64,000 bases of DNA from a virus: positions 1 through 64,000 of IMG/VR virus record IMGVR_UViG_3300030116_003627; one strand, 5' to 3'. This document shows, piece after piece, positions 1 to 64,000 of this stretch. Position numbers and translations under genes: made by a program. The stretch's first letter is position 1, and each line of letters opens with the position of its first letter. Below the pieces are notes generated by a model that ran no database searches, was not told the DNA's origin, and worked only from the letters and a program-made list of their open reading frames with translations.

Positions 1-1205
1 GAAGATTCGTTACCAACACCTAAGTGAATAATTGGGTCAGCTACCGAAAGTGTAGTACTGTTAACCGTAGTGGTTGTGCCAGTAATTGTTAAGTTACCAG
101 TCAGTGACAGATTAGTACCAGAAATATTGCCTGTTACTGCAATACCAGAGTCTACAATTGCAAGTTTTTCATTGCCATTATAAAGGAAACTTGAAGAATT
201 ACTATCAATAGAAATGACATTATTTCCAGCAGTATTTCTCACTGTGATGGAATTTGCTTCTACAAGACCTGTAGAACCATTCCATTGAATTTTTAGATCA
301 CTATCATTACCAAAAGTGAGTTTAACATTATCATTTAAGTTAATGTTATTGCTACCAAGATATGCAGCAATGTTAGAGTCTACTCTTGCTTCAGTATAGT
401 AAAGGTTTGTACCTTCTGTAAGGTCTGTTGTGGACTTGTCAGAGAATAGGGAATTGAATGCGGCACTTTCTAAGTCTTCCGCTAAGTCAGCAAATACTGC
501 GCTATCTGCTGTTACATTAGTCAGACCAGAACCATTACCTGTAATAATTCCATCAACAGTTAAATTATTGCCGACTGTAGCATCAGATTCTGCATCAAGG
601 GATAATCCTTGAACTGTAGCATTTTGTGCATAAATTCTTCCAGTTGCAGTAAGAGGACCATTTACTTGAGCAGAATCTTGAATAGTAACTGTGTATAGTT
701 CAATCCTATTATTAACTGTAAAATTATTTGTGCTAAAGGTTACAGAATCTTGAGCAGCTCTTACGGCAAAGTTTGAATCAAATACTGTCTGATTAAAATT
801 ATGGTTTCTTGCGTCAAGGTAGTAAAGACCACCAAAACCATTAAGGGTTACAGCGTCACTAGAATCGAGAGAAGCACCAGTAGCAGTAGGAACAAATCCA
901 CCTTGAGCAATACTGTAGATTAAGAACTTGCCACCATCAATAACAGTACCAGAACCATCGGAGTCCTTAACGTTAGCTAAGTCTTGAATATTAATGTTAC
1001 TTAAATCTACACTTACTTTATTAGTGATAGTATCAAGTGCAAATCCAGTATCTAAACCATAGAATTCTCTGTTTCCAGCAATGTCAGAAACAACAATAGA
1101 GTTACTATCGGTAGGAATACCAAGACTTGGTTCTACTTCGTCTAGTTTGATAAAGGTATCAGTAAGTTTACTACTTTTTACCTTACCGCTGATTAGTTTA
1201 GCCAT
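1..1205 (-). CDS. Tail-fibre-like virion protein, 3' end beyond window (partial)
   Basis: An open frame runs from an ATG at 1205 to the left edge without a stop, giving about 401 residues; the C-terminus is missing. It is rich in Thr, Ser, Asn and Asp and has the beta-strand look of T4-like marine phage fibre and neck proteins. Near residues 215-225 there is a LTEGTNLYYTEARV stretch, and near the left edge a TTVNSTTLSVADPIIHLG stretch, both common in large structural proteins of marine myoviruses. The start overlaps the stop of the next gene upstream by 8 bases, the usual coupling in this operon. A fibre or fibre-associated role is inferred from composition and position; no receptor-binding domain can be seen. 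Confidence 0.7.
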   Translation of the reverse strand, partial: MAKLISGKVKSSKLTDTFIKLDEVEPSLGIPTDSNSIVVSDIAGNREFYGLDTGFALDTITNKVSVDLSNINIQDLANVKDSDGSGTVIDGGKFLIYSIAQGGFVPTATGASLDSSDAVTLNGFGGLYYLDARNHNFNQTVFDSNFAVRAAQDSVTFSTNNFTVNNRIELYTVTIQDSAQVNGPLTATGRIYAQNATVQGLSLDAESDATVGNNLTVDGIITGNGSGLTNVTADSAVFADLAEDLESAAFNSLFSDKSTTDLTEGTNLYYTEARVDSNIAAYLGSNNINLNDNVKLTFGNDSDLKIQWNGSTGLVEANSITVRNTAGNNVISIDSNSSSFLYNGNEKLAIVDSGIAVTGNISGTNLSLTGNLTITGTTTTVNSTTLSVADPIIHLGVGNES

Positions 1206-1533
1206 TTAACGACTCCAAAATACCAACTACTGCTTTTAACTTGTCTGTTCCAGATGAAGACATTTTTAGAATACCACCTGTAGTAACAACAAGTTTACCA
1301 GAAGTAGCACCTAAAGCATCTCTTCCCGGAATAGAGAACTGAGACAAAATCTCTGTTGCAGCACCGGAAGCAGAGTCTTGGTAAGTGAAAGTTAGAGTGT
1401 GTGTACTATCAGATACATTTGTTACCTGAGTAGATAACACAATACCTGTATAGTTTGCTGGTGCAGTATAAACAGATGTTAAACTGTTCTGCACCGAGTG
1501 TGTTACTGTTTTGAATACATTTAATTCAGCCAT
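1198..1533 (-). CDS. Small virion-associated protein, unknown function
   Basis: This 111-residue protein lies between two fibre-like genes. It has no signal peptide or membrane segment. Alternating hydrophobic and Ser/Thr residues suggest a single beta-sandwich, and a central pattern (VTNVSDSTHTLTFTYQD) resembles small accessory proteins of phage tails. The start at 1533 follows a purine-rich stretch (AAGGGAAAAAAT on the coding strand). It ends inside the start of the fibre gene below, so the two are probably translated together. I do not recognise a named family. Confidence 0.65.
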   Translation of the reverse strand: MAELNVFKTVTHSVQNSLTSVYTAPANYTGIVLSTQVTNVSDSTHTLTFTYQDSASGAATEILSQFSIPGRDALGATSGKLVVTTGGILKMSSSGTDKLKAVVGILESLNG

Positions 1534-1545
1534 TTATTTTTTCCC

Positions 1546-3981
1546 TTAATCCTCTAGCGCAAGTGAGAATGGAGTTACACGGGCAAACAAGCTTCTGTTA
1601 AATGCATCACCTTCAACCGTACCCGTTGATCTTTGAATTCTAAAGTCTTCACCAACTCTGAAGTCACCTTTCTGGTCAGTACTGGTAACAAAACAAAGAC
1701 CAGCACGGTTAGAGTCTTGAATGACTTCATCTGCCTGAACTGGCACACCACCACGGTATGGGAATGCAGTTCTTACATCAGTACCTGTACCAATCCATTC
1801 AAAAGTGTGACCAGAAGAAGACAGTGCACTTCTTTGGTGGAATGTAACAGCATCACTATCTGGCAAGACTACACCCGGCGCTTCCAGAAGTTTAATCTCT
1901 GCTGTATTATTGTCAGAGTCATAAGATGCAGAGTCTACCGTAAAGTACATAGAGTTAGAATTGAATTTCACTGCATCAGAAATATTTGGTCTTTTTGTAA
2001 CATTCTTCAGAGTGATGATATTGTCAAGAATATCTTGAGAACCACTTGTATTTGCAGTATAGAGAGATGGTGAAACGCCAGTTGCTTTCAGTCCAATATT
2101 ACCAAACGAACTGTTAGAGTTTGTAATAGATGCAAACCCACCATTCTCTGCAAGGAAGCCATGCTTACAGTATACAGTAAAGACTGATACTAACTGACAG
2201 TATCCTCTATTCTTAAGATAAACACCATTACCACCTTGGTTAATCTGTGTAAATGAATCAACTACCATAGAACGAATACCGCCAGCATGGTTACCGTCAT
2301 TTCTAATACCGTCACCACCCTGCGCTGGACTGTTTAAATCGCCCGCACTATCTGGATAGACATAATATCCACTATCTGTTCTACTAAGATCAGGTCCAGT
2401 AATAGAAGTACAGTTTCTGATGTATGGAGAGTTTACAATGATGTTAGAGCCAGCAGAGTCAGCAGGATTCCATGCAAATACAGCAGCTGGTTGTAAATGA
2501 TCCCTAAATGTAAAGTCAGATACATATGCATTGTTGTTCAAATAGAACATGTCCGAAGTTTTATTCTTTGGACGAATACTAGTATTTTTCAGGTTGTCAC
2601 CAATCAAAGATACACTTTTTGGAATTTCAATTGGGTTATTAATTGTATAATCACCAGTTTTTACATAGATAGTAGATGCAATTTCAGGAGCATCTAATAC
2701 ATCTTGATATCTATCACCAATTCCAAACAACTGAGGGAAAACACTATCAATGTGTGTGACTACCGCATCAATGGTAGTATCTTTAGCAGCATCAATTGCA
2801 GTTTTAGCACCTCTAAGCCCAGAAGCAATTTGTGTATAGTCTGTTCTACTATCATTATCAGGTGTAGTTCTAGATGCTGGTAAAGAACTAACACCATTTC
2901 TAATTACATTACCAATCATAGTAGCAGATGCTTTAAGTTCTGCAACTTTACCAGCACTAGGATAGTTAGACGCAGTTTGTTGCAATGCTGAGTATTCGGA
3001 AGGTTGACCAGAAAGTGTTACTGTTGCACCAGTTAATACTTTTTCAAGAACTTCTGCAAGTCTATCATAGGCCCCAGCTGTGATACCTTTTTGGTATGCA
3101 GGAATTTGTGGTCCATTATTAAAGAAGAAGTTTGCATTATCATAAGCACCAGCATTACCGAGATAAACTGCATCATAAGTTAATGCTTCTATTGCATATG
3201 TAATGTCTCTTTTACACTTATCGCTATCATAGTCATCACCAAAGTTAGCATCAGCCCAAGCATTTACTTCTTCAGATATGAAAGTTTTGTTGTTAAGTAA
3301 CAATGACTTAGCATAGGTTGCATCATTTACATTTCCAGAAGAATCATAATATGCAGACACTGGCTGTGGATATGCACCTGCATTCAATATTTCTGCACTT
3401 GACTTACCATTTTCAATGATATCTCGCAGTTCATCAAAGTATGCATTAGACCTACTAAGTGCATTAGCATCAGAACTTACAGCAGAAATGTCATTGATCA
3501 AATCTTTAGTTTTATCAATACTACGAATTACTTCTGTAATGCCATTTGTGTAAGAACCAGCACGTCCTTGGAAGACTTGGTTAAACTTTGTACCAAATAC
3601 AATATCATATGTGGCACCATCAATGTAGAGTCCTAAATCTCTTCTTGTTTTAGTTTCAAGAACAGAACCTTCAGCACCATCAGAGTCTAACCCGGCTGTA
3701 CCACGTCTTTCCCCTGCAACTTGAAGTGCTTTATCAATCGTAAGAAATGCTCTAGCAAGAGTAGTGCCATCATTACTATCTCTGCCGTCTTTAGAAACAT
3801 AGAAAACGTTAGTAGCCTTTGCAGCACCATCAACCTCTTTAATAGTGACTTCACCATTGCGTTGCTGCTCAAAGAAGATCACACCATCATGGGTGTTAAT
3901 CGCAAGTTCACCTAATGCTAGATCACTATCGGTAGGCTTATTGCCCGCTACTGAACTTCGTTTATGCTTAATAATTGCCAT
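1546..3981 (-). CDS. Large tail-fibre protein with beta-helix-like body
   Basis: This 811-residue protein begins with the short N-terminal module seen on many phage fibres (IKHKRSSVAGNKPTDSDLAL then GELAINTHDG, residues 4-33), thought to mount the fibre on the virion. From about residue 60 a segment FYVSKDGRDSNDGTT resembles the entry of pectate-lyase-like right-handed beta-helices. Residues about 460-640 carry repeated short strands and turns (ASTIYVKTGDY, SLIGDN, DGIRNDGNHAGG) consistent with such a helix. A T4-type late promoter lies upstream at 4013-4020. Asp-Ser dipeptides are frequent (15 by eye). Likely host recognition or a fibre shaft; no enzymatic residues can be assigned. Confidence 0.75.
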   Translation of the reverse strand: MAIIKHKRSSVAGNKPTDSDLALGELAINTHDGVIFFEQQRNGEVTIKEVDGAAKATNVFYVSKDGRDSNDGTTLARAFLTIDKALQVAGERRGTAGLDSDGAEGSVLETKTRRDLGLYIDGATYDIVFGTKFNQVFQGRAGSYTNGITEVIRSIDKTKDLINDISAVSSDANALSRSNAYFDELRDIIENGKSSAEILNAGAYPQPVSAYYDSSGNVNDATYAKSLLLNNKTFISEEVNAWADANFGDDYDSDKCKRDITYAIEALTYDAVYLGNAGAYDNANFFFNNGPQIPAYQKGITAGAYDRLAEVLEKVLTGATVTLSGQPSEYSALQQTASNYPSAGKVAELKASATMIGNVIRNGVSSLPASRTTPDNDSRTDYTQIASGLRGAKTAIDAAKDTTIDAVVTHIDSVFPQLFGIGDRYQDVLDAPEIASTIYVKTGDYTINNPIEIPKSVSLIGDNLKNTSIRPKNKTSDMFYLNNNAYVSDFTFRDHLQPAAVFAWNPADSAGSNIIVNSPYIRNCTSITGPDLSRTDSGYYVYPDSAGDLNSPAQGGDGIRNDGNHAGGIRSMVVDSFTQINQGGNGVYLKNRGYCQLVSVFTVYCKHGFLAENGGFASITNSNSSFGNIGLKATGVSPSLYTANTSGSQDILDNIITLKNVTKRPNISDAVKFNSNSMYFTVDSASYDSDNNTAEIKLLEAPGVVLPDSDAVTFHQRSALSSSGHTFEWIGTGTDVRTAFPYRGGVPVQADEVIQDSNRAGLCFVTSTDQKGDFRVGEDFRIQRSTGTVEGDAFNRSLFARVTPFSLALED

Positions 3982-4012
3982 TTCTAAACCTTGATAAACT
4001 TGAATTTATATT

Positions 4013-4020
4013 TATTTATA
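4013..4020 (-). promoter_or_regulatory. T4-type late promoter
   Basis: The minus strand reads TATAAATA, the T4 late-promoter -10 consensus, in the 43-base gap between two fibre genes, about 32 bases before the start at 3981. In T4 such sites use the gp55 sigma factor with gp33 and the sliding clamp. gp33 is encoded in this window; gp55 is not. Confidence 0.7.
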
Positions 4021-4024
4021 ACGA

Positions 4025-4477
4025 TTAGAATGTTCCACCATCAATGGAATCTACTTGAACTTGATTTGCTTGAACAATTGTCAGAACTTGAGACGAATCT
4101 AAAGTTAAGCTTCCAATATCAGATGAATCTAGCAGTGATAAAATAACATCACCAGTAAGTCCATTAATACTACTAACACCTACAGTAATATCTTCAAGTG
4201 ATTTGAATACAAAATTAGTGCTTACACTATCATATTGTAAAAATCTATTTGTTGGACTTAAATCAGCATCATCAACATCTGTTAGAGCTCTAAGAGTGGT
4301 AGTAATACCATCAATCGGTGCAAATCTAAATTCACTAGCAGAGTCATTATATACTAGATATTTATTAGTCGCCCCAATACCACTATCATTTACATCATTA
4401 AGTTGTCTGACTCCAATTGAACTTACACCAGTTGGTATGCCAGAAGTTACCTTTTTGACATAAACTGTCTTGGCCAT
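4025..4477 (-). CDS. Fibre-associated protein with LTDVD-type repeats
   Basis: This 150-residue protein contains two copies of a repeat: LNDVNDSGIGATNKYLVYND at about residues 26-45 and LTDVDDADLSPTNRFLQYDS at about residues 65-84, each followed by a short F-x-F strand. The same module occurs once in the neighbouring 219-residue protein. Repeats of this kind are common in marine myovirus fibre proteins and usually form beta-structured shafts or linkers. It ends IDGGTF, and the neighbour ends IDGGSF, suggesting a shared C-terminal signature. Starts at 4477, sharing a base with the upstream stop. Exact role unknown. Confidence 0.65.
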   Translation of the reverse strand: MAKTVYVKKVTSGIPTGVSSIGVRQLNDVNDSGIGATNKYLVYNDSASEFRFAPIDGITTTLRALTDVDDADLSPTNRFLQYDSVSTNFVFKSLEDITVGVSSINGLTGDVILSLLDSSDIGSLTLDSSQVLTIVQANQVQVDSIDGGTF

Positions 4478-5136
4478 TAGAAGGAACCCCCGTCAATCAA
4501 GAATGCATCATCTGCCAAAGCATCTGCAATTGCTGCTGAGTCAACAGCGGCAGTTCCTGTAATTACGCCAGCGCTATCAATTGTGATATTACTACCTGCT
4601 GAGTATACAGTTAAAATATAATCTGAATCTGCGATTGCCAAAACTTCGCCAGAGTCAATTCCAGCAGCTGTGCCAAAAATATACCTTTGACTTGCACTGT
4701 CATATTTTAAAATTTGATTGTGAGTTGCAGTTCCATCTACATCTGTGAGATCAGCCAACTGAGTGGGAACTTTTTTGGTGCTTGCCTTAAATGCTTTCGC
4801 ACCTTGAGTGACAGACGGAGTAATCTCTAGAATGCCCTCTACAATACGTTCTGTAGTGTCTGTAGTGGTTGTAATCTCTACATCATAGAAATACCTACCA
4901 GCATCAATTGTATTGGTAAAGGCGGCACCTAAGTTGAGTTTAATGATACCATCTGTTGCTGGTGTACCAATAGAGTCGGTAAATTCATAAACAATATTAG
5001 AGTTATATTGTTTTCTAAATTTTGCAGCAACAGATATTCCTGTCAGATCACGGGGATTTCTGTTAGCATCAACCACGTCAATCTGAAAAGTAGTGTCTGT
5101 TCCCTGTTCGGCTGTTAAAATAGAATATTCAGCCAT
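4477..5136 (-). CDS. BppU-like/Ig-like tail protein with LTDVD repeat
   Basis: This 219-residue protein has an N-terminal beta-sandwich of about 110 residues. Its pattern (EQGTDTTFQIDVVDANRNPR, AGRYFYDVEIT, then ILEITPSVTQ) matches the Ig-like domain at the N-terminus of baseplate upper proteins and many marine phage tail proteins. A repeat LADLTDVDGTATHNQILKYD follows at about residues 127-146, shared with the next gene. The C-terminus is Asp/Ala/Ser-rich and ends IDGGSF. It probably links a fibre to the baseplate. The assignment rests on pattern only. Confidence 0.65.
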   Translation of the reverse strand: MAEYSILTAEQGTDTTFQIDVVDANRNPRDLTGISVAAKFRKQYNSNIVYEFTDSIGTPATDGIIKLNLGAAFTNTIDAGRYFYDVEITTTTDTTERIVEGILEITPSVTQGAKAFKASTKKVPTQLADLTDVDGTATHNQILKYDSASQRYIFGTAAGIDSGEVLAIADSDYILTVYSAGSNITIDSAGVITGTAAVDSAAIADALADDAFLIDGGSF

Positions 5137-5146
5137 TTACTGTTCC

Positions 5147-5851
5147 TTAGTTATGTATAGTATGATGACAAATAATTGGATTATTCCCATGACCTAAATC
5201 TTTACGAAAAGTATGTACTGCATTCCATCTTGTATCATCTTCAAAAAAGTCATACTTTAAATATTTATATTTATCACTCTCCTTATTTAGCAGCCACCAT
5301 AAAGCAAATTGGTCAAAACCTTGTAAAGTTTTTGGATATTGGTTTTCAGTTCCTGGCCACCATTCATGATTAGATTGTTTCACCCAAAGTTCATACCAAT
5401 CCATCATAAATTTTTTTGCAGATGATTTGTACAAACATAAACCGCCATGAACAGCAAAAGTCACTTCACCAAAATCTACCCCTTTAAAAGCATATTCTCT
5501 ATCTTTAGTAATTCTTGTCCAAAGCATATCATTATCTTTTATCTGATCAAAGACAGTTGTAAACTCAGAATTTACAACTTCCATATCAGCGTCAAGGTAT
5601 AATGTAGTATCATAGGGCGAATTTGACATACACCACATTTTAGTTCTGATATTAACCGTTGGATTTACATGCGCAGGAATATCAGTTACAACATTATCAA
5701 AAATTTTAGATTTAGAATTTAAAAATTCTTTTTCTGTATATAATGTAATGCTAAAATTGGGGGCATAGTCTTTAATTGTCTCAGCTAAGTAACAAGCAGA
5801 ATTGTAGTATTTTACAAAATTGGTTGCTACAATAATAATGCCATTATTCAT
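5147..5851 (-). CDS. Glycosyltransferase-like protein (GT-A fold, DxD)
   Basis: About 234 residues. The N-terminus has a Rossmann-like opening (GIIIVATNFVKYYNSACYLA). A YLDADME motif at about residues 85-91 has the Asp-x-Asp that binds metal and nucleotide-sugar in GT-A glycosyltransferases. Later hydrophobic and Trp-rich stretches (HEWWPGTENQYPKT, FALWWLL) and a C-terminal HTIHN fit the acceptor side. It sits among fibre genes, so it may glycosylate virion proteins or a host surface sugar; the substrate cannot be told. The frame can also open at GTG 5854; ATG 5851 is chosen, and it overlaps the upstream stop. Confidence 0.65.
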   Translation of the reverse strand: MNNGIIIVATNFVKYYNSACYLAETIKDYAPNFSITLYTEKEFLNSKSKIFDNVVTDIPAHVNPTVNIRTKMWCMSNSPYDTTLYLDADMEVVNSEFTTVFDQIKDNDMLWTRITKDREYAFKGVDFGEVTFAVHGGLCLYKSSAKKFMMDWYELWVKQSNHEWWPGTENQYPKTLQGFDQFALWWLLNKESDKYKYLKYDFFEDDTRWNAVHTFRKDLGHGNNPIICHHTIHN

Positions 5852-6473
5852 CACTCACCAACATTTCAATTGTATCTTCCCAAACTTCTTTTTCATCCAT
5901 AAAATTAAATGCCATACTATATCGCAAACAATCATTTGAAGATGCATGGTATACTAATTTTTCTGGTTCATCATAAGCACCAAAATAAAACTGTTTGGCA
6001 TTCCATCCTTTTTTATCTGGAATAATAATCACTTCTTTTTTATCATTATCCCAATATCTAAAATCACCCTCACCTGTTTCGGACCAAGTGAACATTATTC
6101 CATATCCACTTGCATTTGCATTATTATGCCAGTCACAATATGATTTAGGTGGATAAAATACATCTAAACATATTCTTTGGCAAAACATATACTCAGTTAA
6201 AGAACATTTGTGTTTATAGATTTCATCATCAATCACATCCTTACCATATTTAGAATTATAATAACGAGGCTGCCGAGAAGGATATCCTTTGTGATTGTCT
6301 CGCTGAAGCATAATATGTTTTAAATATTCTTCAGAAAGCCTACGATTTTTTTCATCAAAACATTCATGGTCTTCAACTAGCACATTATCATAATTTATAT
6401 TTAATAGTCTAGATTCAATATGATTTAACTTTGATAATACAAATTTGTCTTTTATCTCAAAGGTCTTCACCAC
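5844..6473 (-). CDS. Putative 2OG-Fe(II) oxygenase-like protein
   Basis: This 209-residue protein has a central CDWHNNANASGYGIMFTWSE stretch followed by FRYWDNDKKEV and, near the end, VYHASSNDCLRYSMAFNF. The spacing of His-x-Asn, a distal His and an Arg is like the jelly-roll of 2-oxoglutarate/Fe(II)-dependent oxygenases, a family frequent in marine myoviruses. The usual HxD is HNN here, so activity is uncertain. The only upstream in-frame start is GTG at 6473, overlapping the end of the gene before it. It abuts a glycosyltransferase, so a role in modifying fibre proteins is possible. Confidence 0.5.
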   Translation of the reverse strand: MVKTFEIKDKFVLSKLNHIESRLLNINYDNVLVEDHECFDEKNRRLSEEYLKHIMLQRDNHKGYPSRQPRYYNSKYGKDVIDDEIYKHKCSLTEYMFCQRICLDVFYPPKSYCDWHNNANASGYGIMFTWSETGEGDFRYWDNDKKEVIIIPDKKGWNAKQFYFGAYDEPEKLVYHASSNDCLRYSMAFNFMDEKEVWEDTIEMLVSDE

Positions 6474-6936
6474 TTTTGTTTTCCATTTCTTTCATCATCA
6501 GCATAACAGCAAGAGCAGTTGCCTCTACATCAGACTTAGCTCTTCTAATAGAGGATTTTGCTTCTCTGTCTTCTGATTCAAAAATAGCAGGAATATTGAA
6601 AATATCCAATTTTGTTTTAAACAGCTGTTCAAGTCTGTCCAACTCTCTACCCTGCTCATCTTCTTTTTTGAGGCGTTCATGTTTTTCTTTTTCTTCTTTA
6701 TTAAAAGTTTCTGTAAACGCATCAATTTCTTCTGGTGAGTAAATTTCAGTGATGGTATTAAAAAGAATATTTTCTTTGGTTTCTTCCGGGTCTTCCCACT
6801 TTTTTACTGTTAGGTTTTGTTTTCTTTCAATCTTACCCACTTTTGTGTGTTCTTCAACTTCAATAATTGATTTTTCAATGTTGAGCCAAATTGGTTTCAC
6901 ATATTTTTCTTTCAAAAGGTCATTCTGTGTTAACAT
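6457..6936 (-). CDS. Charged helical protein, unknown function
   Basis: This 159-residue protein is very rich in Glu and Lys and has no membrane segment. Residues about 75-105 (FNKEEKEKHERLKKEDEQGR and on) are likely a coiled coil, and the C-terminal third is also helical. A purine-rich GAAGGA lies 11 bases before the ATG. It separates fibre genes from the 2OG-like gene. No family is recognised; assembly chaperone or scaffold-like helper would fit its position but is only a guess. Confidence 0.6.
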   Translation of the reverse strand: MLTQNDLLKEKYVKPIWLNIEKSIIEVEEHTKVGKIERKQNLTVKKWEDPEETKENILFNTITEIYSPEEIDAFTETFNKEEKEKHERLKKEDEQGRELDRLEQLFKTKLDIFNIPAIFESEDREAKSSIRRAKSDVEATALAVMLMMKEMENKSGEDL

Positions 6937-6954
6937 TCTAAATAAAATCCTTCA

Positions 6955-8184
6955 TTAAATTTTAACATGTAAGTAGTATGCATTAATCTCAAAAGATTGA
7001 TTGCTGAGTGTTTGAGTAAAGTTGGCAGTGAAATTTACCAATTGTCTAAAGACGCCTCGTTGACGTTGGTTTTGGCGTTGGTTTGGATACACATTGATCA
7101 GCTGGCCTTGTCTTCTTTGACTCCGCAACGCAGCTCGGTTTGTAAAGTTTCCTGTATAGGCGCCACCTGTAGATTCACCCCCATTACCACCAATAGTTTG
7201 AGTAAGTCCACCATTGTCTACAATTGCTTTTCTAAGGTCTTGGTATTTACCAAGATTTCTATACCCAGCTGGTGGTGTAGCACTTGTAGTAATTTGGAAA
7301 TGTCCGGGTCTGTTTTGACCTTGATTGTCCATAAGTCTATTTAAAAGGCCACCTGCAAAAAACTCTTGCATTTCTAGGTTTGTAGAAGTTTCATCATTAC
7401 CAGCCATTACACCTACACCAAGGAAAATAGCACCAATGTTTCTGCGTTTCAAAAGTCTTAGTCCACCATCTGGTCTTTTACTTTTAATAAGAGTGTCTGT
7501 GGCAGAACCAGCGGTAATGCCAGTTTTCTGATAAATTCTAACTCTTTCATGGTCATCTAAAGACCCCGAAGCGTTATCAAATTCTTGATCAAGATTAAGA
7601 ACTAGTCTCCACTCATCACTATCTAAATATTCTGCTTGAACGTCAGCAAAAGTACTCAATACAGTATGATCAGAAGGGGAACTAGTGTGTTTATACGACG
7701 CTGCCATTCTATAAACACCCGGCAGATCGTGCTGGTAAATCAGACTAAGAATGGCGTCTTGAACAGCTGTGTAAGCTGGATCAGAACCCCCAGAGTCACC
7801 AATCTCTTGAAGTCCCCCTAAAGTTCTATCATATCTTAAAGGGTATACTAAAGCATCACCTGAAGGTGGTGATTTTTGATTGACATTTTGTGTTGTTACC
7901 AGCCCCAAATGATAAGTGTCTGTAGAAATAGCATAACTAGAAGTCGTTGATGCACCATCTGTATTATCTACATTCCAGTAAGTATCTTGAATGGTCCCAA
8001 CAAATCCGTCAGCGCCGGTGCCGCCTTTTAACTCCCACCAACCTTTTGATGTAGAGTCGTGAATGTCAGCAAGATATTCACCACATTTTGCCGCCAAAAC
8101 AATAAGGTCATCTGAGTCAGTTTCAATAAATTTAATGACACCAGTACTAGTATCTAATCGTAAAGGAAAACTATCAGTTGTCAT
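6955..8184 (-). CDS. Virion structural protein, tail/fibre region
   Basis: This 409-residue protein lies between the giant baseplate-associated protein and the fibre genes. It opens with a beta-rich segment (SFPLRLDTSTGVIKFIETDS), has a central acidic part, and ends with a Gln/Arg/Asn-rich stretch (NVYPNQRQNQRQRGVFRQL) followed by beta strands ending YYLHVKI. The composition matches a fibre or fibre connector rather than an enzyme. Its start overlaps the stop of the small coiled-coil gene upstream by 11 bases. The family is not recognised. Confidence 0.6.
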   Translation of the reverse strand: MTTDSFPLRLDTSTGVIKFIETDSDDLIVLAAKCGEYLADIHDSTSKGWWELKGGTGADGFVGTIQDTYWNVDNTDGASTTSSYAISTDTYHLGLVTTQNVNQKSPPSGDALVYPLRYDRTLGGLQEIGDSGGSDPAYTAVQDAILSLIYQHDLPGVYRMAASYKHTSSPSDHTVLSTFADVQAEYLDSDEWRLVLNLDQEFDNASGSLDDHERVRIYQKTGITAGSATDTLIKSKRPDGGLRLLKRRNIGAIFLGVGVMAGNDETSTNLEMQEFFAGGLLNRLMDNQGQNRPGHFQITTSATPPAGYRNLGKYQDLRKAIVDNGGLTQTIGGNGGESTGGAYTGNFTNRAALRSQRRQGQLINVYPNQRQNQRQRGVFRQLVNFTANFTQTLSNQSFEINAYYLHVKI

Positions 8185-8383
8185 TTACCAATTTCTCCAA
8201 AAGTCTTTTAATTTCACTTACATCATCCTCTAACTTGTTCAATCTTTTTTTATCTTCAGATAACGCTTGCTTTTTTCTTTTAGCAGCTTCTAAACCTGTC
8301 ATGTCTGTATTTAGTACAACCCCAGACACAGTATCTTTTACTAGTCCGGGGTGACCATCAACTTTTACATAATCATCAGACAT
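8174..8383 (-). CDS. Small coiled-coil tail-associated protein
   Basis: This 69-residue protein has an N-terminal DDYVKVDGHPGLVKDTVSGV segment and a C-terminal coiled coil (KKRLNKLEDDVSEIKRLLEK, about residues 45-64). Very similar small proteins with a 'V.GH..LVKD' start occur beside baseplate genes in many marine T4-like phages; the role is unknown. It lies three bases after the giant structural gene and overlaps the next gene, so it is probably translated as part of this unit. Confidence 0.65.
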   Translation of the reverse strand: MSDDYVKVDGHPGLVKDTVSGVVLNTDMTGLEAAKRKKQALSEDKKRLNKLEDDVSEIKRLLEKLVNDN

Positions 8384-8386
8384 TCA

Positions 8387-11300
8387 TTAAGTTCCTAATG
8401 CGATTGCTCTCAAGTCTTTAATCCGTGGTACTCTAGAAGAGTTTTGTGCACGGAACACAATCTTCAATTGGAAAGTTGTGAATGGTGTAAGTGTACCACC
8501 CAATCCACCAATTGTGTAAACATGTTCACGGAATATATTAGGATTATCAGTAGTTGCCATTTCAGTATCAATTGTTGCTTTAGTGTAGTTAACGTCATCC
8601 ATGTCTACATCAGCACCAGGCTCTGTGGTTCTGAAGTAAAGATCAATGAAAGACCCTGTAGGAACGTTAGCACCAATTAATACTTTCAATCCGACAGCTG
8701 GTTCAGCAAGAGAGATTGGGTTTGTAACGTGCTTTGCAGGAGATGTTCCATCTGGATCAGTCTCTGCAACATATGTGATAGGAACGTTTGTTGTGTCATT
8801 CACACCTTCAGCACCATCAGAGTCAACAGGGTTGTCAACAATATTGTTAACTGTTGTCAAGGATGCTGTCTGAAGATCAATCACTGGCGAAACATATGTG
8901 TCTCTGGTAGACAGACTACCAGTAATCTCTACAGACTTTCTAGGAGTGGAAGCACCACCAAGTGTAGCCTCATCACCTTCAACTCTTTCAGATGCAATAA
9001 TTCTTGGAGTATCAAAAACTATTGTTGTATTTGGAATAATATCAATATCTTCAAAAGTTCCATATGCAGTGTTGGTTGTGAGATTTGCTTTTGTTAAAGA
9101 TACAAAGTCAGTGAAACTAGCACTAAAGTTTGCAGTAGTTGGTTCTAAATTAAACACATCTAGATTTGGTGTTACCTCATCCATGATTGCCTGTTGTTCA
9201 GAAACAACTCTCCGACCACCAACAAATGCGTTTTTGGTAGTAGCAGAGTCTGCCTTAAACTGATACCCGAAAGCATCTACTTTAGTAATTGTTCTTTCAC
9301 CAAGCAAGCTGGCACCTGTCAAATCACCATATGTCCTGCTAGAGTCAAGTCCAGTTAATTCAACTTTATCGTTGATTGTGAACCCGTGGTTTGGCATGAA
9401 TACAGTAACATCACTGTCACCAGCTGTTAACTCAATAGGAGCTCGTGGCAATCTTGCTGTAGGTACAGCATCATTATCAAATAATGCAGACCCACTAGTT
9501 TCAAACTCTGCACGGCGCAACCTAAACATCATATCTCTGCGCTGATCAGGTGTCCATGTAATAGCATTCTGAGACATAAAGAAGGAACCAAGAGTTGGTT
9601 GCTTTCTTACACGTCTAGTATTAGACCCTACAAGGAATTCTTCAATCTCTGCAACATAAACATTATATCCTTGAGTATTGGCAAGAAGAACAAATGCATG
9701 TTCTGTATTACCCGGAATATAAACAGGAGCATCAAATTCAAACTTAGTAGGTCTTGATCTAATCAAGGCCATACCACCTTCGCCAGCAGCAACTGCTTCA
9801 GACAATGGAGTAACATTTGAAATTTCACTGCCCTGTTTGACTACAACGCCGCCTGTGACAATCTCATCCTGAGATGGTACACCACTTCTGACAGGACGCA
9901 GTTCAAGACGAACAGGAACGTCACTATCAATACTAGCAAAGTATACATCAATAGAAGTGATAAATGCACCAGCGGTATTTGAAACTTGGAAGGATTGTGC
10001 AATAGGATCACGCCGTCTTGGTATTTGAGATACTGTAGTTCTACTGGATGTAGAAGTTGTAACAACATCTTGGAAGACAACTCTTACACCTTCTGCTTCA
10101 TATCCAGCAGCTGCAAAAGATAATGCGTTGTTTTCATTAGCGGATTGAATATCCGTAAGTTTTACAATCTTTCTACCAGCATCAAATCTCAAAGTATCAT
10201 TGTTTGGCAGGAAGAACGAACCTTCAATTGTACCATTGGCATCAGTTCTCAGTGTACCCGCACCTTGTGGATGAGAGTCAACATCAGCAAATCTTCCAGC
10301 GATGTAAGAAGCCAGTCCATTCCCGTCACCGAATCTTTGGAATGTTTCTTCTCTAGCATAACCAGTAATATTAGTATCATCAAAGAACAGGAAGTGCTGT
10401 CTATCAGGAGCAAGTTCTGTTCCTCTAAAGAATACTTTTCTGTGTCTGATAAATGGTAACAGAGTGATACTAATAACTCTGCGTCCTACAAGAGTTCTAA
10501 GTGTAGTTGTAGTAGTTGTAGTTCTTCTACCACGCCGAGTACTGGTGTTGCGAGAAGTTGTTCGGCTAATTACCTGATCAGGAACATCAATAACATCACC
10601 AACAGAAATGTTACCAAAACTCTCTAAGCTATTTGGATTATTAGGGTTATTTGTGTTGATACGATTTGGATCAACTGCAACTCTGATAGGTCTTCTTAAC
10701 AGCCTTGCTCTATGTCTTCTGCGCCGTGGGTGTCTTGTTCTGTTTCTATCACGACGAGGTAAACCAATTCTTGGTCTATCTTCTAATACATCTTCTCGCC
10801 AAGCGTCAACATTAGGTGACAGAATTAACGTGCCGTTGTAAAGAATAACATCAAATGGGTTAATGTTTTCAATACCTGTTGCCACATTTTGATTGATTTC
10901 AACAGTTTCACTATAACTCAGATATACATTATCGCCTTTTCTGACCGTGTTGGTAGAACCATCAGAATCATAGAGAAGTCTAACATTTTTTGCACCGACA
11001 CTAGGCATGATAGAATTTTCTCTGTCGTTATGACTAGCCCGGTAATCATTGGAGAAAATGTCAGAGAAAGTTAAGTCTTTGAAGTTGTCAGCAAAGAAAC
11101 CATTTTTAAATCTATTGTTACCATTAGAATCTAAAACTTCAAGGGCCGAAGTTTCAAGTTCCAACATACTAAGTGTAACCGCTTCTTCAAGATTATCAAT
11201 TCTCTGTTCAATGTCACCAATGTCACGCATTGTGTATCGTCTATTATCAATTACACTAATAGACAAATCATCTTCGTTATCAGTGTATGGATTTAAAGCA

Positions 11301-13675
11301 ATATCATACAACTTCATTGTGTTGTCTGGTACTACAGGAGATTGTGGATTTAATTGTGGTCTGCCCTCAATATATACAACTGGATTATCAGGGTCTTCTG
11401 TTGCAACCAAGATATCTTTTCTTGACTTGTAATATTTAATGTCAGTAGTGATTACATCAGTATTTCTAGGCAGTGCATGAATAATAGCACCACCACCGTC
11501 AAATCCAGTAGACACACTATCTTTAACACTTCTGAAGTCCAGAACATCTCTTAGTTCAACATCAAAACCATTTGTCAGTCTGTGAGATGGAATGTCTTCA
11601 TAGTCTACCGCACCAATATAGGAGTTACGGGAGAAGAAGTCACCTGTTGCACCATGTTCAAAGTGATTATAAACTGTCCTAATAGTCCCGCCAGTAGGTA
11701 ATGATTGTCCACCCTTAAGGATTACCCGGCCTCTCTGATAGAAGTTATCTCTTTGACCGTTATCAGTAAATACTCTAGCAGAAATGTCAACACTATCAGC
11801 ATCAAGAATATGCTTGAATTGGTGAATGTCAACATCAGGAAGTGTTACAAATCTTAGACCAGCACCATCACTTTCAATTGCACCAGTATGATCACTGTCA
11901 AGCGAAAGTGTTTTGGTTCTATGCTTTGCATCTGAACCTCTAGAAACATAACCAATAATTTCAATTGTAGTGCTGTTGACACTAGTATCAATCGTAACAG
12001 AGTTGGTTCCAGAACCCGTAATACTGTTAGGTGTAATAATAGCACCTGTATCTGTTCTAGCTACAATCCAGAGACCAGTATCTACAAAAGTCTCTGTTCC
12101 TGTTACGGTTAAAGTTACGTTACCTGTTCCGTCAGTTGTATCTTGGAATCTTCTCTGAACTGTCAGATTAATATCTAAAAGACCGCTTGTAGCTGTGCCT
12201 ACATCTGATGGTCTTGTTCTAGGAAGGTCAAAGAATACATTGTTATTTCCAGCATCTTTAAGTACAGCAATACTATTTTCTAAGATTAAATCTGCACCAT
12301 TGTCAGAATCAACAGCAATAGCTCTTGTGTTTCTGAAGTTTTGGCCAGCATTCATATTCACATCAAATAAGTAGTATCTGTAATTAGACCCCTCAGTTTC
12401 AACAGAACGAACTTTTGCTGTACCAATTTTACTACCTGTCAGATTGATATTGGACATGGTATCTGTAAACAGACCATAAGTTTCAAAATCATTAACACCA
12501 ACATCAGGCAAACCTTTATTACTGGTAACACGAACATAGTTACCAAAGTTTGCCGGAACATTTACATTTTCTTGTACATCTGTAGTGGTCTGTGACCTAT
12601 TCACAGTAATATTAGTAGGTGCTGTTTTACTTACTCTATAACCATTTGTGTATGCAATACCGGGAGAAATTTCCAAAAGAAGTGTTGAAGCATCATCTGG
12701 ATTTTCTTTGAATTTAATATCAAAGTTATCTACAACATAACTACCAGACTCTTCTTTTGTTCTCAGAGCTAACTCATCGCCAATAATGTTGTATGTATTT
12801 TGATCTATCTCTCTTTGAATTACACCGTTTACAATTTTGTTTGTAATCACAAAGTTAGTACTAGAGTCAACACCTGTCTCATCTGTATAACTGAGAGTCA
12901 ATCTAATTCTATATCTGTCAGCACCCGGCGCAGTTAAGTTTGGTGTGCCAAGTTGGTTATCATAAAGTTCATTAGTATCTGTAACTGTAACAATATCTTC
13001 TGTGACAATAAATCCAATATCTACTGTAGGAGTATTGCTGTACTTACTAATAATTTTAGTTTGTGGTAAAGCTTGTACAAAGTGATCACGAACAAAGTAA
13101 CCACCTAAATTAACTGCAATTTGATAACCTTGCCCTACAACATTTGCTGCACTAGTGTCACTATGACCAAGAGCAGACAGTGTTGCAGTAGTTGCTACGT
13201 TTACAGAAGATGATCCACCTTGCCCACTCTCATTACCGTTGGTCAAAGTCTGACCAGCACTAAATTTGATTGGTGTTGTGCCACTAGTCGCTGTACCGCC
13301 ACTGATGTATTTTACATATACAGTTGGTGGATCATTGTTTTCTTGTGCTACAAACTCAAGAACTTCTGCCTTTACTCCATTAGGAGCAGTCAAAATATCT
13401 TTTCTGTACAGAACAAGACTAGCAGAAGATTGCAGTTTTACATATTCATATTCATTATCAATATCTAAACCACCGGGATTTACAACAGACCCCTCTTTAA
13501 AGATATTTCTACCAAATCGTGCAAGTTCCTTTTGGATGATAGTTTGCATCTGCGTAAGTTCTCTGGCTTGCAGTGCTTTACCAGAGTTAAACAGAATGCG
13601 GTGATAGTTGTCACTATCCCTGTAATCATCCTTATAGGTAGTAGAAAATGTATTTTCGTTAAACGTATTTGGCAT
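8387..13675 (-). CDS. Giant DUF4815-type baseplate/tail structural protein
   Basis: At 1762 residues this is the largest gene in the window. The N-terminus (DSDNYHRILFNSGKALQAREL, then TQMQTIIQKEL) is the hallmark of the DUF4815 family of large T4-like tail proteins of marine phages. The rest is mainly beta, with Ser, Thr and Asp-rich turns. About residues 960-1000 hold an unusual Arg-rich run (PRRDRNRTRHPRRRRHRARL), and soon after comes a poly-Thr run. The motif DSDGAEG is shared with the 811-residue fibre. The gene sits just after gp8, so it is likely a peripheral baseplate or fibre-attachment protein. Confidence 0.8.
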   Translation of the reverse strand: MPNTFNENTFSTTYKDDYRDSDNYHRILFNSGKALQARELTQMQTIIQKELARFGRNIFKEGSVVNPGGLDIDNEYEYVKLQSSASLVLYRKDILTAPNGVKAEVLEFVAQENNDPPTVYVKYISGGTATSGTTPIKFSAGQTLTNGNESGQGGSSSVNVATTATLSALGHSDTSAANVVGQGYQIAVNLGGYFVRDHFVQALPQTKIISKYSNTPTVDIGFIVTEDIVTVTDTNELYDNQLGTPNLTAPGADRYRIRLTLSYTDETGVDSSTNFVITNKIVNGVIQREIDQNTYNIIGDELALRTKEESGSYVVDNFDIKFKENPDDASTLLLEISPGIAYTNGYRVSKTAPTNITVNRSQTTTDVQENVNVPANFGNYVRVTSNKGLPDVGVNDFETYGLFTDTMSNINLTGSKIGTAKVRSVETEGSNYRYYLFDVNMNAGQNFRNTRAIAVDSDNGADLILENSIAVLKDAGNNNVFFDLPRTRPSDVGTATSGLLDINLTVQRRFQDTTDGTGNVTLTVTGTETFVDTGLWIVARTDTGAIITPNSITGSGTNSVTIDTSVNSTTIEIIGYVSRGSDAKHRTKTLSLDSDHTGAIESDGAGLRFVTLPDVDIHQFKHILDADSVDISARVFTDNGQRDNFYQRGRVILKGGQSLPTGGTIRTVYNHFEHGATGDFFSRNSYIGAVDYEDIPSHRLTNGFDVELRDVLDFRSVKDSVSTGFDGGGAIIHALPRNTDVITTDIKYYKSRKDILVATEDPDNPVVYIEGRPQLNPQSPVVPDNTMKLYDIALNPYTDNEDDLSISVIDNRRYTMRDIGDIEQRIDNLEEAVTLSMLELETSALEVLDSNGNNRFKNGFFADNFKDLTFSDIFSNDYRASHNDRENSIMPSVGAKNVRLLYDSDGSTNTVRKGDNVYLSYSETVEINQNVATGIENINPFDVILYNGTLILSPNVDAWREDVLEDRPRIGLPRRDRNRTRHPRRRRHRARLLRRPIRVAVDPNRINTNNPNNPNSLESFGNISVGDVIDVPDQVISRTTSRNTSTRRGRRTTTTTTTLRTLVGRRVISITLLPFIRHRKVFFRGTELAPDRQHFLFFDDTNITGYAREETFQRFGDGNGLASYIAGRFADVDSHPQGAGTLRTDANGTIEGSFFLPNNDTLRFDAGRKIVKLTDIQSANENNALSFAAAGYEAEGVRVVFQDVVTTSTSSRTTVSQIPRRRDPIAQSFQVSNTAGAFITSIDVYFASIDSDVPVRLELRPVRSGVPSQDEIVTGGVVVKQGSEISNVTPLSEAVAAGEGGMALIRSRPTKFEFDAPVYIPGNTEHAFVLLANTQGYNVYVAEIEEFLVGSNTRRVRKQPTLGSFFMSQNAITWTPDQRRDMMFRLRRAEFETSGSALFDNDAVPTARLPRAPIELTAGDSDVTVFMPNHGFTINDKVELTGLDSSRTYGDLTGASLLGERTITKVDAFGYQFKADSATTKNAFVGGRRVVSEQQAIMDEVTPNLDVFNLEPTTANFSASFTDFVSLTKANLTTNTAYGTFEDIDIIPNTTIVFDTPRIIASERVEGDEATLGGASTPRKSVEITGSLSTRDTYVSPVIDLQTASLTTVNNIVDNPVDSDGAEGVNDTTNVPITYVAETDPDGTSPAKHVTNPISLAEPAVGLKVLIGANVPTGSFIDLYFRTTEPGADVDMDDVNYTKATIDTEMATTDNPNIFREHVYTIGGLGGTLTPFTTFQLKIVFRAQNSSRVPRIKDLRAIALGT

Positions 13676-13690
13676 CTCTTATTTTACCTT

Positions 13691-15070
13691 TTAAAACTGC
13701 ACAATCACTTTTACGTCTTCAGTACCAAGTGTGGTTCTGGTAACTGGCGCTCTGTTTTCAATATATAGTACCTGACCACTGAAAGGATCAACTTCACCAT
13801 CAGAGTCAGAAACAAAACCGGCCTCGTTAGAAGCATTGCTAGAATCTTGAATGCTTGTATCAGAAGCAGTAAACTGAATAAATCCAGTATTTTCATTTTG
13901 ATGGTAAGAAATAATTCTATCATTAGAAGAACTTACTTTATCTACAAATGCTTTTGCACCTGTAGTTTGACCAACAATAGTTTGGTCAGCTGCAATGCCA
14001 CTAGTAGAATCATCAAGTGTAAGAATTCTAAGAGCAGAACCTGTAGTAGCAGTAAAGTCAGAATCAACAGCAGACCGACTATTAGGAACTTTTGGATCAC
14101 GAATCAGACCAACTTGTCTAAAGTCTTGATTAACTAAGAAATCACCTGCGCCTGCCTCACCAACAATCTTAGCATTGAACATTACTGCTCTTGCTCTAAG
14201 ATCATCTCTAGGGTCTGCACCCATACCATTTTTGGCAATGATAGGTCTAATGATAGCACCTGATCCACTATCCACACCCGTCACGACAACGTTAGCATAA
14301 TCGTATCCAGCACCAAATGGAATACCGCCAGCAGAATCGTCTACTTCTGCCTTTACAATAACTCCACCACTAACAGTAGCAATTGCTCTTGCAGAACTAC
14401 CATTACCTTTTACTGCAAGGGTTGCTCCACTATTGTAACTTGTACCACCGTCAATAATTTTATATCCGATAATTTCACCGGGGACAGCTGCATTTTGTAC
14501 GTCTTGCTGTGACTGCTGAATATTTGTAAGAGTACCACTATCAATAAGTTGTACAGGAATAAAGTTTGCAGAACCAAACTTACTCAGACTAATAGCAGAG
14601 TGTGTATAGAGATATTTCCAAATATATCCATCTGCTGTTGCTTTTGCTGATGTTGTAGTCAGTGTGGTATCTGGATCAATAGAAGATGGTACAGGCGTTC
14701 CGGTAGCTGATTTACCCTGTTGTAAGCAAATATACACTCTGTTAGAACTGGTTTGTACATAGTACTGTCCATTGGTATTAGTACCAGTTGCAGTCTTTTC
14801 ATCACTGTAAGCCTGATAAATTGTACCAGAAGACCAGTTGTATCTTGGGATGACATAAGACACATCAGTAGTTTTGATCACTGACTGAAGGTTAGTTCTA
14901 AACTGCCTTTCTTCCCGCTCAGTGTTAACAGGGGCAGGAGCTGCATCAGTTGCATTCCACTGATCAGACTTTGCAATACCAATATAATAATTTGTCCCAG
15001 AATCATTCAAATCAGTGATTAATTCTTGGACAAGATTCTTTTTAAAATCATCAGTTACGATAGCTACCAT
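13691..15070 (-). CDS. gp8: Baseplate wedge protein gp8
   Basis: 459 residues. The family pattern of T4 gp8 is visible in order: a VIPRYNW segment (about residues 73-79), a single VYICLQ strand, the DGYIWKYLYTHSAISLSKFG block (about residues 148-167) matching T4 'DGYVWEYLFEIP', and a C-terminal NRAPVTRTTLGTEDVKVIVQ ending. gp8 is one of the wedge proteins that build the hexagonal baseplate around the hub. It is longer than T4 gp8 (334 residues) because of an inserted C-terminal part containing VGQTTGAKAFVDK, a small beta module also seen in this phage's gp53. It lies in the wedge operon with gp6 and gp25. Confidence 0.85.
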   Translation of the reverse strand: MVAIVTDDFKKNLVQELITDLNDSGTNYYIGIAKSDQWNATDAAPAPVNTEREERQFRTNLQSVIKTTDVSYVIPRYNWSSGTIYQAYSDEKTATGTNTNGQYYVQTSSNRVYICLQQGKSATGTPVPSSIDPDTTLTTTSAKATADGYIWKYLYTHSAISLSKFGSANFIPVQLIDSGTLTNIQQSQQDVQNAAVPGEIIGYKIIDGGTSYNSGATLAVKGNGSSARAIATVSGGVIVKAEVDDSAGGIPFGAGYDYANVVVTGVDSGSGAIIRPIIAKNGMGADPRDDLRARAVMFNAKIVGEAGAGDFLVNQDFRQVGLIRDPKVPNSRSAVDSDFTATTGSALRILTLDDSTSGIAADQTIVGQTTGAKAFVDKVSSSNDRIISYHQNENTGFIQFTASDTSIQDSSNASNEAGFVSDSDGEVDPFSGQVLYIENRAPVTRTTLGTEDVKVIVQF

Positions 15071-15084
15071 TTGTTTACCTTATC

Positions 15085-16140
15085 TTATGTGATTGCCACA
15101 TGTCTGTCTGAGTCTCTGTCAAGGTTCCATCTGTCACCGTCAAAGACCATTTCAAAGAATGCGTTACCTGTTAATACAATATTACCAGTACCAGCGTCTG
15201 GATGACCAAGATATGTAGAACCTACCTGAAGTGTTACTTCGTTAGCACCACTTTTGTTTACAATCTTTTTAATCTCACCAGCATCAAAACCTGTATTAAA
15301 GAAGTTATATGCAGTAGTTGTACTTACGTTAATAATATACATTGCTTTATCAGAATCAAATGTAGCACCAGATGAATCTAATGTTTGTGTGGAGTATTTA
15401 ATTCTACCACCAACTTCAATAACACCACTATTCTTTGGTGCAATCTTAATACCAACATTAGTATCTGTACCATCTGCTCCAATAGTTGGAGATGCAGTAG
15501 ATGCTTCTGCTGTAACTTTTAAGTAGTTATTTGGAGTGCCGCTAGTGGTAAGTTGAATGATTTCATTATCCGCAGAGTCACGAATAATTGTATTCATCTT
15601 TGGTTGGTTCAGTGTCAAACTATTCAGTGTTGCATTTGTAGTAATACTATAGTTACCAGTTGTTAATGTATCACTATCAATTACTTTAGAGTAGTTTGTA
15701 CCATTAGAGTAGAAAGCTTTGTTGCTTTGACCATCATGTAAAATAACACCCTTATACACAGAAGCAGTTGGAAATGCGCCTGTACTATCATAGTTGTTAT
15801 TAAACAATGCTCTAGCAGCTGTAGCACCATCTGCTAAGTCAACTGATTTTCTAGATGATCCTTCAATAACTACAATCTCACCGTCTTTATTGGGGAGATT
15901 AACTGTTCTACCAGCTGCATCAGGATTTAAGAACCCAAGAGTAGTGGTATGGTTAGAGTCATCAGTAAAGATAATACCAGTGCTATCAAAGGTAATGTCA
16001 TTTCCTAATACAGTGCTATCACCACCTAGTGCAGTGTAAAGTTCTGTAAAGTTTTCATTAATTTTGGTTGCAGCCGACCGTAAGGTATCACCTGTACCAT
16101 CATTTGCTGCCGTACCTTTAGAAATATTTTGTCTTGCCAT
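15085..16140 (-). CDS. Fibre-like virion structural protein
   Basis: This 351-residue protein starts with the pattern 'I..GT.ANDGTGDTLRSA..KINENFTELY' (residues 5-36), typical of a widely shared marine myovirus tail protein. The rest is Thr/Asp/Ser-rich beta structure, with nine Asp-Ser dipeptides by eye, and the end (MVFDGDRWNL) resembles trimeric fibre tips. A late promoter at 16169-16176 lies about 29 bases before the start, so it and gp8 can be transcribed separately from the wedge genes upstream. A peripheral baseplate or short-fibre role is likely. Confidence 0.7.
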   Translation of the reverse strand: MARQNISKGTAANDGTGDTLRSAATKINENFTELYTALGGDSTVLGNDITFDSTGIIFTDDSNHTTTLGFLNPDAAGRTVNLPNKDGEIVVIEGSSRKSVDLADGATAARALFNNNYDSTGAFPTASVYKGVILHDGQSNKAFYSNGTNYSKVIDSDTLTTGNYSITTNATLNSLTLNQPKMNTIIRDSADNEIIQLTTSGTPNNYLKVTAEASTASPTIGADGTDTNVGIKIAPKNSGVIEVGGRIKYSTQTLDSSGATFDSDKAMYIINVSTTTAYNFFNTGFDAGEIKKIVNKSGANEVTLQVGSTYLGHPDAGTGNIVLTGNAFFEMVFDGDRWNLDRDSDRHVAIT

Positions 16141-16168
16141 GTTACCTACTCATTGAGTGAATTAGTAA

Positions 16169-16176
16169 TATTTATA
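16169..16176 (-). promoter_or_regulatory. T4-type late promoter
   Basis: The minus strand reads TATAAATA in the 44-base gap between two structural genes, 29 bases before the start at 16140. It matches the T4 late consensus exactly and lies at the usual distance. Confidence 0.7.
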
Positions 16177-16184
16177 TCAAATTA

Positions 16185-17153
16185 TTAAGGTGTATCTGCA
16201 CCAACGCTATCATAGAATGGGAAAATATCTTCATCCATTGTCTGAATAGTGTCGGACATAAGAATTCTTGTAAGACCAGAACCAGCAGAATCTGCCGAGT
16301 CATCAAAGGTGGGTGAGTTAGTATTTAGAATATCTTTGATAGACTTGTATTGTGCATACGAACTATCAAGACCACCTATAGAGTCATTGTAGAAGTGAAT
16401 GTCTCTACCTACATAATATCTAGCGGTTTCAGAACTATCAATACCTGTAAGACTGATAGTTGGAGAAAGAGAAAAGTCTGCAATCTCTTGTACAATTACT
16501 GTGTTAATATCACTGTCAACTGCCGACAATGGCATAGTTGCTGCTAATTCTGAATTGTTTGCCAAAAGTTCAAACAATGTTTCACTGAAAATAGCAAAAC
16601 CAGCCGGATGAATATATTGTTTATAGAAAGCAAACCACTGGTCAGCAGGAACATTTGTTCTCAAAAGAATAGAGTATACTTGATAGAAGTAAGAGTCCTG
16701 AATAAATCTAAGAGATTCTGCTCCTACTTCTGACTGACCAACAATAAACATAGAGTTTCTAGGAAGAACCTGCTCAACATCAGTACCAAAGAAAAATCTA
16801 AAGAAACCTTCTACAGATACTTTTGAACCTTTACCATTCAAAAATCCCGGTATCTGTAAGAAAGCGTATCTTGGCGATGGAAATGTATCACCAGAAATGC
16901 CGGGAACACGTTCTTCAAACATTGTTGCAAGAAACTCATCTGGCGTAGAGCCCGGGTCTTTAATTGTAAATAAATTTTTCAGATTGTGTGTTGGTTGACC
17001 ATCACTATCCAAATAGTCGTAATATGCTTCTAAAAAATCAATTAATTTTGGATACTGTTCCTTGAAATGTTCAGGCACAACTGTATTGATTTGAGACTCA
17101 TACATATTTGCATTAAGTCTATTAAAGTCAGTTGTGGTTCTTACATTACTCAT
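16185..17153 (-). CDS. Baseplate wedge-associated protein between gp6 and gp8
   Basis: 322 residues. The N-terminal part (VVPEHFKEQYPKLIDFLEAY) and the segment GFLNGKGSKVSVEGFFRFFF are conserved in marine T4-like phages at the same place in the wedge operon. T4 has gp7 at this position, but T4 gp7 is about 1030 residues, so equivalence is only positional. The C-terminal third is Asp-Ser rich (LDSDG, VDSDI, IDSSE, YNDSIGG). It begins one base after gp6 ends. A virion wedge component is the most likely role. Confidence 0.65.
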   Translation of the reverse strand: MSNVRTTTDFNRLNANMYESQINTVVPEHFKEQYPKLIDFLEAYYDYLDSDGQPTHNLKNLFTIKDPGSTPDEFLATMFEERVPGISGDTFPSPRYAFLQIPGFLNGKGSKVSVEGFFRFFFGTDVEQVLPRNSMFIVGQSEVGAESLRFIQDSYFYQVYSILLRTNVPADQWFAFYKQYIHPAGFAIFSETLFELLANNSELAATMPLSAVDSDINTVIVQEIADFSLSPTISLTGIDSSETARYYVGRDIHFYNDSIGGLDSSYAQYKSIKDILNTNSPTFDDSADSAGSGLTRILMSDTIQTMDEDIFPFYDSVGADTP

Positions 17154-17154
17154 T

Positions 17155-19038
17155 TTAGTTTGTCACACCCGTAACAGAAGTAGCAGCATCAATATCTGGA
17201 ACACCAGTAACCAAATTATCGCCTAATTCAATCAGTGTATTTCTCAAAGGCTTAAAGTTTGTATCATCAGCAGGGATAGCTTTGATTTGTAAGTAAGTAT
17301 TGCCAGAAACAATAGTTTGTGGTAAGAACCCGACAAGATTAACTTTTCCTGTAGTTGGTTCATAATTACCAACGTTACCAACAATTACGTTTGCATCACC
17401 ATCAATAATTTGTAATGTTGTAGAATGTAAAGGTGCATTTCTGATAGTACACTGTAAGTTATTAAAAGTAAACTTTTCACTAGTAATTGTAGGAGTGTCC
17501 ATCTGTGGTGCTTGTATACTGTTCAGGAAGTTAATAGTATAATCGGAACGAACAAAGTTTCCTGTTGTAGCATTAACAACCGGAGTAAATCTTGCTTTCA
17601 TATTAATAGCAAGTTTAGTTCCAAGAATAGATGGATCAGCACCATCAATAGCAGCTGCAACCTTTGACTTATGGATTACATCATTAAACTTTCCTGCATT
17701 GGTAGCAAAATATGATTGTACAAAACTTCTAATTTTATTTTCAATTGCTTGTCTAGTTAAGTTAGTCAAACCAGCATTATATCTAAATGTTGTACTTACG
17801 TCAAGGTAAATAAATGTTGGGTCAACAAATTCAGTTTCAACACCAATAACAGATAGTGGATTTGTAAGATTTTGAATAATAATTGCTTCTGTAGCAACTT
17901 TTTGTGCAGCTGTTAATGTATCTTCATAGACTAGAGATACTAAGACTTTACCATATTTGGCAGGAACATTGTCTTCTCCACCCCATGCGTTGATAGACTT
18001 AATACCCGGAACACCGTTAGCAATAATACCGAGATAGTCACCGGCTGCAACAAATCTGTTCTGTGCAAGATAAGACAATGGTGCATTAATACGAATAGAT
18101 TCTGTACCTTCTTTGTCAGCACCAAAAGAAGACTTTGCAAAAGTTACTGCGTTAAGTGTGTAAGATACATTGTTCACACTTAGTGTAGATGATGGTGTAA
18201 AGACAGAGGCACCATTTGCATCAAGTCCATTTGTTCTCAGGTATGTAATACGAATAACCTGACCGTTAGTTGGGTTTACACCTGTAACACCACCAACACC
18301 AAAATTGAATTCCCAATAACCATTATATGTTTCCAAAGGCAGATATAACGCAGTAGTAGAAGACACAGTAGCAATAATGTTACCACTTGTCGTAGCGTTT
18401 GCACTAAAATAAGTGGTGAAGTTATCAGAGTTAACATCATCATATACTTGTACACCTACTGTACCCAAGTCCAAGTCTTGATCAGGTACAACATAAACCT
18501 GTCTATCACCAGTGATTTCTGCAATAAATGTTTTTACAGTCAGTTCACCTTCAAACACAGTAATGTATGGATTACCAAGTTGATCTACAAATGTGTAGAT
18601 ACCTGTACCTGTTGTATCATATCCTGTATACTCAAGAAGTGTTCTAAATGTATAACTTACGCCATCAACAGAAGCAGTGAATGCTGTACCAGCTGGAAGT
18701 GTTACAGTTGCTGGTCTGGATGCAGCATTAGATAAGTTAACAGAAACAGTAAGTTGTGCACGGGATGCAGTCTTTGATCTTGGAATATATCCAAAAGAAA
18801 GTGACTGGTTTACCAAAGACGTTCTGAGCTGTGCCGTAGGCAAGAATGCTTCATTCAATGCAAAGTTTGCCAGCAATCCATTTAAGTGTGTGTTATATGC
18901 TAACACATCCATAATGTTAGATAGGGCAGAACCTTCAAAATCATAATCTGAAAACTCTGATTTTGATTTAAAATAATTTGTCAGAGATGTTTTGATATCA
19001 TCAAAATTCAAATCTGATGGTGTAATAGTGGTTGCCAT
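17155..19038 (-). CDS. gp6: Baseplate wedge protein gp6
   Basis: 627 residues, close to T4 gp6 (660). The N-terminus carries the family pattern F-D-x-I..L..YF...SEFSDYDFEGSALS, then LAYNTHLN and GYIPRSKTASRA, shared with gp6/gpJ-type wedge proteins of contractile tails. gp6 dimers form the inner ring that holds the wedges together. The upstream gene is gp25 and the downstream genes lead to gp8, the T4-like wedge order. No Asp-Ser dipeptide was found by eye, in contrast to the fibre proteins nearby. Confidence 0.88.
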   Translation of the reverse strand: MATTITPSDLNFDDIKTSLTNYFKSKSEFSDYDFEGSALSNIMDVLAYNTHLNGLLANFALNEAFLPTAQLRTSLVNQSLSFGYIPRSKTASRAQLTVSVNLSNAASRPATVTLPAGTAFTASVDGVSYTFRTLLEYTGYDTTGTGIYTFVDQLGNPYITVFEGELTVKTFIAEITGDRQVYVVPDQDLDLGTVGVQVYDDVNSDNFTTYFSANATTSGNIIATVSSTTALYLPLETYNGYWEFNFGVGGVTGVNPTNGQVIRITYLRTNGLDANGASVFTPSSTLSVNNVSYTLNAVTFAKSSFGADKEGTESIRINAPLSYLAQNRFVAAGDYLGIIANGVPGIKSINAWGGEDNVPAKYGKVLVSLVYEDTLTAAQKVATEAIIIQNLTNPLSVIGVETEFVDPTFIYLDVSTTFRYNAGLTNLTRQAIENKIRSFVQSYFATNAGKFNDVIHKSKVAAAIDGADPSILGTKLAINMKARFTPVVNATTGNFVRSDYTINFLNSIQAPQMDTPTITSEKFTFNNLQCTIRNAPLHSTTLQIIDGDANVIVGNVGNYEPTTGKVNLVGFLPQTIVSGNTYLQIKAIPADDTNFKPLRNTLIELGDNLVTGVPDIDAATSVTGVTN

Positions 19039-19040
19039 TC

Positions 19041-19523
19041 TTATCTAATCCTTGATATATTAGTCTCTAGTACTACAGTCTCTTCTGTGTTGACAATCTG
19101 AAACTCTACTATGACAGATAGGTAATTTCTATCCAAAAAGAGTTGCTGTTTATCAAGTGCATCATTATCAGCATCATTAACAATAACATTCAACACTTTT
19201 GCTCTTGGTTCATAAGTATCAATAGCATCAATAACAGCTTGTGCAATAAAAAATTCATTTTCTTGAGCAGTGAAGTTATCAAATAATTTTGATCTTAAAT
19301 CTGCCCCTAACAATGGTTGGAAAGGTCTTTCGCCATAATTAGTCTGCAAGATAGTCTTTACAGATTGCTTGACAGCAGCTGCATCAGTCTTTTTAAATAC
19401 ATCACCAGTAGTTCTAGCAGTGAAAGTTAAATCCAAATCACTGTAATCTCTAGACTTAGTAGAGATAATAGACCTTAACTGTTGATTACCATCTTCAATT
19501 GAAAATGCTTTTGATACTGCCAT
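19041..19523 (-). CDS. gp25: Baseplate wedge protein gp25
   Basis: 160 residues, against 132 in T4. It belongs to the gp25/gpW lysozyme-like family: the N-terminal YSDLDLTFTA strand pair, the AAAVKQSVKTILQTNYGERP helix and turn, and the Pro/Leu motif FQPLLGADLRSKLFDN (about residues 77-92) that starts sheath assembly in contractile systems. gp25 contacts gp6, which follows directly. A late promoter at 19553-19560 lies about 30 bases upstream. Confidence 0.9.
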   Translation of the reverse strand: MAVSKAFSIEDGNQQLRSIISTKSRDYSDLDLTFTARTTGDVFKKTDAAAVKQSVKTILQTNYGERPFQPLLGADLRSKLFDNFTAQENEFFIAQAVIDAIDTYEPRAKVLNVIVNDADNDALDKQQLFLDRNYLSVIVEFQIVNTEETVVLETNISRIR

Positions 19524-19551
19524 TTGTCAACTTTTCTTGTTAGATTATAAT

Positions 19552-20463
19552 TTATTTATAACTAAAATGCATCAATCCATCAGTAACATATAGATTGAAG
19601 TTAAAATCAGTTTGAACTTCTCTTTTAAAATCACCTCTATAAAACGAATCTACAATAGGCATGATCACTGTAATTTCTGTGTGATAAGGCTTACGAATTT
19701 CAATAAGACCGGGATCACCGGGATCAACACTCTTCTCAAAAGAACCATGCTTAACAATTGCCCTAGTCGGTTCTAGTGTATCATAGTGAAGAATCATATT
19801 TTGGAATAGATGATTATCTTTCCAATAATTTGCTAACTCAAATGTCTTATATGGATCAACTCTACCATTTGCATCTAAGACTTCATATACAACTGCCCGA
19901 CCTTTAGACTGTAAATCTCTAACACTTCCTTCCAGCATAACTTCACCAGAGAATGGTTTGATCAAACCTTCAGAAATAATTAAACTATGCTTATCAAATC
20001 TTTTATTGTTTCTAAAACCTTGGATCAAAGGAACATGACAATAAAATTGTTTAGCAATTTCTCTTCTCTTTCCTTGGCCCAAATGGTTCATTGTAGTTCT
20101 TGCCCCATGACCATTTGTAAACATAGCAAGAGGGATACCTTTACCCAATTTAGAACCAACACTTACTTTGTCTAGTTTGACAGGATCATAAAGTGGATCA
20201 GGTAAAATTCTTTGTGTTCCTAAATTCTCTCTATACCTTCTAACAGACTGACTTTTGATAAGAGAGTCTTTGGAATACTTTGCTCCTGCTGTTGATCCAT
20301 AATAAGTTCTATACTTTTTAGGAATAGGAATAAAATAATCAAGTCCTATTTTATTTGCAACATATGCAGTTCCAATCAGAGCTCCATTAACTCTGTTGTT
20401 TGGATTTCTCATCAAACTTCTGATTTCTCTAGGAGATAAATCTAAAACATTAAGTGTTGCCAT
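19552..20463 (-). CDS. Baseplate-operon structural protein, unknown
   Basis: 303 residues, basic, with no signal or membrane segment. The protein is rich in Lys, Arg and Tyr in its first half (PKKYRTYYGSTAGAKYSKDS) and beta-like in its second half, ending in a YVTDGLMHFSYK tail. It lies between the gp5 spike gene and gp25. No named family is recognised; the position argues for a baseplate component or assembly factor. Its stop codon overlaps the late promoter of gp25. Confidence 0.6.
   Translation of the reverse strand: MATLNVLDLSPREIRSLMRNPNNRVNGALIGTAYVANKIGLDYFIPIPKKYRTYYGSTAGAKYSKDSLIKSQSVRRYRENLGTQRILPDPLYDPVKLDKVSVGSKLGKGIPLAMFTNGHGARTTMNHLGQGKRREIAKQFYCHVPLIQGFRNNKRFDKHSLIISEGLIKPFSGEVMLEGSVRDLQSKGRAVVYEVLDANGRVDPYKTFELANYWKDNHLFQNMILHYDTLEPTRAIVKHGSFEKSVDPGDPGLIEIRKPYHTEITVIMPIVDSFYRGDFKREVQTDFNFNLYVTDGLMHFSYK
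19553..19560 (-). promoter_or_regulatory. T4-type late promoter for gp25-gp6
   Basis: The minus strand reads TATAAATA, overlapping the stop codon of the upstream gene and about 30 bases before gp25. It matches the T4 late consensus. Confidence 0.7.
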
Positions 20464-20466
20464 TTG

Positions 20467-22062
20467 TTAAATCCACCCTAACTTTTCGCCATTGTCATAT
20501 GCATTAGACCACCCCTCATCTGACAAAGAGTGTGTTCCACCTTTTTCATGATATGCCATAGCTTTAGCCAGATCAATTGTTCCTTGCTTAGTAGCCGTAT
20601 AAAAACTAACATTTTTAGTTGTATCAATACCTTGAGCTCTCAGTTGTGTTAAGTATGCATCAACATTATTTCCACCCGACCAAGTAGCAATTGCTTCTGT
20701 GATAGGAACATTTCTGTAATATTTACCTTCTTTCAGTAGAGCCATCTGTGCAGATGCACCACCTTCAGCAGTTGTAAAGCCTTGGATTAAATGACCGTCT
20801 CCAATGACACCTGTACCTGTAGTACCATATTTTTCTTGCCATGAAGCCGGGTACAATCCACCGGGATTATTAAATCTTTCGGTTGCTGCACCGCCTTCTG
20901 GATTTGGTGGAACAGAGCCATAAATGTCTGGTCTATTTTTAACAGCATCAACACCAATATCACCGCCAACATTTGCAACAGAAATGCCGCCAGTTACAGT
21001 AGAGTTAAGTTTACCGTCATCAACATCTACATTACGAATACCAACAGTTCTTGTTTTTGTAAGTGCTTCTGTGAGATTTAATCTATTTGGTTCAGCAGTT
21101 GTAGTTGATGAAATCTCTGTGACACTTGGAGTTGGCGATGCAAAATTTAAATCAGAATCAACATCACCAGCAATTATTGCAGAACTTGCAACTCCTAGTA
21201 AACCACCCTGCACATCACCCCTAAGATCACCGACAAATCCATCTGCTCTAATGGTTGTAGCGTCTATTGTATCTGTATGGAGTGATTTAGCATACATTAC
21301 TACATTGTCACCGCCAATAGTACCAGAGTCACCTGCAACGGCAACGTGTAACCCTGTCATTCTTGCATTGGTTGCAGACAAGTTCATATCATCTTCTGCT
21401 GTCATCCACAAATTATCTCCAGCCATAATATGCATATTATCACCAGATGCAATCTTTGTTCTTTTACCAGAAGCAATGTAAGTATTTTTACCACTGGCTA
21501 TGATACGATTTCCGACAACAATATCTGACCTAGTTCCTTTTGTTGTGACAATTCGGTCAGCTGTGTAGTTTTCTACTTTTGTCTGTCTGGTTTCTGTTAC
21601 ATTTCTACCGGCGCCATTCACTGTAAAGTTTGCACAGTTAATGTTGAAGTCACCTTCTACATTTAAATTAAGATTTCCTTTATAGGTAACATTACCATTG
21701 CCATTAACAATCATGGTGAAGTCATCACCTGTTAATTGCACAGTCCTACCATGAGAGTTTACCAGTAATGTTCCGTCTGGATACATTTCAACGCCTGTTC
21801 CAGAGTTATGTGCATAAGACATTCTAGGCGCCTCTGGTGTATCATCAATCTCAATTCTATGTCCTGTAGGAGACTCTTCTACTTTATTGTAAGGATACTT
21901 CGGTTGGAAATCGGTTTTGATAAGTTCAGCACCAGCTGCGCCGTCTGGCAACTTTACATAAGGTTCCCATTCTTCTCTAGCAGCTTTGTTAGTTGTAGGT
22001 TTACCCTGATATTCTGGAAGTGGATATACCTCATCCGGGTCTTTAAAACCTTGCTCTGACAC
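20467..22062 (-). CDS. gp5: gp5-type spike with C-terminal lysozyme-like domain
   Basis: 531 residues. Residues about 80-260 have the short repeated strands of the gp5/VgrG spike (GVEMYPDGTLLVNSHGRTVQ, then VTYKGNLNLNVEGDFNINC, and IASGKNTYIASGKRTKIASG). After a Ser/Thr linker, residues from about 394 carry NNPGGLYPASWQ, then GFTTAEGGASAQ and WSGGNN, like the RNNNPGNI lysozyme-like fold also seen in the exported protein at 36338-36868. In T4 gp5 the order is OB-fold, lysozyme, beta-helix. Here the lysozyme-like part is C-terminal and the OB-fold is a separate gene (24021-24569). The start is GTG at 22062, overlapping the amidase stop, with an AGAGGG Shine-Dalgarno. Confidence 0.75.
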   Translation of the reverse strand: MSEQGFKDPDEVYPLPEYQGKPTTNKAAREEWEPYVKLPDGAAGAELIKTDFQPKYPYNKVEESPTGHRIEIDDTPEAPRMSYAHNSGTGVEMYPDGTLLVNSHGRTVQLTGDDFTMIVNGNGNVTYKGNLNLNVEGDFNINCANFTVNGAGRNVTETRQTKVENYTADRIVTTKGTRSDIVVGNRIIASGKNTYIASGKRTKIASGDNMHIMAGDNLWMTAEDDMNLSATNARMTGLHVAVAGDSGTIGGDNVVMYAKSLHTDTIDATTIRADGFVGDLRGDVQGGLLGVASSAIIAGDVDSDLNFASPTPSVTEISSTTTAEPNRLNLTEALTKTRTVGIRNVDVDDGKLNSTVTGGISVANVGGDIGVDAVKNRPDIYGSVPPNPEGGAATERFNNPGGLYPASWQEKYGTTGTGVIGDGHLIQGFTTAEGGASAQMALLKEGKYYRNVPITEAIATWSGGNNVDAYLTQLRAQGIDTTKNVSFYTATKQGTIDLAKAMAYHEKGGTHSLSDEGWSNAYDNGEKLGWI

Positions 22063-22727
22063 TATCTAAACCCTCTATTTCTACTTTCACTAATAAGTGC
22101 ATTCACATCTAAAGAACCCTTTTCTCTTGCAGTAATATTTCTTAATGTATTTCTTTTATTAAAAATATTTTCTGCATATTTTACTACATCAAATCCGGGA
22201 TCAACTGCATTAAGATTTATATCAGAATGTCCAAATGCTTGTCCACCGGGCAATACAGAATAAAAACATGCCATAAACTTTCTAAAAGTTCTCCACTGTG
22301 CACCAGATGAGGTATCAATATCTTGAACACCGTCATTTAATCCACCCACAAAAGCAATACTGATACTATGGGGAATGTGATTTTCTACAGAAGTATGAGA
22401 TGTTTCTTCATTGATAGACTTATTAATTTGTATTCTGCCATCTCTCAATAATAAAAAGTGATAGTTTACATCACTAAGCCCATATTCTAAACTATACCAA
22501 TTTAATAATTCATCTCTAGTAAAGTTTTGTCTATAGTCTGTAGAAGTATGATACACGACAACCTCTGTGTATTCCCTTCTGGATGATCTTAAGTATGACT
22601 CAAGCTCTTCAGCAGTTTCAATATAGTCACCAACTTGTGCAGTTAAAGCATCAAAAATAGTTGTTCTGTCATCACCTAAGTTTTCAGAACCAGATGTATC
22701 TTTAATATCAGGATTAATAACAGACAT
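22062..22727 (-). CDS. N-acetylmuramoyl-L-alanine amidase (Amidase_2), virion-associated
   Basis: 221 residues. The zinc-amidase (T7 lysozyme/AmpD) fold is clear: VVVYHTS with ligand His60, VNYHFLLLRDG with the catalytic-type Tyr89, HSISIAFVGG, and GHSDINLNAVDPGFDV with His167 and Asp176 as the other zinc ligands. Asp in place of the T7 Cys is normal in AmpD-type enzymes. It cleaves the bond between muramic acid and L-Ala in peptidoglycan. It lies between the gp5 spike and an acidic protein inside the baseplate operon, so a tail-tip role in entry is more likely than late lysis. Not seen in T4. Confidence 0.85.
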   Translation of the reverse strand: MSVINPDIKDTSGSENLGDDRTTIFDALTAQVGDYIETAEELESYLRSSRREYTEVVVYHTSTDYRQNFTRDELLNWYSLEYGLSDVNYHFLLLRDGRIQINKSINEETSHTSVENHIPHSISIAFVGGLNDGVQDIDTSSGAQWRTFRKFMACFYSVLPGGQAFGHSDINLNAVDPGFDVVKYAENIFNKRNTLRNITAREKGSLDVNALISESRNRGFR

Positions 22728-23645
22728 TTATTCTCCTGTGTATCCACTTATGTAATTAGGAATTTTTTCACCTCTAGTAAAAACAAATCCGCCAGAAGCT
22801 GTCCTGACAGGATTGCCACTAACTGCTGATCTAACATAGTTTTTATAATAACCATCAGCAAACCTATTTAGTTCAAACCCTTTAGCTTTACACTCATTAA
22901 CTACAGAGTTATTTGGATCAGCAGGCTTCTTAGATGTATTAGAAATTCTTACCTGTTGCCCCTTATGATATTCAATAGCGTTGGGTTTTCCATAAATTAG
23001 TTCTAAATCATTTTTATATGATCCTGTAGGGCCGGGAGTTTCTGTCAAATCTTTTTCTGTAGTCAGAGTTTCTACTTTTTTATTCTCAGCGTCAAGATAT
23101 GTTCCTGATTTTGCCATAGCAGCGCCGGGGTCAACACCGCCGGGCGTTAAATCCTTATCTGAACCAGTTTGGTCCATTCCAGAATATCCACCACTAAAAT
23201 TTGTACCATATTTTTCTTGATTAGGCCCAATTGGAATTTCATCCTCTTCAAAGTATTCTTCATCATACCAGTCCATAGGGACTTCTTCATCTTGATTAAA
23301 CTCGTAAACATCACCGTCTTCAGGAACAAACTGATCAAGAAAATCTTGTAGTGTGTCTTCATTACCAAATGTATCTGGAAAAAGTTCACCATCACCCGGA
23401 CCATAAAACTCACCTTCTAATTCTTCCCGAAACGACTCTTTGGGCAATAAGTTTAATGGTGGGTTTGTCCAATATTCAGGCGGTGTAATGAAAGCACCGC
23501 CTTCTGGTCCAAAATAGTCATATGGAGTTAACGCAGGGCCAGGAAATCCAGATATTCCTTCAACCCCTAGAATTTCACTGAGTGCTTGCTGATAGGTTGT
23601 AGGAGCAGATTGATTTAAACCTTCACTTTGTCCGTTTGATGCCAT
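22728..23645 (-). CDS. Acidic Pro/Gly-rich hub-region protein, unknown
   Basis: 305 residues. The first 170 residues are strongly acidic and rich in Pro, Gly and aromatic residues (FVPEDGDVYEFNQDEEVPMD and on), so probably disordered. The last 90 residues look folded (YHKGQQVRISNTSKKP, then SGGFVFTRGEKIPNYISGY). There is no signal or membrane segment. It starts on the last base of the upstream stop and lies next to the amidase. It may be a hub-tip or assembly factor; no family is recognised. Confidence 0.6.
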   Translation of the reverse strand: MASNGQSEGLNQSAPTTYQQALSEILGVEGISGFPGPALTPYDYFGPEGGAFITPPEYWTNPPLNLLPKESFREELEGEFYGPGDGELFPDTFGNEDTLQDFLDQFVPEDGDVYEFNQDEEVPMDWYDEEYFEEDEIPIGPNQEKYGTNFSGGYSGMDQTGSDKDLTPGGVDPGAAMAKSGTYLDAENKKVETLTTEKDLTETPGPTGSYKNDLELIYGKPNAIEYHKGQQVRISNTSKKPADPNNSVVNECKAKGFELNRFADGYYKNYVRSAVSGNPVRTASGGFVFTRGEKIPNYISGYTGE

Positions 23646-24019
23646 TACTGCCCATTCCTTTCCAAAATATCATATGCAGTTTCTATTGTGTTTTGAAATC
23701 CTGCCTGTTCTTTCAAAATATATTTGTGAATTAATTCTGCCGCTTCTTCAACAGAACCAGCTTGTTTTAATTCAGACCCTTTTAAACTAGGATCATTATC
23801 TAACAATCTAAAAAGAAACTCTACTTGATTTTTAAAGTCATCTCTATCTAGGTTATTCTGAAAACAATATAAATTGTATTTGACTAAGTTAATACCTGTA
23901 AATTTAAATACACCAAATTTCTCTTCTTCATAATCAAAATTGCCATTAATAAAAGGGTCTAATTTATAGACTGGCAAATTACTTTTTAATTTTTTTGATG
24001 CATCTGATCTTTTAGCCAT
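23645..24019 (-). CDS. Small hub-region protein, unknown
   Basis: 124 residues with a basic N-terminus (AKRSDASKKLKSN) and an otherwise acidic, helical body. It lies between the OB-fold protein and the acidic 305-residue protein, with one- or two-base junctions on both sides. No family is recognised. An assembly chaperone for the hub would fit its size and place but there is no direct evidence. Confidence 0.6.
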   Translation of the reverse strand: MAKRSDASKKLKSNLPVYKLDPFINGNFDYEEEKFGVFKFTGINLVKYNLYCFQNNLDRDDFKNQVEFLFRLLDNDPSLKGSELKQAGSVEEAAELIHKYILKEQAGFQNTIETAYDILERNGQ

Positions 24020-24020
24020 A

Positions 24021-24569
24021 TTATCCTCCTGATGCTACTGCACCCAAGGCACTAGATGCTGCTTCACTATAACCTTTTTGCATACCTGTCTCAAATGTAA
24101 ATTGCCCACCAGAAAATCCTACTGTAACTGTACCAGCATCATTACTGGCATTTACAGTATTACCAGCACCACCAATAGTGCTTTGAATACTATCAGGTTT
24201 CATTTGCAACGCTTCTTTGTAGTCTTCACCGGGTGGTAATTCAATCTTTGGAATAGTGCCTAAGATTAAAGGGTCTTGTGAATGAAGTCCATCCATAAAC
24301 ACACCAAATACCCAAGAACCCTGCTCAATACCTGTAGGACTTCTACCAACACCAGAAATACCACCATATGTAGCTGGGATCATAATTCTGGCCCAAGGCA
24401 AACTTTCTGTAGGAATATCTTCTAAAAAGGGACTGTGTGCACCTAAAACCCTAACTCTGACTCTTCCTAACATTTCTGGATCATTTTTATTGTCTTCAAC
24501 AATGCCCAAGAACCAACGGATGGTATCACCATAAAATTCTTTTTGTAGTGTTTTAAACAACTCTGCCAT
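24021..24569 (-). CDS. gp5: gp5 N-terminal OB-fold domain as a separate protein
   Basis: 182 residues. The OB-fold of T4 gp5/VgrG is evident: RWFLGIVEDNKNDPEMLGRV then RVRVLGAHS (about residues 18-46), LPWARIMIPATYGG, a GSWVFGVFMDG strand and the DPLILGTIPK end. In T4 this is the first domain of the gp5 lysozyme and joins the spike to gp27. Here it is encoded alone, next to the gp27-like gene and ahead of the separate spike gene, so the hub spike is assembled from at least two polypeptides. The C-terminal 60 residues are Gly/Ala/Ser-rich. Confidence 0.85.
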   Translation of the reverse strand: MAELFKTLQKEFYGDTIRWFLGIVEDNKNDPEMLGRVRVRVLGAHSPFLEDIPTESLPWARIMIPATYGGISGVGRSPTGIEQGSWVFGVFMDGLHSQDPLILGTIPKIELPPGEDYKEALQMKPDSIQSTIGGAGNTVNASNDAGTVTVGFSGGQFTFETGMQKGYSEAASSALGAVASGG

Positions 24570-24573
24570 AATC

Positions 24574-25902
24574 TTATGCCTTGTTTAACTGTTCACCACC
24601 GAGAGAACCCAAGGTGCTTGTCTTGGTTCCGGTAACTGTTGACGTAAATCTATTATCAAATATATTATACCTTACTTTTTGAATTAAGTAAACCCCTGAT
24701 CTTTTTTTGTCTTTCACTGACTCTGGGGATACATTTTCTTCAGCAGGAATATCTTTAGGAATGTAAAGTTCTACTTGCTTACCTAATTTATCAAAACCCA
24801 AATCAACACCATTTAGAGTAACATCAATAGGTTGCTGGTCTAAGAAGTGATAAATGCCTCTTGACTGTGCTTTTTTCTTTTGCTCATCACTCTGATGGAC
24901 TTCAGCATAAGAATAAATTCCGTCTTCAAAAAGATTCCATGTCACAATTTGTGAACTAAATTCGTTTTGCCCTTTGTGATAAGGCCTGCCTACAGAGAAT
25001 GCTGGATCATAATTATATACCGTGGCACCATTTGGTTTTGCTAATGCATTAAAAGGTTCTGTAAAGTCATAGGTTACTTCTGTTGCACTCTCTTCAAATG
25101 TATCAATCCAAACCATTTGTGAACCGTACACTTTTCTTGTCATAGCTAATAGTGTATCTTCATTATTATTGATGCTGTAATTTAAAATCTTTTTTCTAAG
25201 AACAGATAAAGGATCAGTTCCACCCGGTGGTGGTGCAGCATTCATAGAAAAAATATACGGATCACCCGCATTAAAGGCTCCTTGTGCCAACAATATGTTT
25301 AGGTCTACTAACTGTAATTCGTTATCTACTAAAGTAGAATAAAACATAAACGGATGACCACTAGCGTTTGTACATCTAGCCGCCATCCAATTTGCTGCTT
25401 CTAATGGAGTAATTGTATATGGGAAGATTACTCGCATATTTTTTTGGGAAGTTCCGCCCCTTACTGCAACAGATACACCTAATTGCTCAGAACAAACACT
25501 GTTACAAATGCTATCAGGCTTACCTTCATATACCTTACTAAACCTAGTTAAGTTACTAAGCATAGCGTGTTCTTCAATAAGTTTTACAACATATCCAGAT
25601 TTATCATCTCCAAGTTTCTGTCCACCTTCAACACCCATACAAATAAATTCTTTGTTAAAGATAGGATTCTCATCTTTGTCAAGAATTACAATAATAACTC
25701 TTTCTTGCCCCTGAAAGTGCACAGCATTAGATGCGTTAGCAGAATCAATAATTGTTAATTGCGCAGTAATGTAAGGAGACATTAAATTTTCAAAAATAGA
25801 CACTTGAACATTGATAAGGGAAATCTCCTGAAGTGGATATCTAGGAGAAGTTACAAATACTTTTGTTGTGCCTACATATGCTGGATGATGATCAAGAGCC
25901 AT
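24574..25902 (-). CDS. gp27: Baseplate hub protein, gp27-like
   Basis: 442 residues, against 391 in T4 gp27. The N-terminal beta pattern (YVGTTKVFVTSPRYPLQEIS, then LMSPYITAQLTIIDSANAS) and the PYTITPLEAANWMAARCTN block resemble gp27/gpD-type hub proteins with a tail-tube-like fold. It sits between gp53 and the OB-fold part of gp5, its partner in the hub. The match is by pattern and context rather than long identity. It shares one base with the gp53 stop. Confidence 0.7.
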   Translation of the reverse strand: MALDHHPAYVGTTKVFVTSPRYPLQEISLINVQVSIFENLMSPYITAQLTIIDSANASNAVHFQGQERVIIVILDKDENPIFNKEFICMGVEGGQKLGDDKSGYVVKLIEEHAMLSNLTRFSKVYEGKPDSICNSVCSEQLGVSVAVRGGTSQKNMRVIFPYTITPLEAANWMAARCTNASGHPFMFYSTLVDNELQLVDLNILLAQGAFNAGDPYIFSMNAAPPPGGTDPLSVLRKKILNYSINNNEDTLLAMTRKVYGSQMVWIDTFEESATEVTYDFTEPFNALAKPNGATVYNYDPAFSVGRPYHKGQNEFSSQIVTWNLFEDGIYSYAEVHQSDEQKKKAQSRGIYHFLDQQPIDVTLNGVDLGFDKLGKQVELYIPKDIPAEENVSPESVKDKKRSGVYLIQKVRYNIFDNRFTSTVTGTKTSTLGSLGGEQLNKA

Positions 25903-27545
25903 TAATAACCATATCCCCCGCCACCAGAACTACCGACTGAACTGCTAGTAGTGGTAGTTGTAGTTGTAGGACTAGCTTGAGCAACTGCTACAGAAGAGGT
26001 AAATGTTGAATTACCTTGAATCTGACCTACAGCAGTTTCTAGTTCAATGTTCTGTGTTCTCTGTAATTCATACCGAGTTTGTCTATCAAACTCTCCAGCT
26101 ACTTCTGGTTTAAGAACTTTGATTGTTCTAAGTTCATCATTCTCTTTTTGATATCTTTCAAGGAATGTAACAGGCGTAAGAGTAGCAGGAATAAGAGCAT
26201 CATAGTTAGAAGTAATATAAGATTCAATCTGATTTTGCACAAAGTTAAAAGCTTCATTAGTAGTATCAATAGCATCTGATGCTGTTTTATTCTCCAAGAA
26301 CGGAGAATCTGAAATGACCGCACCTACGCCAGCAGTTGCACTATATGCTACAAAGTTTCTTTCATCTGTATTACTAGTATCATTTGCTGTAATAGTATCA
26401 AAAGCTAATGGTTCATAAATGCCACCATATACAGTAGTTATATCTACATTAACATTTGACCTAAATTCAAACATAAAATATTGTGGTATGGAGTCTGTAA
26501 GTCCTGCTACGTTTAACTGATTATCTACAAGAGTAAAGATGTGGTATTTCAGATTTGTAGGTGGAGTGCCACCGGATGCAGCAATACCGACAAGAATAGC
26601 TTGAAGTTGAGTTGTTAAAGTTACGGCTAACTCCGCTGGATACTGTAAGGTGTTTATCAAATAGTTTGTTTGAAAATCATCAACTGTATATTCAGAATCA
26701 GTTACAAATTGCTGTTGCAGTGCGGCACCAATAAGCAACGCAGAACCACCGGGAATAATATTGCCAAATACTGCCTGTACTGTAATCTCACCTAAACTAA
26801 AGTTACTGTAAATACTTGAAAGATTAGAAACTCCAACATCATCAATGATAAACTTATCTGCTGTTACTTGTGCACTCAAAGGTGAAAATGCTTCGCCCGC
26901 CCATGCTGCATAGTTTCCTGTCCATCTGATATCAAGAGACAATCTTTGAATGAATGGTGCGTTTGGAGAAATGTCAATATGCCTACCATTAGCATCTTCC
27001 CAATGGTGCTTGGCATTATATTCTTCAGATGCTCTATCAATAAAGATAGACTTAACTGTATCATCCTCTGTGATTTCAATAGTCTCAGCATTAATAAAAT
27101 CTGCTGTAGATGTTTTTCTTACAATAATTTGTCCCATGTCTGGTCTTCTACGCAAGATGACACCTGTAGCACCAGAAGATTTACCTGTAACTGTGCCTCC
27201 TACCAAGAACTGTGCAGAAAGATTTGCTCTAGTAGTCAAAGTAAAGTGTGGGTATTCTCTCTTTGCCTTTTCAGTCAATTGTTGATTAGACAAGGGCCAT
27301 CCACGTCTTTTCATCTCATCATTAAGTGCATAGAAAGTCCAGTAGTAATCAGGAGTATCATAAAGAGTATAGGATACTTGGTCTGGTCTATCACCGTCTC
27401 TAATATAATATTCTTTGTAAAAAGAAATATCATCCTTAACTCTATCAAGCAAATCAACATATGCACCTACATCAGTAAAGCTAGTAGGCGTTGAATTTGT
27501 TGTAAATGGATATTTGACTCTAGGATAATCTGTAAAGTATGCCAT
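25902..27545 (-). CDS. gp53: Baseplate wedge protein gp53 with long insertion
   Basis: 547 residues, against 196 in T4. The gp53 pattern is split between the ends: DISFYKEYYIRDGDRPDQVS, then LYDTPDYYWTFYALNDEM at residues about 38-76, and FLERYQKENDELRTIKVLKP near 470-490. Between them lies an insertion of about 350 residues that begins with a TVTGKSSGATGVILRRRPDM module related to one in gp8. The C-terminus is Thr/Ser/Gly-rich. gp53 ties wedges to the hub. It starts one base from the gp48 stop and ends in the gp27-like start. Confidence 0.8.
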   Translation of the reverse strand: MAYFTDYPRVKYPFTTNSTPTSFTDVGAYVDLLDRVKDDISFYKEYYIRDGDRPDQVSYTLYDTPDYYWTFYALNDEMKRRGWPLSNQQLTEKAKREYPHFTLTTRANLSAQFLVGGTVTGKSSGATGVILRRRPDMGQIIVRKTSTADFINAETIEITEDDTVKSIFIDRASEEYNAKHHWEDANGRHIDISPNAPFIQRLSLDIRWTGNYAAWAGEAFSPLSAQVTADKFIIDDVGVSNLSSIYSNFSLGEITVQAVFGNIIPGGSALLIGAALQQQFVTDSEYTVDDFQTNYLINTLQYPAELAVTLTTQLQAILVGIAASGGTPPTNLKYHIFTLVDNQLNVAGLTDSIPQYFMFEFRSNVNVDITTVYGGIYEPLAFDTITANDTSNTDERNFVAYSATAGVGAVISDSPFLENKTASDAIDTTNEAFNFVQNQIESYITSNYDALIPATLTPVTFLERYQKENDELRTIKVLKPEVAGEFDRQTRYELQRTQNIELETAVGQIQGNSTFTSSVAVAQASPTTTTTTTSSSVGSSGGGGYGY

Positions 27546-28417
27546 TAGTAACCTTCCTGAATATCAGGTTTAGCAAGTGCACGTTCTTCAACAAATGCGA
27601 GAGAAATTTGTGTCTCATTAAATTTACCATCAGAGAAGAAAGAGGATGACCTTGGGTTAAAGGTCGTGTTAATGCTAGTTAAGTGACAGTCCAAAATCTT
27701 TGGTGGTTGAGACATTTCACCACCATTATATTTCATAGTAATTCTAAACTTGTTTGGAAATCTGTATGCGTATCTAGCACCACTAACATATTCTGGATAT
27801 GCATTCACTCTAAAAAAGTCTACAATGTTTTCAATAGCAGATGCTTCAGCTGGACTAGCAGGACTAAGAAAGAATGAAAACCCAAAGTTACGAATACCTA
27901 CATCTCTAAACAACGAACGCTTATGTGGGTTAGCAGTGATTTGACTACCAAGTGCAATACCAGAAGAAATTGCTTCAGGTGATAATCCTTGTGTAGTAAG
28001 AGAAACTAATGGACCAGCATTATCTCTGAAACTACCTACAGGGTCTTCAACTACATCTTTTAGACCAGAAAGCACACCAGCTTCTTGAAGAGAACTAGCG
28101 CCAGCGCTAAGAGATTTATTCAATCCCTGCATTGCTGTATTTACACTTGAATAATCTGATTTTGCAATATCTGATACTGTACCAGCAGTTGTAGCTGCAA
28201 ACATACCCGCAATACCTAAGTTCACACCATCATAGTTGATAGCATCATTAAACGATAATGCTTCTGGCATATAAAGAATTGCCGGGCCACCTGTTCCGTT
28301 GATGGCTTCAAAGAAAATTTGTGCTTTATATTTCTCATCTTGAACGATTGGAAATTTCAGTCCGCCGGATTGAGATAACTGCGACTCTCCACCAGCGCCA
28401 CCTACGCCATAAGCCAT
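27545..28417 (-). CDS. gp48: Baseplate tail-tube cap gp48
   Basis: 290 residues, against 364 in T4. The C-terminal half matches gp48: NPHKRSLFRDVGIRNFGFSF then FFLSPASPAEASAIENIV (about residues 162-200) and YRFPNKFRITMKYNGG, the tail-tube-like part that caps the baseplate and starts the tube. The N-terminal part is Gly/Ala/Ser-rich. It is the first gene of the leftward baseplate operon, 35 bases from a late promoter at 28452-28459. Confidence 0.85.
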   Translation of the reverse strand: MAYGVGGAGGESQLSQSGGLKFPIVQDEKYKAQIFFEAINGTGGPAILYMPEALSFNDAINYDGVNLGIAGMFAATTAGTVSDIAKSDYSSVNTAMQGLNKSLSAGASSLQEAGVLSGLKDVVEDPVGSFRDNAGPLVSLTTQGLSPEAISSGIALGSQITANPHKRSLFRDVGIRNFGFSFFLSPASPAEASAIENIVDFFRVNAYPEYVSGARYAYRFPNKFRITMKYNGGEMSQPPKILDCHLTSINTTFNPRSSSFFSDGKFNETQISLAFVEERALAKPDIQEGY

Positions 28418-28427
28418 TTACTATTCC

Positions 28428-28435
28428 TATAAATA
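28428..28435 (+). promoter_or_regulatory. T4-type late promoter (rightward)
   Basis: The plus strand reads TATAAATA 32 bases before gp4 at 28467. It lies between the leftward late promoter and the gp48 start, so the two promoters are interleaved and point past each other. Confidence 0.75.
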
Positions 28436-28451
28436 TTTAATAGTTTCTAAT

Positions 28452-28459
28452 TATTTATA
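28452..28459 (-). promoter_or_regulatory. T4-type late promoter (leftward) for gp48 operon
   Basis: The minus strand reads TATAAATA about 35 bases before gp48 at 28417, within 8 bases of the gp4 start on the other strand. It likely serves gp48-gp53-gp27-gp5 and beyond. Confidence 0.75.
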
Positions 28460-28466
28460 TGGTGTT

Positions 28467-28904
28467 ATGAAAACTTATAAGGGTAAATACAAAGTCAAGA
28501 AACCCAAAAAGTATGATGGTGACCATACAAAGGTTATTTATCGTTCAATGTGGGAAAGATTTGCATTTAAGTGGTGTGAGAACAATACTGATATTAAATC
28601 ATGGTCATCTGAAGAAACTGTGATACCATATATTAGTGCTGTTGATAACAAATACCACCGTTACTTTGTTGACTTAAAACTAAATATGAAAGACGGTAGA
28701 GTTATTTTAGTAGAGATTAAACCTGACAAACAAACTAAACCACCTAAAGGTGCAAGAAGAACAAAACGATTTATATCTGAATCATTAGAGTATGTAAAGA
28801 ATCAATGTAAATGGACCGCTGCAAACGAGTATTGTCTTGACAGAGGTTGGCATTTTCAGATATGGACCGAACACACATTAAAGAGCATGGGGATGAAGTT
28901 CTAA
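28467..28904 (+). CDS. gp4: Head completion protein gp4
   Basis: 145 residues, against 150 in T4. The family pattern is strong: YRSMWERFAFKWCENNTDIK then SWSSEETVIPYISAVDNKYH (about residues 28-66) and RYFVDLKL...VEIKPDKQTKPP, a nuclease-like core (Asp, Glu-x-Lys) as in T4 gp4, which completes packaged heads so that tails can join. It is the first gene of the only plus-strand block in the window and follows a late promoter. The next gene starts directly after its stop. Confidence 0.9.
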   Translation: MKTYKGKYKVKKPKKYDGDHTKVIYRSMWERFAFKWCENNTDIKSWSSEETVIPYISAVDNKYHRYFVDLKLNMKDGRVILVEIKPDKQTKPPKGARRTKRFISESLEYVKNQCKWTAANEYCLDRGWHFQIWTEHTLKSMGMKF

Positions 28905-29492
28905 ATGGCAAGCCTGTTTCAAAAACTAGAGTTTGAGGCATTCCGTAAAGGTATTACACCACGGACCAAAGAGTCCCGTGCATGGTTCATGAACAAAGCA
29001 AAGAACCTGACTGTCAGCAGAAGTGGTCTGATGAAACAAGAACCTCTTGAGTTTCGTAGCCGTCCTGCTGTCGGTAGAATGTATATGTATTTCTATGATC
29101 CCAAGCACAAAGAGAAACTTCCATACTATGACAGGTTTCCTTTGATTGTGATGGTTGGTCCTGCTAGGGGTGGATTTATGGGATTGAATTTACATTATCT
29201 TCCGCTTGCTACCAGAGCAAAATTCTTAGATGCCTTGCTTGGGACTATAAATAATGAACGATATGATGAATCTACTCGTTTCAGGTTGTCCTATGATATG
29301 TTAAAACGTGCATCCAGATTGAGAGCATTTAGACCTTGCTTAAAACATTATCTTAATGCTCATGTACGTTCTAGACTTGCCTTGGTTCCTGCACCTGAGT
29401 GGGAGATTGCAACGTTCTTGCCAACTGCTGATTTTGAAAAGGCAAGTAGCAGTGAAGTGTACAGAGACTCTAGAAGAAAGATGGCTGCTTAA
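28905..29492 (+). CDS. Conserved T4-like morphogenesis protein
   Basis: 195 residues, basic. The central block FYDPKHKEKLPYYDRFPLIV, then MVGPARGGFMGLNLHYLP (about residues 64-101) is strongly conserved next to gp4 in marine T4-like phages. In T4 the neighbour of gene 4 is gene 2 (DNA end protector), so a gp2-like role is possible, but I cannot confirm homology from sequence alone. There is no signal or membrane segment. It is joined without a gap to gp4 and to the following tube-fold gene. Confidence 0.65.
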   Translation: MASLFQKLEFEAFRKGITPRTKESRAWFMNKAKNLTVSRSGLMKQEPLEFRSRPAVGRMYMYFYDPKHKEKLPYYDRFPLIVMVGPARGGFMGLNLHYLPLATRAKFLDALLGTINNERYDESTRFRLSYDMLKRASRLRAFRPCLKHYLNAHVRSRLALVPAPEWEIATFLPTADFEKASSSEVYRDSRRKMAA

Positions 29493-29986
29493 TGGCTACT
29501 ATTGAAGAACTTAAAGGTGCATTTGCAAAAGCACCAGCATTTCCAAACAGATACCGTGTTATCATTCCCGGTCTAGGTAGAAGTGGTGACATTCTCTGCC
29601 AAGCTACAAACTTGCCGGGAAGACAGATCACAACTAATCCTAGAACAATTGGTATGCTTACTCAAAAAATGCCATATGGATTTATTTTTGATGATGTAAA
29701 CTTACAGTTCTTACTAGACGGAGACTATTCTGTCAAAAACTATTTTGAAGACTGGCACGAACAAATCATTGGGTTTGATACCTATGAGTTAGAGTACAAG
29801 ACTACATACACAAAAGATGTTTTAATTCAACAGCTTGAGAAAGAAACAGATAGTGTAATCTATGGGGTAAAACTCAAAGGTGCATTCCCTGTAACTGTCA
29901 ATCCAATTGAATTGTCTGATGGATTGACAGGACAAATTACACAAGTAAACGTACAATTAGCATTCACTGATTGGGAACGTACATAA
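29492..29986 (+). CDS. Tail-tube-fold protein (gp54/gp19-like)
   Basis: 164 residues, the size of T4 gp19 (163). The NRYRVIIPGLGRSGDILCQA then TNLPGRQITTNPRTIGM block (about residues 19-55) is the hallmark of the tail-tube fold shared by gp19 and gp54. It is encoded beside gp26 and gp51-like genes rather than beside sheath protein gp18. That argues for the tube initiator gp54 or another hub tube ring more than for the main tube protein, but gp54 of T4 is twice as long. Confidence 0.7.
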   Translation: MATIEELKGAFAKAPAFPNRYRVIIPGLGRSGDILCQATNLPGRQITTNPRTIGMLTQKMPYGFIFDDVNLQFLLDGDYSVKNYFEDWHEQIIGFDTYELEYKTTYTKDVLIQQLEKETDSVIYGVKLKGAFPVTVNPIELSDGLTGQITQVNVQLAFTDWERT

Positions 29987-29998
29987 TGGAGTTATAGA

Positions 29999-30709
29999 AT
30001 GGCTTTACCTAAACTTAATGAATCTATTAAATATACTACAAAAATTCCATCAACCGGCGAACAAGTAAGTTACAGACCATTTCTTATTAAAGAAGAAAAA
30101 ATTCTTCTTATTGCTATGGAAACACAAGACGAAAAAATTATTATCAACTCTATTGGTGATACTGTAAATGCATGTGTAATTGAAGATATTGATGCGTTTA
30201 GTCTACCCTTATTTGATCTTGAGTATTTGTTTTTGCAGATCAGATCAAAGTCAGTAGGTGAAACATCTACAGTCAGTATTGGATGTAAGTCTTGTGGTCA
30301 CAGAAATGAAGTTACTATTCCTATTGATGAAATTAAAATTACTGTGCCAAAAGCAAAAAAGCACATTGAGTTAAATAATGATATTACTTTGTTAATGAAA
30401 TATCCATCACTATCTGATATTTTAAAAACAAAAGCTCTTGATGGTAATAATACTGAGATTGAACGCAACATGGAAACATTCTATGCTTGTCTAGAAGCAG
30501 TAGAAACATCAGAAGAACGTTTCTTGATTGCAGATGAAACACATGATGAGATTGAAGCATTTGTAGAATCACTGACTAGTTCGCAGTTTGAACATATCAA
30601 AAAGTTTGTTGATACTATTCCTACACTGAGACACACAGTAAAATATAAGTGCCAATCATGCGGAACTGAGAACACAAGAATTTTACAAGGAACTAATGAT
30701 TTTTTTTGA
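29999..30709 (+). CDS. gp26: Baseplate hub protein gp26 (T4_baseplate family)
   Basis: 236 residues, against 208 in T4 gp26. The N-terminal pattern (YRPFLIKEEKILLIAMETQD, about residues 25-44) and a four-Cys zinc-ribbon signature, CKSCGH near residue 97 and CQSCGT near residue 220, are typical of the T4_baseplate family, needed for hub assembly. The next gene resembles gp51, keeping the T4 order 26-51. It ends in a run of Ts that overlaps the next start. Confidence 0.8.
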   Translation: MALPKLNESIKYTTKIPSTGEQVSYRPFLIKEEKILLIAMETQDEKIIINSIGDTVNACVIEDIDAFSLPLFDLEYLFLQIRSKSVGETSTVSIGCKSCGHRNEVTIPIDEIKITVPKAKKHIELNNDITLLMKYPSLSDILKTKALDGNNTEIERNMETFYACLEAVETSEERFLIADETHDEIEAFVESLTSSQFEHIKKFVDTIPTLRHTVKYKCQSCGTENTRILQGTNDFF

Positions 30710-30891
30710 TAAGCCTTTCTCATGAAACACTGGTGAACCTGTATCAGACTAACTTTCAACTACTACACCATTACCATTATTCTTTGAATGAAATTGAAAA
30801 TCTGATACCTTGGGAAAGGGAAGTTTATTTGTCTATGTTGATTAGTCATTTAGAAAATGAGAAAGAAAAAAGAAAACAACAGCAGAGATAA
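30706..30891 (+). CDS. gp51-like hub assembly protein
   Basis: 61 residues. The pattern 'LYQTNFQLLHHYHYSLNEIE' then NLIPWEREVYLSMLISHLEN is that of a small protein found directly after gp26 in marine T4-like phages, where T4 has gp51 (249 residues, hub assembly catalyst). The C-terminus is a charged helix. The start is unclear: TTG 30706 overlaps the gp26 stop, and GTG at 30733 is an alternative. Function is inferred from gene order. Confidence 0.55.
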   Translation: MISLSHETLVNLYQTNFQLLHHYHYSLNEIENLIPWEREVYLSMLISHLENEKEKRKQQQR

Positions 30892-30894
30892 CAA

Positions 30895-32448
30895 ATGGCG
30901 ACGTTTACAGAAGTAATTGAAAGTTTACAGACTGAGCAAGAGAACACTACAAAAGCGATAGAGTCTCTTGATAATCGTATGTTGGAGTTTATCTCTCTTT
31001 CTAAACGTAGTATGTTAGATGATCTTGAGGACAGACGTGAAGCGAAGCGCCAAGCTAGAAGAGGTGGTTTCTTTGGCATGGGAGCAGGAAGTAATCAAAC
31101 TGGTAGCCGTGATAATAAAGGATTCAGTTTTTTAGAATTGGTGGGTGGTTTAGCTACGGCAAGATTTGGGTTAGCAATGTTAGGTGGACTGGCCGCCGCT
31201 CTCACTACTGGCGCTGGAGTTGCTTTATTAGCAACTATTGTAGGAGCATCAGTTGCTGCTATTGGTCTTAGAGACCCAGAAGAAAAAGCCAAAAAAGAAT
31301 TAGAACAAAAACCTGTAACTGTTACCGAAGAAGAATTTGTAGAACCATTTTTACAAACGGGTAGCATTGAAGATGCAAAAAGACTTTTAACAAGACAGGA
31401 CATTTTTGGTGATGATCCAACGGGTAGAGTATTTGATATGGTCATGGGAAGTAATCTTCCTAAAAGTGAAAAAGTTCAAATGTTAAAAACTATAAAAGAT
31501 GCATATGAATTATTGCAAAGAGAACAAAGAGGAACTATATTTAATGCCACACCGGGATTACGGTCAACAGAAAATATAAGCAGAATTCCAGAAATGGAAC
31601 AAATGTTGAATTTTATGGAAAGTGAAAGAAGAAATGCAACTTACCTTCCGGGACCAACTCCGTTAACAAGAGCTGAACGAGCAGCTGCTGCAAGAGCAGC
31701 TAGAGATGCACAAGAAGATTTAAATAGGCAAAGATTAATGAGACTTTTTGGAATAGAAACCGATCTCAGAAATATGCCAAACGAATATAACATTGGTGAC
31801 GCAAGAATCGCCCAAGAAAGTGACCTTTTAGGAAGAACACCAGAACAAATTGATGCAGAAAGAAGTGCAATTGCTGCACAAACTAGAGCTTCTGAAGAAA
31901 GACAAATGAATATCATCAGAAGACTTATTGGTGTTATTGGTTTTGGTAAAGCAGAAACAAGGGATGAAATCAGACAGAGACTTAGCACAGAAGGTTATCT
32001 GTCAGACTTAGTTCCGCAACCACCTACTCCAACTGAAGTGCAAACATCTACTAGAAATGTTGATGGTCTTCTGAAAGCAGCTGCAAACTATATTGACCGT
32101 ATTGTTAGATTTGCTGCAATGACCAGTGACATTATCCCACCTGATCCTAATGATCCAAACTATGGTAGATTGATGCAAGACTTTATGCTACTTGATGAAG
32201 CAAGCCGCAGGGGTGTTCCAATTAGCCCCCTAGTAAGTCCAAAAGGTCAGATGCTAGAGCAAATGGGTGGAGAACTAGGCGTAGGTGGTGTTACAATTAT
32301 TAACCAGACAACTAACAATGTCAGTTCTGGCGGTGGCGGAGGCGGTGGAGCTGCGCCAAACACACAATCCTCTACAGCAGCACCAACAAATACACATAAC
32401 TATGGTATTAGTCCTGTTGATGTAATTAGTGCTGGTGCATCCAGATAA
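30895..32448 (+). CDS. Probable tape-measure/hub protein (gp29-like)
   Basis: 517 residues. An N-terminal coiled coil (about residues 1-50) is followed by an Arg-rich stretch, then a long hydrophobic Gly/Ala segment (FGLAMLGGLAAALTTGAGVA and on, about residues 90-125) and charged helices. The C-terminus is Asn/Ser/Gly-rich (SSGGGGGGGAAP). Hydrophobic segments within a helical protein are a mark of tape measures that enter the membrane at injection. Position after gp26 and the gp51-like gene matches T4 gp29, but direct similarity is not evident. A strong terminator overlaps its end. Confidence 0.6.
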   Translation: MATFTEVIESLQTEQENTTKAIESLDNRMLEFISLSKRSMLDDLEDRREAKRQARRGGFFGMGAGSNQTGSRDNKGFSFLELVGGLATARFGLAMLGGLAAALTTGAGVALLATIVGASVAAIGLRDPEEKAKKELEQKPVTVTEEEFVEPFLQTGSIEDAKRLLTRQDIFGDDPTGRVFDMVMGSNLPKSEKVQMLKTIKDAYELLQREQRGTIFNATPGLRSTENISRIPEMEQMLNFMESERRNATYLPGPTPLTRAERAAAARAARDAQEDLNRQRLMRLFGIETDLRNMPNEYNIGDARIAQESDLLGRTPEQIDAERSAIAAQTRASEERQMNIIRRLIGVIGFGKAETRDEIRQRLSTEGYLSDLVPQPPTPTEVQTSTRNVDGLLKAAANYIDRIVRFAAMTSDIIPPDPNDPNYGRLMQDFMLLDEASRRGVPISPLVSPKGQMLEQMGGELGVGGVTIINQTTNNVSSGGGGGGGAAPNTQSSTAAPTNTHNYGISPVDVISAGASR

Positions 32449-32449
32449 A

Positions 32450-32484
32450 AAAATCCCCGGCGGAAAGGAAACACCGGGGATTTT
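32450..32484. terminator. Bidirectional intrinsic terminator
   Basis: An 11-base perfect stem (aaaatccccgg with ccggggatttt) encloses a 13-base loop, with T or A runs on both sides. It lies between the plus-strand tape-measure gene and the minus-strand gp32 gene, which converge here, so it can stop transcription from both. Confidence 0.9.
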
Positions 32485-32493
32485 CTCTAACTT

Positions 32494-33390
32494 CTAGTCT
32501 TCATTTGCGAGACGTGAGAAGTATGACATAGTATCCTCATCACCGTCATCATCAGAAGTTGGTGCAGATGCTGGTTCCACACTTTTCATGGGAGCAGTAT
32601 CAGCAGTGATTGACAAATCTTCTTCCTGCTGTGGAGTAAAGGTTCCACTTACACCGAGAACAGCATCCAGACGTGCCTTCAGCTCTTCGTAAGACTTGTA
32701 GTTAGAAGGGTCTGTAAACTCACCCAATGGATAAACCTGACCATAAATGTTTTCCAGTTGTGCATCATCTGCAAGAGCAGACGCAGATGCAAACTCAGAA
32801 CGGTCATAGTTGCGGTAACCCTCAACATTCCGAATCTTCAGTTTGAAGTCAGCACCTTCCCAAAGATCAAACGGATTGATAGGGTCTTCATCTTCAAACT
32901 GAGGCTGCATTGCTTCCATCAGTTTGTCATGAATCTTTTTACCGTACTGGTACAGGAACACCTTGCCTTCATTCTCAGGATTGCCTGAGTCAGATACAAC
33001 ATAGATGTTAGAGACATAGTGCAGGCGACGTTTCTGATCCCGTGCAGTCTGCTTGTCTTCATCCCGACCAGAGTTCCACAGCTGCGAGTTCAATTCGCCT
33101 ACAGGGTCTTTCTGACCAATAGAGGTAAGTGATTTTTCAATATACCACATACCTGTAGTCTTGCCTTTAAAACCGTGATCCCAATAACGAACCCAAGGAA
33201 GTTCTTCACCTTCTGGTGCAGGAAGGAAACGAATAACAGCATAACCGTTACCTGCCTTATCAACAGTAGGTTTCCAGACACGTTCATCTGGACCATTCCG
33301 AACATCAGCAGTCTCATTAAGTTTAGCTGCTGCGTTTACGAGTTTGTCAATGGAAGAACCACGGGATTTTTTAAGATTTGCAAGAGACAT
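32494..33390 (-). CDS. gp32: Single-stranded DNA-binding protein gp32
   Basis: 298 residues, against 301 in T4. The N-terminus (MSLANLKKSRGSSIDKL) is the basic cooperativity region. The core has YAVIRFLPAPEGEELPWVRY, then the WDHGFKG region, and LWEGADFKLKIRNVEGYRNY then DRSEF. The C-terminus is an acidic, Ser-rich tail (DDDGDEDTMSYFSRL), as in T4, where it recruits replication partners. The zinc-binding Cys residues of T4 gp32 are absent; a WYIEKSLTSIGQKDPVGE stretch replaces them, as in cyanophage gp32. A consensus early promoter lies upstream at 33432-33460. Confidence 0.92.
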   Translation of the reverse strand: MSLANLKKSRGSSIDKLVNAAAKLNETADVRNGPDERVWKPTVDKAGNGYAVIRFLPAPEGEELPWVRYWDHGFKGKTTGMWYIEKSLTSIGQKDPVGELNSQLWNSGRDEDKQTARDQKRRLHYVSNIYVVSDSGNPENEGKVFLYQYGKKIHDKLMEAMQPQFEDEDPINPFDLWEGADFKLKIRNVEGYRNYDRSEFASASALADDAQLENIYGQVYPLGEFTDPSNYKSYEELKARLDAVLGVSGTFTPQQEEDLSITADTAPMKSVEPASAPTSDDDGDEDTMSYFSRLANED

Positions 33391-33431
33391 ATTTTTGTAT
33401 TCCTTTGTATTTCTGAAGTATTAAGATTTGT

Positions 33432-33460
33432 ATCATACTATAAAGTTCAAGTGTTGTCAA
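33432..33460 (-). promoter_or_regulatory. Sigma70-type early promoter of gp32
   Basis: On the minus strand: TTGACA at 33455-33460, a 17-base spacer, then TATGAT at 33432-33437. An A-tract (TTGAAAAAAA) ends three bases before the -35 box, as at the promoter at 59696. The promoter lies 42 bases before the gp32 start. Confidence 0.85.
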
Positions 33461-33487
33461 CCATTTTTTTCAAAGGTGATTGAACCT

Positions 33488-33835
33488 TCATTTACTTCCA
33501 TCGGTTTCAGGGCATACGCATTCCCCGATTGCTGGAAGATTCTCGATACCGGACTGGTCATTGTCACCGTTGTCCGTGGGTGCTGGTTCTGTAACAATGT
33601 CATCAAAGGTTGGAGATTGTTCATTGTTTCCAACATCTTCTGGTAGTTCTGGTTCATCTGTTACGGTTTCCTCTTCAATAATTTCTTCTTCTTTATCCCA
33701 GCCTGCGCCGACCTTGACACTGCCAAGAAGTTCATCTTTGTAAATGTACGAACACGCACCGATACCAAGAATAACAATCACAAACGGAATATACATTCCA
33801 ATTAATTTAAGCATAAACTTCCCCAATCTATTCAT
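33488..33835 (-). CDS. Membrane-anchored acidic protein, unknown
   Basis: 115 residues if started at the ATG at 33835, which has a GAGGAA Shine-Dalgarno 5 bases upstream (the frame opens further, to 33871, without a good site). Residues about 7-28 form one membrane segment (FMLKLIGMYIPFVIVILGIG), followed by a Cys and a long acidic tail rich in Glu, Asp and Pro that ends with a CVC pair. The tail probably faces the periplasm or cytoplasm as a flexible arm. It lies between gp33 and gp32. No family is recognised. Confidence 0.65.
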   Translation of the reverse strand: MNRLGKFMLKLIGMYIPFVIVILGIGACSYIYKDELLGSVKVGAGWDKEEEIIEEETVTDEPELPEDVGNNEQSPTFDDIVTEPAPTDNGDNDQSGIENLPAIGECVCPETDGSK

Positions 33836-33842
33836 TTGTTCC

Positions 33843-34070
33843 TCACAATGGTAGAGTATTAATCCGTTCAAGGAAATTTAAGTTACGGGCTTCTGCCTCT
33901 AGTTTATCCTTGATTGAGGTATTTATCAGGTTAGGTATTCGGTCTGGTTCAACCTCTAGTTTACTCATCAAATGTGTTAGTGCATCCATGTAAGACTCTT
34001 TCTTAGAGAATACATGTTCTTCTACCAGTTCACAAAACTTTTTCTTGGTTAGAATTTTATCTGCAAGCAT
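33843..34070 (-). CDS. gp33: Late transcription coactivator gp33
   Basis: 75 residues. The pattern 'ESYMDALTHLMSKLEVEPDR' then IPNLINTSIKDKLEAEARNL (about residues 25-64) with a C-terminal NFLERINTLPL matches gp33 of marine T4-like phages. gp33 bridges RNA polymerase and the sliding clamp at late promoters; its hydrophobic C-terminus is the clamp-binding tail. gp33 is near gp32 in T4 as well. Late promoters in this window (TATAAATA) are its expected targets. It overlaps the end of the radical SAM gene upstream. Confidence 0.85.
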   Translation of the reverse strand: MLADKILTKKKFCELVEEHVFSKKESYMDALTHLMSKLEVEPDRIPNLINTSIKDKLEAEARNLNFLERINTLPL

Positions 34071-34836
34071 TGTACATATCCATTAAACCCTTGTAGGTGT
34101 TAGTTTCAATAGGACAGAGCTTATCACAGTTTTTACACACTGTCAAGTCTTTTCTATTACCTTCTACTAAATTAGTTCTGTAAGACATTAACATTGGATT
34201 CTCTTCTATGTATTCTGATATTGTTTCAGTCTTAATATTCCCCAGAGATATTCTGTTGAACCAATCATGACAACATAGATTGTAATCACCGTTCCAATCA
34301 ATTATAATTCTTTCAAAAATAATACTACATGTTGTATCATCAAGTGTTTTAGTAATATGTTCTTCATATCCCCGACTAGACATATTAAGGCCATACGGAG
34401 TTTCAGTCTTTACTTCTATTCCATAATCTGGTCTATGATCTAGGTGCAGATTATTATATCTGCCTTCCCACTCATTTGTAATTAATGTTGGGTCTAAATC
34501 ATAAATGTCATAGTGAACACTAGAAAACTTTGGTATCAGATGTTCATACTGTTTTAAATTTTTTCCATTAGTAATTAGAAGCAGATTAAACTTTGATAAT
34601 ATGTTAACTGCTTCTTCAAAATACTGATGTAATGTTGGTTCACCCTTTCCTGATAAAACAACATCACCACCAAATTCAATCTCATCTAAATGTTTTGCAA
34701 TTAGTTCTACAGTGTCCAAAGACATGTGTACGTTGCTATTAGGAAACCCAAAAGCATGTGGACAAAATGAACACTGTAGATTACAAAGATCAGTTAGATT
34801 AAGTTCTACTGATTTTAGTACATCAGTAAAAATCAC
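34057..34836 (-). CDS. Radical SAM/SPASM-domain protein
   Basis: 259 residues. Cys18, Cys22 and Cys25 form the CxxxCxxC cluster site (CNLQCSFC). GGDVVLSGKGEPTLHQYF is the GE motif region that binds SAM. CCHDW near residue 190 and CKNCDKLC near residue 238 suggest a second iron-sulfur cluster (SPASM). Such enzymes carry out radical chemistry on peptides, sugars or cofactors; the substrate is unknown. The start is GTG 34836, overlapping the small gene upstream by 14 bases. It stands alone next to gp33. Confidence 0.8.
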   Translation of the reverse strand: MIFTDVLKSVELNLTDLCNLQCSFCPHAFGFPNSNVHMSLDTVELIAKHLDEIEFGGDVVLSGKGEPTLHQYFEEAVNILSKFNLLLITNGKNLKQYEHLIPKFSSVHYDIYDLDPTLITNEWEGRYNNLHLDHRPDYGIEVKTETPYGLNMSSRGYEEHITKTLDDTTCSIIFERIIIDWNGDYNLCCHDWFNRISLGNIKTETISEYIEENPMLMSYRTNLVEGNRKDLTVCKNCDKLCPIETNTYKGLMDMYNACR

Positions 34837-35008
34837 TATTTTTTTCGTTTACAAATTCTTGATATGCTTCGTTGCCATACAGGACTTCATCCATGTCAAA
34901 GGACTGTGCATACTCAAGATCATAAGCAGCTTGCTTTTCCATGCTCTGACTCAGACGGTACTGGTTATCAAACTTCTTATTGCGGATTTTATTTTTCAGG
35001 GTTGCCAT
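34823..35008 (-). CDS. Small charged protein, unknown
   Basis: 61 residues (ATLKNKIRNKKFDNQYRLS, then an acidic C-terminal half). The ATG at 35008 is chosen because GGAGC lies 8 bases before it, while an upstream ATG at 35023 lacks a site. Basic front and acidic back, with no membrane segment. It overlaps the radical SAM gene by 14 bases, implying translational coupling. Function unknown. Confidence 0.55.
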   Translation of the reverse strand: MATLKNKIRNKKFDNQYRLSQSMEKQAAYDLEYAQSFDMDEVLYGNEAYQEFVNEKNSDFY

Positions 35009-35009
35009 T

Positions 35010-35399
35010 CTATATTGCTCCATTTGGTGTGTAGTAGGCGTACATGTTTTCTACATATCGGGCGGTGTCACTGTAATCATCAATATAATTATTGATTTGT
35101 CTACATTCCATACCTTTCATTGCTTCATATTGGACTAGTATAGTAGTAAGTTTCCATCCTTCAATGTCACCTATGTCAACATCATACCCTTCTTCTTTTG
35201 CTTTGTCAAGCATAAAAATGTCAAAAATCACATTAAATTTTCTTACGGCTTCCTTTTTGGTTTCACCACAACCTAAAACTTCTGCGGCTGATAGTGATGC
35301 AATATCCTTGAATTCCATAATCATGTCATCTTTGACCATCTCTTGACTCATAGCAACACTAGGAACCAAAGCAAACAGTACTGCTATGAACGTTTTCAT
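35010..35399 (-). CDS. Exported protein with signal peptide, unknown
   Basis: 129 residues. Residues 1-18 (MKTFIAVLFALVPSVAMS) form a classic cleavable signal peptide with a likely cut after Ser18. The mature part is acidic, helical and has two Cys residues (about 44 and 99), which may form a disulfide in the periplasm. It starts directly after the aldolase gene. No family is recognised. Periplasmic phage proteins of this sort may act on superinfection or host envelope functions, but nothing here shows which. Confidence 0.65.
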   Translation of the reverse strand: MKTFIAVLFALVPSVAMSQEMVKDDMIMEFKDIASLSAAEVLGCGETKKEAVRKFNVIFDIFMLDKAKEEGYDVDIGDIEGWKLTTILVQYEAMKGMECRQINNYIDDYSDTARYVENMYAYYTPNGAI

Positions 35400-36209
35400 T
35401 TAACTCTCCCTAAACACTCTGTGTATATCTCTCAATAGATTCTTGCCATCATCACGTTTCCGTTGGAACACGTTGCGTCCTATAATCATGCCATAACCAC
35501 CATTCTTAGCGATTGCTTCTGCTTCCATTAGGATTGCTTCAGTGCCACGTCTAGACCCCCCAGAGAAGACTACAGGGACGCCACACGCCGCTTTAACAAC
35601 ACGGTCTACACGAATGCACAGAGTTGCCATACTGTCGTAGTTAGGAAGCTTGACCTTGATTACATCAGGTTCTAACTGTGCTGCAATATATGCTGCATGC
35701 ATTGTAGTCTCAAATGATGTAGGATTAAAATCACCACCACGGGGATAGGACCAGAGAATAGTCTTGGCAGTTGGAGATGCATGAGTCTTGATACGACCAA
35801 AGTAGTCAATCATCTCATCTTGATTTGGTGAACCCGGATAAATTGTAAACCCAACACCACCCATTTGTTGAGCAGCTGTTGTGGTTGCATAGACCGCCTG
35901 TGTAGGAGCAAGGTCTTTGTTCAGATTGTTACCATGATTTAATTTCATGATAATATCTTTGGCAAGATGTGGATACCAAAACTTCAATAGGTTAGCAGTG
36001 CGTTGTGGCAGTGCTGTAGCACCTACCAAACCTTCTTCTAACAACTCAGCAATGTAGTCCACCTGATAGTTAACGTCCAGCATCTCAGGATGGTCTGAGG
36101 CATAGAACGCTGCATGTGGTCCATGCTCCACACCTTGATCAATAGGAAGAATAAGAGTATAGTTACCCTTTTTGCCAAACTCTGGTTCACATAAACGCTT
36201 GTGTTTCAT
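35400..36209 (-). CDS. fbaB: Class I fructose-bisphosphate aldolase (DhnA/FbaB type)
   Basis: 269 residues, close to archaeal class I aldolases (about 263). ILPIDQGVEHGPHAAF (residues 20-35) matches the FbaB opening. DVIKVKLPNY (182-191) holds the candidate Schiff-base Lys (185 or 187). VFSGGSRRGTEA (214-225) and GMIIGRNVFQR (240-250) are the phosphate-binding loops. The reaction is reversible cleavage of fructose-1,6-bisphosphate to two triose phosphates. This is an auxiliary metabolic gene; marine cyanophages usually carry transaldolase instead. Its neighbours are an exported protein and a small coupled gene. Related family members act on other ketose phosphates, so exact substrate is unproven. 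Confidence 0.85.
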   Translation of the reverse strand: MKHKRLCEPEFGKKGNYTLILPIDQGVEHGPHAAFYASDHPEMLDVNYQVDYIAELLEEGLVGATALPQRTANLLKFWYPHLAKDIIMKLNHGNNLNKDLAPTQAVYATTTAAQQMGGVGFTIYPGSPNQDEMIDYFGRIKTHASPTAKTILWSYPRGGDFNPTSFETTMHAAYIAAQLEPDVIKVKLPNYDSMATLCIRVDRVVKAACGVPVVFSGGSRRGTEAILMEAEAIAKNGGYGMIIGRNVFQRKRDDGKNLLRDIHRVFRES

Positions 36210-36348
36210 TCTCTTCCCTCAATTTTTTAATACGATACTTACAATCCTGTTGCAAACTTTCTAGTTCTTCAATATTTTCATGACGTAGGATAATCTCCAT
36301 CGCCCGAATATAGTCACTGGTCTGTTTGATTTCAAAGTCAGTCAACAT
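36187..36348 (-). CDS. Small helical protein coupled to aldolase
   Basis: 53 residues, mostly helix and coiled coil (EIILRHENIEELESLQQD, then YRIKKLREEN). GGGAG lies 10 bases before the ATG at 36348. The start overlaps the stop of the lysozyme-like gene, and the end overlaps the aldolase start by 23 bases, so it is tightly coupled on both sides. Too short to assign to a family. Confidence 0.55.
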   Translation of the reverse strand: MLTDFEIKQTSDYIRAMEIILRHENIEELESLQQDCKYRIKKLREENETQAFM

Positions 36349-36868
36349 TGTAGCAGTACTCCCAGACCATATAACCCATAGTCACATCATCATCAGAGAA
36401 ACCTTTCATGCCTTCAAGAACAGACATCCACTTGGCAAACTCAATGATGCTTTCATCATTCACATTTACTTTGTATGTATCCCGATCATAACCAGTCTTT
36501 TTAGCAACAAACCGAACATACTTTTCAGTGTCATTTTCTACAGGTGGAGCCCACTTGTAGATAGCCTCACTGAGAGTGAGTCCAGTGTAAAGACGGTCCA
36601 GAAGGTCAAACATAGCTGCATATCCCCATTCAGGAGCAGCGAAGGACTCAAACCCAGAGTCATTAGTCGTTTCGCCATAGTAGGTTACCTTTGTTTTCCG
36701 AATGTTACCGGGATTGTTATTCCGAGTAGGAAGGTTAGTAGATACATCAGTATAGTCATATTCACCAAAACTGACATAATTACAGTCCATAGTATCATCG
36801 GACCATGCTGGTCCGAAAAGAAAAGACAAAAGCAAAAAACTTAATGCCGCCAAAATAATAATGCGCAT
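36338..36868 (-). CDS. Exported lysozyme-like endolysin candidate
   Basis: 176 residues. Residues 1-23 (MRIIILAALSFLLLSFLFGP and on) form a signal or signal-arrest-release anchor. RNNNPGNIRK (49-58), GFESFAAPEWGYAAMFDLL and LSEAIYKWAPP are the family pattern of lysozyme-like muralytic domains found in phages. A related but diverged domain ends the gp5 spike (20467-22062). It starts on the base after the stop of a small membrane protein, which resembles a holin, suggesting a host-lysis pair. Export by a signal anchor would let it reach the periplasm without a holin pore. Confidence 0.7.
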   Translation of the reverse strand: MRIIILAALSFLLLSFLFGPAWSDDTMDCNYVSFGEYDYTDVSTNLPTRNNNPGNIRKTKVTYYGETTNDSGFESFAAPEWGYAAMFDLLDRLYTGLTLSEAIYKWAPPVENDTEKYVRFVAKKTGYDRDTYKVNVNDESIIEFAKWMSVLEGMKGFSDDDVTMGYMVWEYCYNVD

Positions 36869-36991
36869 TTACTGCAACCACTCTGGACCAAAAGCAACTG
36901 TAATGAACGAGAATACAAGTGCCATAACCATTACACCAACTGGTAACACCATAAACTGCAAAAAGTACCGAAGTACACTATCATAATTCAT
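36869..36991 (-). CDS. Mini membrane protein, holin candidate
   Basis: 40 residues, starting at ATG 36991, with AAGGA 7 bases upstream (an earlier ATG at 36997 is too close to that site). Residues about 7-32 form one hydrophobic segment (LRYFLQFMVLPVGVMVMALV), and the C-terminus is short and neutral. Size and place, directly before the exported lysozyme-like gene, fit a pinholin-type or accessory lysis protein. A perfect 8-base hairpin (37011-37030) stands just before its ribosome site. Function is inferred. Confidence 0.55.
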   Translation of the reverse strand: MNYDSVLRYFLQFMVLPVGVMVMALVFSFITVAFGPEWLQ

Positions 36992-37010
36992 TTTCATATC
37001 CTTAAGAGTT

Positions 37011-37030
37011 GGGTGGAGATAACTCCACCC
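37011..37030 (-). terminator. Perfect stem-loop before holin candidate
   Basis: An 8-base perfect stem (gggtggag/ctccaccc) with an ATAA loop. It lies 10 bases after the DUF932 stop and 7 bases before the Shine-Dalgarno of the small membrane protein. No T run follows on the minus strand, so it may be an RNA stabiliser or translation control element rather than a terminator. Confidence 0.35.
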
Positions 37031-37040
37031 GTTATTTAGA

Positions 37041-37985
37041 TTACATGTTAACTGCCAGTTCCAATGCCTTCTTCTTGACGTTCTGGTTTTGGCCGTACCA
37101 AGAAGACTGCAACCGAGTATCGGCATTACGGCCGAGAGTGTGGTCAGTCATGTAGGTGACAGTGTTGAACAACTGCCAGAAGGTGCCTTCACCAAGGTTT
37201 GCACCAGCCTGAGTGTGCATTACCTCTTGTGCTTCCCGAGACTTGTTAGAGTCACGATCAGAAGCGGAAGGGAAGACTTGGTTGAAGTAGTCCAACATCT
37301 GATCAGTCGTGTAAGACTTCTGACAAAGATACTCAGCAGCTTCCTTGTAAGTCTCCATCTTCTGCTGTGCTACGCCTAGAGTTGCCATAGCATCTTCAGC
37401 ATTGAAGGGACGTTGGTGACCAACCCGAACATATTGATCAACATTCTGGTTCAGAGAAAGAGTCAGAGTGTTGTTACAGACAACCCGGATAGGAGTGAAA
37501 CGCACGTCAATAGACTTGCCGTACTGGTGTGGGTTAGAGAACAGAAGGTAGGACTCTACAGAGTCTTCACCCTGATCAGTCTTGATGGTGAAACCGTCAT
37601 TGACCTTTGCCAATGCCCAGACCATCTTACCATCCTTGAGGGAACCAGCGGTGTGCATTTTCATGTCACCAGCATCAACGAATTCACGGAAGAAGTCAAA
37701 TGCTTCTGCGTTCTGGACAGGATTCCAGTCAGAACCTACAATGTCCATGACTTTGTTGTCAGAAGAACGAACCAAAGCAGACTTGCCGGGAACCTCGCCC
37801 ATCTCACCAAGATCATCCATGTAGTACATAGGCTGCTTGGTCACAGACCAGTCAAGACCAGCAGCTTCCATCATACCATCTGTGGTAATGTCATCAGAGA
37901 CCTGAGTGCCAAGACCATGCCAAGGTGTGTCACCCGCATAAGCCATCTGAGCAACACCGTTTACCATTTCAATTTCGTGAGACAT
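37041..37985 (-). CDS. DUF932 / TIGR03299 phage-plasmid protein
   Basis: 314 residues. The family pattern is visible: AYAGDTPWHGLGTQV (residues 15-29), WSVTKQPMYY, a DWNPVQNAEAFDFFREFVDA block and RFTPIRVVCNNTLTLSL. DUF932 proteins are common on phages and plasmids; their role is unknown. A strong early promoter (38015-38043) lies 30 bases upstream and AAAGGAAAAC precedes the ATG, so it is probably made early and in quantity. Confidence 0.85.
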   Translation of the reverse strand: MSHEIEMVNGVAQMAYAGDTPWHGLGTQVSDDITTDGMMEAAGLDWSVTKQPMYYMDDLGEMGEVPGKSALVRSSDNKVMDIVGSDWNPVQNAEAFDFFREFVDAGDMKMHTAGSLKDGKMVWALAKVNDGFTIKTDQGEDSVESYLLFSNPHQYGKSIDVRFTPIRVVCNNTLTLSLNQNVDQYVRVGHQRPFNAEDAMATLGVAQQKMETYKEAAEYLCQKSYTTDQMLDYFNQVFPSASDRDSNKSREAQEVMHTQAGANLGEGTFWQLFNTVTYMTDHTLGRNADTRLQSSWYGQNQNVKKKALELAVNM

Positions 37986-38014
37986 CTTGTTTTCCTTTCT
38001 TAAGATACTCTTGC

Positions 38015-38043
38015 ATTATACTTGGTTTAAAACCAAAAGTCAA
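38015..38043 (-). promoter_or_regulatory. Sigma70-type early promoter of DUF932 gene
   Basis: On the minus strand: TTGACT at 38038-38043, a 17-base spacer, then consensus TATAAT at 38015-38020. An A-tract of seven lies four bases before the -35 box. Confidence 0.85.
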
Positions 38044-38052
38044 CAACTTTTT

Positions 38053-38514
38053 TTATGCAGCCTCAGCCTCGTAAAAGACTTCGCCCGTATAGTCTTCACC
38101 GAAGATACCCTTCTCATCAAAACCATTTGAGAACGATTTGAGTGCTTGCTCCAGAAGCCGAAAATTAGGAGTGCTAGTGTAATAGGTTCCTACAAACCAA
38201 ATCTCTTGATTAGCATCCCAAACATAGAGATATTCTTCACCACAACTAGGGATAAAAACATTCTCTTCAGTTTTCATCTCAACTTTACCACCAGACTCTT
38301 TGTAAACATTACCTTCATCAGTGGCAGTCTCTTCTACAGTCTCTTTCAGACTGGACATGTCACCGAGAGCTACAAGGTCAAGAATGGTGTCAGTGTCATT
38401 GTAATGCTCATTAAGTACTTTACCGACATACCAAAGACCACCATCCCAATGACAGTATGCCGTAGCAAAGTTTTTCCAGTCCGAGGTGATCATGATATTA
38501 GCACGGGTAGCCAT
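38053..38514 (-). CDS. Conserved phage protein, unknown function
   Basis: 153 residues from ATG 38514, which has AAGGA about 8 bases upstream (the frame opens further but without a site). The N-terminus ATRANIMITSDW with a following YCHWDGGLWYVGKVLNEHYN matches a small family with a 'HWDG' signature found on many phages and some bacterial genomes. It is acidic and has no signal or membrane segment. It precedes the DUF932 gene and lies after a 56-residue small gene. Role unknown. Confidence 0.65.
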   Translation of the reverse strand: MATRANIMITSDWKNFATAYCHWDGGLWYVGKVLNEHYNDTDTILDLVALGDMSSLKETVEETATDEGNVYKESGGKVEMKTEENVFIPSCGEEYLYVWDANQEIWFVGTYYTSTPNFRLLEQALKSFSNGFDEKGIFGEDYTGEVFYEAEAA

Positions 38515-38537
38515 CTGGCAATTCCTTTCTTTAGTTA

Positions 38538-38708
38538 CTATGCGAACAGAATTTTCTCTGCCCACTCTACATAGGACTGCACTTCTTCAATGCCGTTGTC
38601 CCATGCACTTTGCTTCAGAGCAGACCGAATCTCAAGGTCTTCCATCATTTCCAACATCTGGATTGCTTCGTTGAAAGCAGCAACGTATGCATTTTCAAGA
38701 TTGGTCAT
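38538..38708 (-). CDS. Small acidic helical protein
   Basis: 56 residues (LENAYVAAFNEAIQMLEMME and on), likely two helices. It starts at ATG 38708, 31 bases after the -10 box of a promoter at 38740-38768, and ends 23 bases before the next gene. Size, early promoter and AT-rich leader fit an early host-take-over peptide. No family is recognised. Confidence 0.55.
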   Translation of the reverse strand: MTNLENAYVAAFNEAIQMLEMMEDLEIRSALKQSAWDNGIEEVQSYVEWAEKILFA

Positions 38709-38739
38709 GTCAAACTCTCTTTCTCTCTCTTACATACTT

Positions 38740-38768
38740 AATATAGTAAAAAGGGGCCGCAATTGCAA
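38740..38768 (-). promoter_or_regulatory. Early promoter overlapping a terminator
   Basis: On the minus strand: TTGCAA at 38763-38768, a 17-base spacer, then TATATT at 38740-38745. The -35 box and spacer lie inside the hairpin of the terminator at 38748-38779. A 20-base element shared with the promoter at 59696-59724 lies upstream at 38783-38802. Confidence 0.6.
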
Positions 38769-38779
38769 GCCCCTTTTTT
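38748..38779. terminator. Bidirectional intrinsic terminator
   Basis: A 10-base stem (aaaaaggggc with gcccctttttt) encloses an 11-base loop with an inner palindrome gcaattgc. T-runs flank it on both strands. On the minus strand it would end transcripts of the gene at 38812-39123. Confidence 0.75.
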
Positions 38780-38782
38780 AAT

Positions 38783-38802
38783 TTTTTTTCAACTATCGTT
38801 TC
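38783..38802 (-). repeat. 20-base repeated promoter-upstream element, copy 1
   Basis: The minus strand reads GAAACGATAGTTGAAAAAAA. An exact copy is at 59728-59747. In each case it lies upstream of a TTGnAA/TATATT promoter with a 17-base spacer. Here 21 bases separate its GTTG from the -35 box. Confidence 0.8.
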
Positions 38803-38811
38803 GGATTTTAT

Positions 38812-39123
38812 CTAAACTGGCCAACCCATACCATCAAACTTCCGACCATCAGTCAGAGTGCGGACATTCTTTTTGTCTACAGATTGAATGATATTGTTAC
38901 CCTGTAAAGAGATAACTCCATCAGGTTCAATAACCCGAATGATATCATTAAGGCTGCCATACATGCGTGAGGTATACTCACCCTTCTTGGCATTCCAGTT
39001 TGAAATAATAGGTTTATCACCAATTTCTGCAATTCGTGAGAAGTAGTTATCAACTTCTACTTCAGGTGTCTTGACTACATTCTTGGGTTTGTTCTTAGAA
39101 CCCTTTGGACGGCCTCGTGGCAT
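38812..39123 (-). CDS. Small DNA-binding-like protein with AT-hook motif
   Basis: 103 residues. The N-terminus GRPKGSKNKPK (residues 4-14) is an AT-hook-type GRP core in a Lys-rich stretch, as in minor-groove binders. The rest is mixed and ends RTLTDGRKFDGMGWPV. A strong ribosome site (AAGGAG, 6 bases before ATG) and a possible -10 box (TATAAT at 39145-39150) precede it, and a terminator follows. It may bind AT-rich phage or host DNA; no closer family is recognised. Confidence 0.6.
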   Translation of the reverse strand: MPRGRPKGSKNKPKNVVKTPEVEVDNYFSRIAEIGDKPIISNWNAKKGEYTSRMYGSLNDIIRVIEPDGVISLQGNNIIQSVDKKNVRTLTDGRKFDGMGWPV

Positions 39124-39144
39124 AACAATCTCCTTTTAGAAACC

Positions 39145-39150
39145 ATTATA
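39145..39150 (-). promoter_or_regulatory. Possible -10 box
   Basis: The minus strand reads TATAAT 21 bases before the AT-hook gene start. A TTGACA lies 22 bases upstream, too far for a normal spacer, so the site is weakly supported. Confidence 0.3.
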
Positions 39151-39174
39151 GACTACCACACTATTTTAATCTTG

Positions 39175-40800
39175 TCAAGCCACTGAAAACATCAAAGATG
39201 AACTTTCATCATGATTAGCACATCCTTTAGACCATGCTTTAATGCCAAATGGTTCTTTGTATTTTTGTTTTACTTTTTTATTCAGTCTTGCAATACGGGT
39301 CTTTCCACCTTCTTGATACTCAGACCATTGTAGAGACTTATATTCTTTCATAAGATTATCATATTGACTTTTATTTTTCAGAGATGCTTTAATCTCAGGC
39401 CATCTCTCATCAGGAAAGAAAGAAAGTAAGGTAAAGATTTTGAGATAATCAAAAACTTCGTCGTGTTGAATATATGGTTTTGGCATATTCAGCACCCATT
39501 CTGTAAGGAACCCACCTCTAGAAACATAATTTGGGTCTAGAAATCCAGCATTGACAGCAAGGTTTCTAAGACCAGTACCACGATATGGAACAAAAGATGC
39601 AATAGTTAGTGCATCCCAACCACGACATTCTCTGGTAAACCGAGCAGTCTCTTCTACCATTGCTGGCGTTTCATATGGCATGCCAAGTATGATATTGAAG
39701 TTATATGGAATATCAGATTCATTGATATACTCCATATGCTTTAAGTATGTTTCGTTTGTTACATTTCTGCTCAGAATATCTTTGCGAAACTTCTCATTAC
39801 CAGACTCAAGACCAAATGACATGCGATAACATCCAGCCTCTTTCATCATGGACATTGTTTCTGGTGTACAATTTTCAATACGAGTATTCATCCAGAATGG
39901 AATTTTGTATTTTGACCAAACCTTTGAAAACTCTTCAATCTCTTTTTTTGGTCTAGCCAAGAAAGAATCATCCATAAACATAATCATTTCAGGATCATGC
40001 TTTTCAATAATTGCGACAATTTCTTTTTCAATCACTCTAGCATCTTTACGACGCATGAAATTGCCTTGATTATTTTCTTTGGAGAAAGCACGTTGTGATG
40101 GTGAGTTGCAGTATGTACAATTGTATGGACAACCCCTGTAAGTCTCCATTGGCACAACTCTCTGGAATACTCTACCACCCATAGGTCTTGCCCAGCGAGA
40201 ATCATCAAACAAAGAGAAGTCCGGGGTGATAGCCGCAATGTTACAAAGTTCTTGCTCTACATTTGTGTGCGCATGATCTTTGTACCTGTAAGTAGTTCCT
40301 TTGATATTTTCTAAAGACTCATTTCTCTTCCATGCATGGATAGCATCTCTGACAACATATTCACCCTCATGATGACATACTTGATTAACCACATCATGTT
40401 GCAACAGCATATCTCTTGCTTCTCTAGCAAACACACCGCCAACTATATTAGGAATATTCTTTTCACGAATAGATTCTAGCAGTTCAATACCAAGTTTGTA
40501 AGTATCTTCTGCTACAGACATTAAAATTAAATCTGGATTATATTCTTTGACTTTAAGTTGAAAATCACTTATTAGATTGTCAGGGTCACGAATTTCAAAA
40601 AACTCTTCCGCATCAGATGTTTGATTTGCACCAACACTAGTCAAAGTAACATGTCTATTTTTAAACTGATCAGAATGATATGTTGTTTCAAAAATATCTA
40701 CTTCAACATCTTCTTCTTTGCAGATAGCAGTGAATAACCCCACACTAAGTGCAGGGGTAAACATCATAGGCAAATTTGGATAAAGGATTAGAACCTTCAA
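39175..40800 (-). CDS. B12-binding-type radical SAM protein, copy 1
   Basis: 541 residues. The first 190 residues look like the cobalamin-binding Rossmann domain of class B radical SAM proteins (LILYPNLPMM, PDLILMSVAEDTYKLGIELL, IPNIVGGVFA). ETYRGCPYNCTYCNSP holds the CxxxCxxC cluster residues Cys234, Cys238 and Cys241. SFGLESGNEKFRK and GMPYETP are the other radical SAM strands. The C-terminal KAWSKGCANHD is shared with its neighbour. Such enzymes often methylate unactivated carbons or alter sugars or lipids. The gene overlaps the next copy by 4 bases. Substrate unknown. Confidence 0.8.
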   Translation of the reverse strand: MKVLILYPNLPMMFTPALSVGLFTAICKEEDVEVDIFETTYHSDQFKNRHVTLTSVGANQTSDAEEFFEIRDPDNLISDFQLKVKEYNPDLILMSVAEDTYKLGIELLESIREKNIPNIVGGVFAREARDMLLQHDVVNQVCHHEGEYVVRDAIHAWKRNESLENIKGTTYRYKDHAHTNVEQELCNIAAITPDFSLFDDSRWARPMGGRVFQRVVPMETYRGCPYNCTYCNSPSQRAFSKENNQGNFMRRKDARVIEKEIVAIIEKHDPEMIMFMDDSFLARPKKEIEEFSKVWSKYKIPFWMNTRIENCTPETMSMMKEAGCYRMSFGLESGNEKFRKDILSRNVTNETYLKHMEYINESDIPYNFNIILGMPYETPAMVEETARFTRECRGWDALTIASFVPYRGTGLRNLAVNAGFLDPNYVSRGGFLTEWVLNMPKPYIQHDEVFDYLKIFTLLSFFPDERWPEIKASLKNKSQYDNLMKEYKSLQWSEYQEGGKTRIARLNKKVKQKYKEPFGIKAWSKGCANHDESSSLMFSVA

Positions 40801-42494
40801 GCGACAACTCCAAAATGATCTTCAATACTAGGATCATGATTAGCACAACCAATAGACCATGCCTTTACCCATTCAGCAGTTTGCTTTGGAGTAAATTTCT
40901 TGACCTTATTACTTCTATCTTGCCATGCTTTTTGCAGTCTGTCAATCTTTTCTTGACCACCTTCCTGATATTCTGCACCGTAGTATTCTTTATTACGAAT
41001 TTCTAACAGTTTATCAATATTTTCTTTGGCATCAATCTCAGGCCACATTTCATCAGGGTAATAAGCATAAAGTGGAAATAACTGAACTAAATCAGAAATT
41101 TCTTCTGGCTGTAGATAAGGTTTTGGCATTTTAATTAATGGTGTTCTAAATCCATCATTACTACCATCACCTTTACCAAGTTTTTGCTCAAGTGTCCATG
41201 TTAGATCAGCTTTCATAAAACCAGCTTCAACTGCAATATCTCTTAACTCAGTACCGTGATAAGGTGACCATGCCGACACAGTAAAGGAATCATGTCCACC
41301 ACACTCTCTAGAAAATCTAGCAGAGTCTAGTGCCATTTCTTTTGTCTCATAGGGCATACCAATAATAACATTGATAGAGTATGGAACATTAGACTTATTC
41401 ACATAGTCAATATGCTGTAGATACTTTTCATTAGTAACATTTCTTTTCAGGAAGTCTCTTCTATATTCTTCGTTACCAGACTCAAGACCAAATGTAATTC
41501 TGTACATACCACACTCTTTCATCATCTGCATGATTTCAGGAGTGCAGTTTTCAATGCGAGTGTTGCACCAGAAAGGAGTTTTGTGTTCACTCCAAACTTT
41601 TGCAAACGCCTCCAATTCTTTCATTGGTCTTGCTAGGAATGAGTCATCAACAAAGTTTACATGGTCTACTTGGTGCCGTTCAAAGAAAGTTTCAAACTCT
41701 GCTTTAATAACATCAGCAGACTTCCTTCTCATAAAGTTGCCAGTACCAGCATCCTTAGAGAATGCTCTTTGGCCGGGAGAGTTACAGTATGTGCAAGAAT
41801 AGGGGCAACCACGATATGTTTCCATCTGCATAGAAAAGTTGAACCAACGTCCACCCTGAAAACGTCCAAACCTTTTCTTATCAAAAAATTCAAAGTCTGG
41901 CGTAACTTCATTAATATCTACTAGATCAGCAGGAAGGTTCTTTTGTGCATGATCATCAAATCTATAGGTAGTGCCTCTAATGTCATGAAGAGGATTGCCT
42001 TCACGCAAGCATGTAATAGCATCTCTAACAACTTGCTCGCCTTCTTGATGACAAAGTTGATTTACAACATCATACTTTAGGACTTCTTCAGGAGCAAATG
42101 TAGTGAATACACCACCCATGATATTAGGGATATTTTTATCCCGGATAGATTCTAATAGATCAATACCAACACTAAAAGAATCTTCTACACAAGAAACTAA
42201 GATAAGGTCTGGTTTAAATTCTTCTACTTTAGCAATAAAGTCAGGAACAGCTTGTTTGGATGGTTTGATATCAATCCAATCATTTGCATCTAATTCTGCT
42301 CTACCTTGGTGACCAGACTTTTTTGTTGCAATTCTCCGACTTTGAAATTGGTCTGTATAAGCTGTTGTTTCAAATAAATCTACAGGGGCATTCATTTCCT
42401 TACAAATAGATGTAAGAATTGCCATAGAAATAGGTGGAGAGAACATTAATGGAATGTTAGGGTATACAAGTAATACCCTTGGATTGGCAATCAT
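40797..42494 (-). CDS. B12-binding-type radical SAM protein, copy 2
   Basis: 565 residues, a close paralogue of the downstream gene. It has the same N-terminal Rossmann-like domain (VLLVYPNIPLMFSPP, PDLILVSCVEDSFSVGIDLL, IPNIMGGVFTTFAP), cluster residues Cys230, Cys234 and Cys237 in TYRGCPYSCTYCNSP, a TFGLESGNEEYRR strand and the KAWSIGCANHD end. Tandem placement and shared ends show a duplication. It follows the sugar-linked island, so the pair may act on glycan or lipid-linked sugars, which is inference only. Its start overlaps the upstream stop by 4 bases. Confidence 0.8.
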   Translation of the reverse strand: MIANPRVLLVYPNIPLMFSPPISMAILTSICKEMNAPVDLFETTAYTDQFQSRRIATKKSGHQGRAELDANDWIDIKPSKQAVPDFIAKVEEFKPDLILVSCVEDSFSVGIDLLESIRDKNIPNIMGGVFTTFAPEEVLKYDVVNQLCHQEGEQVVRDAITCLREGNPLHDIRGTTYRFDDHAQKNLPADLVDINEVTPDFEFFDKKRFGRFQGGRWFNFSMQMETYRGCPYSCTYCNSPGQRAFSKDAGTGNFMRRKSADVIKAEFETFFERHQVDHVNFVDDSFLARPMKELEAFAKVWSEHKTPFWCNTRIENCTPEIMQMMKECGMYRITFGLESGNEEYRRDFLKRNVTNEKYLQHIDYVNKSNVPYSINVIIGMPYETKEMALDSARFSRECGGHDSFTVSAWSPYHGTELRDIAVEAGFMKADLTWTLEQKLGKGDGSNDGFRTPLIKMPKPYLQPEEISDLVQLFPLYAYYPDEMWPEIDAKENIDKLLEIRNKEYYGAEYQEGGQEKIDRLQKAWQDRSNKVKKFTPKQTAEWVKAWSIGCANHDPSIEDHFGVVA

Positions 42495-43087
42495 TTGTGA
42501 ACCTTAATATCTAAATTATCTGGTTTTTTAAATGGAACGTTATCATGTTTATGATGGATAACAAATTGCGTACCACTAAACTCTTTAAAAATCCCTTGGA
42601 AGATTGGGCGCCATACACGGGTCAATCTTTCGGTATTAGTGGCTCCCCGATCAGATGGAAGATAGAAATCGGTTTTGGACCGAATATCAAAATCCATAAT
42701 AGAATCAAAACCATAGATGTGAATTTCGTCCGCCTTTAATTTGTTTGCTGCATAGTGAGTTGCAAAGTGACCACAATTGAAATCAGTATAGTTCTTTGCA
42801 TATTTAGGCAAAACCTCATAGAATTCTTTTACTTGTGGGGAGTATTTCATATAGAAGCTTTGTCGCATCTCCATCCACTTCTTAGGTCTTACTCCAAGAA
42901 CCCACGGATAAGGATTTATAACACTACCTTCTGTGATTGCTTTCATCATCTTGAAATCAACCATACAAGAAACATACACATTGGGTACTTCAAATGGGGG
43001 CAGATTGCATGTGATCTTCAAACCCTTTGCAGGTTTGTAATGAACAGCATTATCACCATTACCAATAATATGAACTACTCTAGCCAT
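42491..43087 (-). CDS. Glycan-related protein, sialyltransferase/DUF115-like
   Basis: 198 residues from ATG 43087, with AGGAG about 12 bases upstream (the frame also opens at 43117 without a site). The N-terminus MARVVHIIGNGDNAVHYKPA, with a later HIYGFDSIMDFD, has the Rossmann look of small phage and bacterial proteins related to DUF115 and CST-type sialyltransferases. It opens the glycan island after the radical SAM pair. Enzymatic assignment is tentative; substrate unknown. Confidence 0.5.
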   Translation of the reverse strand: MARVVHIIGNGDNAVHYKPAKGLKITCNLPPFEVPNVYVSCMVDFKMMKAITEGSVINPYPWVLGVRPKKWMEMRQSFYMKYSPQVKEFYEVLPKYAKNYTDFNCGHFATHYAANKLKADEIHIYGFDSIMDFDIRSKTDFYLPSDRGATNTERLTRVWRPIFQGIFKEFSGTQFVIHHKHDNVPFKKPDNLDIKVHK

Positions 43088-43140
43088 TATTCTTTTTAAC
43101 TCCTGATAACCAATCAACTAAAGAGTATCTAGTCACTTTA

Positions 43141-43827
43141 CTACTTCCAATTATCTTTTACCCATTTCTGAGGTTTGTAAATACCAAATGGAGTTTTTAC
43201 AGTATTGTTAATTGCTTGTACAATACTAGGTCTACCATGAAAGCATACAATAGAAAGTTTCTCTGTAAGGTTATCTGGATATACTTGGTACTTGTATGAT
43301 TTTAGTTTACCGGGAAATCTTTTCTGGATAAAATCTCTAGACATGCTAGAAATAGCAGTATTGAGATATTCACCATCGCCTCTAAACTGTTGCATTACTT
43401 GTGGATTATTAGCAAATCTGCGCCAAACATCAGCATTAAAGTTATAGTCCCAAGCCATTACAGCAGATTGTAATCTATTTCTAAGGTATGGTTGATGTTC
43501 ATTTACAGAACCAAGGTCTTCAATCCCCATGAAAATGCCGTCATACTTCAGCAACCAATCAATATTGCTTACGATAAGGGTATCAAGATCAAGATAAACA
43601 ACTCTGCTTCCTAGTCTATGGTCTGTATTGAAAAGTTGTAGTTTATTCCACCAGCCATCATATCCGGGAATAAGTGAAACAGTTCTAATACCATCCATTT
43701 TTTTACGGTCAGTCAGGCACACAAACTGATGCTCTACAGTTGTGTTACGTTCTACCATAGACTTCAGATTATAAACGTAATCCTCAGAAAACTTGTCACC
43801 CCAAAATACACATGCTACAGTAACCAT
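43141..43827 (-). CDS. Glycosyltransferase, GT-A type
   Basis: 228 residues. The N-terminus VTVACVFWGDKFSEDYVYNL is a GT-A nucleotide-binding start. VVYLDLDTLIVSNIDW (about residues 76-91) holds the Asp-x-Asp metal-sugar site. VCFHGRPS near residue 195 is typical of small GT-A enzymes. It probably moves a sugar from a nucleotide donor to a glycan. It is separated by one base from the next island gene. Donor and acceptor are not visible. Confidence 0.75.
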   Translation of the reverse strand: MVTVACVFWGDKFSEDYVYNLKSMVERNTTVEHQFVCLTDRKKMDGIRTVSLIPGYDGWWNKLQLFNTDHRLGSRVVYLDLDTLIVSNIDWLLKYDGIFMGIEDLGSVNEHQPYLRNRLQSAVMAWDYNFNADVWRRFANNPQVMQQFRGDGEYLNTAISSMSRDFIQKRFPGKLKSYKYQVYPDNLTEKLSIVCFHGRPSIVQAINNTVKTPFGIYKPQKWVKDNWK

Positions 43828-43828
43828 T

Positions 43829-44683
43829 TTACATTCCTTTAGAAACTAAGTCCCATGCAAAACCTTCACGAATTTCTTTGACTGTGAATTCTGAATACAA
43901 ATATCTCTTAAACCATTCTTCACGGTCAGGACGATCAGGATTTTCAATGTTACTAAAATCTTTGATAGGATTTGCTACCGGATATGCAATGCTTCTAGGA
44001 CCAGTATATGCAGGGACACCATCAAGTACTGCACGAATACCGGGACTGCTAGACCAGTTCACTACTGCCCAAACATTATCAAAACTCAAATCAAATTCAT
44101 CAAAGGAATTGACTTTCTCTGGCTGCTGAAGTTCATCAACCAAACCATAAAATTTATGAATGCTGATAGGAGCTCTTGGGTGTGGTCGCAAAGCAATAGG
44201 TCTATCTGTATGCTCTCTAATTCTTTCTACAGCTCTCATAATCCAGTCATCAGGTTTCATTAGACCAGACCATTGCAAACTCTTACCATGTTGACATGCA
44301 ATAAGAATTTTGTCTCCGGTGTATGTCCAATCTTTTAATTTGATATCAAACTTTTCTGCTCTGGACATGTCCATATCAATCTTATCCAGATAAGGATAAT
44401 TCATTTTATTGACACCGTTAAGACCAATCTTCCATGTCTTACCACGTTTGATACTGCCAACCTCTAGGACTAGTACAGGTTTGTTTTGATCTTTAAAATG
44501 ATCAAATACTTTTTTGTTAGGTTTCATACGTCCAGACCAAAGTACAGACCAGATAACAGCAACATCAGCTTCCATATCATTATGTACAACATCATGGCCA
44601 GCATTCTTCAGAGAAGTTTCAAATGCTTCAAAGATAGATGGACTGTTTAGTGCACCATGTTCTGTAAATAAACTAAATCGCAT
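43829..44683 (-). CDS. Capsule-type glycosyltransferase-like protein (KpsC/S-like)
   Basis: 284 residues. The pattern 'ILIACQHGKSLQWSGLMKPD', then RPIALRPHPRAP, and VVNWSSSPGIRAVLDGVPAY resembles the GT-B-like capsule proteins that add the first sugars on lipid carriers. It is related in outline to the protein at 45349-46398. It overlaps the following gene by 11 bases. The family link is by pattern and needs a profile search. Confidence 0.6.
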   Translation of the reverse strand: MRFSLFTEHGALNSPSIFEAFETSLKNAGHDVVHNDMEADVAVIWSVLWSGRMKPNKKVFDHFKDQNKPVLVLEVGSIKRGKTWKIGLNGVNKMNYPYLDKIDMDMSRAEKFDIKLKDWTYTGDKILIACQHGKSLQWSGLMKPDDWIMRAVERIREHTDRPIALRPHPRAPISIHKFYGLVDELQQPEKVNSFDEFDLSFDNVWAVVNWSSSPGIRAVLDGVPAYTGPRSIAYPVANPIKDFSNIENPDRPDREEWFKRYLYSEFTVKEIREGFAWDLVSKGM

Positions 44684-45356
44684 CTCTCATCCCCACTTGT
44701 GACATTTCAAAATAATCTCTCCACCAATCTTCAGCATAGTCTGTCTTTTTATATGATTCAAACCAAGGTCCACCTTCAGTGTAGTGCACATTGTTCACGT
44801 CTTCTTTATACTCATATTCGGAAGCAAGCCAGTTCCACTCTAGAGGAAGTCCACCAATCTTTGTCTCATTATCCAGCCATTTAAATTGGTGCAGTTCTAG
44901 ACCAGAAGCAGAGTTAACATAGTCGGGTGTTAGTCTTGTACATTCTGCACAGTTCATCAGCATAAAACTAGACCAGTTTTTCTTTGGGTAAACTGTCTGT
45001 GTCTGGTTCAAGAATTTTGTTTCTGACTTTGGCATATAGTCGTGTTGACAAACTTGCACTGCATACCGATCATCACGCATACGCCATAGTTCTGCGATAT
45101 CTGATTTCATCAACATGTCACAGTCCATAAACAAAGCCCACCCCTGATAGTTCATCAAGTGCGGTACAATGAACCGACTGAAAGAAAATTCTGTAGAAGA
45201 AATCTTATTGCGCTTACGAGAAAAATCATCCTTAATATTCTTCAGGTAAATAGGCGTGATTGCTACAGGTTGTGTACTATGTTTCAAGATAGAATATGAC
45301 AGTGTACTAAATGCAGCTTTTTCTTTGCTGTCATATCCAATGAATACATTAATCAT
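44673..45356 (-). CDS. Glycosyltransferase, GT8-like
   Basis: 227 residues. MINVFIGYDSKEKAAFSTLS is a typical GT8-like opening. LFMDCDMLMKSDI (about residues 75-87) has the Asp-x-Asp site. NNVHYTEGGPWFESY (near residue 190) matches the 'HYT.GGPWF' motif of this group. It transfers a sugar from a nucleotide donor. It overlaps both neighbours by 8-11 bases, so the island is translated as one chain. Confidence 0.75.
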   Translation of the reverse strand: MINVFIGYDSKEKAAFSTLSYSILKHSTQPVAITPIYLKNIKDDFSRKRNKISSTEFSFSRFIVPHLMNYQGWALFMDCDMLMKSDIAELWRMRDDRYAVQVCQHDYMPKSETKFLNQTQTVYPKKNWSSFMLMNCAECTRLTPDYVNSASGLELHQFKWLDNETKIGGLPLEWNWLASEYEYKEDVNNVHYTEGGPWFESYKKTDYAEDWWRDYFEMSQVGMRDAI

Positions 45357-46398
45357 TACCGAACCCTCTTTGCTCTCTCAATTTTCTCCATAAGTCGCCT
45401 TGCTCAACTTCTTCTAGACTCCAATGTGAATTTGCATAATACCTCAAAAACTCATCTCTGTCAACATTTAAATTTGGATTTTCAATATCTTTTAGTTCAC
45501 CAGCTGACCACGGTTTTATATATGCTGCGTCATGAGTAACAAAAGTTGGAACACCTTTCATCATACTTACCGCACCAGCCGTGCTTGTTAGGATAACACT
45601 TGCCCATGCTGTTTTCAGATAAGCATTGGAATAGTCACCCAAAACTTTTGTGACACTGTGGTAGTATTCAACATCCTTAACACTATATTGTAAAAATCTC
45701 AAGACTTCATTTTTGTGTGTCTCATTCATAGCATGTCGGCCAGGATGGTCTTTAACCTTAATAGGTCTGTCAGTGTACTTTCTCAATTCAAGAACTGTTT
45801 CTTTCAACCAAGTATAAACATCAATACCCATGTGTGACCAACCACCAACACCACGATTAAGGAAAATCATGATGTGATCACCCTTAGTTTTCCAATCATG
45901 AACTTTTAAATTCAAATCAGATGTTATTTGTTCAACTCTTTTGTCTACATTATCATCAAATTCCAAAAAATCAGATTGATTAGCATGGATAGAGTTTAGA
46001 GGAAATCTATAATACCTAATCCGGCCAGACTTTTCAAAATGCTTTAGAACATTGCCTTCAAAGAAAAACATGTTCTTTCTGGTTCCGCCTGCTTCTTCAA
46101 AAGAAGTCAGACACTTCTGCCTAAGATCAGAACGGTTTTTTGCACTTGTGTTAATGAAACCCTCTTCAACTTGAACAGCATCACGACCATGTAAAGGCCA
46201 ACCCCACATAAGTCCAAACTCCCTGTCTTGATTTTTGACAGGTTGAGTCATTCCATCATTAGCCCAAATGTATTCGTCTCCACAAGCAGAAACGCCTTTT
46301 ACCCACCGGGCCATCATTTCTTTTTTTTCTTGGGATTGAGCAGTCTTCTGAAAAAACCAGAGTTTGAACTGATTATGTTTTCTTGCTGATCTTTTCAA
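45349..46398 (-). CDS. Capsule-type glycosyltransferase-like protein
   Basis: 349 residues. Key segments: IMIFLNRGVGGWSHMGIDVY, RPIKVKDHPGRHA and VILTSTAGAVSMMKGVPTFV then HDAAYIKPWSAGEL, a GT-B-like end that resembles KpsC/S-type proteins and the neighbour at 43829-44683. The start is TTG 46398; an internal ATG lies at 46314, but the earlier start aligns better with the relative's N-terminus. It overlaps the methyltransferase end. Role in phage- or host-surface glycan building is inferred. Confidence 0.6.
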   Translation of the reverse strand: MKRSARKHNQFKLWFFQKTAQSQEKKEMMARWVKGVSACGDEYIWANDGMTQPVKNQDREFGLMWGWPLHGRDAVQVEEGFINTSAKNRSDLRQKCLTSFEEAGGTRKNMFFFEGNVLKHFEKSGRIRYYRFPLNSIHANQSDFLEFDDNVDKRVEQITSDLNLKVHDWKTKGDHIMIFLNRGVGGWSHMGIDVYTWLKETVLELRKYTDRPIKVKDHPGRHAMNETHKNEVLRFLQYSVKDVEYYHSVTKVLGDYSNAYLKTAWASVILTSTAGAVSMMKGVPTFVTHDAAYIKPWSAGELKDIENPNLNVDRDEFLRYYANSHWSLEEVEQGDLWRKLREQRGFGND

Positions 46399-46993
46399 AG
46401 TTTTTTACCGTCATTAAGTTAAGCCATTCAACTCTGTTCATATCTAGACCAAGATATGTAAGTTGACCTTCTGGAACAAATAGAGGTTCTTGCTTTCCCC
46501 GTTGAACAATACCAACACCACAATCTGTATTAATTGTAAGCATTTCTAGGTCTGGATTATTTCTAAGTTTGACAAAAGCTTTCCATACAGTTCCGTTCCA
46601 AGAACCTGTTCCATTATACTGTTCAGCTGGTCTTTGGTGCCACTCTGTGGGTGGATTGCAATCATGCATAACAATAGTCCCACCCTTTTTCAAGACTTTC
46701 AGACCGTTTTCAACATCTTTGTATACTTGCTCTGCGGTATGAAGTCCATCAACAAAAATAATGTCATACTTATTTTTATTCTGTGCAAAAAATTCATCTG
46801 AAGTCATATGAAAGTTTTCAGATGCTTTTGGATATTCTTTAGGTGCTTCTAAAAAACTTGGATCAACTGCATGTTTAATTTTACAACTAATCCGATCAAA
46901 GCACTCTCTTGAACGTCTTACACCAATCTCTAGATATTTTTCATATTTATTTTCTCTGATTAGAAAATTGATAATATCAAAACGCTCTCGCAT
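46373..46993 (-). CDS. SAM-dependent methyltransferase (class I)
   Basis: 206 residues from ATG 46993, which has GGAG 7 bases upstream; the frame also opens at 47014. YEKYLEIGVRRSRECFD (SAM-binding loop), YDIIFVDGLHTAEQVYKDVE then NGLKVLKKGGTIVMHDCNP is the Methyltransf_24 pattern. It lies between the dehydratase and glycosyltransferases, so it may methylate a sugar or sugar-linked product. Its stop overlaps the next gene's start. Confidence 0.75.
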   Translation of the reverse strand: MRERFDIINFLIRENKYEKYLEIGVRRSRECFDRISCKIKHAVDPSFLEAPKEYPKASENFHMTSDEFFAQNKNKYDIIFVDGLHTAEQVYKDVENGLKVLKKGGTIVMHDCNPPTEWHQRPAEQYNGTGSWNGTVWKAFVKLRNNPDLEMLTINTDCGVGIVQRGKQEPLFVPEGQLTYLGLDMNRVEWLNLMTVKNFEKISKKT

Positions 46994-46994
46994 C

Positions 46995-48020
46995 CTACCA
47001 CTCCAGCCACTCATTATTTTTCAAAGACCAGTCTACAGTTTCAACTAAACGTTCCCGAACAGGTTTAGGTGTCCAGCCCATTTCTGCCATCTTAGAACCG
47101 TCCAAAGCATAACGCAAATCATGTCCTGGCCGTGAGGAATGGAAGTCTACCATTTCATAGTTCAGTTCCTTGCCTTGAATGTCTGCAATCATTTTTGCCA
47201 GTTGAAGATTATCAAGTTCTTCACCACCAACAATATTAAATTTGTGACACTTAGCACCACCATAGTCTGCTTCAAGCTGAGACATATCATAGTTCATGAG
47301 GAAGTAGAGTGCATCTGCCACATCATAGGCGTGAATATAGTGACGTGATCCCGCTTTCTCTTTTAATGGATCACTATGCACAGTGACCTTCTCACCATCC
47401 CGTGCACGTTTGATACACATAGGAATATACTTCTCAGGATGCTGGCGTTCACCGAATACGTTCATTGTATGAGTAATAATAGCAGGAAGGTTGTAAGTGT
47501 TTTCATATGCTACTACCAACTCTTCTGCACCAGCCTTAGATGCACTATAGGGGTTAGTAGAGTTGTATCTGTCATTCTCTTTATAGTGAACACCTTCTGG
47601 TGCAGGACCAAAGACTTCATCTGTAGAGAAGTAAATGAACTTTTCTAGACCTTTTACCTTACGAGCATATTCCAGAATGTTTACTGTGCCTACAACATTG
47701 TCCAAAACAAATTCCATAGGGTAGTCAATACTACGGTCCACATGACTGCCAGCTGCTAAGTGTGCAATATAGTCTACATGTCCAATTGTATTAATAATTT
47801 GTGGATTGAGTTCTGCTTTCAAATCATGAAAGACTGTGCGCACACGGTTCTGTGTTGCTTTTTCATGCCGACGAACAACATCATGCAGTCTGTTCAGATT
47901 ACCACTGTAGTCAAGTCTGTCTAGAGTTACAATATTCCAGTCAGTCTTAGCCAGAAGATAATCAACTACATGGTGCGCAATAAAACCGGCGCCACCTGTA
48001 ATCAGAATAGTTTTAGTCAT
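46995..48020 (-). CDS. rmlB: dTDP-glucose 4,6-dehydratase-like (RmlB family)
   Basis: 341 residues, the usual length for RmlB. ITGGAGFI (7-14) is the NAD loop. STDEVFG (132-138) has the Thr-Asp-Glu catalytic set, and Tyr158-x-x-x-Lys162 (YSASK) completes it. SHVDRSIDYPMEFVLDNVVG is also typical. It turns a nucleotide-glucose into the 4-keto-6-deoxy form, the branch point to rhamnose and many amino or deoxy sugars. No RmlA, RmlC or RmlD is seen here, so the later steps may be host-made. It lies in the middle of the glycan island. Confidence 0.85.
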   Translation of the reverse strand: MTKTILITGGAGFIAHHVVDYLLAKTDWNIVTLDRLDYSGNLNRLHDVVRRHEKATQNRVRTVFHDLKAELNPQIINTIGHVDYIAHLAAGSHVDRSIDYPMEFVLDNVVGTVNILEYARKVKGLEKFIYFSTDEVFGPAPEGVHYKENDRYNSTNPYSASKAGAEELVVAYENTYNLPAIITHTMNVFGERQHPEKYIPMCIKRARDGEKVTVHSDPLKEKAGSRHYIHAYDVADALYFLMNYDMSQLEADYGGAKCHKFNIVGGEELDNLQLAKMIADIQGKELNYEMVDFHSSRPGHDLRYALDGSKMAEMGWTPKPVRERLVETVDWSLKNNEWLEW

Positions 48021-48963
48021 TAGATAGTTCCTTTACCACTTCAATCCATTGTTTAGCAATATTAATATCAGATAAGTTCTGTTGTATATATTCCTGTCCT
48101 AAACGTATTCTTTCCAGTGTCTGCGCAGGATTTTTCAGACACTCAATCATATTATCTACAAAGTTATCATTTACATAAGCATAGTCAGAGAACTTAAGAT
48201 AACTGTCTTGTGGAGATGCAAGTACCATAGTTCCGCATGCTAATCCATCTACAAGTTTGTTATGACTCTTACCAAGAGTAAAAGGATGCTCTGGATCAAT
48301 TGGTAAGATGATAAAATCAGACTTGGTTGTAATGATCTTTTGGATTTTTTCTGTCCACTTTACATTTCTGTATTCACCATTCAAAGACCCAACGCCAGCT
48401 GGCATAGTTCCGTTACGATTAATTACCGTAAATTTAATAGGTGGTAATTCATTTTGCCGTTCTGCTAACGGGCCAAATACTAATTTTTTCCAGTCAGCAT
48501 ATTGTAGGTTACCATCATTGCCATACCAAGTTACTTTTAAAATGTCTTTTGGACTAAAACTAGGTTCATTAAAGTCATAGAATACAGGATCATCAATGAT
48601 AAAGATTTTCTTTTCAATCTTTAACTTTTTACATTCTTCTTCAATGACCTTCTTGAGTCTATCTGTAGTTGTCGTTACAGCATCACATTTCTTCAAAAGT
48701 TCTATTGCTTGACTGCGGCGGCGATCAGAAAAATAATTGTCACAAACATCCCATACAATCTTTTTGCACTTTGTGTTCAGCAGATTGGTGGAAGTTTTCA
48801 TTATCACGCCAATACTATCAGAATTAGTGGGTTTGTTAAACCCACCATCAAATCCAAGTTTCTCCATACCTCTTGATGGAGTAACCATTCTAATTCTTGC
48901 TGATGCTGATACCCTGCCTTTTAAATCAACAGGATTTAAAAACCTAAGATTCTCTTTTGTCAT
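48013..48963 (-). CDS. GT-B-type glycosyltransferase-like protein
   Basis: 316 residues. An N-terminal region lacking the usual GT opening is followed by KKIVWDVCDNYFSDRRRSQA, then LLKKCDAVTTTTDRLKKV, and the C-terminal block HPFTLGKSHNKLVDGLACGT then MVLASPQDSYLKF, the nucleotide-sugar-binding end of GT-B (GT4-like) proteins. It overlaps the dehydratase by 8 bases. It probably adds a sugar on the same glycan; donor unknown. Confidence 0.65.
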   Translation of the reverse strand: MTKENLRFLNPVDLKGRVSASARIRMVTPSRGMEKLGFDGGFNKPTNSDSIGVIMKTSTNLLNTKCKKIVWDVCDNYFSDRRRSQAIELLKKCDAVTTTTDRLKKVIEEECKKLKIEKKIFIIDDPVFYDFNEPSFSPKDILKVTWYGNDGNLQYADWKKLVFGPLAERQNELPPIKFTVINRNGTMPAGVGSLNGEYRNVKWTEKIQKIITTKSDFIILPIDPEHPFTLGKSHNKLVDGLACGTMVLASPQDSYLKFSDYAYVNDNFVDNMIECLKNPAQTLERIRLGQEYIQQNLSDINIAKQWIEVVKELSND

Positions 48964-49549
48964 CTAAAACAATATTTCCTGCAATTGTATATCTTTTCTT
49001 TTCTGACCACTGCGGCTGTACTTCGTGCATCAAATGCCAAGGAAAGATAATGATTTGACCTTCTTTTAAATCATCTGTATACATTTCTTTTTTAAGAAAA
49101 CTTCTATCAAACATTGTATTATGAAATACAGTTGTGTTTGGTTCCTCTAAATGCAATAGATAAATTAAACACAAGTCAGAGTCTGGATGATTATGGGGGT
49201 CATGGTGTCCCATTTTATTATATCGGTTATACCAATAATCAATAAACTTTACGGGGTATGAATTAAAATTTAATTCTTCAATGACTTCACTAACAACAGG
49301 TCTGACAACTTCATCTGTAAAATCATCATAATTTATAGAACTTGATTCGTTAAAGTATGATGTAGAACTATTTCGTTGCTGCTCCCAACCCATAACTGAT
49401 CCATGTTCACTAGTTTTCATAGCAATTTTATCTTGGTGTGAAAGTTCTTTATCAATAGCCGAAACAAAATACTGTTTCCACTTATCATGGTCAGGAACAT
49501 CTTTAACAGCTATAAAATGAGTATGAAACTCTCTAATATCTAAAGTCAT
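48944..49549 (-). CDS. 2OG-Fe(II) oxygenase family protein
   Basis: 201 residues. YNKMGHHDPHNHPDSDLCLI (about residues 109-128) carries the first iron ligands, and FPWHLMHEVQPQWSEKKRYT (near residues 171-190) the distal His and the Arg that binds 2-oxoglutarate. The end AGNIVL matches phage members of this group. It hydroxylates or demodifies an unknown substrate. It overlaps the radical SAM gene upstream and the glycosyltransferase downstream, so it belongs to the island. Confidence 0.75.
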   Translation of the reverse strand: MTLDIREFHTHFIAVKDVPDHDKWKQYFVSAIDKELSHQDKIAMKTSEHGSVMGWEQQRNSSTSYFNESSSINYDDFTDEVVRPVVSEVIEELNFNSYPVKFIDYWYNRYNKMGHHDPHNHPDSDLCLIYLLHLEEPNTTVFHNTMFDRSFLKKEMYTDDLKEGQIIIFPWHLMHEVQPQWSEKKRYTIAGNIVLDDKRES

Positions 49550-50483
49550 TCAAGTCAAACCTTGTACCATGCATTTTATACAAATCCCGAGTATGATTAG
49601 TATATACTAAAACTTCAGGATCGTCAATCAAAAAGTCACAACCCTTACAAAAGTCAGGATAGTTTCCTGTAAGATGTTGCTGTCTTAGTTCTGTATACTT
49701 ATCACCTGTCCAAATGTCTTCAATGCTTTCTTCTGAGACATGACCAAGGATTGCTTCATCATCTCTACCTAAGACTTGGCAGCAAGGGTGCACTGCTCCC
49801 CATTTACCTTCCTCACCCCCAGCACGAATAACAAGGTCAGGAGAGAAAGGTCTACCACAAGTCTTAACTTCACCAGTGCGTTCTTCAGGTGGTCTATAAA
49901 CACCAGACCAGTTGTGCATCTTCCAAATCTCTGTTTGTACTCTAGCACTATCTACAATCTTACGATACTGCTCTACTTCATAGTCAACATTATCATTATC
50001 CATAATAAGATGATAAGTTGATACGTCACAAGAAGAACCAGACTGTTCTACATATTTCTGCATCTCATGCAGATTATCAATTACAATATCAAAGTAATCT
50101 GAATTCATCCATGCTTTATAGGTTTCTTTGTTGTATCCAATGATAGAGAAACGAAAGAAGTCTGCGCCAGCATCTACAACTCGTTTCATAAAGTTACCAC
50201 GCATTTTATATCCGTTGGAGAACATAAATGCTTTGGCGCCATATTTTTTTACAATCTTTACATATTCAGGTAAGTCAGGATTGAGGGTAGGTTCACCAGA
50301 ACCTTCAAGGTTAACTACATTTAACCCCTTATCAGATAACTCTTCAATGATTGCTTCAAAGTTTTTGAGACTAAGTTTTTTTAACCAGTTTTTTCCCCGG
50401 CCGCCGGGGGCGGATTGTGGACACATCTGACAACTGTAGTTGCATCCACCATTAATCTCAATTACCGCTCTGTCTATATTCAT
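49533..50483 (-). CDS. Radical SAM/SPASM protein
   Basis: 316 residues. GGCNYSCQMCPQSAPGG holds Cys14, Cys18 and Cys21. VVNLEGSGEPTLNPDLPEY is the GE motif. PFSPDLVIRAGGEEG, then VHPCCQV and FCKGCDF hold extra Cys residues like SPASM domains. It starts inside the end of a small gene upstream. Likely a sugar- or peptide-modifying radical enzyme of the glycan island; substrate unknown. Confidence 0.8.
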   Translation of the reverse strand: MNIDRAVIEINGGCNYSCQMCPQSAPGGRGKNWLKKLSLKNFEAIIEELSDKGLNVVNLEGSGEPTLNPDLPEYVKIVKKYGAKAFMFSNGYKMRGNFMKRVVDAGADFFRFSIIGYNKETYKAWMNSDYFDIVIDNLHEMQKYVEQSGSSCDVSTYHLIMDNDNVDYEVEQYRKIVDSARVQTEIWKMHNWSGVYRPPEERTGEVKTCGRPFSPDLVIRAGGEEGKWGAVHPCCQVLGRDDEAILGHVSEESIEDIWTGDKYTELRQQHLTGNYPDFCKGCDFLIDDPEVLVYTNHTRDLYKMHGTRFDLNDFRY

Positions 50484-50670
50484 TGATTACCTTTTGGCAC
50501 ACTTCAAGTGCATCATCAAATCCTTTACGAAAACGATTTGCGGTATATCCTTTTTTAACAAACCATTCCATACTTTGAATTGTACCATGATATTTATCTT
50601 CTGGTAGAACGAAACCGGAGACGAGTCGTTCATACTCGCTCCGACAATTTAGATAGTCAATAAATTTCAT
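50458..50670 (-). CDS. Small protein, unknown
   Basis: 70 residues, mixed helix (SEYERLVSGFVLPEDKYHG then MEWFVKKGYTANRFRKGFDD). It overlaps the radical SAM gene by 26 bases and starts one base after the glycosyltransferase stop. No motif is recognised; coupling suggests a role with the radical SAM enzyme. Confidence 0.55.
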   Translation of the reverse strand: MKFIDYLNCRSEYERLVSGFVLPEDKYHGTIQSMEWFVKKGYTANRFRKGFDDALEVCQKVINEYRQSGN

Positions 50671-50671
50671 A

Positions 50672-51451
50672 TTAATAGTATTTCCTAAAAAATCTTTCCA
50701 GATGAATTTTTTTGATATTCAATCTGTCTTTCATAGAACGTAGGTGTGCAAAGTTTTGATCTTTGAGTTTAATCGGTGTTGAGATTTTATCAAGTCCTGT
50801 TATAGCATTCCAGTTATCATCAATTATTTCAATATACTCTTTGGCCCATCGGTCTATGACATAATCAACCATCGGTTCATTACCAGCAAAGTGTAAATTG
50901 AAAGGGTGTTTAGGTTTCTCTGACATATATTTAAACTTTGTAGCTTTGATAATTTCTATGTCATCATTTTCACCTTTATGATACAACCGCATGTTGCTTA
51001 GAATATTCATCATAGCATCTTTGGTCTTTTCTCTAACTTCTTTAGTCAAAACATACACACCTGAAGTACCACCTTCAGTAGTCTTATAGGTATTGGTATC
51101 TGTGAAAATATCCCCGGCCCAAGGCAAAGCTAGAATGTCAGTATCTGCATAAAGAACCTGATCATAATTATTCCAAATATCATCATTAAACCATGTATTA
51201 ATTTGCTCCCATGTTGGATGAAAGAAATTAATCTCAGGATCACAAAACCTTTTATAATCATGCCCATACTTTTGAGCATAAAGTTCAAATGATTTTTTAG
51301 AATAGTCTGCAATAAATTCTTGGTGATAGTCACCATTATATTTTGCTATACTGTGACAAAGAGTGCCGTTCCCTTCAAGTTTTACACTCTCATCATAAGT
51401 GTGTTGATACTCAGAGAACGGCACCCAATATTGAACAATGAGTTTTTTCAT
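50672..51451 (-). CDS. Glycosyltransferase-like protein (DxD)
   Basis: 259 residues. The N-terminus MKKLIVQYWVPFSEYQHTYD is followed by YDQVLYADTDILALPWAGDI (about residues 95-114) with Asp-x-Asp. EGGTSGVYVLTKEV and FNLHFAGNEPMVD match GT-A end regions. It is the first gene of the glycan island on this strand, right after a small 47-residue gene. Donor and acceptor unknown. Confidence 0.65.
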   Translation of the reverse strand: MKKLIVQYWVPFSEYQHTYDESVKLEGNGTLCHSIAKYNGDYHQEFIADYSKKSFELYAQKYGHDYKRFCDPEINFFHPTWEQINTWFNDDIWNNYDQVLYADTDILALPWAGDIFTDTNTYKTTEGGTSGVYVLTKEVREKTKDAMMNILSNMRLYHKGENDDIEIIKATKFKYMSEKPKHPFNLHFAGNEPMVDYVIDRWAKEYIEIIDDNWNAITGLDKISTPIKLKDQNFAHLRSMKDRLNIKKIHLERFFRKYY

Positions 51452-51457
51452 GATATT

Positions 51458-51601
51458 TTAAATCATCCGTAGATCATAATAGTCAATATCAGAGTCATGA
51501 ATCATTTCAACAAACTCTTTTGCTTCTTCCATAGTGGTTTCGTAACCAGCAGCAGAATCTACATATTCTTTCAGAAGTTCATTCTGCTCAACATCCCACA
51601 T
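51458..51601 (-). CDS. Small acidic protein
   Basis: 47 residues, acidic, probably two short helices (NELLKEYVDSAAGYETTMEE then AKEFVEMIHDSDIDYYDLR). ATG 51601 overlaps the end of the ClpP-like gene by 14 bases, a coupling typical here. No family is recognised. Confidence 0.5.
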   Translation of the reverse strand: MWDVEQNELLKEYVDSAAGYETTMEEAKEFVEMIHDSDIDYYDLRMI

Positions 51602-52214
51602 CTTTTGATTCTTCGTCATCATCATCTAAATCTAGCTCCAGCTGCTCAACATTTTTCTTCATAGCTTTTAGACGAAGAATAACTTCTTCACCATCAAGCC
51701 ACAAGTCTTTACCTTCAAGAACATCCTTGATTTCAGTATCACTTAGAAAACCACTATACACTTTTTTCATCATCTTGTCAATAAGTTTTTTCTCAAAAGA
51801 TACTTGAGCAAACATCTCTGCACCTTTACCTACAGCAATACCAGAATAGTTATGGAACATAAAGGCAGAGTGGTCAGAGATTTCAAATGACTGTGCTTGT
51901 AAGAATACCATAGTTGCGGCAGACATACACGCACCCTCTACCGATGCAGTAATGATAGCATCTGACTCTTGAATACATCGCATCAACTGAATAGCAGTAA
52001 ACAAGTCACCACCATAAGAGTTGATATGGATGGTGATAATATCTGACTTACCACCACTACGGATAAGTTCAAACCAGTCAGTGTATTGTTCAGCAGACTT
52101 AATCTCACCAGTTAGATACAAGTCATGTTTTGTTACAACAGACTTACTAGGGAACATATTTTTATTTTTTTGTCCCATACCCAACAATTCATCAAGTCCT
52201 AGAGGGTCCATCAT
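51588..52214 (-). CDS. ClpP-like serine protease
   Basis: 208 residues. The ClpP/crotonase-like fold is visible: DIITIHINSYGGDLFTAIQL (oxyanion strand), a VEGACMSAATMVFLQA turn with Ser98, and FMFHNYSG with His121, in the order of ClpP's Ser-His pair. The N-terminus is short and the C-terminus is acidic (DLDDDDEESKD). It may mature or degrade phage or host proteins, alone or with a host Clp ATPase. The third residue of the triad is not certain. It starts overlapping the upstream gene (ATGA). Confidence 0.75.
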   Translation of the reverse strand: MMDPLGLDELLGMGQKNKNMFPSKSVVTKHDLYLTGEIKSAEQYTDWFELIRSGGKSDIITIHINSYGGDLFTAIQLMRCIQESDAIITASVEGACMSAATMVFLQAQSFEISDHSAFMFHNYSGIAVGKGAEMFAQVSFEKKLIDKMMKKVYSGFLSDTEIKDVLEGKDLWLDGEEVILRLKAMKKNVEQLELDLDDDDEESKDVGC

Positions 52215-52501
52215 AGTTCAACTTCCTTATATCCAAGATCAGCACGGCGTTTAGACTCTGCTGTATCTGTTTTATTGCGAGAAGATATGTGTTTACGGTT
52301 ACAGTCTTTGCAGACATGGTAGTAAGCATAATACTTATTACCTTTACCTGTCTTCTCAACAAATCGTTCAACAGTATCAAATTTATCTATACAACTGTTT
52401 AGAGTGCAGTATCCACCATCAGGATTATAAAACCGAATGTCACCTTTTACCGGAGTGAGTTTTTGAGGAACCAACTCTTTACCAGTCTTGGTTTCACCCA
52501 T
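52211..52501 (-). CDS. Small Cys-containing protein, zinc-ribbon-like
   Basis: 96 residues from ATG 52501, which overlaps the nuclease stop by 8 bases (another ATG at 52525 is possible; neither has a clear ribosome site). YCTLNSCIDK and HVCKDCNRKH give four Cys residues (C-x4-C and C-x2-C), a likely zinc-ribbon. It is Lys/Arg-rich. It lies between the PD-(D/E)XK nuclease and the ClpP-like gene. A nucleic-acid role is plausible. Confidence 0.5.
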   Translation of the reverse strand: MGETKTGKELVPQKLTPVKGDIRFYNPDGGYCTLNSCIDKFDTVERFVEKTGKGNKYYAYYHVCKDCNRKHISSRNKTDTAESKRRADLGYKEVEL

Positions 52502-53186
52502 TAAGGGTGGATTGTTCTGCTTCATATTGTTCAATCGTTTCACGAAGTTTCTCCGTCCAATCGTCACGTTGTTCTACAAATACAAGTGGGTGGTCATCAT
52601 CAACAGACATGATAGTAACCAGTTGTGTAATAGGCATCTTGGTACGTTCTTCCCACATGATAGCATAGGCTGCTTCCTGCATGAAATAGTTATAACACCG
52701 ACTACGAGTTTTACGTTTCTTAGAAGTCTTGAAGTCAATAATAGACAACTTACCATCAAACTCTGCTACACAGTCTACACGTCCAGCAACCTTCAAGTGA
52801 TGTGAATAGAGAGGTTGCTCTTGTGCATAAACCTTACCGATACGTTTATCAATAATGTCTTTAATCTGATGAAAGTTTTCTAGGACATGAGGAAAGTATC
52901 CAGCATCATAGTCAGGCTTGTTATCAATATAGTCTTCTACAATCTGATGCACAGCAGAACCACGGGTAGTGGCCTGCCGTGATACACGGTCTGCTTCTTC
53001 GTCTCCTACACGTTTACGCCATGCAGCAATAGCAGCACGGGAGAGAATAGACAGAACAGTTGTGATAGAAGGATATTTTTTGTTATCCTCCGTTACATAC
53101 TTTCGTCCGTTTTCAGTATCTTCCGATAGAAGATCATCATAATCAAAGTGAACTTTTACATGTTCAAATGTCCGTCTGGTATCCAT
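52494..53186 (-). CDS. PD-(D/E)XK nuclease (Cas4/RecB-like)
   Basis: 230 residues. TTRGSAVHQIVEDYI gives the early His, VAGRVDCVAEFDGKLSIIDF then KTSKK (about residues 132-156) is the core with Asp, Asp and Lys, and MQEAAYAIMWEE follows with the Gln helix. This is the RecB/Cas4-type exonuclease fold. It lacks the iron-sulfur Cys set of Cas4. In T4-like phages it may process DNA ends or degrade host DNA. It overlaps genes on both sides. Confidence 0.8.
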   Translation of the reverse strand: MDTRRTFEHVKVHFDYDDLLSEDTENGRKYVTEDNKKYPSITTVLSILSRAAIAAWRKRVGDEEADRVSRQATTRGSAVHQIVEDYIDNKPDYDAGYFPHVLENFHQIKDIIDKRIGKVYAQEQPLYSHHLKVAGRVDCVAEFDGKLSIIDFKTSKKRKTRSRCYNYFMQEAAYAIMWEERTKMPITQLVTIMSVDDDHPLVFVEQRDDWTEKLRETIEQYEAEQSTLNG

Positions 53187-53907
53187 TATATGTCAGTTTT
53201 CTTTCACAGTAGTAATCAATAATAAACCTTGCCCAACCATAGATATCATCAACATAGACATTCATGTTAGGTTTCTCATTATCATACGATATTAACTTAC
53301 GTTTGTCAAGAAAAATATTCACAGAATGATCAGAATTTGGCCATATGTATTCATAAAAATTAATTGCTTCCAGTGTGAAACTTTCCCAAGACCATTCATA
53401 TGGCCACCCAGAATTTAATTTAATAGTATAACTGTCACCTGATTTATGAAAGTGAAAGTCCATATCTTCTGAACTTGCAACTTTGGCATCAGGAAAATCT
53501 TTCAATATCTTTTCTTCATTTTGATCATAATCAATTATTAGAGCAGAAATTTCAAAATCATCTTCTACACAGTTCAGTAAATACCTTTGCGTACCGGGAT
53601 GAACATAGTATTGATTATTCTTTAATCCAATATTGATATGTTTATTAACCAGTTCATCCCGTGTTGTGTATGTGGCATACACTGATCCAGTAGGTCCAAT
53701 TAAGTCATCTGATGAAAGAGTTTCTTCAACCTGTTTACAACGCCAATTTTTTGGGAGTTTGTCAATCTCATAAATCTTTAACACCCAAGGTTTATTTGAT
53801 GTAGATGGTTTAACATCTTTCAGAGCATTAATAAATTTATGCGCTCCAATTTTATTGGCATGATTCCAAGCATAGTCATTTTCTTTATAATGAAGTTTAT
53901 TGGGCAT
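53164..53907 (-). CDS. Unknown protein, related to 54243-55166 product
   Basis: 247 residues. It shares short blocks with the gene two places upstream: PWVLKIYEIDKLPKNWRC against PWTVWGIKKLPDNC, an acidic 'DFEISAL' segment against 'DCEISAF', and a C-terminal MNVYVDDIYGWARFII against INIDYDDSRSSLGLCQFTLW. No enzyme motif is seen, and there is no signal peptide. The pair flanks a cupin gene. It may be a modular phage-specific protein. Confidence 0.6.
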   Translation of the reverse strand: MPNKLHYKENDYAWNHANKIGAHKFINALKDVKPSTSNKPWVLKIYEIDKLPKNWRCKQVEETLSSDDLIGPTGSVYATYTTRDELVNKHINIGLKNNQYYVHPGTQRYLLNCVEDDFEISALIIDYDQNEEKILKDFPDAKVASSEDMDFHFHKSGDSYTIKLNSGWPYEWSWESFTLEAINFYEYIWPNSDHSVNIFLDKRKLISYDNEKPNMNVYVDDIYGWARFIIDYYCERKLTYNGYQTDI

Positions 53908-54241
53908 ACCCTACAGTCTCACGCACAATATCATTGTGATTAAATTCAGCCCAGTAAACTTCAAAAGCTACAGCATCTTCAAGACATTCAAACTGGTGCA
54001 TTACACCGGGTTTAACTTTAGTCCATTCACCCGGACCTACTACAGTTTCATCAACCAAGTCATAATCATTCTGCCAAACACGAATAAGCAAATATCCCGA
54101 CTCAACATAGAATCCATTCCACTTAAATTCGTGTTTATGTTTGGAGCATACTCCACCTTTTTTTGTTTGAATGCGGTGAAATTCTAACGCCCCGTTTGCT
54201 TCAATCAGTTCTGTAGAACCCCATACTTTACCTGCAATCAT
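53897..54241 (-). CDS. Cupin-domain protein
   Basis: 114 residues, a single cupin barrel. SKHKHEFKWNGFYVESGYLL (about residues 33-52) has the HxH and later Glu, and GEWTKVKPGVMHQFECLEDA (about residues 72-91) has the second His. This is the metal-binding signature of sugar isomerase or epimerase-like cupins. It lies between two related unknown proteins with overlaps. A sugar- or small-molecule role is likely; the reaction cannot be stated. Confidence 0.75.
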   Translation of the reverse strand: MIAGKVWGSTELIEANGALEFHRIQTKKGGVCSKHKHEFKWNGFYVESGYLLIRVWQNDYDLVDETVVGPGEWTKVKPGVMHQFECLEDAVAFEVYWAEFNHNDIVRETVGYAQ

Positions 54242-54242
54242 T

Positions 54243-55166
54243 TCAATCTCCTATACTAAAATATTGTTTATCATCTTGCCATCTTGTTACACCAAAGAAA
54301 AACCATAAAGTAAATTGACACAACCCTAAAGAACTTCTGCTGTCATCATAATCAATATTAATTCTCAAAGGCTTTTTACCTGTCGGTATTTTCATCATTA
54401 ACTCATCATGACAGTATATATTAATTTCGTAATCATGATTTTTAATTTCGTTTACAAATTTACTCCACCTAGTATCCCAACGTTTTGTCCATTCCATATC
54501 TCTTTTATTGGGACCAAATTCAAAAGTATTTTGACCTAAGTATCTTATGTCCATATATTTTGTATATTTTTTAGGATCAAGTTGAACAACATTTTTTCCA
54601 AAAAAGTTTTTAACATAGTCTGAAGTAATTCCAGTTGTATTATACAAAATTCCTTCATAGTCATCTATTGGTTTGAGTTTTGGTTTATTATATAAACTAT
54701 TCCAAAAAGTCAATCTGGTAAAAGATAAAAATGCTGAAATCTCACAATCTTCTAATACATTAACATTAAATATAAATGGCGCTTCTAAAAGATTTTCAAC
54801 ATATAATGACCACCATGCGAAAAGTTTAACTAGGCAATTCTGTTTTTTATCCCAAAATATATTATGATTTTTTGGTCTAGGTACAAAATGTGTACAGTTA
54901 TCAGGTAGTTTTTTTATTCCCCAGACTGTCCAAGGATAACTCTTTCCATCAACATATTTGCTTATGGGATGTTGACCATATATTTCATATGGCCATTGAT
55001 GTTTTGTATCTGAATATGAAAACTTGAGTTGGTTTTCATATTGTTTAACAAAGGTATCGGGGAAGTCTCGGTATACCCTATCTACAATAGACTGGTCATA
55101 ATCAATAGTCAACTCAGCACTAAAATGAGTGGATTTTAATTTATTCTTTTTTACCGAACTGGCCAT
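54243..55166 (-). CDS. Unknown protein, related to 53164-53907 product
   Basis: 307 residues. It is rich in Trp, Tyr and Phe (WSLYVENLLEAPFIFNVNVL, then FFFGVTRWQDDKQY). It shares short blocks with the 247-residue protein described at 53164. No signal peptide, membrane segment or known motif is seen. It overlaps the small basic gene upstream by 16 bases. Function unknown. Confidence 0.6.
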   Translation of the reverse strand: MASSVKKNKLKSTHFSAELTIDYDQSIVDRVYRDFPDTFVKQYENQLKFSYSDTKHQWPYEIYGQHPISKYVDGKSYPWTVWGIKKLPDNCTHFVPRPKNHNIFWDKKQNCLVKLFAWWSLYVENLLEAPFIFNVNVLEDCEISAFLSFTRLTFWNSLYNKPKLKPIDDYEGILYNTTGITSDYVKNFFGKNVVQLDPKKYTKYMDIRYLGQNTFEFGPNKRDMEWTKRWDTRWSKFVNEIKNHDYEINIYCHDELMMKIPTGKKPLRINIDYDDSRSSLGLCQFTLWFFFGVTRWQDDKQYFSIGD

Positions 55167-55342
55167 CCCAATTCTTCTTCTGCTTCTTCATCAACAAAAT
55201 CAATCTTTTTATATTTGTTGTAGAGTCGGTCTTCATCTACATCAAAAGTATTCTTTTTGTTTTTTGGGTATTCCCCAATACTCATCTTTTTGTGACGGCC
55301 GTTCTTTTTATTACGGGGGTCAAAACGAGAAAATTTAGCCAT
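55151..55342 (-). CDS. Small basic protein beside phoH
   Basis: 63 residues: a Lys/Arg-rich front (FSRFDPRNKKNGRHKK) and an acidic back (FVDEEAEEELGW). A strong AAAGGAGAT site precedes the ATG. Similar small proteins lie near phoH in marine T4-like phages. Nucleic-acid binding is plausible from charge alone. Confidence 0.6.
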   Translation of the reverse strand: MAKFSRFDPRNKKNGRHKKMSIGEYPKNKKNTFDVDEDRLYNKYKKIDFVDEEAEEELGWPVR

Positions 55343-55360
55343 TATCTTTCATATCTCCTT

Positions 55361-56044
55361 TTACTTAATGCCTAACATTTCTTTGGTCATAATATAGTCT
55401 CTCACAAAGTCGGAACGAACAATATCTTCCCAACCAAATTCTACGGTTGTAAAGTTTCTAAGCTGCTCAACAATGTTCATAAACATCAGAATACCATTCT
55501 TGTCTTTTTCTTTTTCAAAGTCAGATTGGTAATAGTCACCACACATGATAAATCTACAATCACGACCTACACGGGTGATTACAGAATCAAGTTCATGGAA
55601 GTTAAGGTTCTGCATCTCATCAATAATCACAACTGTATTATTGAATGTAGTGCCACGCAGATGCGACGTGGACTCAAAGTGGACAGTGCCAGCTTGGATT
55701 AGTTTGTTCCAGCTGTCATTCTGTCCAAACAGTTCCGCACAAATACCACGATAGGGTTTTGTGTAGGGGTCTTCTTTTTCTTCTTTGGTTCCGGGGAGAA
55801 AGCCTGTATCACGGGTGGGTACAACAGACCTAACCAATACGATTTGATCATAGGGAGTTTCCTTGTCTAGTACGTCTTCTAATGCGAGGGCAAGTGCAAC
55901 AAAGGTTTTACCTGTTCCAGCTGCACCAGAAAGAATGACATGATCACCTTTCTCATAGGCATCAAAAATCTTTTCCTGATTTTTTGTGATTGGTTCAATC
56001 TCAGGAAGGTCTTCTAAACGAAACCTCAGTTTGTTGTTAGACAT
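55361..56044 (-). CDS. phoH: PhoH-like ATPase
   Basis: 227 residues. Walker A GAAGTGKT (40-47) and Walker B VVIIDEMQN with Asp142 and Glu143 are clear. IVLVRSVVPTRDTGFLPG and FIMCGDYYQSDF are the other PhoH signatures. PhoH-like proteins are P-loop enzymes widespread in marine phages; they are linked to phosphate stress or RNA metabolism, though their job in phages is unsettled. The gene overlaps a small conserved gene by 8 bases. Confidence 0.9.
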   Translation of the reverse strand: MSNNKLRFRLEDLPEIEPITKNQEKIFDAYEKGDHVILSGAAGTGKTFVALALALEDVLDKETPYDQIVLVRSVVPTRDTGFLPGTKEEKEDPYTKPYRGICAELFGQNDSWNKLIQAGTVHFESTSHLRGTTFNNTVVIIDEMQNLNFHELDSVITRVGRDCRFIMCGDYYQSDFEKEKDKNGILMFMNIVEQLRNFTTVEFGWEDIVRSDFVRDYIMTKEMLGIK

Positions 56045-56270
56045 TGATAGTATTGTCTTTCCCTGAAGCCTTCTTGACCTTCTTCAAAAGATCAGACCAA
56101 CCCTCACCAGCTCTTCGGTGTGTAGAGATTGCACCAGAAACTGTTGCTGGCATTTTAAAAATCTGAGAATACTCAGGATTACCATGCAGGAAGTCTTGCA
56201 AGTCTTTATAAGACATGTTTACATCCATAGTTTCTTCTGTTACGTCATTTCTAACTGTGTATACTGGCAT
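56037..56270 (-). CDS. Small conserved protein before phoH
   Basis: 77 residues, starting PVYTVRNDVTEETMDVNM, then MPATVSGAISTHRRAGEGWS and a basic LLKKVKKASGKD tail. The layout matches a small protein conserved beside phoH in T4-like cyanophages, related in outline to FmdB-type regulators but lacking their Cys residues. It overlaps phoH by 8 bases. Role unknown. Confidence 0.6.
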   Translation of the reverse strand: MPVYTVRNDVTEETMDVNMSYKDLQDFLHGNPEYSQIFKMPATVSGAISTHRRAGEGWSDLLKKVKKASGKDNTINV

Positions 56271-56271
56271 A

Positions 56272-56778
56272 TTAATCTCTAAACTGAATTGCTAGTGAAT
56301 ATCTAGGTTGATCATTAGTGAATGATGTACCTTTGTGCATTTTACTACCATCAAAAGCCATCAATCTATTTGGTAATGGTAACACACCTACTATCTGGTT
56401 GTCAACTAAAATCTGCGTTTCTCCACCCATTTGATAATGATATTTTGCAATGTCAGGAAAGTAGATAAAAGTCCAACCACCATCTTTATGATCATAATGA
56501 AAATATGTAGGCGTCTTAGCATCATATTTATTATAAAGAGTTTTTTCATAAGAAGTGTTGAGAATTTTTTTAAGATTTGGATATGCTAGACACTCACTAA
56601 GGATAATTTGTGTACCAAGTTCATCAAAGGTATCCCCTGAGTTATATCCAGATTGACTAGTTAGTGGGTCTTCTTCTGTGTCATTTACAGGATTCCACTC
56701 TCTTTTCATAGTCAATTCGTAAATTTTCTGATGATCTTCTTCAGGAAGAAAGTCATCTATAACAATAAGTTCTTTCAT
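56272..56778 (-). CDS. 2OG-Fe(II) oxygenase (prolyl-hydroxylase-like)
   Basis: 168 residues from ATG 56778 (TAATG overlap with pcyX; AGAGG 5 bases upstream). TYFHYDHKDGGWTFIYFPDI has the HxD iron site, GGETQILVDNQ and RLMAFDGSKMHKGTSFTNDQ give the second His, and PRYSLAIQF the Arg for 2-oxoglutarate. It is the last gene of a run guaC-ho-pcyX. A link to bilin or protein modification is possible but only by position. The substrate is unknown. Confidence 0.8.
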   Translation of the reverse strand: MKELIVIDDFLPEEDHQKIYELTMKREWNPVNDTEEDPLTSQSGYNSGDTFDELGTQIILSECLAYPNLKKILNTSYEKTLYNKYDAKTPTYFHYDHKDGGWTFIYFPDIAKYHYQMGGETQILVDNQIVGVLPLPNRLMAFDGSKMHKGTSFTNDQPRYSLAIQFRD

Positions 56779-57458
56779 TATACCTCTGGAAACAAACATT
56801 TATCAATGAAAAGTCTAACGTCATCTTCACCTAGACCAAGAGAAGTCATAGTTCTTGGAGTATGTGGATTTTGTTTTTGATAATAAGCATATCTATTCTG
56901 TGCTTCTTTACCTAAAGTGTCGTGGATATATGTACCATTATAGTTAGTAACATTATTTAAATAGTATTCTGCACCCTCATGAATCATTTTAGTGATCATC
57001 TCCATCTCAGATTCTTGAGAAACATTTCCAGCAGCTACCATATGCCGACTAAAGATTTGTTTTGCCCAATCAGGAAGTTCTCTAGTCTTATTATATCCGT
57101 ACTTTGCCATAGTATTACCAAACCAATTGATCATACTGTGACTCTTATCAATAGTTGGACTAAAATCAAAAAAGCACCCGGTGATCTTTTTCTGTCCAGC
57201 AATAACATCAAACCCAAAGACAGGGGCATCACTCTTTAGATGTGGAAAGACGCAAACATGCATCATCCAGAGTTTCTTAGTTTCTCTGGCATCTACTACA
57301 TCAACATGCGCTCTGCGATAAGCATTAGAAGTCCAGACACGATTAACCCAACCGGGACGATTGAACTGATCCATCCCCTCTTCTTGGACTTCTGTGCCTG
57401 TACTTTCAAACTTATGTTCCAGAAATCTCTGGATTTCCTCCAAGCGATCCCATATCAT
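56778..57458 (-). CDS. pcyX: Ferredoxin-dependent bilin reductase, PcyX type
   Basis: 226 residues. The bilin reductase pattern is visible: YRRAHVDVVDARE (Asp53 where PcyA has its catalytic Glu), LWMMHVCVFP (His67) and DAPVFGFDVIAG (Asp84). The Glu-to-Asp change with the Asp-His pair kept is the described mark of PcyX, an oceanic phage enzyme that reduces biliverdin to phycoerythrobilin using ferredoxin. PcyA makes phycocyanobilin instead. The gene overlaps ho by 47 bases, so heme would be opened to biliverdin and reduced in sequence. No phycobiliprotein is encoded in the window. Product identity is inferred from residues, not shown. Confidence 0.87.
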   Translation of the reverse strand: MIWDRLEEIQRFLEHKFESTGTEVQEEGMDQFNRPGWVNRVWTSNAYRRAHVDVVDARETKKLWMMHVCVFPHLKSDAPVFGFDVIAGQKKITGCFFDFSPTIDKSHSMINWFGNTMAKYGYNKTRELPDWAKQIFSRHMVAAGNVSQESEMEMITKMIHEGAEYYLNNVTNYNGTYIHDTLGKEAQNRYAYYQKQNPHTPRTMTSLGLGEDDVRLFIDKCLFPEV

Positions 57459-57999
57459 TCAATTTATCCAATTCAAGAAAAATATAGTGAGCATGGTCAA
57501 AAGCACGCATTGCCTCTTCCGCCATGTCATTATTTAGTTTTTCTTTTAACTTCTCTTTCAACATATCCTGATCTTCATCAAACTGGTAAAAGTTGGTAGG
57601 AAACTTATCACCAAGTCGTTTAGAGATAATTTGCCCGCCGGACAAGTCGCCCATGTGTCGTACATAAACATGTGCCAAGATTTTACTTCGGTTGTATCTA
57701 ATAGACATAAGATAGTCCATATACTCCCGAACAGAATCTAGCAGCGGAGCAAGGGGAAACTCATCTTTCATTTCTTTATGATCTTGCCAGATTTTCTCGG
57801 CCCGACGAATAGACTCAATACCATCCAAAGCATCAGCCTGCCATGCAAGGTTCTCTAGGGTGTTGTAAACAAATCCCATATTATAGAGGTAAACACAATA
57901 CTCAAATGGAGTAACTTTGCCCGACACAAGTTTCTTAGCAAACTCTGAACGTTCTGCTTCTTTATGATGGTTCATTGTTAGTTCACGGAGTTTAAGCAT
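57412..57999 (-). CDS. ho1: Heme oxygenase
   Basis: 195 residues. Near the start HHKEAERSEF carries the proximal His12, and HMGDLSGGQIISKRL (115-129) is the heme-oxygenase signature. It opens heme to biliverdin, carbon monoxide and iron. It lies between guaC (8-base overlap) and pcyX (47-base overlap), which makes a two-step path from heme to phycobilin likely. It is a little shorter than cyanobacterial enzymes (about 240 residues), mostly at the C-terminus. Confidence 0.92.
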   Translation of the reverse strand: MLKLRELTMNHHKEAERSEFAKKLVSGKVTPFEYCVYLYNMGFVYNTLENLAWQADALDGIESIRRAEKIWQDHKEMKDEFPLAPLLDSVREYMDYLMSIRYNRSKILAHVYVRHMGDLSGGQIISKRLGDKFPTNFYQFDEDQDMLKEKLKEKLNNDMAEEAMRAFDHAHYIFLELDKLNDMGSLGGNPEISGT

Positions 58000-59101
58000 T
58001 TTCGTATACCTTATTGTATTGATTGTTCACTCGCACAAATGTTGCACACTTAGTAAGGTCTTTAATCTGCCTAGCGCCAATGTAGGTACAAGTAGAACGC
58101 AGACCACCAAGAATATACTGCATTGTATCTGCTACAGGACCACGATAGGGTACAAGAATATCACGACCTTCAGATGCACGATAGTTCTTCAGTCCACCTG
58201 CATGCTTCTTGTTAGCTGTATTGGATGACATACCATAGAACTGTCTAAACTCTTTGCGTTCAATAACAGGCTTATAGATTTCATCTTCTTTCATATAGTA
58301 GTATTCATTGTTATGGATATACTTGTAGACTGGTTCACCACCACCTTCGTCATGACCAGCAAGCATTCCACCTAGCATTACAAAGTCGGCTCCTGCGGCA
58401 AATGCTTTTGCTACATCGCCCGGAGAAACGCAACCACCGTCAGCGACGATGTGACCACCAAGGCCATGAGCAGCATCCGCACACTCCATAACCGTTGATA
58501 GTTGCGGATAACCAACACCAGTAACAATACGAGTTGTGCAAACACTTCCAGGCCCAATACCCACTTTAACCACGTCAGCTCCATTTAGAATTAACTCCTG
58601 TGTCTGATCAGCGGTAACCACGTTACCTGCAATGATAATATTATTTACACCACATAGTTCACGAATGGACTTTACAAACTTGACATACTTCTCCATATAC
58701 CCATTTGGAGTGTCAATACAAATTACTGGAAACTTATTCTTAAGAGAACGAACCTTATCATAGTCTGCGTCTTGCATACCTACAGTCAAACACAGACTTT
58801 CTTTCATACGGTCTTTGTCGTAAATGTCTGCATGTAGATGGAGTTTAGTAAGTTCATCAACACTGTAACTTTTATTCATGGCAACCATCATGTTCTCTTT
58901 TGAGAATGCTTTTGCCATATTAATAGTGCCAACACCATCCATGTTGGCAGCAATAATAGGGATAACTTCAAGTGTTCTTTGAGAGTGAGGAAATTTAAAC
59001 TGTCTGGTGAGTTTAACTTCTTTTCGGGATTCTAGAGTAGATCGTTTCGGTCTTAGAAGAACATCCGAATAGTCTAACTTAGTATCACTCTCAATATGCA
59101 T
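57992..59101 (-). CDS. guaC: GMP reductase (IMPDH family)
   Basis: 369 residues, a little longer than E. coli GuaC (347). [20 protein letters not shown] holds the catalytic Cys188, and [25 protein letters not shown] and [12 protein letters not shown] are GuaC signatures. Unlike IMP dehydrogenase it lacks a CBS insert. It turns GMP to IMP with NADPH, feeding adenine nucleotide pools. It heads the run with ho and pcyX and follows tRNA-Thr. An auxiliary metabolic gene for nucleotide supply is the simple reading. Confidence 0.9.
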
Positions 59102-59124
59102 TTGTTGTTATCTCCCTAAAATAA

Positions 59125-59200
59125 TGGTGCTGGCGGAGAGACTTGAACTCCCGGCCTGAGGTTTACAAAACCCCTGCTCTACCAACTGAGCTACGCCAGC
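59125..59200 (-). tRNA. trnT-UGU: tRNA-Thr (UGU)
   Basis: A full cloverleaf: acceptor GCTGGCG/CGCCAGC, D stem GCTC/GAGC, anticodon stem GGGGT/ACCTC with loop TTTGTAA (anticodon TGT), T arm GGGAG-TTCAAGT-CTCTC, and an encoded CCA end. It reads ACA and probably other Thr codons. It lies 24 bases before guaC. Confidence 0.95.
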
Positions 59201-59387
59201 ATAATAAAATGTATAGGTGGGATTAAGGATTACCCACAATGGACCACTGGCAAACTCCTGTCTACTCGGTCCAAACCTACCTGCATCCGCTAAGACGGGC
59301 CGCTAAACCCCTTCGGTATTACCTTATCCGCATCTGCCACGGATTATTCAGTCACTATACCATTCCTGCCGTCGCAGGAAATCCTAT
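59201..59387 (-). ncRNA. Candidate structured RNA between two tRNAs
   Basis: 187 bases without a convincing gene. GC content is clearly higher than in its surroundings. Minus-strand hairpins are visible: TCCTGC-GACG-GCAGGA, GGACC pairing with GGTCC across about 22 bases, and GTGGG with CCCAC just before the tRNA-Thr. TTAGCGG occurs twice. T4 encodes stable RNAs C and D within its tRNA cluster, which is a precedent. This is not recognised as tmRNA, RNase P RNA or a known riboswitch. Confidence 0.4.
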
Positions 59388-59464
<77 letters not shown>

Positions 59465-59466
59465 TA

Positions 59467-59667
59467 CTACTTATCAGCTTTAACATACTCCATAAACGCT
59501 TGACCATCTTCTACCCATTGCTGAGTAGTCAGGTGAGTGATCTTATCTACATAGACACTCTGCTCTTCATAGGTATCACCGTCATCATACGTCCAGACAA
59601 AATAGCCGGGATACTGATGCAGGCTCAGGTGTTCCTCACCGATAATTTTAAGAATGGTTGCTTTCAT
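59467..59667 (-). CDS. Small protein before tRNA cluster
   Basis: 66 residues: ATILKIIGEEHLSLHQYPGY, then FVWTYDDGDTYEEQSVYVDK. It looks like a small beta protein with an acidic end. An early promoter (59696-59724) lies about 28 bases upstream and probably also serves the tRNAs that follow directly. No family is recognised. Confidence 0.6.
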   Translation of the reverse strand: MKATILKIIGEEHLSLHQYPGYFVWTYDDGDTYEEQSVYVDKITHLTTQQWVEDGQAFMEYVKADK

Positions 59668-59695
59668 AACTCTTCTCTGTCAACACTACATTATT

Positions 59696-59724
59696 AATAT
59701 AGTACATCTTGGATAAGATTTCAA
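59696..59724 (-). promoter_or_regulatory. Early promoter of small gene and tRNA cluster
   Basis: On the minus strand: TTGAAA at 59719-59724, a 17-base spacer, then TATATT at 59696-59701. The 20-base element shared with 38783-38802 lies directly upstream, with its GTTG 10 bases from the -35 box. Confidence 0.75.
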
Positions 59725-59727
59725 GCC

Positions 59728-59747
59728 TTTTTTTCAACTATCGTTTC
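59728..59747 (-). repeat. 20-base repeated promoter-upstream element, copy 2
   Basis: Exact copy of 38783-38802 (minus strand GAAACGATAGTTGAAAAAAA), in the same orientation and next to a similar promoter. It is intergenic in both places. Confidence 0.8.
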
Positions 59748-59752
59748 TAATT

Positions 59753-60187
59753 TTATGTAAAGTCTAAGTCAACTGTTGCATGTTCAATAAATCCATCACC
59801 AGTAAAGTAAGGAACTTCAACATCATCATAACGGTCTTCAATCAGAGTAGAAGCATCACCATTAATAGAAACGACACCAGCATCATTCCAAGTCCAGACT
59901 TTGACTTCCCAATCACCTGTCCAGATATTAGGTTCATCTGCCTCAACCCAATCCATCACAGCATTTAGTGTCAGGTCTGCGTCAATACCATCATCATCTT
60001 CTACAAGATATTTAATTCCAGCCTGTGGTTCTGAAAACCATTCTGCTTCTGCATAGTATGCTACAGTAGGAGTTTCACTTTCAGTAGTGTCTTCTTTTTC
60101 ACCACCCCAGAACTGGTCATACAATACCCAGCCACCAATAAACAAAGTTGCAGTAAACATAACTGCGCCTACACCAAGAAACAACAT
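59753..60187 (-). CDS. Membrane-anchored acidic protein, unknown
   Basis: 144 residues. Residues about 2-24 form one membrane segment (LFLGVGAVMFTATLFIGGWV), followed by a strongly acidic outer part with several Trp residues (WTGDWEVKVWTWNDAGVVSI). No lipobox is seen. It lies between the third B12-type radical SAM gene and the promoter with the repeat element. Function unknown; an envelope protein is likely. Confidence 0.65.
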   Translation of the reverse strand: MLFLGVGAVMFTATLFIGGWVLYDQFWGGEKEDTTESETPTVAYYAEAEWFSEPQAGIKYLVEDDDGIDADLTLNAVMDWVEADEPNIWTGDWEVKVWTWNDAGVVSINGDASTLIEDRYDDVEVPYFTGDGFIEHATVDLDFT

Positions 60188-60196
60188 TATATTCTC

Positions 60197-61837
60197 CTAA
60201 TAAGTCCATCTAAGGGGCATATTAAATTTTGCCCAATCTACATTAATTTTTTCACCAAACAACTTTTCTAGTTCTTGTTCTGTTTGTATATAGTTGTCTG
60301 CCATAACTTTCAATTCACCCATTCTCATACTTCTAGTAAACCAGATAGTTTCAAACTCATCAGTAATTGTGGTTTCGCTTTCAGGTGCAAAAACTCTTCT
60401 TATCAAATTTCTTTGCATCTCCACACAACTACTCAAGATAGGGTATTCATCTAAATTATCATAAAAATCTTTTGTCTGTTTTGTTAAATCATAAATTTTA
60501 TCCGTTGCAATGTTAGTGTTAACAAAATTATGCCAGAACCATTGGTAGTCAAACATTTTTACTAATTCTTCTAAATCAAAACTTAGTGACTCATACATAA
60601 TTTCATAGTATTGGAATTTACTAAAAAATACCTTTTTTGTTTTAATCTTGTGTTTTTCTTGATATTCTGGTGTACCAAAAGAAGTGTTAGCAACTACAAG
60701 AGCAATAAACGTCATGGTCTTGTCAATACCAAGATTGTGTATATTATGATGTAAGGTTTGAAGCCAACTGTCAGCAGTTTCACCGGGAAGAGTGATAATC
60801 ATTTCTGCTGTGATTTCATTACCTAAAGCTTTTTGTTCTGCAATAACAGGTAAAAGTTTTTCATTCTTAATATTTGCTCTATCAATAATCTCTAGCACTT
60901 CTGGTGTGTGGGTTTGAAAACTAACTTTCATATTATTTTGAGTAAGAGAAAGTTGATTCTCTAATAAGTCAACAATTTTGGTTAGATTTTTACTACCATT
61001 TTTTGCAAGACCACCGTAAATAACATTAACCTTATGATTATACTTTTCTTGGAAATCTACCATCTTTTCCAAAACAGTCACATCATCTTTAAAAATGCCA
61101 AAGTTAGCATTTGTAATAAACATGCTATTCACTTTTTTCTTGTATAAAAACTCTAGTTCATCTACACATTTTTGTAACTCAAACTTTGTGATTTTACTAC
61201 TCGCATTGCCACCCCAATCACAAAAAGCACATTTATATGGACAACCCCTATCAGTTTCTACAGGGACCATTATTCTTCCTACATTATATTTTTCTGGATT
61301 ATCAAAAACATAGTCAAAAATACCATCACTATATGGCGTCGGAAGTTCTCTAATTTTATTACCACTGATAGGTTCATCTAATAACCATTCTTCAAATGCA
61401 TATTCTGCTAGACCTTCTATGTGTACATCAACCCAAGGACGATCTTCTCTATACTTTTCTAATACATCCTTGTGTTTAGGTACTTGTGGCCCACCATATA
61501 CTACAATACCATCAGGTTTAATTTTTTTATAATGCTCAGAGATTAAATCACTATAATATTGATTCCATGTATAGTTGGTCAATCCAAAAATATCTGTCTC
61601 TGACAAAATATCATCAAATTCTTCTACAGGTTTAGGTATGAATAAAGGATCGTAGAAATTGTATTTTTTATTAATTTTTGGATTTTTTATGGCATGCCAA
61701 ATCAAACATCCAGAGGAATAAGGCAACCATGCATCTAATCCTTCTGATGTTGCATATTTCTTAGTTTTTTTACTTTCCCAAAGTGGAATGTGATTAAAAT
61801 TACCAAGAAGAATATTTTTCTTTGATGTGACTTCCAT
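60197..61837 (-). CDS. B12-binding-type radical SAM protein, third
   Basis: 546 residues. The N-terminal half has the Rossmann-like strand pattern of class B radical SAM proteins (DIFGLTNYTWNQYY, KPDGIVVYGGPQVPKH). VETDRGCPYKCAFCDWGG holds Cys199, Cys203 and Cys206, and the CDWGG ending is typical of a subgroup that includes B12-dependent enzymes. VSFQTHTPEVLEIIDRAN and MIITLPGETADSW follow. It differs clearly from the tandem pair at 39175-42494. It follows tRNA-Arg. Substrate unknown. Confidence 0.8.
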   Translation of the reverse strand: MEVTSKKNILLGNFNHIPLWESKKTKKYATSEGLDAWLPYSSGCLIWHAIKNPKINKKYNFYDPLFIPKPVEEFDDILSETDIFGLTNYTWNQYYSDLISEHYKKIKPDGIVVYGGPQVPKHKDVLEKYREDRPWVDVHIEGLAEYAFEEWLLDEPISGNKIRELPTPYSDGIFDYVFDNPEKYNVGRIMVPVETDRGCPYKCAFCDWGGNASSKITKFELQKCVDELEFLYKKKVNSMFITNANFGIFKDDVTVLEKMVDFQEKYNHKVNVIYGGLAKNGSKNLTKIVDLLENQLSLTQNNMKVSFQTHTPEVLEIIDRANIKNEKLLPVIAEQKALGNEITAEMIITLPGETADSWLQTLHHNIHNLGIDKTMTFIALVVANTSFGTPEYQEKHKIKTKKVFFSKFQYYEIMYESLSFDLEELVKMFDYQWFWHNFVNTNIATDKIYDLTKQTKDFYDNLDEYPILSSCVEMQRNLIRRVFAPESETTITDEFETIWFTRSMRMGELKVMADNYIQTEQELEKLFGEKINVDWAKFNMPLRWTY

Positions 61838-61842
61838 AGAAT

Positions 61843-61919
61843 TGGCCTGCCCGGTAGGAGTCGAACCTACAACCTACGGCTTAGAAGGCCGTTGCTCTAT
61901 CCAATTGAGCTACGGGCAG
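61843..61919 (-). tRNA. trnR-UCU: tRNA-Arg (UCU)
   Basis: A full cloverleaf: acceptor CTGCCCG/CGGGCAG, D stem GCTC/GAGC, anticodon stem ACGGC/GCCGT with loop CTTCTAA (anticodon TCT), T loop TTCGACT, and an encoded CCA end. It reads AGA, common in AT-rich phage genes. Confidence 0.95.
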
Positions 61920-61927
61920 ATAACAAA

Positions 61928-62452
61928 TCAATTACAATTTTGACTACGACAAATAGTCACAGAAACATTCACTTCAATTTCGTCGCCTACAGCATATTGA
62001 TCTTTGACAACCCCCCAACCCTGATATCCGTTCCAATCATATTGAATGGTATAATCTTCAGGAACAGACTCAGTGCGTTGAACATAACGAGTTGTACAAA
62101 TCTCTTTGTCTTCATATCCTACGATACGAAGTTCTGGTGCACGGCCTGCTTCAGCAGCAACCACACCACCAATAACTGCACCAGCAACAGCACCTTCATC
62201 TTTATCAGTCACTGCTTTACCAAGCAAACCGCCAAAGACTGATCCAAAAAGAACTTCTAAACCAGTAGCACCTTGACCTTGTACATTCTCATAGATTGGT
62301 ACTTGTGCAATACTACACTTTGTTACGGGTACATCTCGTACAACCTCAATCCAGTTAGGTTCTACATCAGTTACAATTGCAGTCTCCGCTGCGGCGGGAC
62401 TGGCGCATGCACCAACCCCTACCATAGATAAAACGGCTAGAATACGTTTCAT
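61928..62452 (-). CDS. Exported glycine-zipper protein
   Basis: 174 residues from ATG 62452, which has AAGGAAG 4 bases upstream. Residues 1-22 (KRILAVLSMVGVGACASPAA) form a signal peptide, with a possible lipobox at GAC. Two Gly/Ala-rich membrane-like segments follow (LFGSVFGGLLGKAV and AVAGAVIGGVVAAEAGR), a 2TM glycine-zipper like those in outer-membrane antigens. The outer part has Cys pairs and beta strands. It overlaps the lipoprotein gene upstream. It may alter the host envelope. Confidence 0.7.
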   Translation of the reverse strand: MKRILAVLSMVGVGACASPAAAETAIVTDVEPNWIEVVRDVPVTKCSIAQVPIYENVQGQGATGLEVLFGSVFGGLLGKAVTDKDEGAVAGAVIGGVVAAEAGRAPELRIVGYEDKEICTTRYVQRTESVPEDYTIQYDWNGYQGWGVVKDQYAVGDEIEVNVSVTICRSQNCN

Positions 62453-62751
62453 TGAACTTCCTTTAATACTTCTGTCATTGATGGACAAATCTCTGCTGTA
62501 TATAGTCCACCGGATGCTACAGTACCAGCAAGAGCGCCTGTAGCAGCACCAAAGAGTGCATCGGTTCCACCTACGTTGCCATCAGAAAGAACAACCATAG
62601 CAGCTGTACCAGCTACTGCACCAAGTGCTGCATACTGTGGTGTTTTTTCATTATAGTACATTACATTGGTACATTCACCAAGAGGTTTAGTAAGTTGCGC
62701 ACATCCAGTCAAACCAAGCATCGCAACAGATGCAATAATAATAGATTTCAT
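62449..62751 (-). CDS. Lipoprotein with glycine-rich segment
   Basis: 100 residues. Residues 1-16 form a signal peptide with a lipobox LTGC, so Cys17 is probably lipid-modified. AALGAVAGTAAMVVLSDG and ALFGAATGALAGTVASGG are Gly/Ala-rich, as in the next gene. Two further Cys residues are present. The pair resembles outer-membrane small lipoproteins; spanin-like or superinfection roles are possible but unproven. It overlaps the next gene by 4 bases. Confidence 0.7.
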   Translation of the reverse strand: MKSIIIASVAMLGLTGCAQLTKPLGECTNVMYYNEKTPQYAALGAVAGTAAMVVLSDGNVGGTDALFGAATGALAGTVASGGLYTAEICPSMTEVLKEVQ

Positions 62752-62752
62752 T

Positions 62753-63343
62753 TTAAGCTCCTACAATGGAATAGTAAATATCTTCCCAACCGTTAACACG
62801 ATTAGCAAAGTCAAACTGCTGATTGTGAGGCAAGTCAATTAGATAAGATTCAAGTCCAAGTTCTTCACCTAGCACAGCATTCTTGTACTTATCTTCTACC
62901 CAAACACAACCCGTGCCACGATACTGTTCAAGTGCATCATCTTTATCAGCACCAGTATCTAGACATACCAGTTCATCAATAACAGTTTCACCAAACAGGG
63001 CGTGCAGGTTTTGTAGACGTGCCTTGTACGCATACTTGTTCAGAGACATGGAAGTAATTACACGCAGGACATAACCACATTCCTCATGCAACTTCTTAAC
63101 ATATTTGACTGCATCCAAGTGCGGGGTCAGGTATGCCATAGCAGCGGAGTTGTTAAACTCACGAACAAGAGGTTCACCAGCATTTTTGTTGATAAAACCA
63201 TACCGTTTCCAAATAGCATATCCGGTAGGGTCTTGTTCAGTATACCCACGGTCTGCCATAAACTCTTTGAAACCAAAGAGCCAATCTACTAGAACTCCAT
63301 CACAGTCAGTGAGGATTACCTTATCTGCAAGGTCGCTTTTCAT
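62753..63343 (-). CDS. HAD-type 5'(3')-deoxyribonucleotidase-like
   Basis: 196 residues. ILTDCDGVLVDW (residues 10-21) is the HAD motif DxDG with Asp13 and Asp15. RVITSMSLNKYAYKARLQNL holds motif II with Thr/Ser, and CVWVEDKYKNAVLGEELGL has the later acidic pair. The layout fits NT5C-type nucleotidases, which take phosphate from deoxynucleotides. T4-like phages use such enzymes in nucleotide turnover. It overlaps the next gene start by one base. Substrate unproven. Confidence 0.75.
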   Translation of the reverse strand: MKSDLADKVILTDCDGVLVDWLFGFKEFMADRGYTEQDPTGYAIWKRYGFINKNAGEPLVREFNNSAAMAYLTPHLDAVKYVKKLHEECGYVLRVITSMSLNKYAYKARLQNLHALFGETVIDELVCLDTGADKDDALEQYRGTGCVWVEDKYKNAVLGEELGLESYLIDLPHNQQFDFANRVNGWEDIYYSIVGA

Positions 63344-63918
63344 TACTTTTCCTTATCTTTCAAAAATTCTATGTTTAAGGTTTTGCGTAAACCTTCACCT
63401 TGTTCAAGTGCACAATGTGGTATCTGATGTGAAAAGATAAACACAGTGTCTAACTCAGGTTTAAGATAGCACCATTCTCCATCTTTGTCAATATAAGAAA
63501 ACCATCCCTTCATATCTGACATGTCTTCTGGCAAATTAAGATAGAGTAAAACACTCATACCTTCTCTCACTAATCCAGCTGGATTGCTATGCTGATGAAT
63601 ACCATGCCTAGAACCCTTATATCCATCTATGGTCCATGAATTTACATATTCCATATTTTCAAAATGTGGTATATTATTTCTTTCACAGATACCTTTGACC
63701 ATATCATAGAAAAAATCTTTGACGTAAGAATCTTTTACTGGTAAACTCTCGCCTTTAGAACCATCATCAAAGAAATGTTGAGTGCTATCCCCTCGGCCGC
63801 TATACGCACCATATCCATCAGTTGTAATGATCTGTTTGCTAAGAACCCATTTTTTTAGTTCTTCAACATCAAGTCCATGTTTAACTACATGAAAAAACCA
63901 AGGCATTTCTTCTGTCAA
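63343..63918 (-). CDS. 2OG-Fe(II) oxygenase family protein
   Basis: 191 residues. GSRHGIHQHSNPAGLVREGM (about residues 102-121) carries the first iron-binding His residues. DTVFIFSHQIPHCALEQGEG then LRKTLNIEF (about residues 157-185) gives the distal His and the Arg for 2-oxoglutarate. The start is ambiguous: TTG 63918 has GGAG 7 bases upstream and overlaps the previous stop; ATG 63906 has only a weak site. It starts a run with the HAD nucleotidase. Substrate unknown. Confidence 0.75.
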   Translation of the reverse strand: MTEEMPWFFHVVKHGLDVEELKKWVLSKQIITTDGYGAYSGRGDSTQHFFDDGSKGESLPVKDSYVKDFFYDMVKGICERNNIPHFENMEYVNSWTIDGYKGSRHGIHQHSNPAGLVREGMSVLLYLNLPEDMSDMKGWFSYIDKDGEWCYLKPELDTVFIFSHQIPHCALEQGEGLRKTLNIEFLKDKEK

Positions 63919-64000
63919 TCTGTTGCTCCATCTATGTCTACAACATGTTCATTTTCATTCATAACTTCAAAGTCTGTTGTCAACCAACGAATATTGCCAG
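63915..64000 (-). CDS. 3' end of an unidentified gene (partial)
   Basis: The last 86 bases hold the end of a minus-strand frame whose visible product is IRWLTTDFEVMNENEHVVDI followed by DGATD and a stop at 63915. The stop overlaps the TTG start of the oxygenase gene. Too little is visible to assign a function. Confidence 0.55.
   Translation of the reverse strand, partial: GNIRWLTTDFEVMNENEHVVDIDGATD

Follow-up and report, generated by a model that had tools for sequence, protein, structure and literature searches.

Predicted cobalamin-type radical SAM enzymes encoded side by side at the end of a phage glycan island

The class-1 cobalamin-dependent radical SAM enzymes, among them OxsB, TsrM, TokK, CysS and MgmA, consist of a Rossmann domain, a CxxxCxxC core and a helical C-terminal part. 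A similar overall fold is found in AprD4, the radical SAM 1,2-diol dehydratase of apramycin. In the gentamicin pathway, GenK and GenD1 are class B radical SAM enzymes that C-methylate sugars (PMC5461906). Among viruses, the T4-like marine pelagimyophages carry hypervariable host-recognition islands composed of glycosyltransferases and radical SAM cassettes; in the passages of that report dealing with these islands, the glycosyltransferases are proposed to change the receptor and the radical SAM type is not assigned as B12-type (PMC7029224). Two proteins of uncultured Caudovirales in BFVD (A0A6J7XS70 and A0A6J5LDK6, B12-binding-like/COG1032) are predicted to adopt a B12-type radical SAM fold; they are 13–15% identical to the proteins described below and belong to other subfamilies.

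The window, by which we mean the whole 64 kb stretch of DNA analysed out of a 68,239-base IMG/VR virus record, codes for a gp32-type single-strand binding protein, baseplate wedge and hub proteins and PhoH, and its source is on this basis assigned as a T4-like myovirus. All named phages are distant. The baseplate wedge protein is 34.5% identical to that of phage C48C1 and 32% to that of Pelagibacter phage HTVC008M, a relationship that is likewise only distant, and the single-stranded DNA-binding protein is 59% identical to that of cyanophage P-RSM6. Phage C48C1 has matches to the SPASM gene at 49533–50483 and to the 208-residue gene of the window, yet none to the B12-type pair. The source phage is called aquatic.

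The two genes under study, here A and B (Table 1), encode proteins that align over their full length with 285 of 567 positions identical (50%; 580 bits, BLASTP). Pfam Radical_SAM (PF04055) matches the two at 2e-24 and 5e-22, and the B12-binding family (PF02310) gives 36.8 bits for A and 28.4 for B against a cut-off of 32.1, such that only A formally passes and B lies just below. The cluster cysteines of the CxxxCxxC motif are Cys230, Cys234 and Cys237 in A and Cys224, Cys228 and Cys231 in B. The proteins also share a Glu-Asp sequence in the loop after strand 3 (Glu104-Asp105 in A, Glu98-Asp99 in B), a GG motif (127–128 and 121–122, respectively), an EGE motif (151–153 and 145–147) and the C-terminal tails KAWSKGCANHD and KAWSIGCANHD, of which CxxHD occupies residues 527–531 in B. 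An alignment of 39 viral, bacterial and archaeal homologues shows CxxxCxxC, GG and EGE to be invariant, and the post-strand-3 loop is strongly conserved along with GG and EGE. An earlier note on this DNA had described open reading frames of 541 and 565 residues with a common domain order, cluster site and tail and a 4-base overlap, and the open reading frames, the BLASTP and Pfam matches and the TTGA overlap agree with that description. Chance is impossible as an explanation of the reading frames, homology, overlaps and common tail. Because A overlaps B by TTGA and the 208-residue gene upstream overlaps A by ATGA, the three genes look translationally coupled.

Table 1. Features of the window discussed in the text, with coordinates in the window.
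Feature	Coordinates	Strand	Evidence and remarks
SPASM-type radical SAM gene	34057..34836		
B (P0003), 541-aa cobalamin-type radical SAM enzyme	39175..40800	minus	TTG start; ORF, Pfam, predicted structure, homologue alignment
Overlap of A stop with B start, 4-nt TTGA	40797..40800	minus	
A (P0002), 565-aa divergent homologue of B	40797..42494	minus	ATG start; ORF, Pfam, predicted structure, homologue alignment
208-aa gene	42491..43117	minus	GT42/DUF115-type transferase-like by eye; no Pfam hit
228-aa protein	43141..43827	minus	GT8-like by eye; no Pfam hit
284-aa protein	43829..44683	minus	GT-B/capsule-type by eye; no Pfam hit; clusters with 45349..46398
GT8 glycosyltransferase	44673..45356	minus	PF01501, 4.9e-7
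349-aa protein	45349..46398	minus	GT-B/capsule-type by eye; no Pfam hit
Methyltransferase (Methyltransf_24)	46373..47014	minus	3.6e-12
Nucleotide-sugar 4,6-dehydratase/epimerase family, RmlB-like	46995..48020	minus	TIGR01181, 258.5 bits, below equivalog cut-off of 365
316-aa protein	48013..48963	minus	Glycosyltransferase by eye; no family hit
2OG-Fe(II) oxygenase	48944..49549	minus	
SPASM radical SAM enzyme	49533..50483	minus	Pfam; among solved structures, SPASM part nearest to BtrN
Third cobalamin-type radical SAM enzyme (P0001), TokK/CysS-like	60197..61837	minus	Profile and phmmer

The pair forms the end of an island in which GT8 and other transferases are joined by a methyltransferase, an RmlB-like dehydratase, a 2OG-Fe oxygenase and a SPASM radical SAM enzyme; the GT8, methyltransferase and RmlB-like neighbours bear out the earlier placing of the pair beside a glycan island. 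On our best reading, the pair C-methylates a sugar of the surface in a B12-dependent reaction or alters it by other radical chemistry. Stated in full, namely that A and B are intact B12-dependent enzymes in a glycan operon that use methylcobalamin for C-methylation of a surface sugar, with A an older and diverged relative, we hold this reading tentatively, as quite possible rather than probable. Both proteins would be expressed from the minus-strand glycan operon during infection, and in each the 4Fe-4S cluster and SAM would yield a 5'-deoxyadenosyl radical. The radical would abstract a hydrogen at an unactivated sugar carbon, the sugar being nucleotide-activated, lipid-linked or already on the finished glycan, whereupon methylcobalamin from the host would donate its methyl group. 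B would perform the ordinary step of the family, and A, gained between the 208-residue gene and B, would probably act on another position or sugar. The altered glycan on the host surface might then change a receptor and exclude other phages. The methylation chemistry, the sugar substrate and this benefit of superinfection exclusion are what we infer. Lipid methylation, offered as a second example in the earlier note, found no support, and the need for host cobalamin that it also proposed is plausible. If the reading is true, lytic aquatic phages carry oxygen-sensitive, B12-dependent radical chemistry that rebuilds host surface sugars, and the outcome of infection would be tied to the cobalamin supply of the host. 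GenK and GenD1 are precedents for such B12-type sugar C-methylation in sugar-tailoring clusters; those clusters make antibiotics, unlike the surface glycans proposed here.

Both NCBIfam and Pfam put A and B in the B12-binding/radical SAM class, and neither protein comes near the cut-off of any named NCBIfam subfamily. The best profile matches for B are HpnJ (TIGR03471, 110 bits against a cut-off of 577.6), PhpK (TIGR04479, 94 against 600) and BchE (TIGR02026, 85 against 481), and AprD4 (NF033070) gives 50.2 and 60.4 bits against 500; membership was rejected in all four cases. PHROGs holds no family for either protein, and a search of 50,697 named phage records returned one remote match for A (23%) and zero for B. 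Structure prediction, which the earlier note had suggested as a check, finds the cobalamin-type fold kept in both. The AlphaFold models (pLDDT 87.2 and 86.6) are of good quality except for the last 24–27 residues and one loop of A, and their best PDB fold matches by Foldseek are MgmA, TsrM, OxsB, CysS, TokK and AprD4, with E values of 1e-14 to 1e-20 for the class-1 cobalamin-dependent enzymes. Pfam, the models and Foldseek concur in an N-terminal Rossmann cobalamin-binding fold that precedes the radical SAM core. The best explanation is that A and B are both intact and make up part of a virus-specific family within the class-1 (Rossmann-type) cobalamin-dependent radical SAM enzymes. This family differs from the named class-1 enzymes in its 13–18% identity to them, an insert of ∼40 residues before strand 3, a Glu-Asp loop tentatively placed by alignment under the cobalt, and the viral CxxHD tail.

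AprD4 is not known to use cobalamin. Since it shares the overall fold nonetheless, a kept Rossmann fold is compatible with a cobalamin-free enzyme too, and A and B could be cobalamin-free sugar dehydratases or redox enzymes in which the Rossmann domain is a scaffold and the reaction is dehydration or deoxygenation with no methyl transfer. AprD4 is the top PDB sequence match in the radical core (5e-24; 1.4e-12 in another search) as well as a top fold match, it acts on a sugar, and the Glu/Asp at the lower face of the family is not a known cobalamin-enzyme residue. The alignment of the family profile with MgmA, OxsB, TokK and CysS, however, extends through the cobalamin domain, whereas with AprD4 it is confined to the radical core, the N-terminal domain failing to align. 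This alignment through the cobalamin domain and the strong conservation of GG, EGE and the post-strand-3 loop in viruses and cells alike favour cobalamin binding, which we infer for both A and B, and the AprD4 model itself yields 50–60 of 500 bits. No AprD3-type reductase partner was recognised among the neighbour genes scanned, a subset of the open reading frames. On balance, an AprD4-like activity seems doubtful.

The residue below the cobalt in solved enzymes is Asn186 in OxsB, Arg69 in TsrM and Trp76 in TokK, all in the post-strand-3 loop (PMC13331322). At the equivalent position the family has Glu without exception and then an Asp that is nearly invariant, with Trp76 of TokK paired to Asp105 of A in an alignment that is uncertain by 1–2 residues; within that uncertainty, Glu/Asp corresponds to none of Asn, Arg or Trp. 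Given the possible shift, a Glu-Asp pair under the cobalt is a lead and not a result.

Cobalamin dependence need not mean methylation. A and B may instead form a ring in, or oxidise, a glycan or nucleotide sugar in the manner of OxsB or BchE. Both of these rank among the better matches, BchE depends on cobalamin without being a methylase (PMC13142503), and the nearby 2OG oxygenase and SPASM enzyme show oxidative tailoring within the island. Most characterised members of the class methylate, however, and not one specific feature of the pair points to ring chemistry; we regard this alternative as unlikely, and C-methylation is retained as the preferred reading.

Evidence on the substrate comes from the gene neighbourhoods of relatives, which were counted for 33 of 41 cellular loci and for 25 viral lineages. 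Sugar genes flank 28 of the 33 cellular loci and comprise cytidylyltransferase, NTP transferase (nucleotidyltransferase), epimerase, GT4, aminotransferase and TIM-barrel isomerase genes. In the viruses, counted sugar-gene clusters lie within 8 genes in 15 of 25 lineages; the other ten, short contigs among them, have neighbours that include a carbamoyltransferase and an FkbM-type methyltransferase. Frequent appearance away from sugar genes, which the earlier note held would speak against its proposal, was thus found in part of the viral lineages (10 of 25), with sugar context prevailing at the cellular loci and in the remaining viral ones. The most consistent viral partner of the family is an orthologue of the SPASM enzyme at 49533–50483, present in 12 of 26 lineages and concentrated near the family gene, where it fills 9 of the 145 slots at a distance of up to 3 genes, against 3 of 304 beyond (p = 0.0027). 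Motif-filtered counts of SPASM enzymes were 14 of 25 for viruses and 13 of 33 for cells; a raw count of 39 of 72 for neighbour cluster c1 was dropped because single linkage had mixed SPASM enzymes with 2-hydroxyacid dehydrogenases.

This partner bears on whether the substrate is a sugar at all. Were it a protein or peptide, such as a virion or host protein, the sugar genes would be incidental: SPASM partners often act on peptides, MgmA, the top fold match, methylates protein glutamine, and ten viral lineages have no counted sugar clusters. The SPASM partner is nevertheless nearest to BtrN, an aminocyclitol dehydrogenase, over its SPASM part, the cellular relatives sit within sugar-nucleotide clusters, and an unsystematic look recognised no precursor-peptide gene adjoining the pair, which leaves a protein substrate improbable. 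A surface sugar is kept as the substrate of the preferred reading, the doubt on which arises from AprD4 being the solved enzyme nearest in sequence in the radical core, from the Glu/Asp lower face, from the ten viral lineages just mentioned and from the sub-cut-off NCBIfam scores. A more elaborate form of the proposal is rather speculative and, in our estimate, probably not correct as a whole: the viral clade and its SPASM partner would constitute a phage B12-dependent pathway to a branched, C-methylated surface sugar, with Glu-Asp under the cobalt and the CxxHD tail closing over the active site, and A would be an added enzyme whose altered pocket serves a further position.

A search of prokaryote genome contigs with a 5-sequence alignment found nothing; with a 24-sequence alignment profile, homologues were detected at 41 loci in prokaryote genomes and at 39 in the viral collection, the viral relatives being spread over about 25 uncultured lineages. 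In the tree, 31 of 32 viral rows form one clade (support 100/99), sister to sequences of Rhodospirillales, other alphaproteobacteria and one member of the Bdellovibrionales (support for the union 100/100). Genes have probably passed, in one direction or the other, between phages and bacteria of these groups. The family is a virus-specific branch, itself little known, of an established enzyme class. No literature on phage B12-type radical SAM enzymes was found that describes it, and neither the subfamily nor its links had an earlier entry in the records searched, the kind being already known. Its roughly 25 lineages of viruses and 33 loci in cells offer a testable set, and the gene clusters there indicate a sugar as substrate.

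The earlier note had called the pair duplicated and had derived from this two related steps on one substrate. The proteins are indeed homologues at 50% identity, but they are not mutual closest relatives: A branches before B and its relatives L009, L010 and L080 (99/97), and AU tests reject the groupings {A,B} (p = 0.0003) and {A,B,L009} (p = 0.003), and with them a recent tandem duplication. The pair is found solely in this phage and a twin contig (99.88% identical), and the remaining viral loci, some on short contigs, are single-copy, so the proposal of two steps on a single substrate is guesswork. The 208-residue gene directly precedes the single enzyme in L009, L010 and L080. In the close relative L009 it runs directly into the B orthologue, and the DNA alignment jumps from window position 42491 to 40793; A is missing gene-exactly, which is hard to reconcile with recent duplication. 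B is the ordinary member of the family, and A is an old paralogue or xenologue inserted gene-precisely between the 208-residue gene and B. Given its early branching and the rejected grouping with B, A is either an early duplicate lost elsewhere or an arrival from a related phage not yet seen. Elsewhere in the wider family, too, homologues are paired: two Nitrospirota genomes (L058 and L064) have them side by side.

A lies on a long branch (0.76–0.95). Just before the radical SAM core, the RPMGG of B (residues 205–209) reads RFQGG in A (P212F, M213Q; in addition W209F), which is alone among 39 homologues in losing the RP of this motif. A changed pocket or new function following this loss is suggestive at most, because A has 8 losses at invariant columns, no more than the 9 of L032, a single-copy, long-branch relative. 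That A is instead a decaying or inactive copy, serving B as a regulatory or structural partner in a heterodimer, would fit the branch length and the RP loss seen against 38 other homologues, but is hardly probable with all cluster cysteines and cofactor-domain motifs intact, a number of losses comparable with that of L032 and a model confidence equal to that of B; for the same intact motifs, A was rejected as a clear pseudogene.

Three further radical SAM genes lie in the window besides A and B (Table 1), giving the phage a predicted total of three cobalamin-type and two SPASM radical SAM genes. The enzyme at 60197–61837, missed by the earlier note, scores 154.7 bits against the KedN5/TokK-type C-methyltransferase model NF033712, under the cut-off of 700. 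It has no Pfam B12 match, yet phmmer relates it to TokK (8e-38) and CysS (1e-29), with TokK aligned through both domains, and it keeps the lower-face Trp of TokK, its Trp91 being aligned with Trp76.

Beyond the phage, two Nitrospirota genomes hold adjacent pairs of homologues of the B12-type radical SAM family (L058:7905-11068 and L064:4287-7612), each within a gene cluster of sugar-nucleotide type. One cellular cluster, which recurs at L058 and at three further loci (L050, L065 and L071), combines a SPASM radical SAM gene and a B12-type radical SAM gene with genes for a cytidylyltransferase, a xylose-isomerase-like TIM barrel, a HisC-like aminotransferase and an epimerase, and looks like a pathway to an unusual CMP-activated sugar.

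Orthologues of the SPASM enzyme in the phage glycan island adjoin a B12-type enzyme in many uncultured phages. The homologue in phage C48C1, a distant relative, is 62% identical; nothing in that phage matches the B12-type pair.

The C-terminal CxxHD motif (residues 527-531 of P0003, the shorter protein of the pair) is invariant across 24 aligned viral members, and some alphaproteobacterial relatives have C-x-x-N-D or C-x-x-N-P in its place. The tail that bears it is disordered in the predicted model, and is perhaps a lid or a metal site.

The TokK/CysS-like product of the third cobalamin-type radical SAM gene retains the lower-face Trp. The gene had no match among named phages; relatives of its product (24-39% identity) are carried by seven other viral contigs (L090-L096).

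Radical SAM and other metabolic genes of the phage
Feature	Window position	Strand	Remark
SPASM radical SAM enzyme	49533-50483	-	
Second SPASM radical SAM protein, shorter	34057-34836	-	outside glycan island
Third cobalamin-type radical SAM gene, TokK/CysS-like	60197-61837	-	
DhnA/class I fructose-bisphosphate aldolase-like gene	35400-36209	-	
IMP dehydrogenase/GMP reductase-domain gene	57992-59101	-	245 bits
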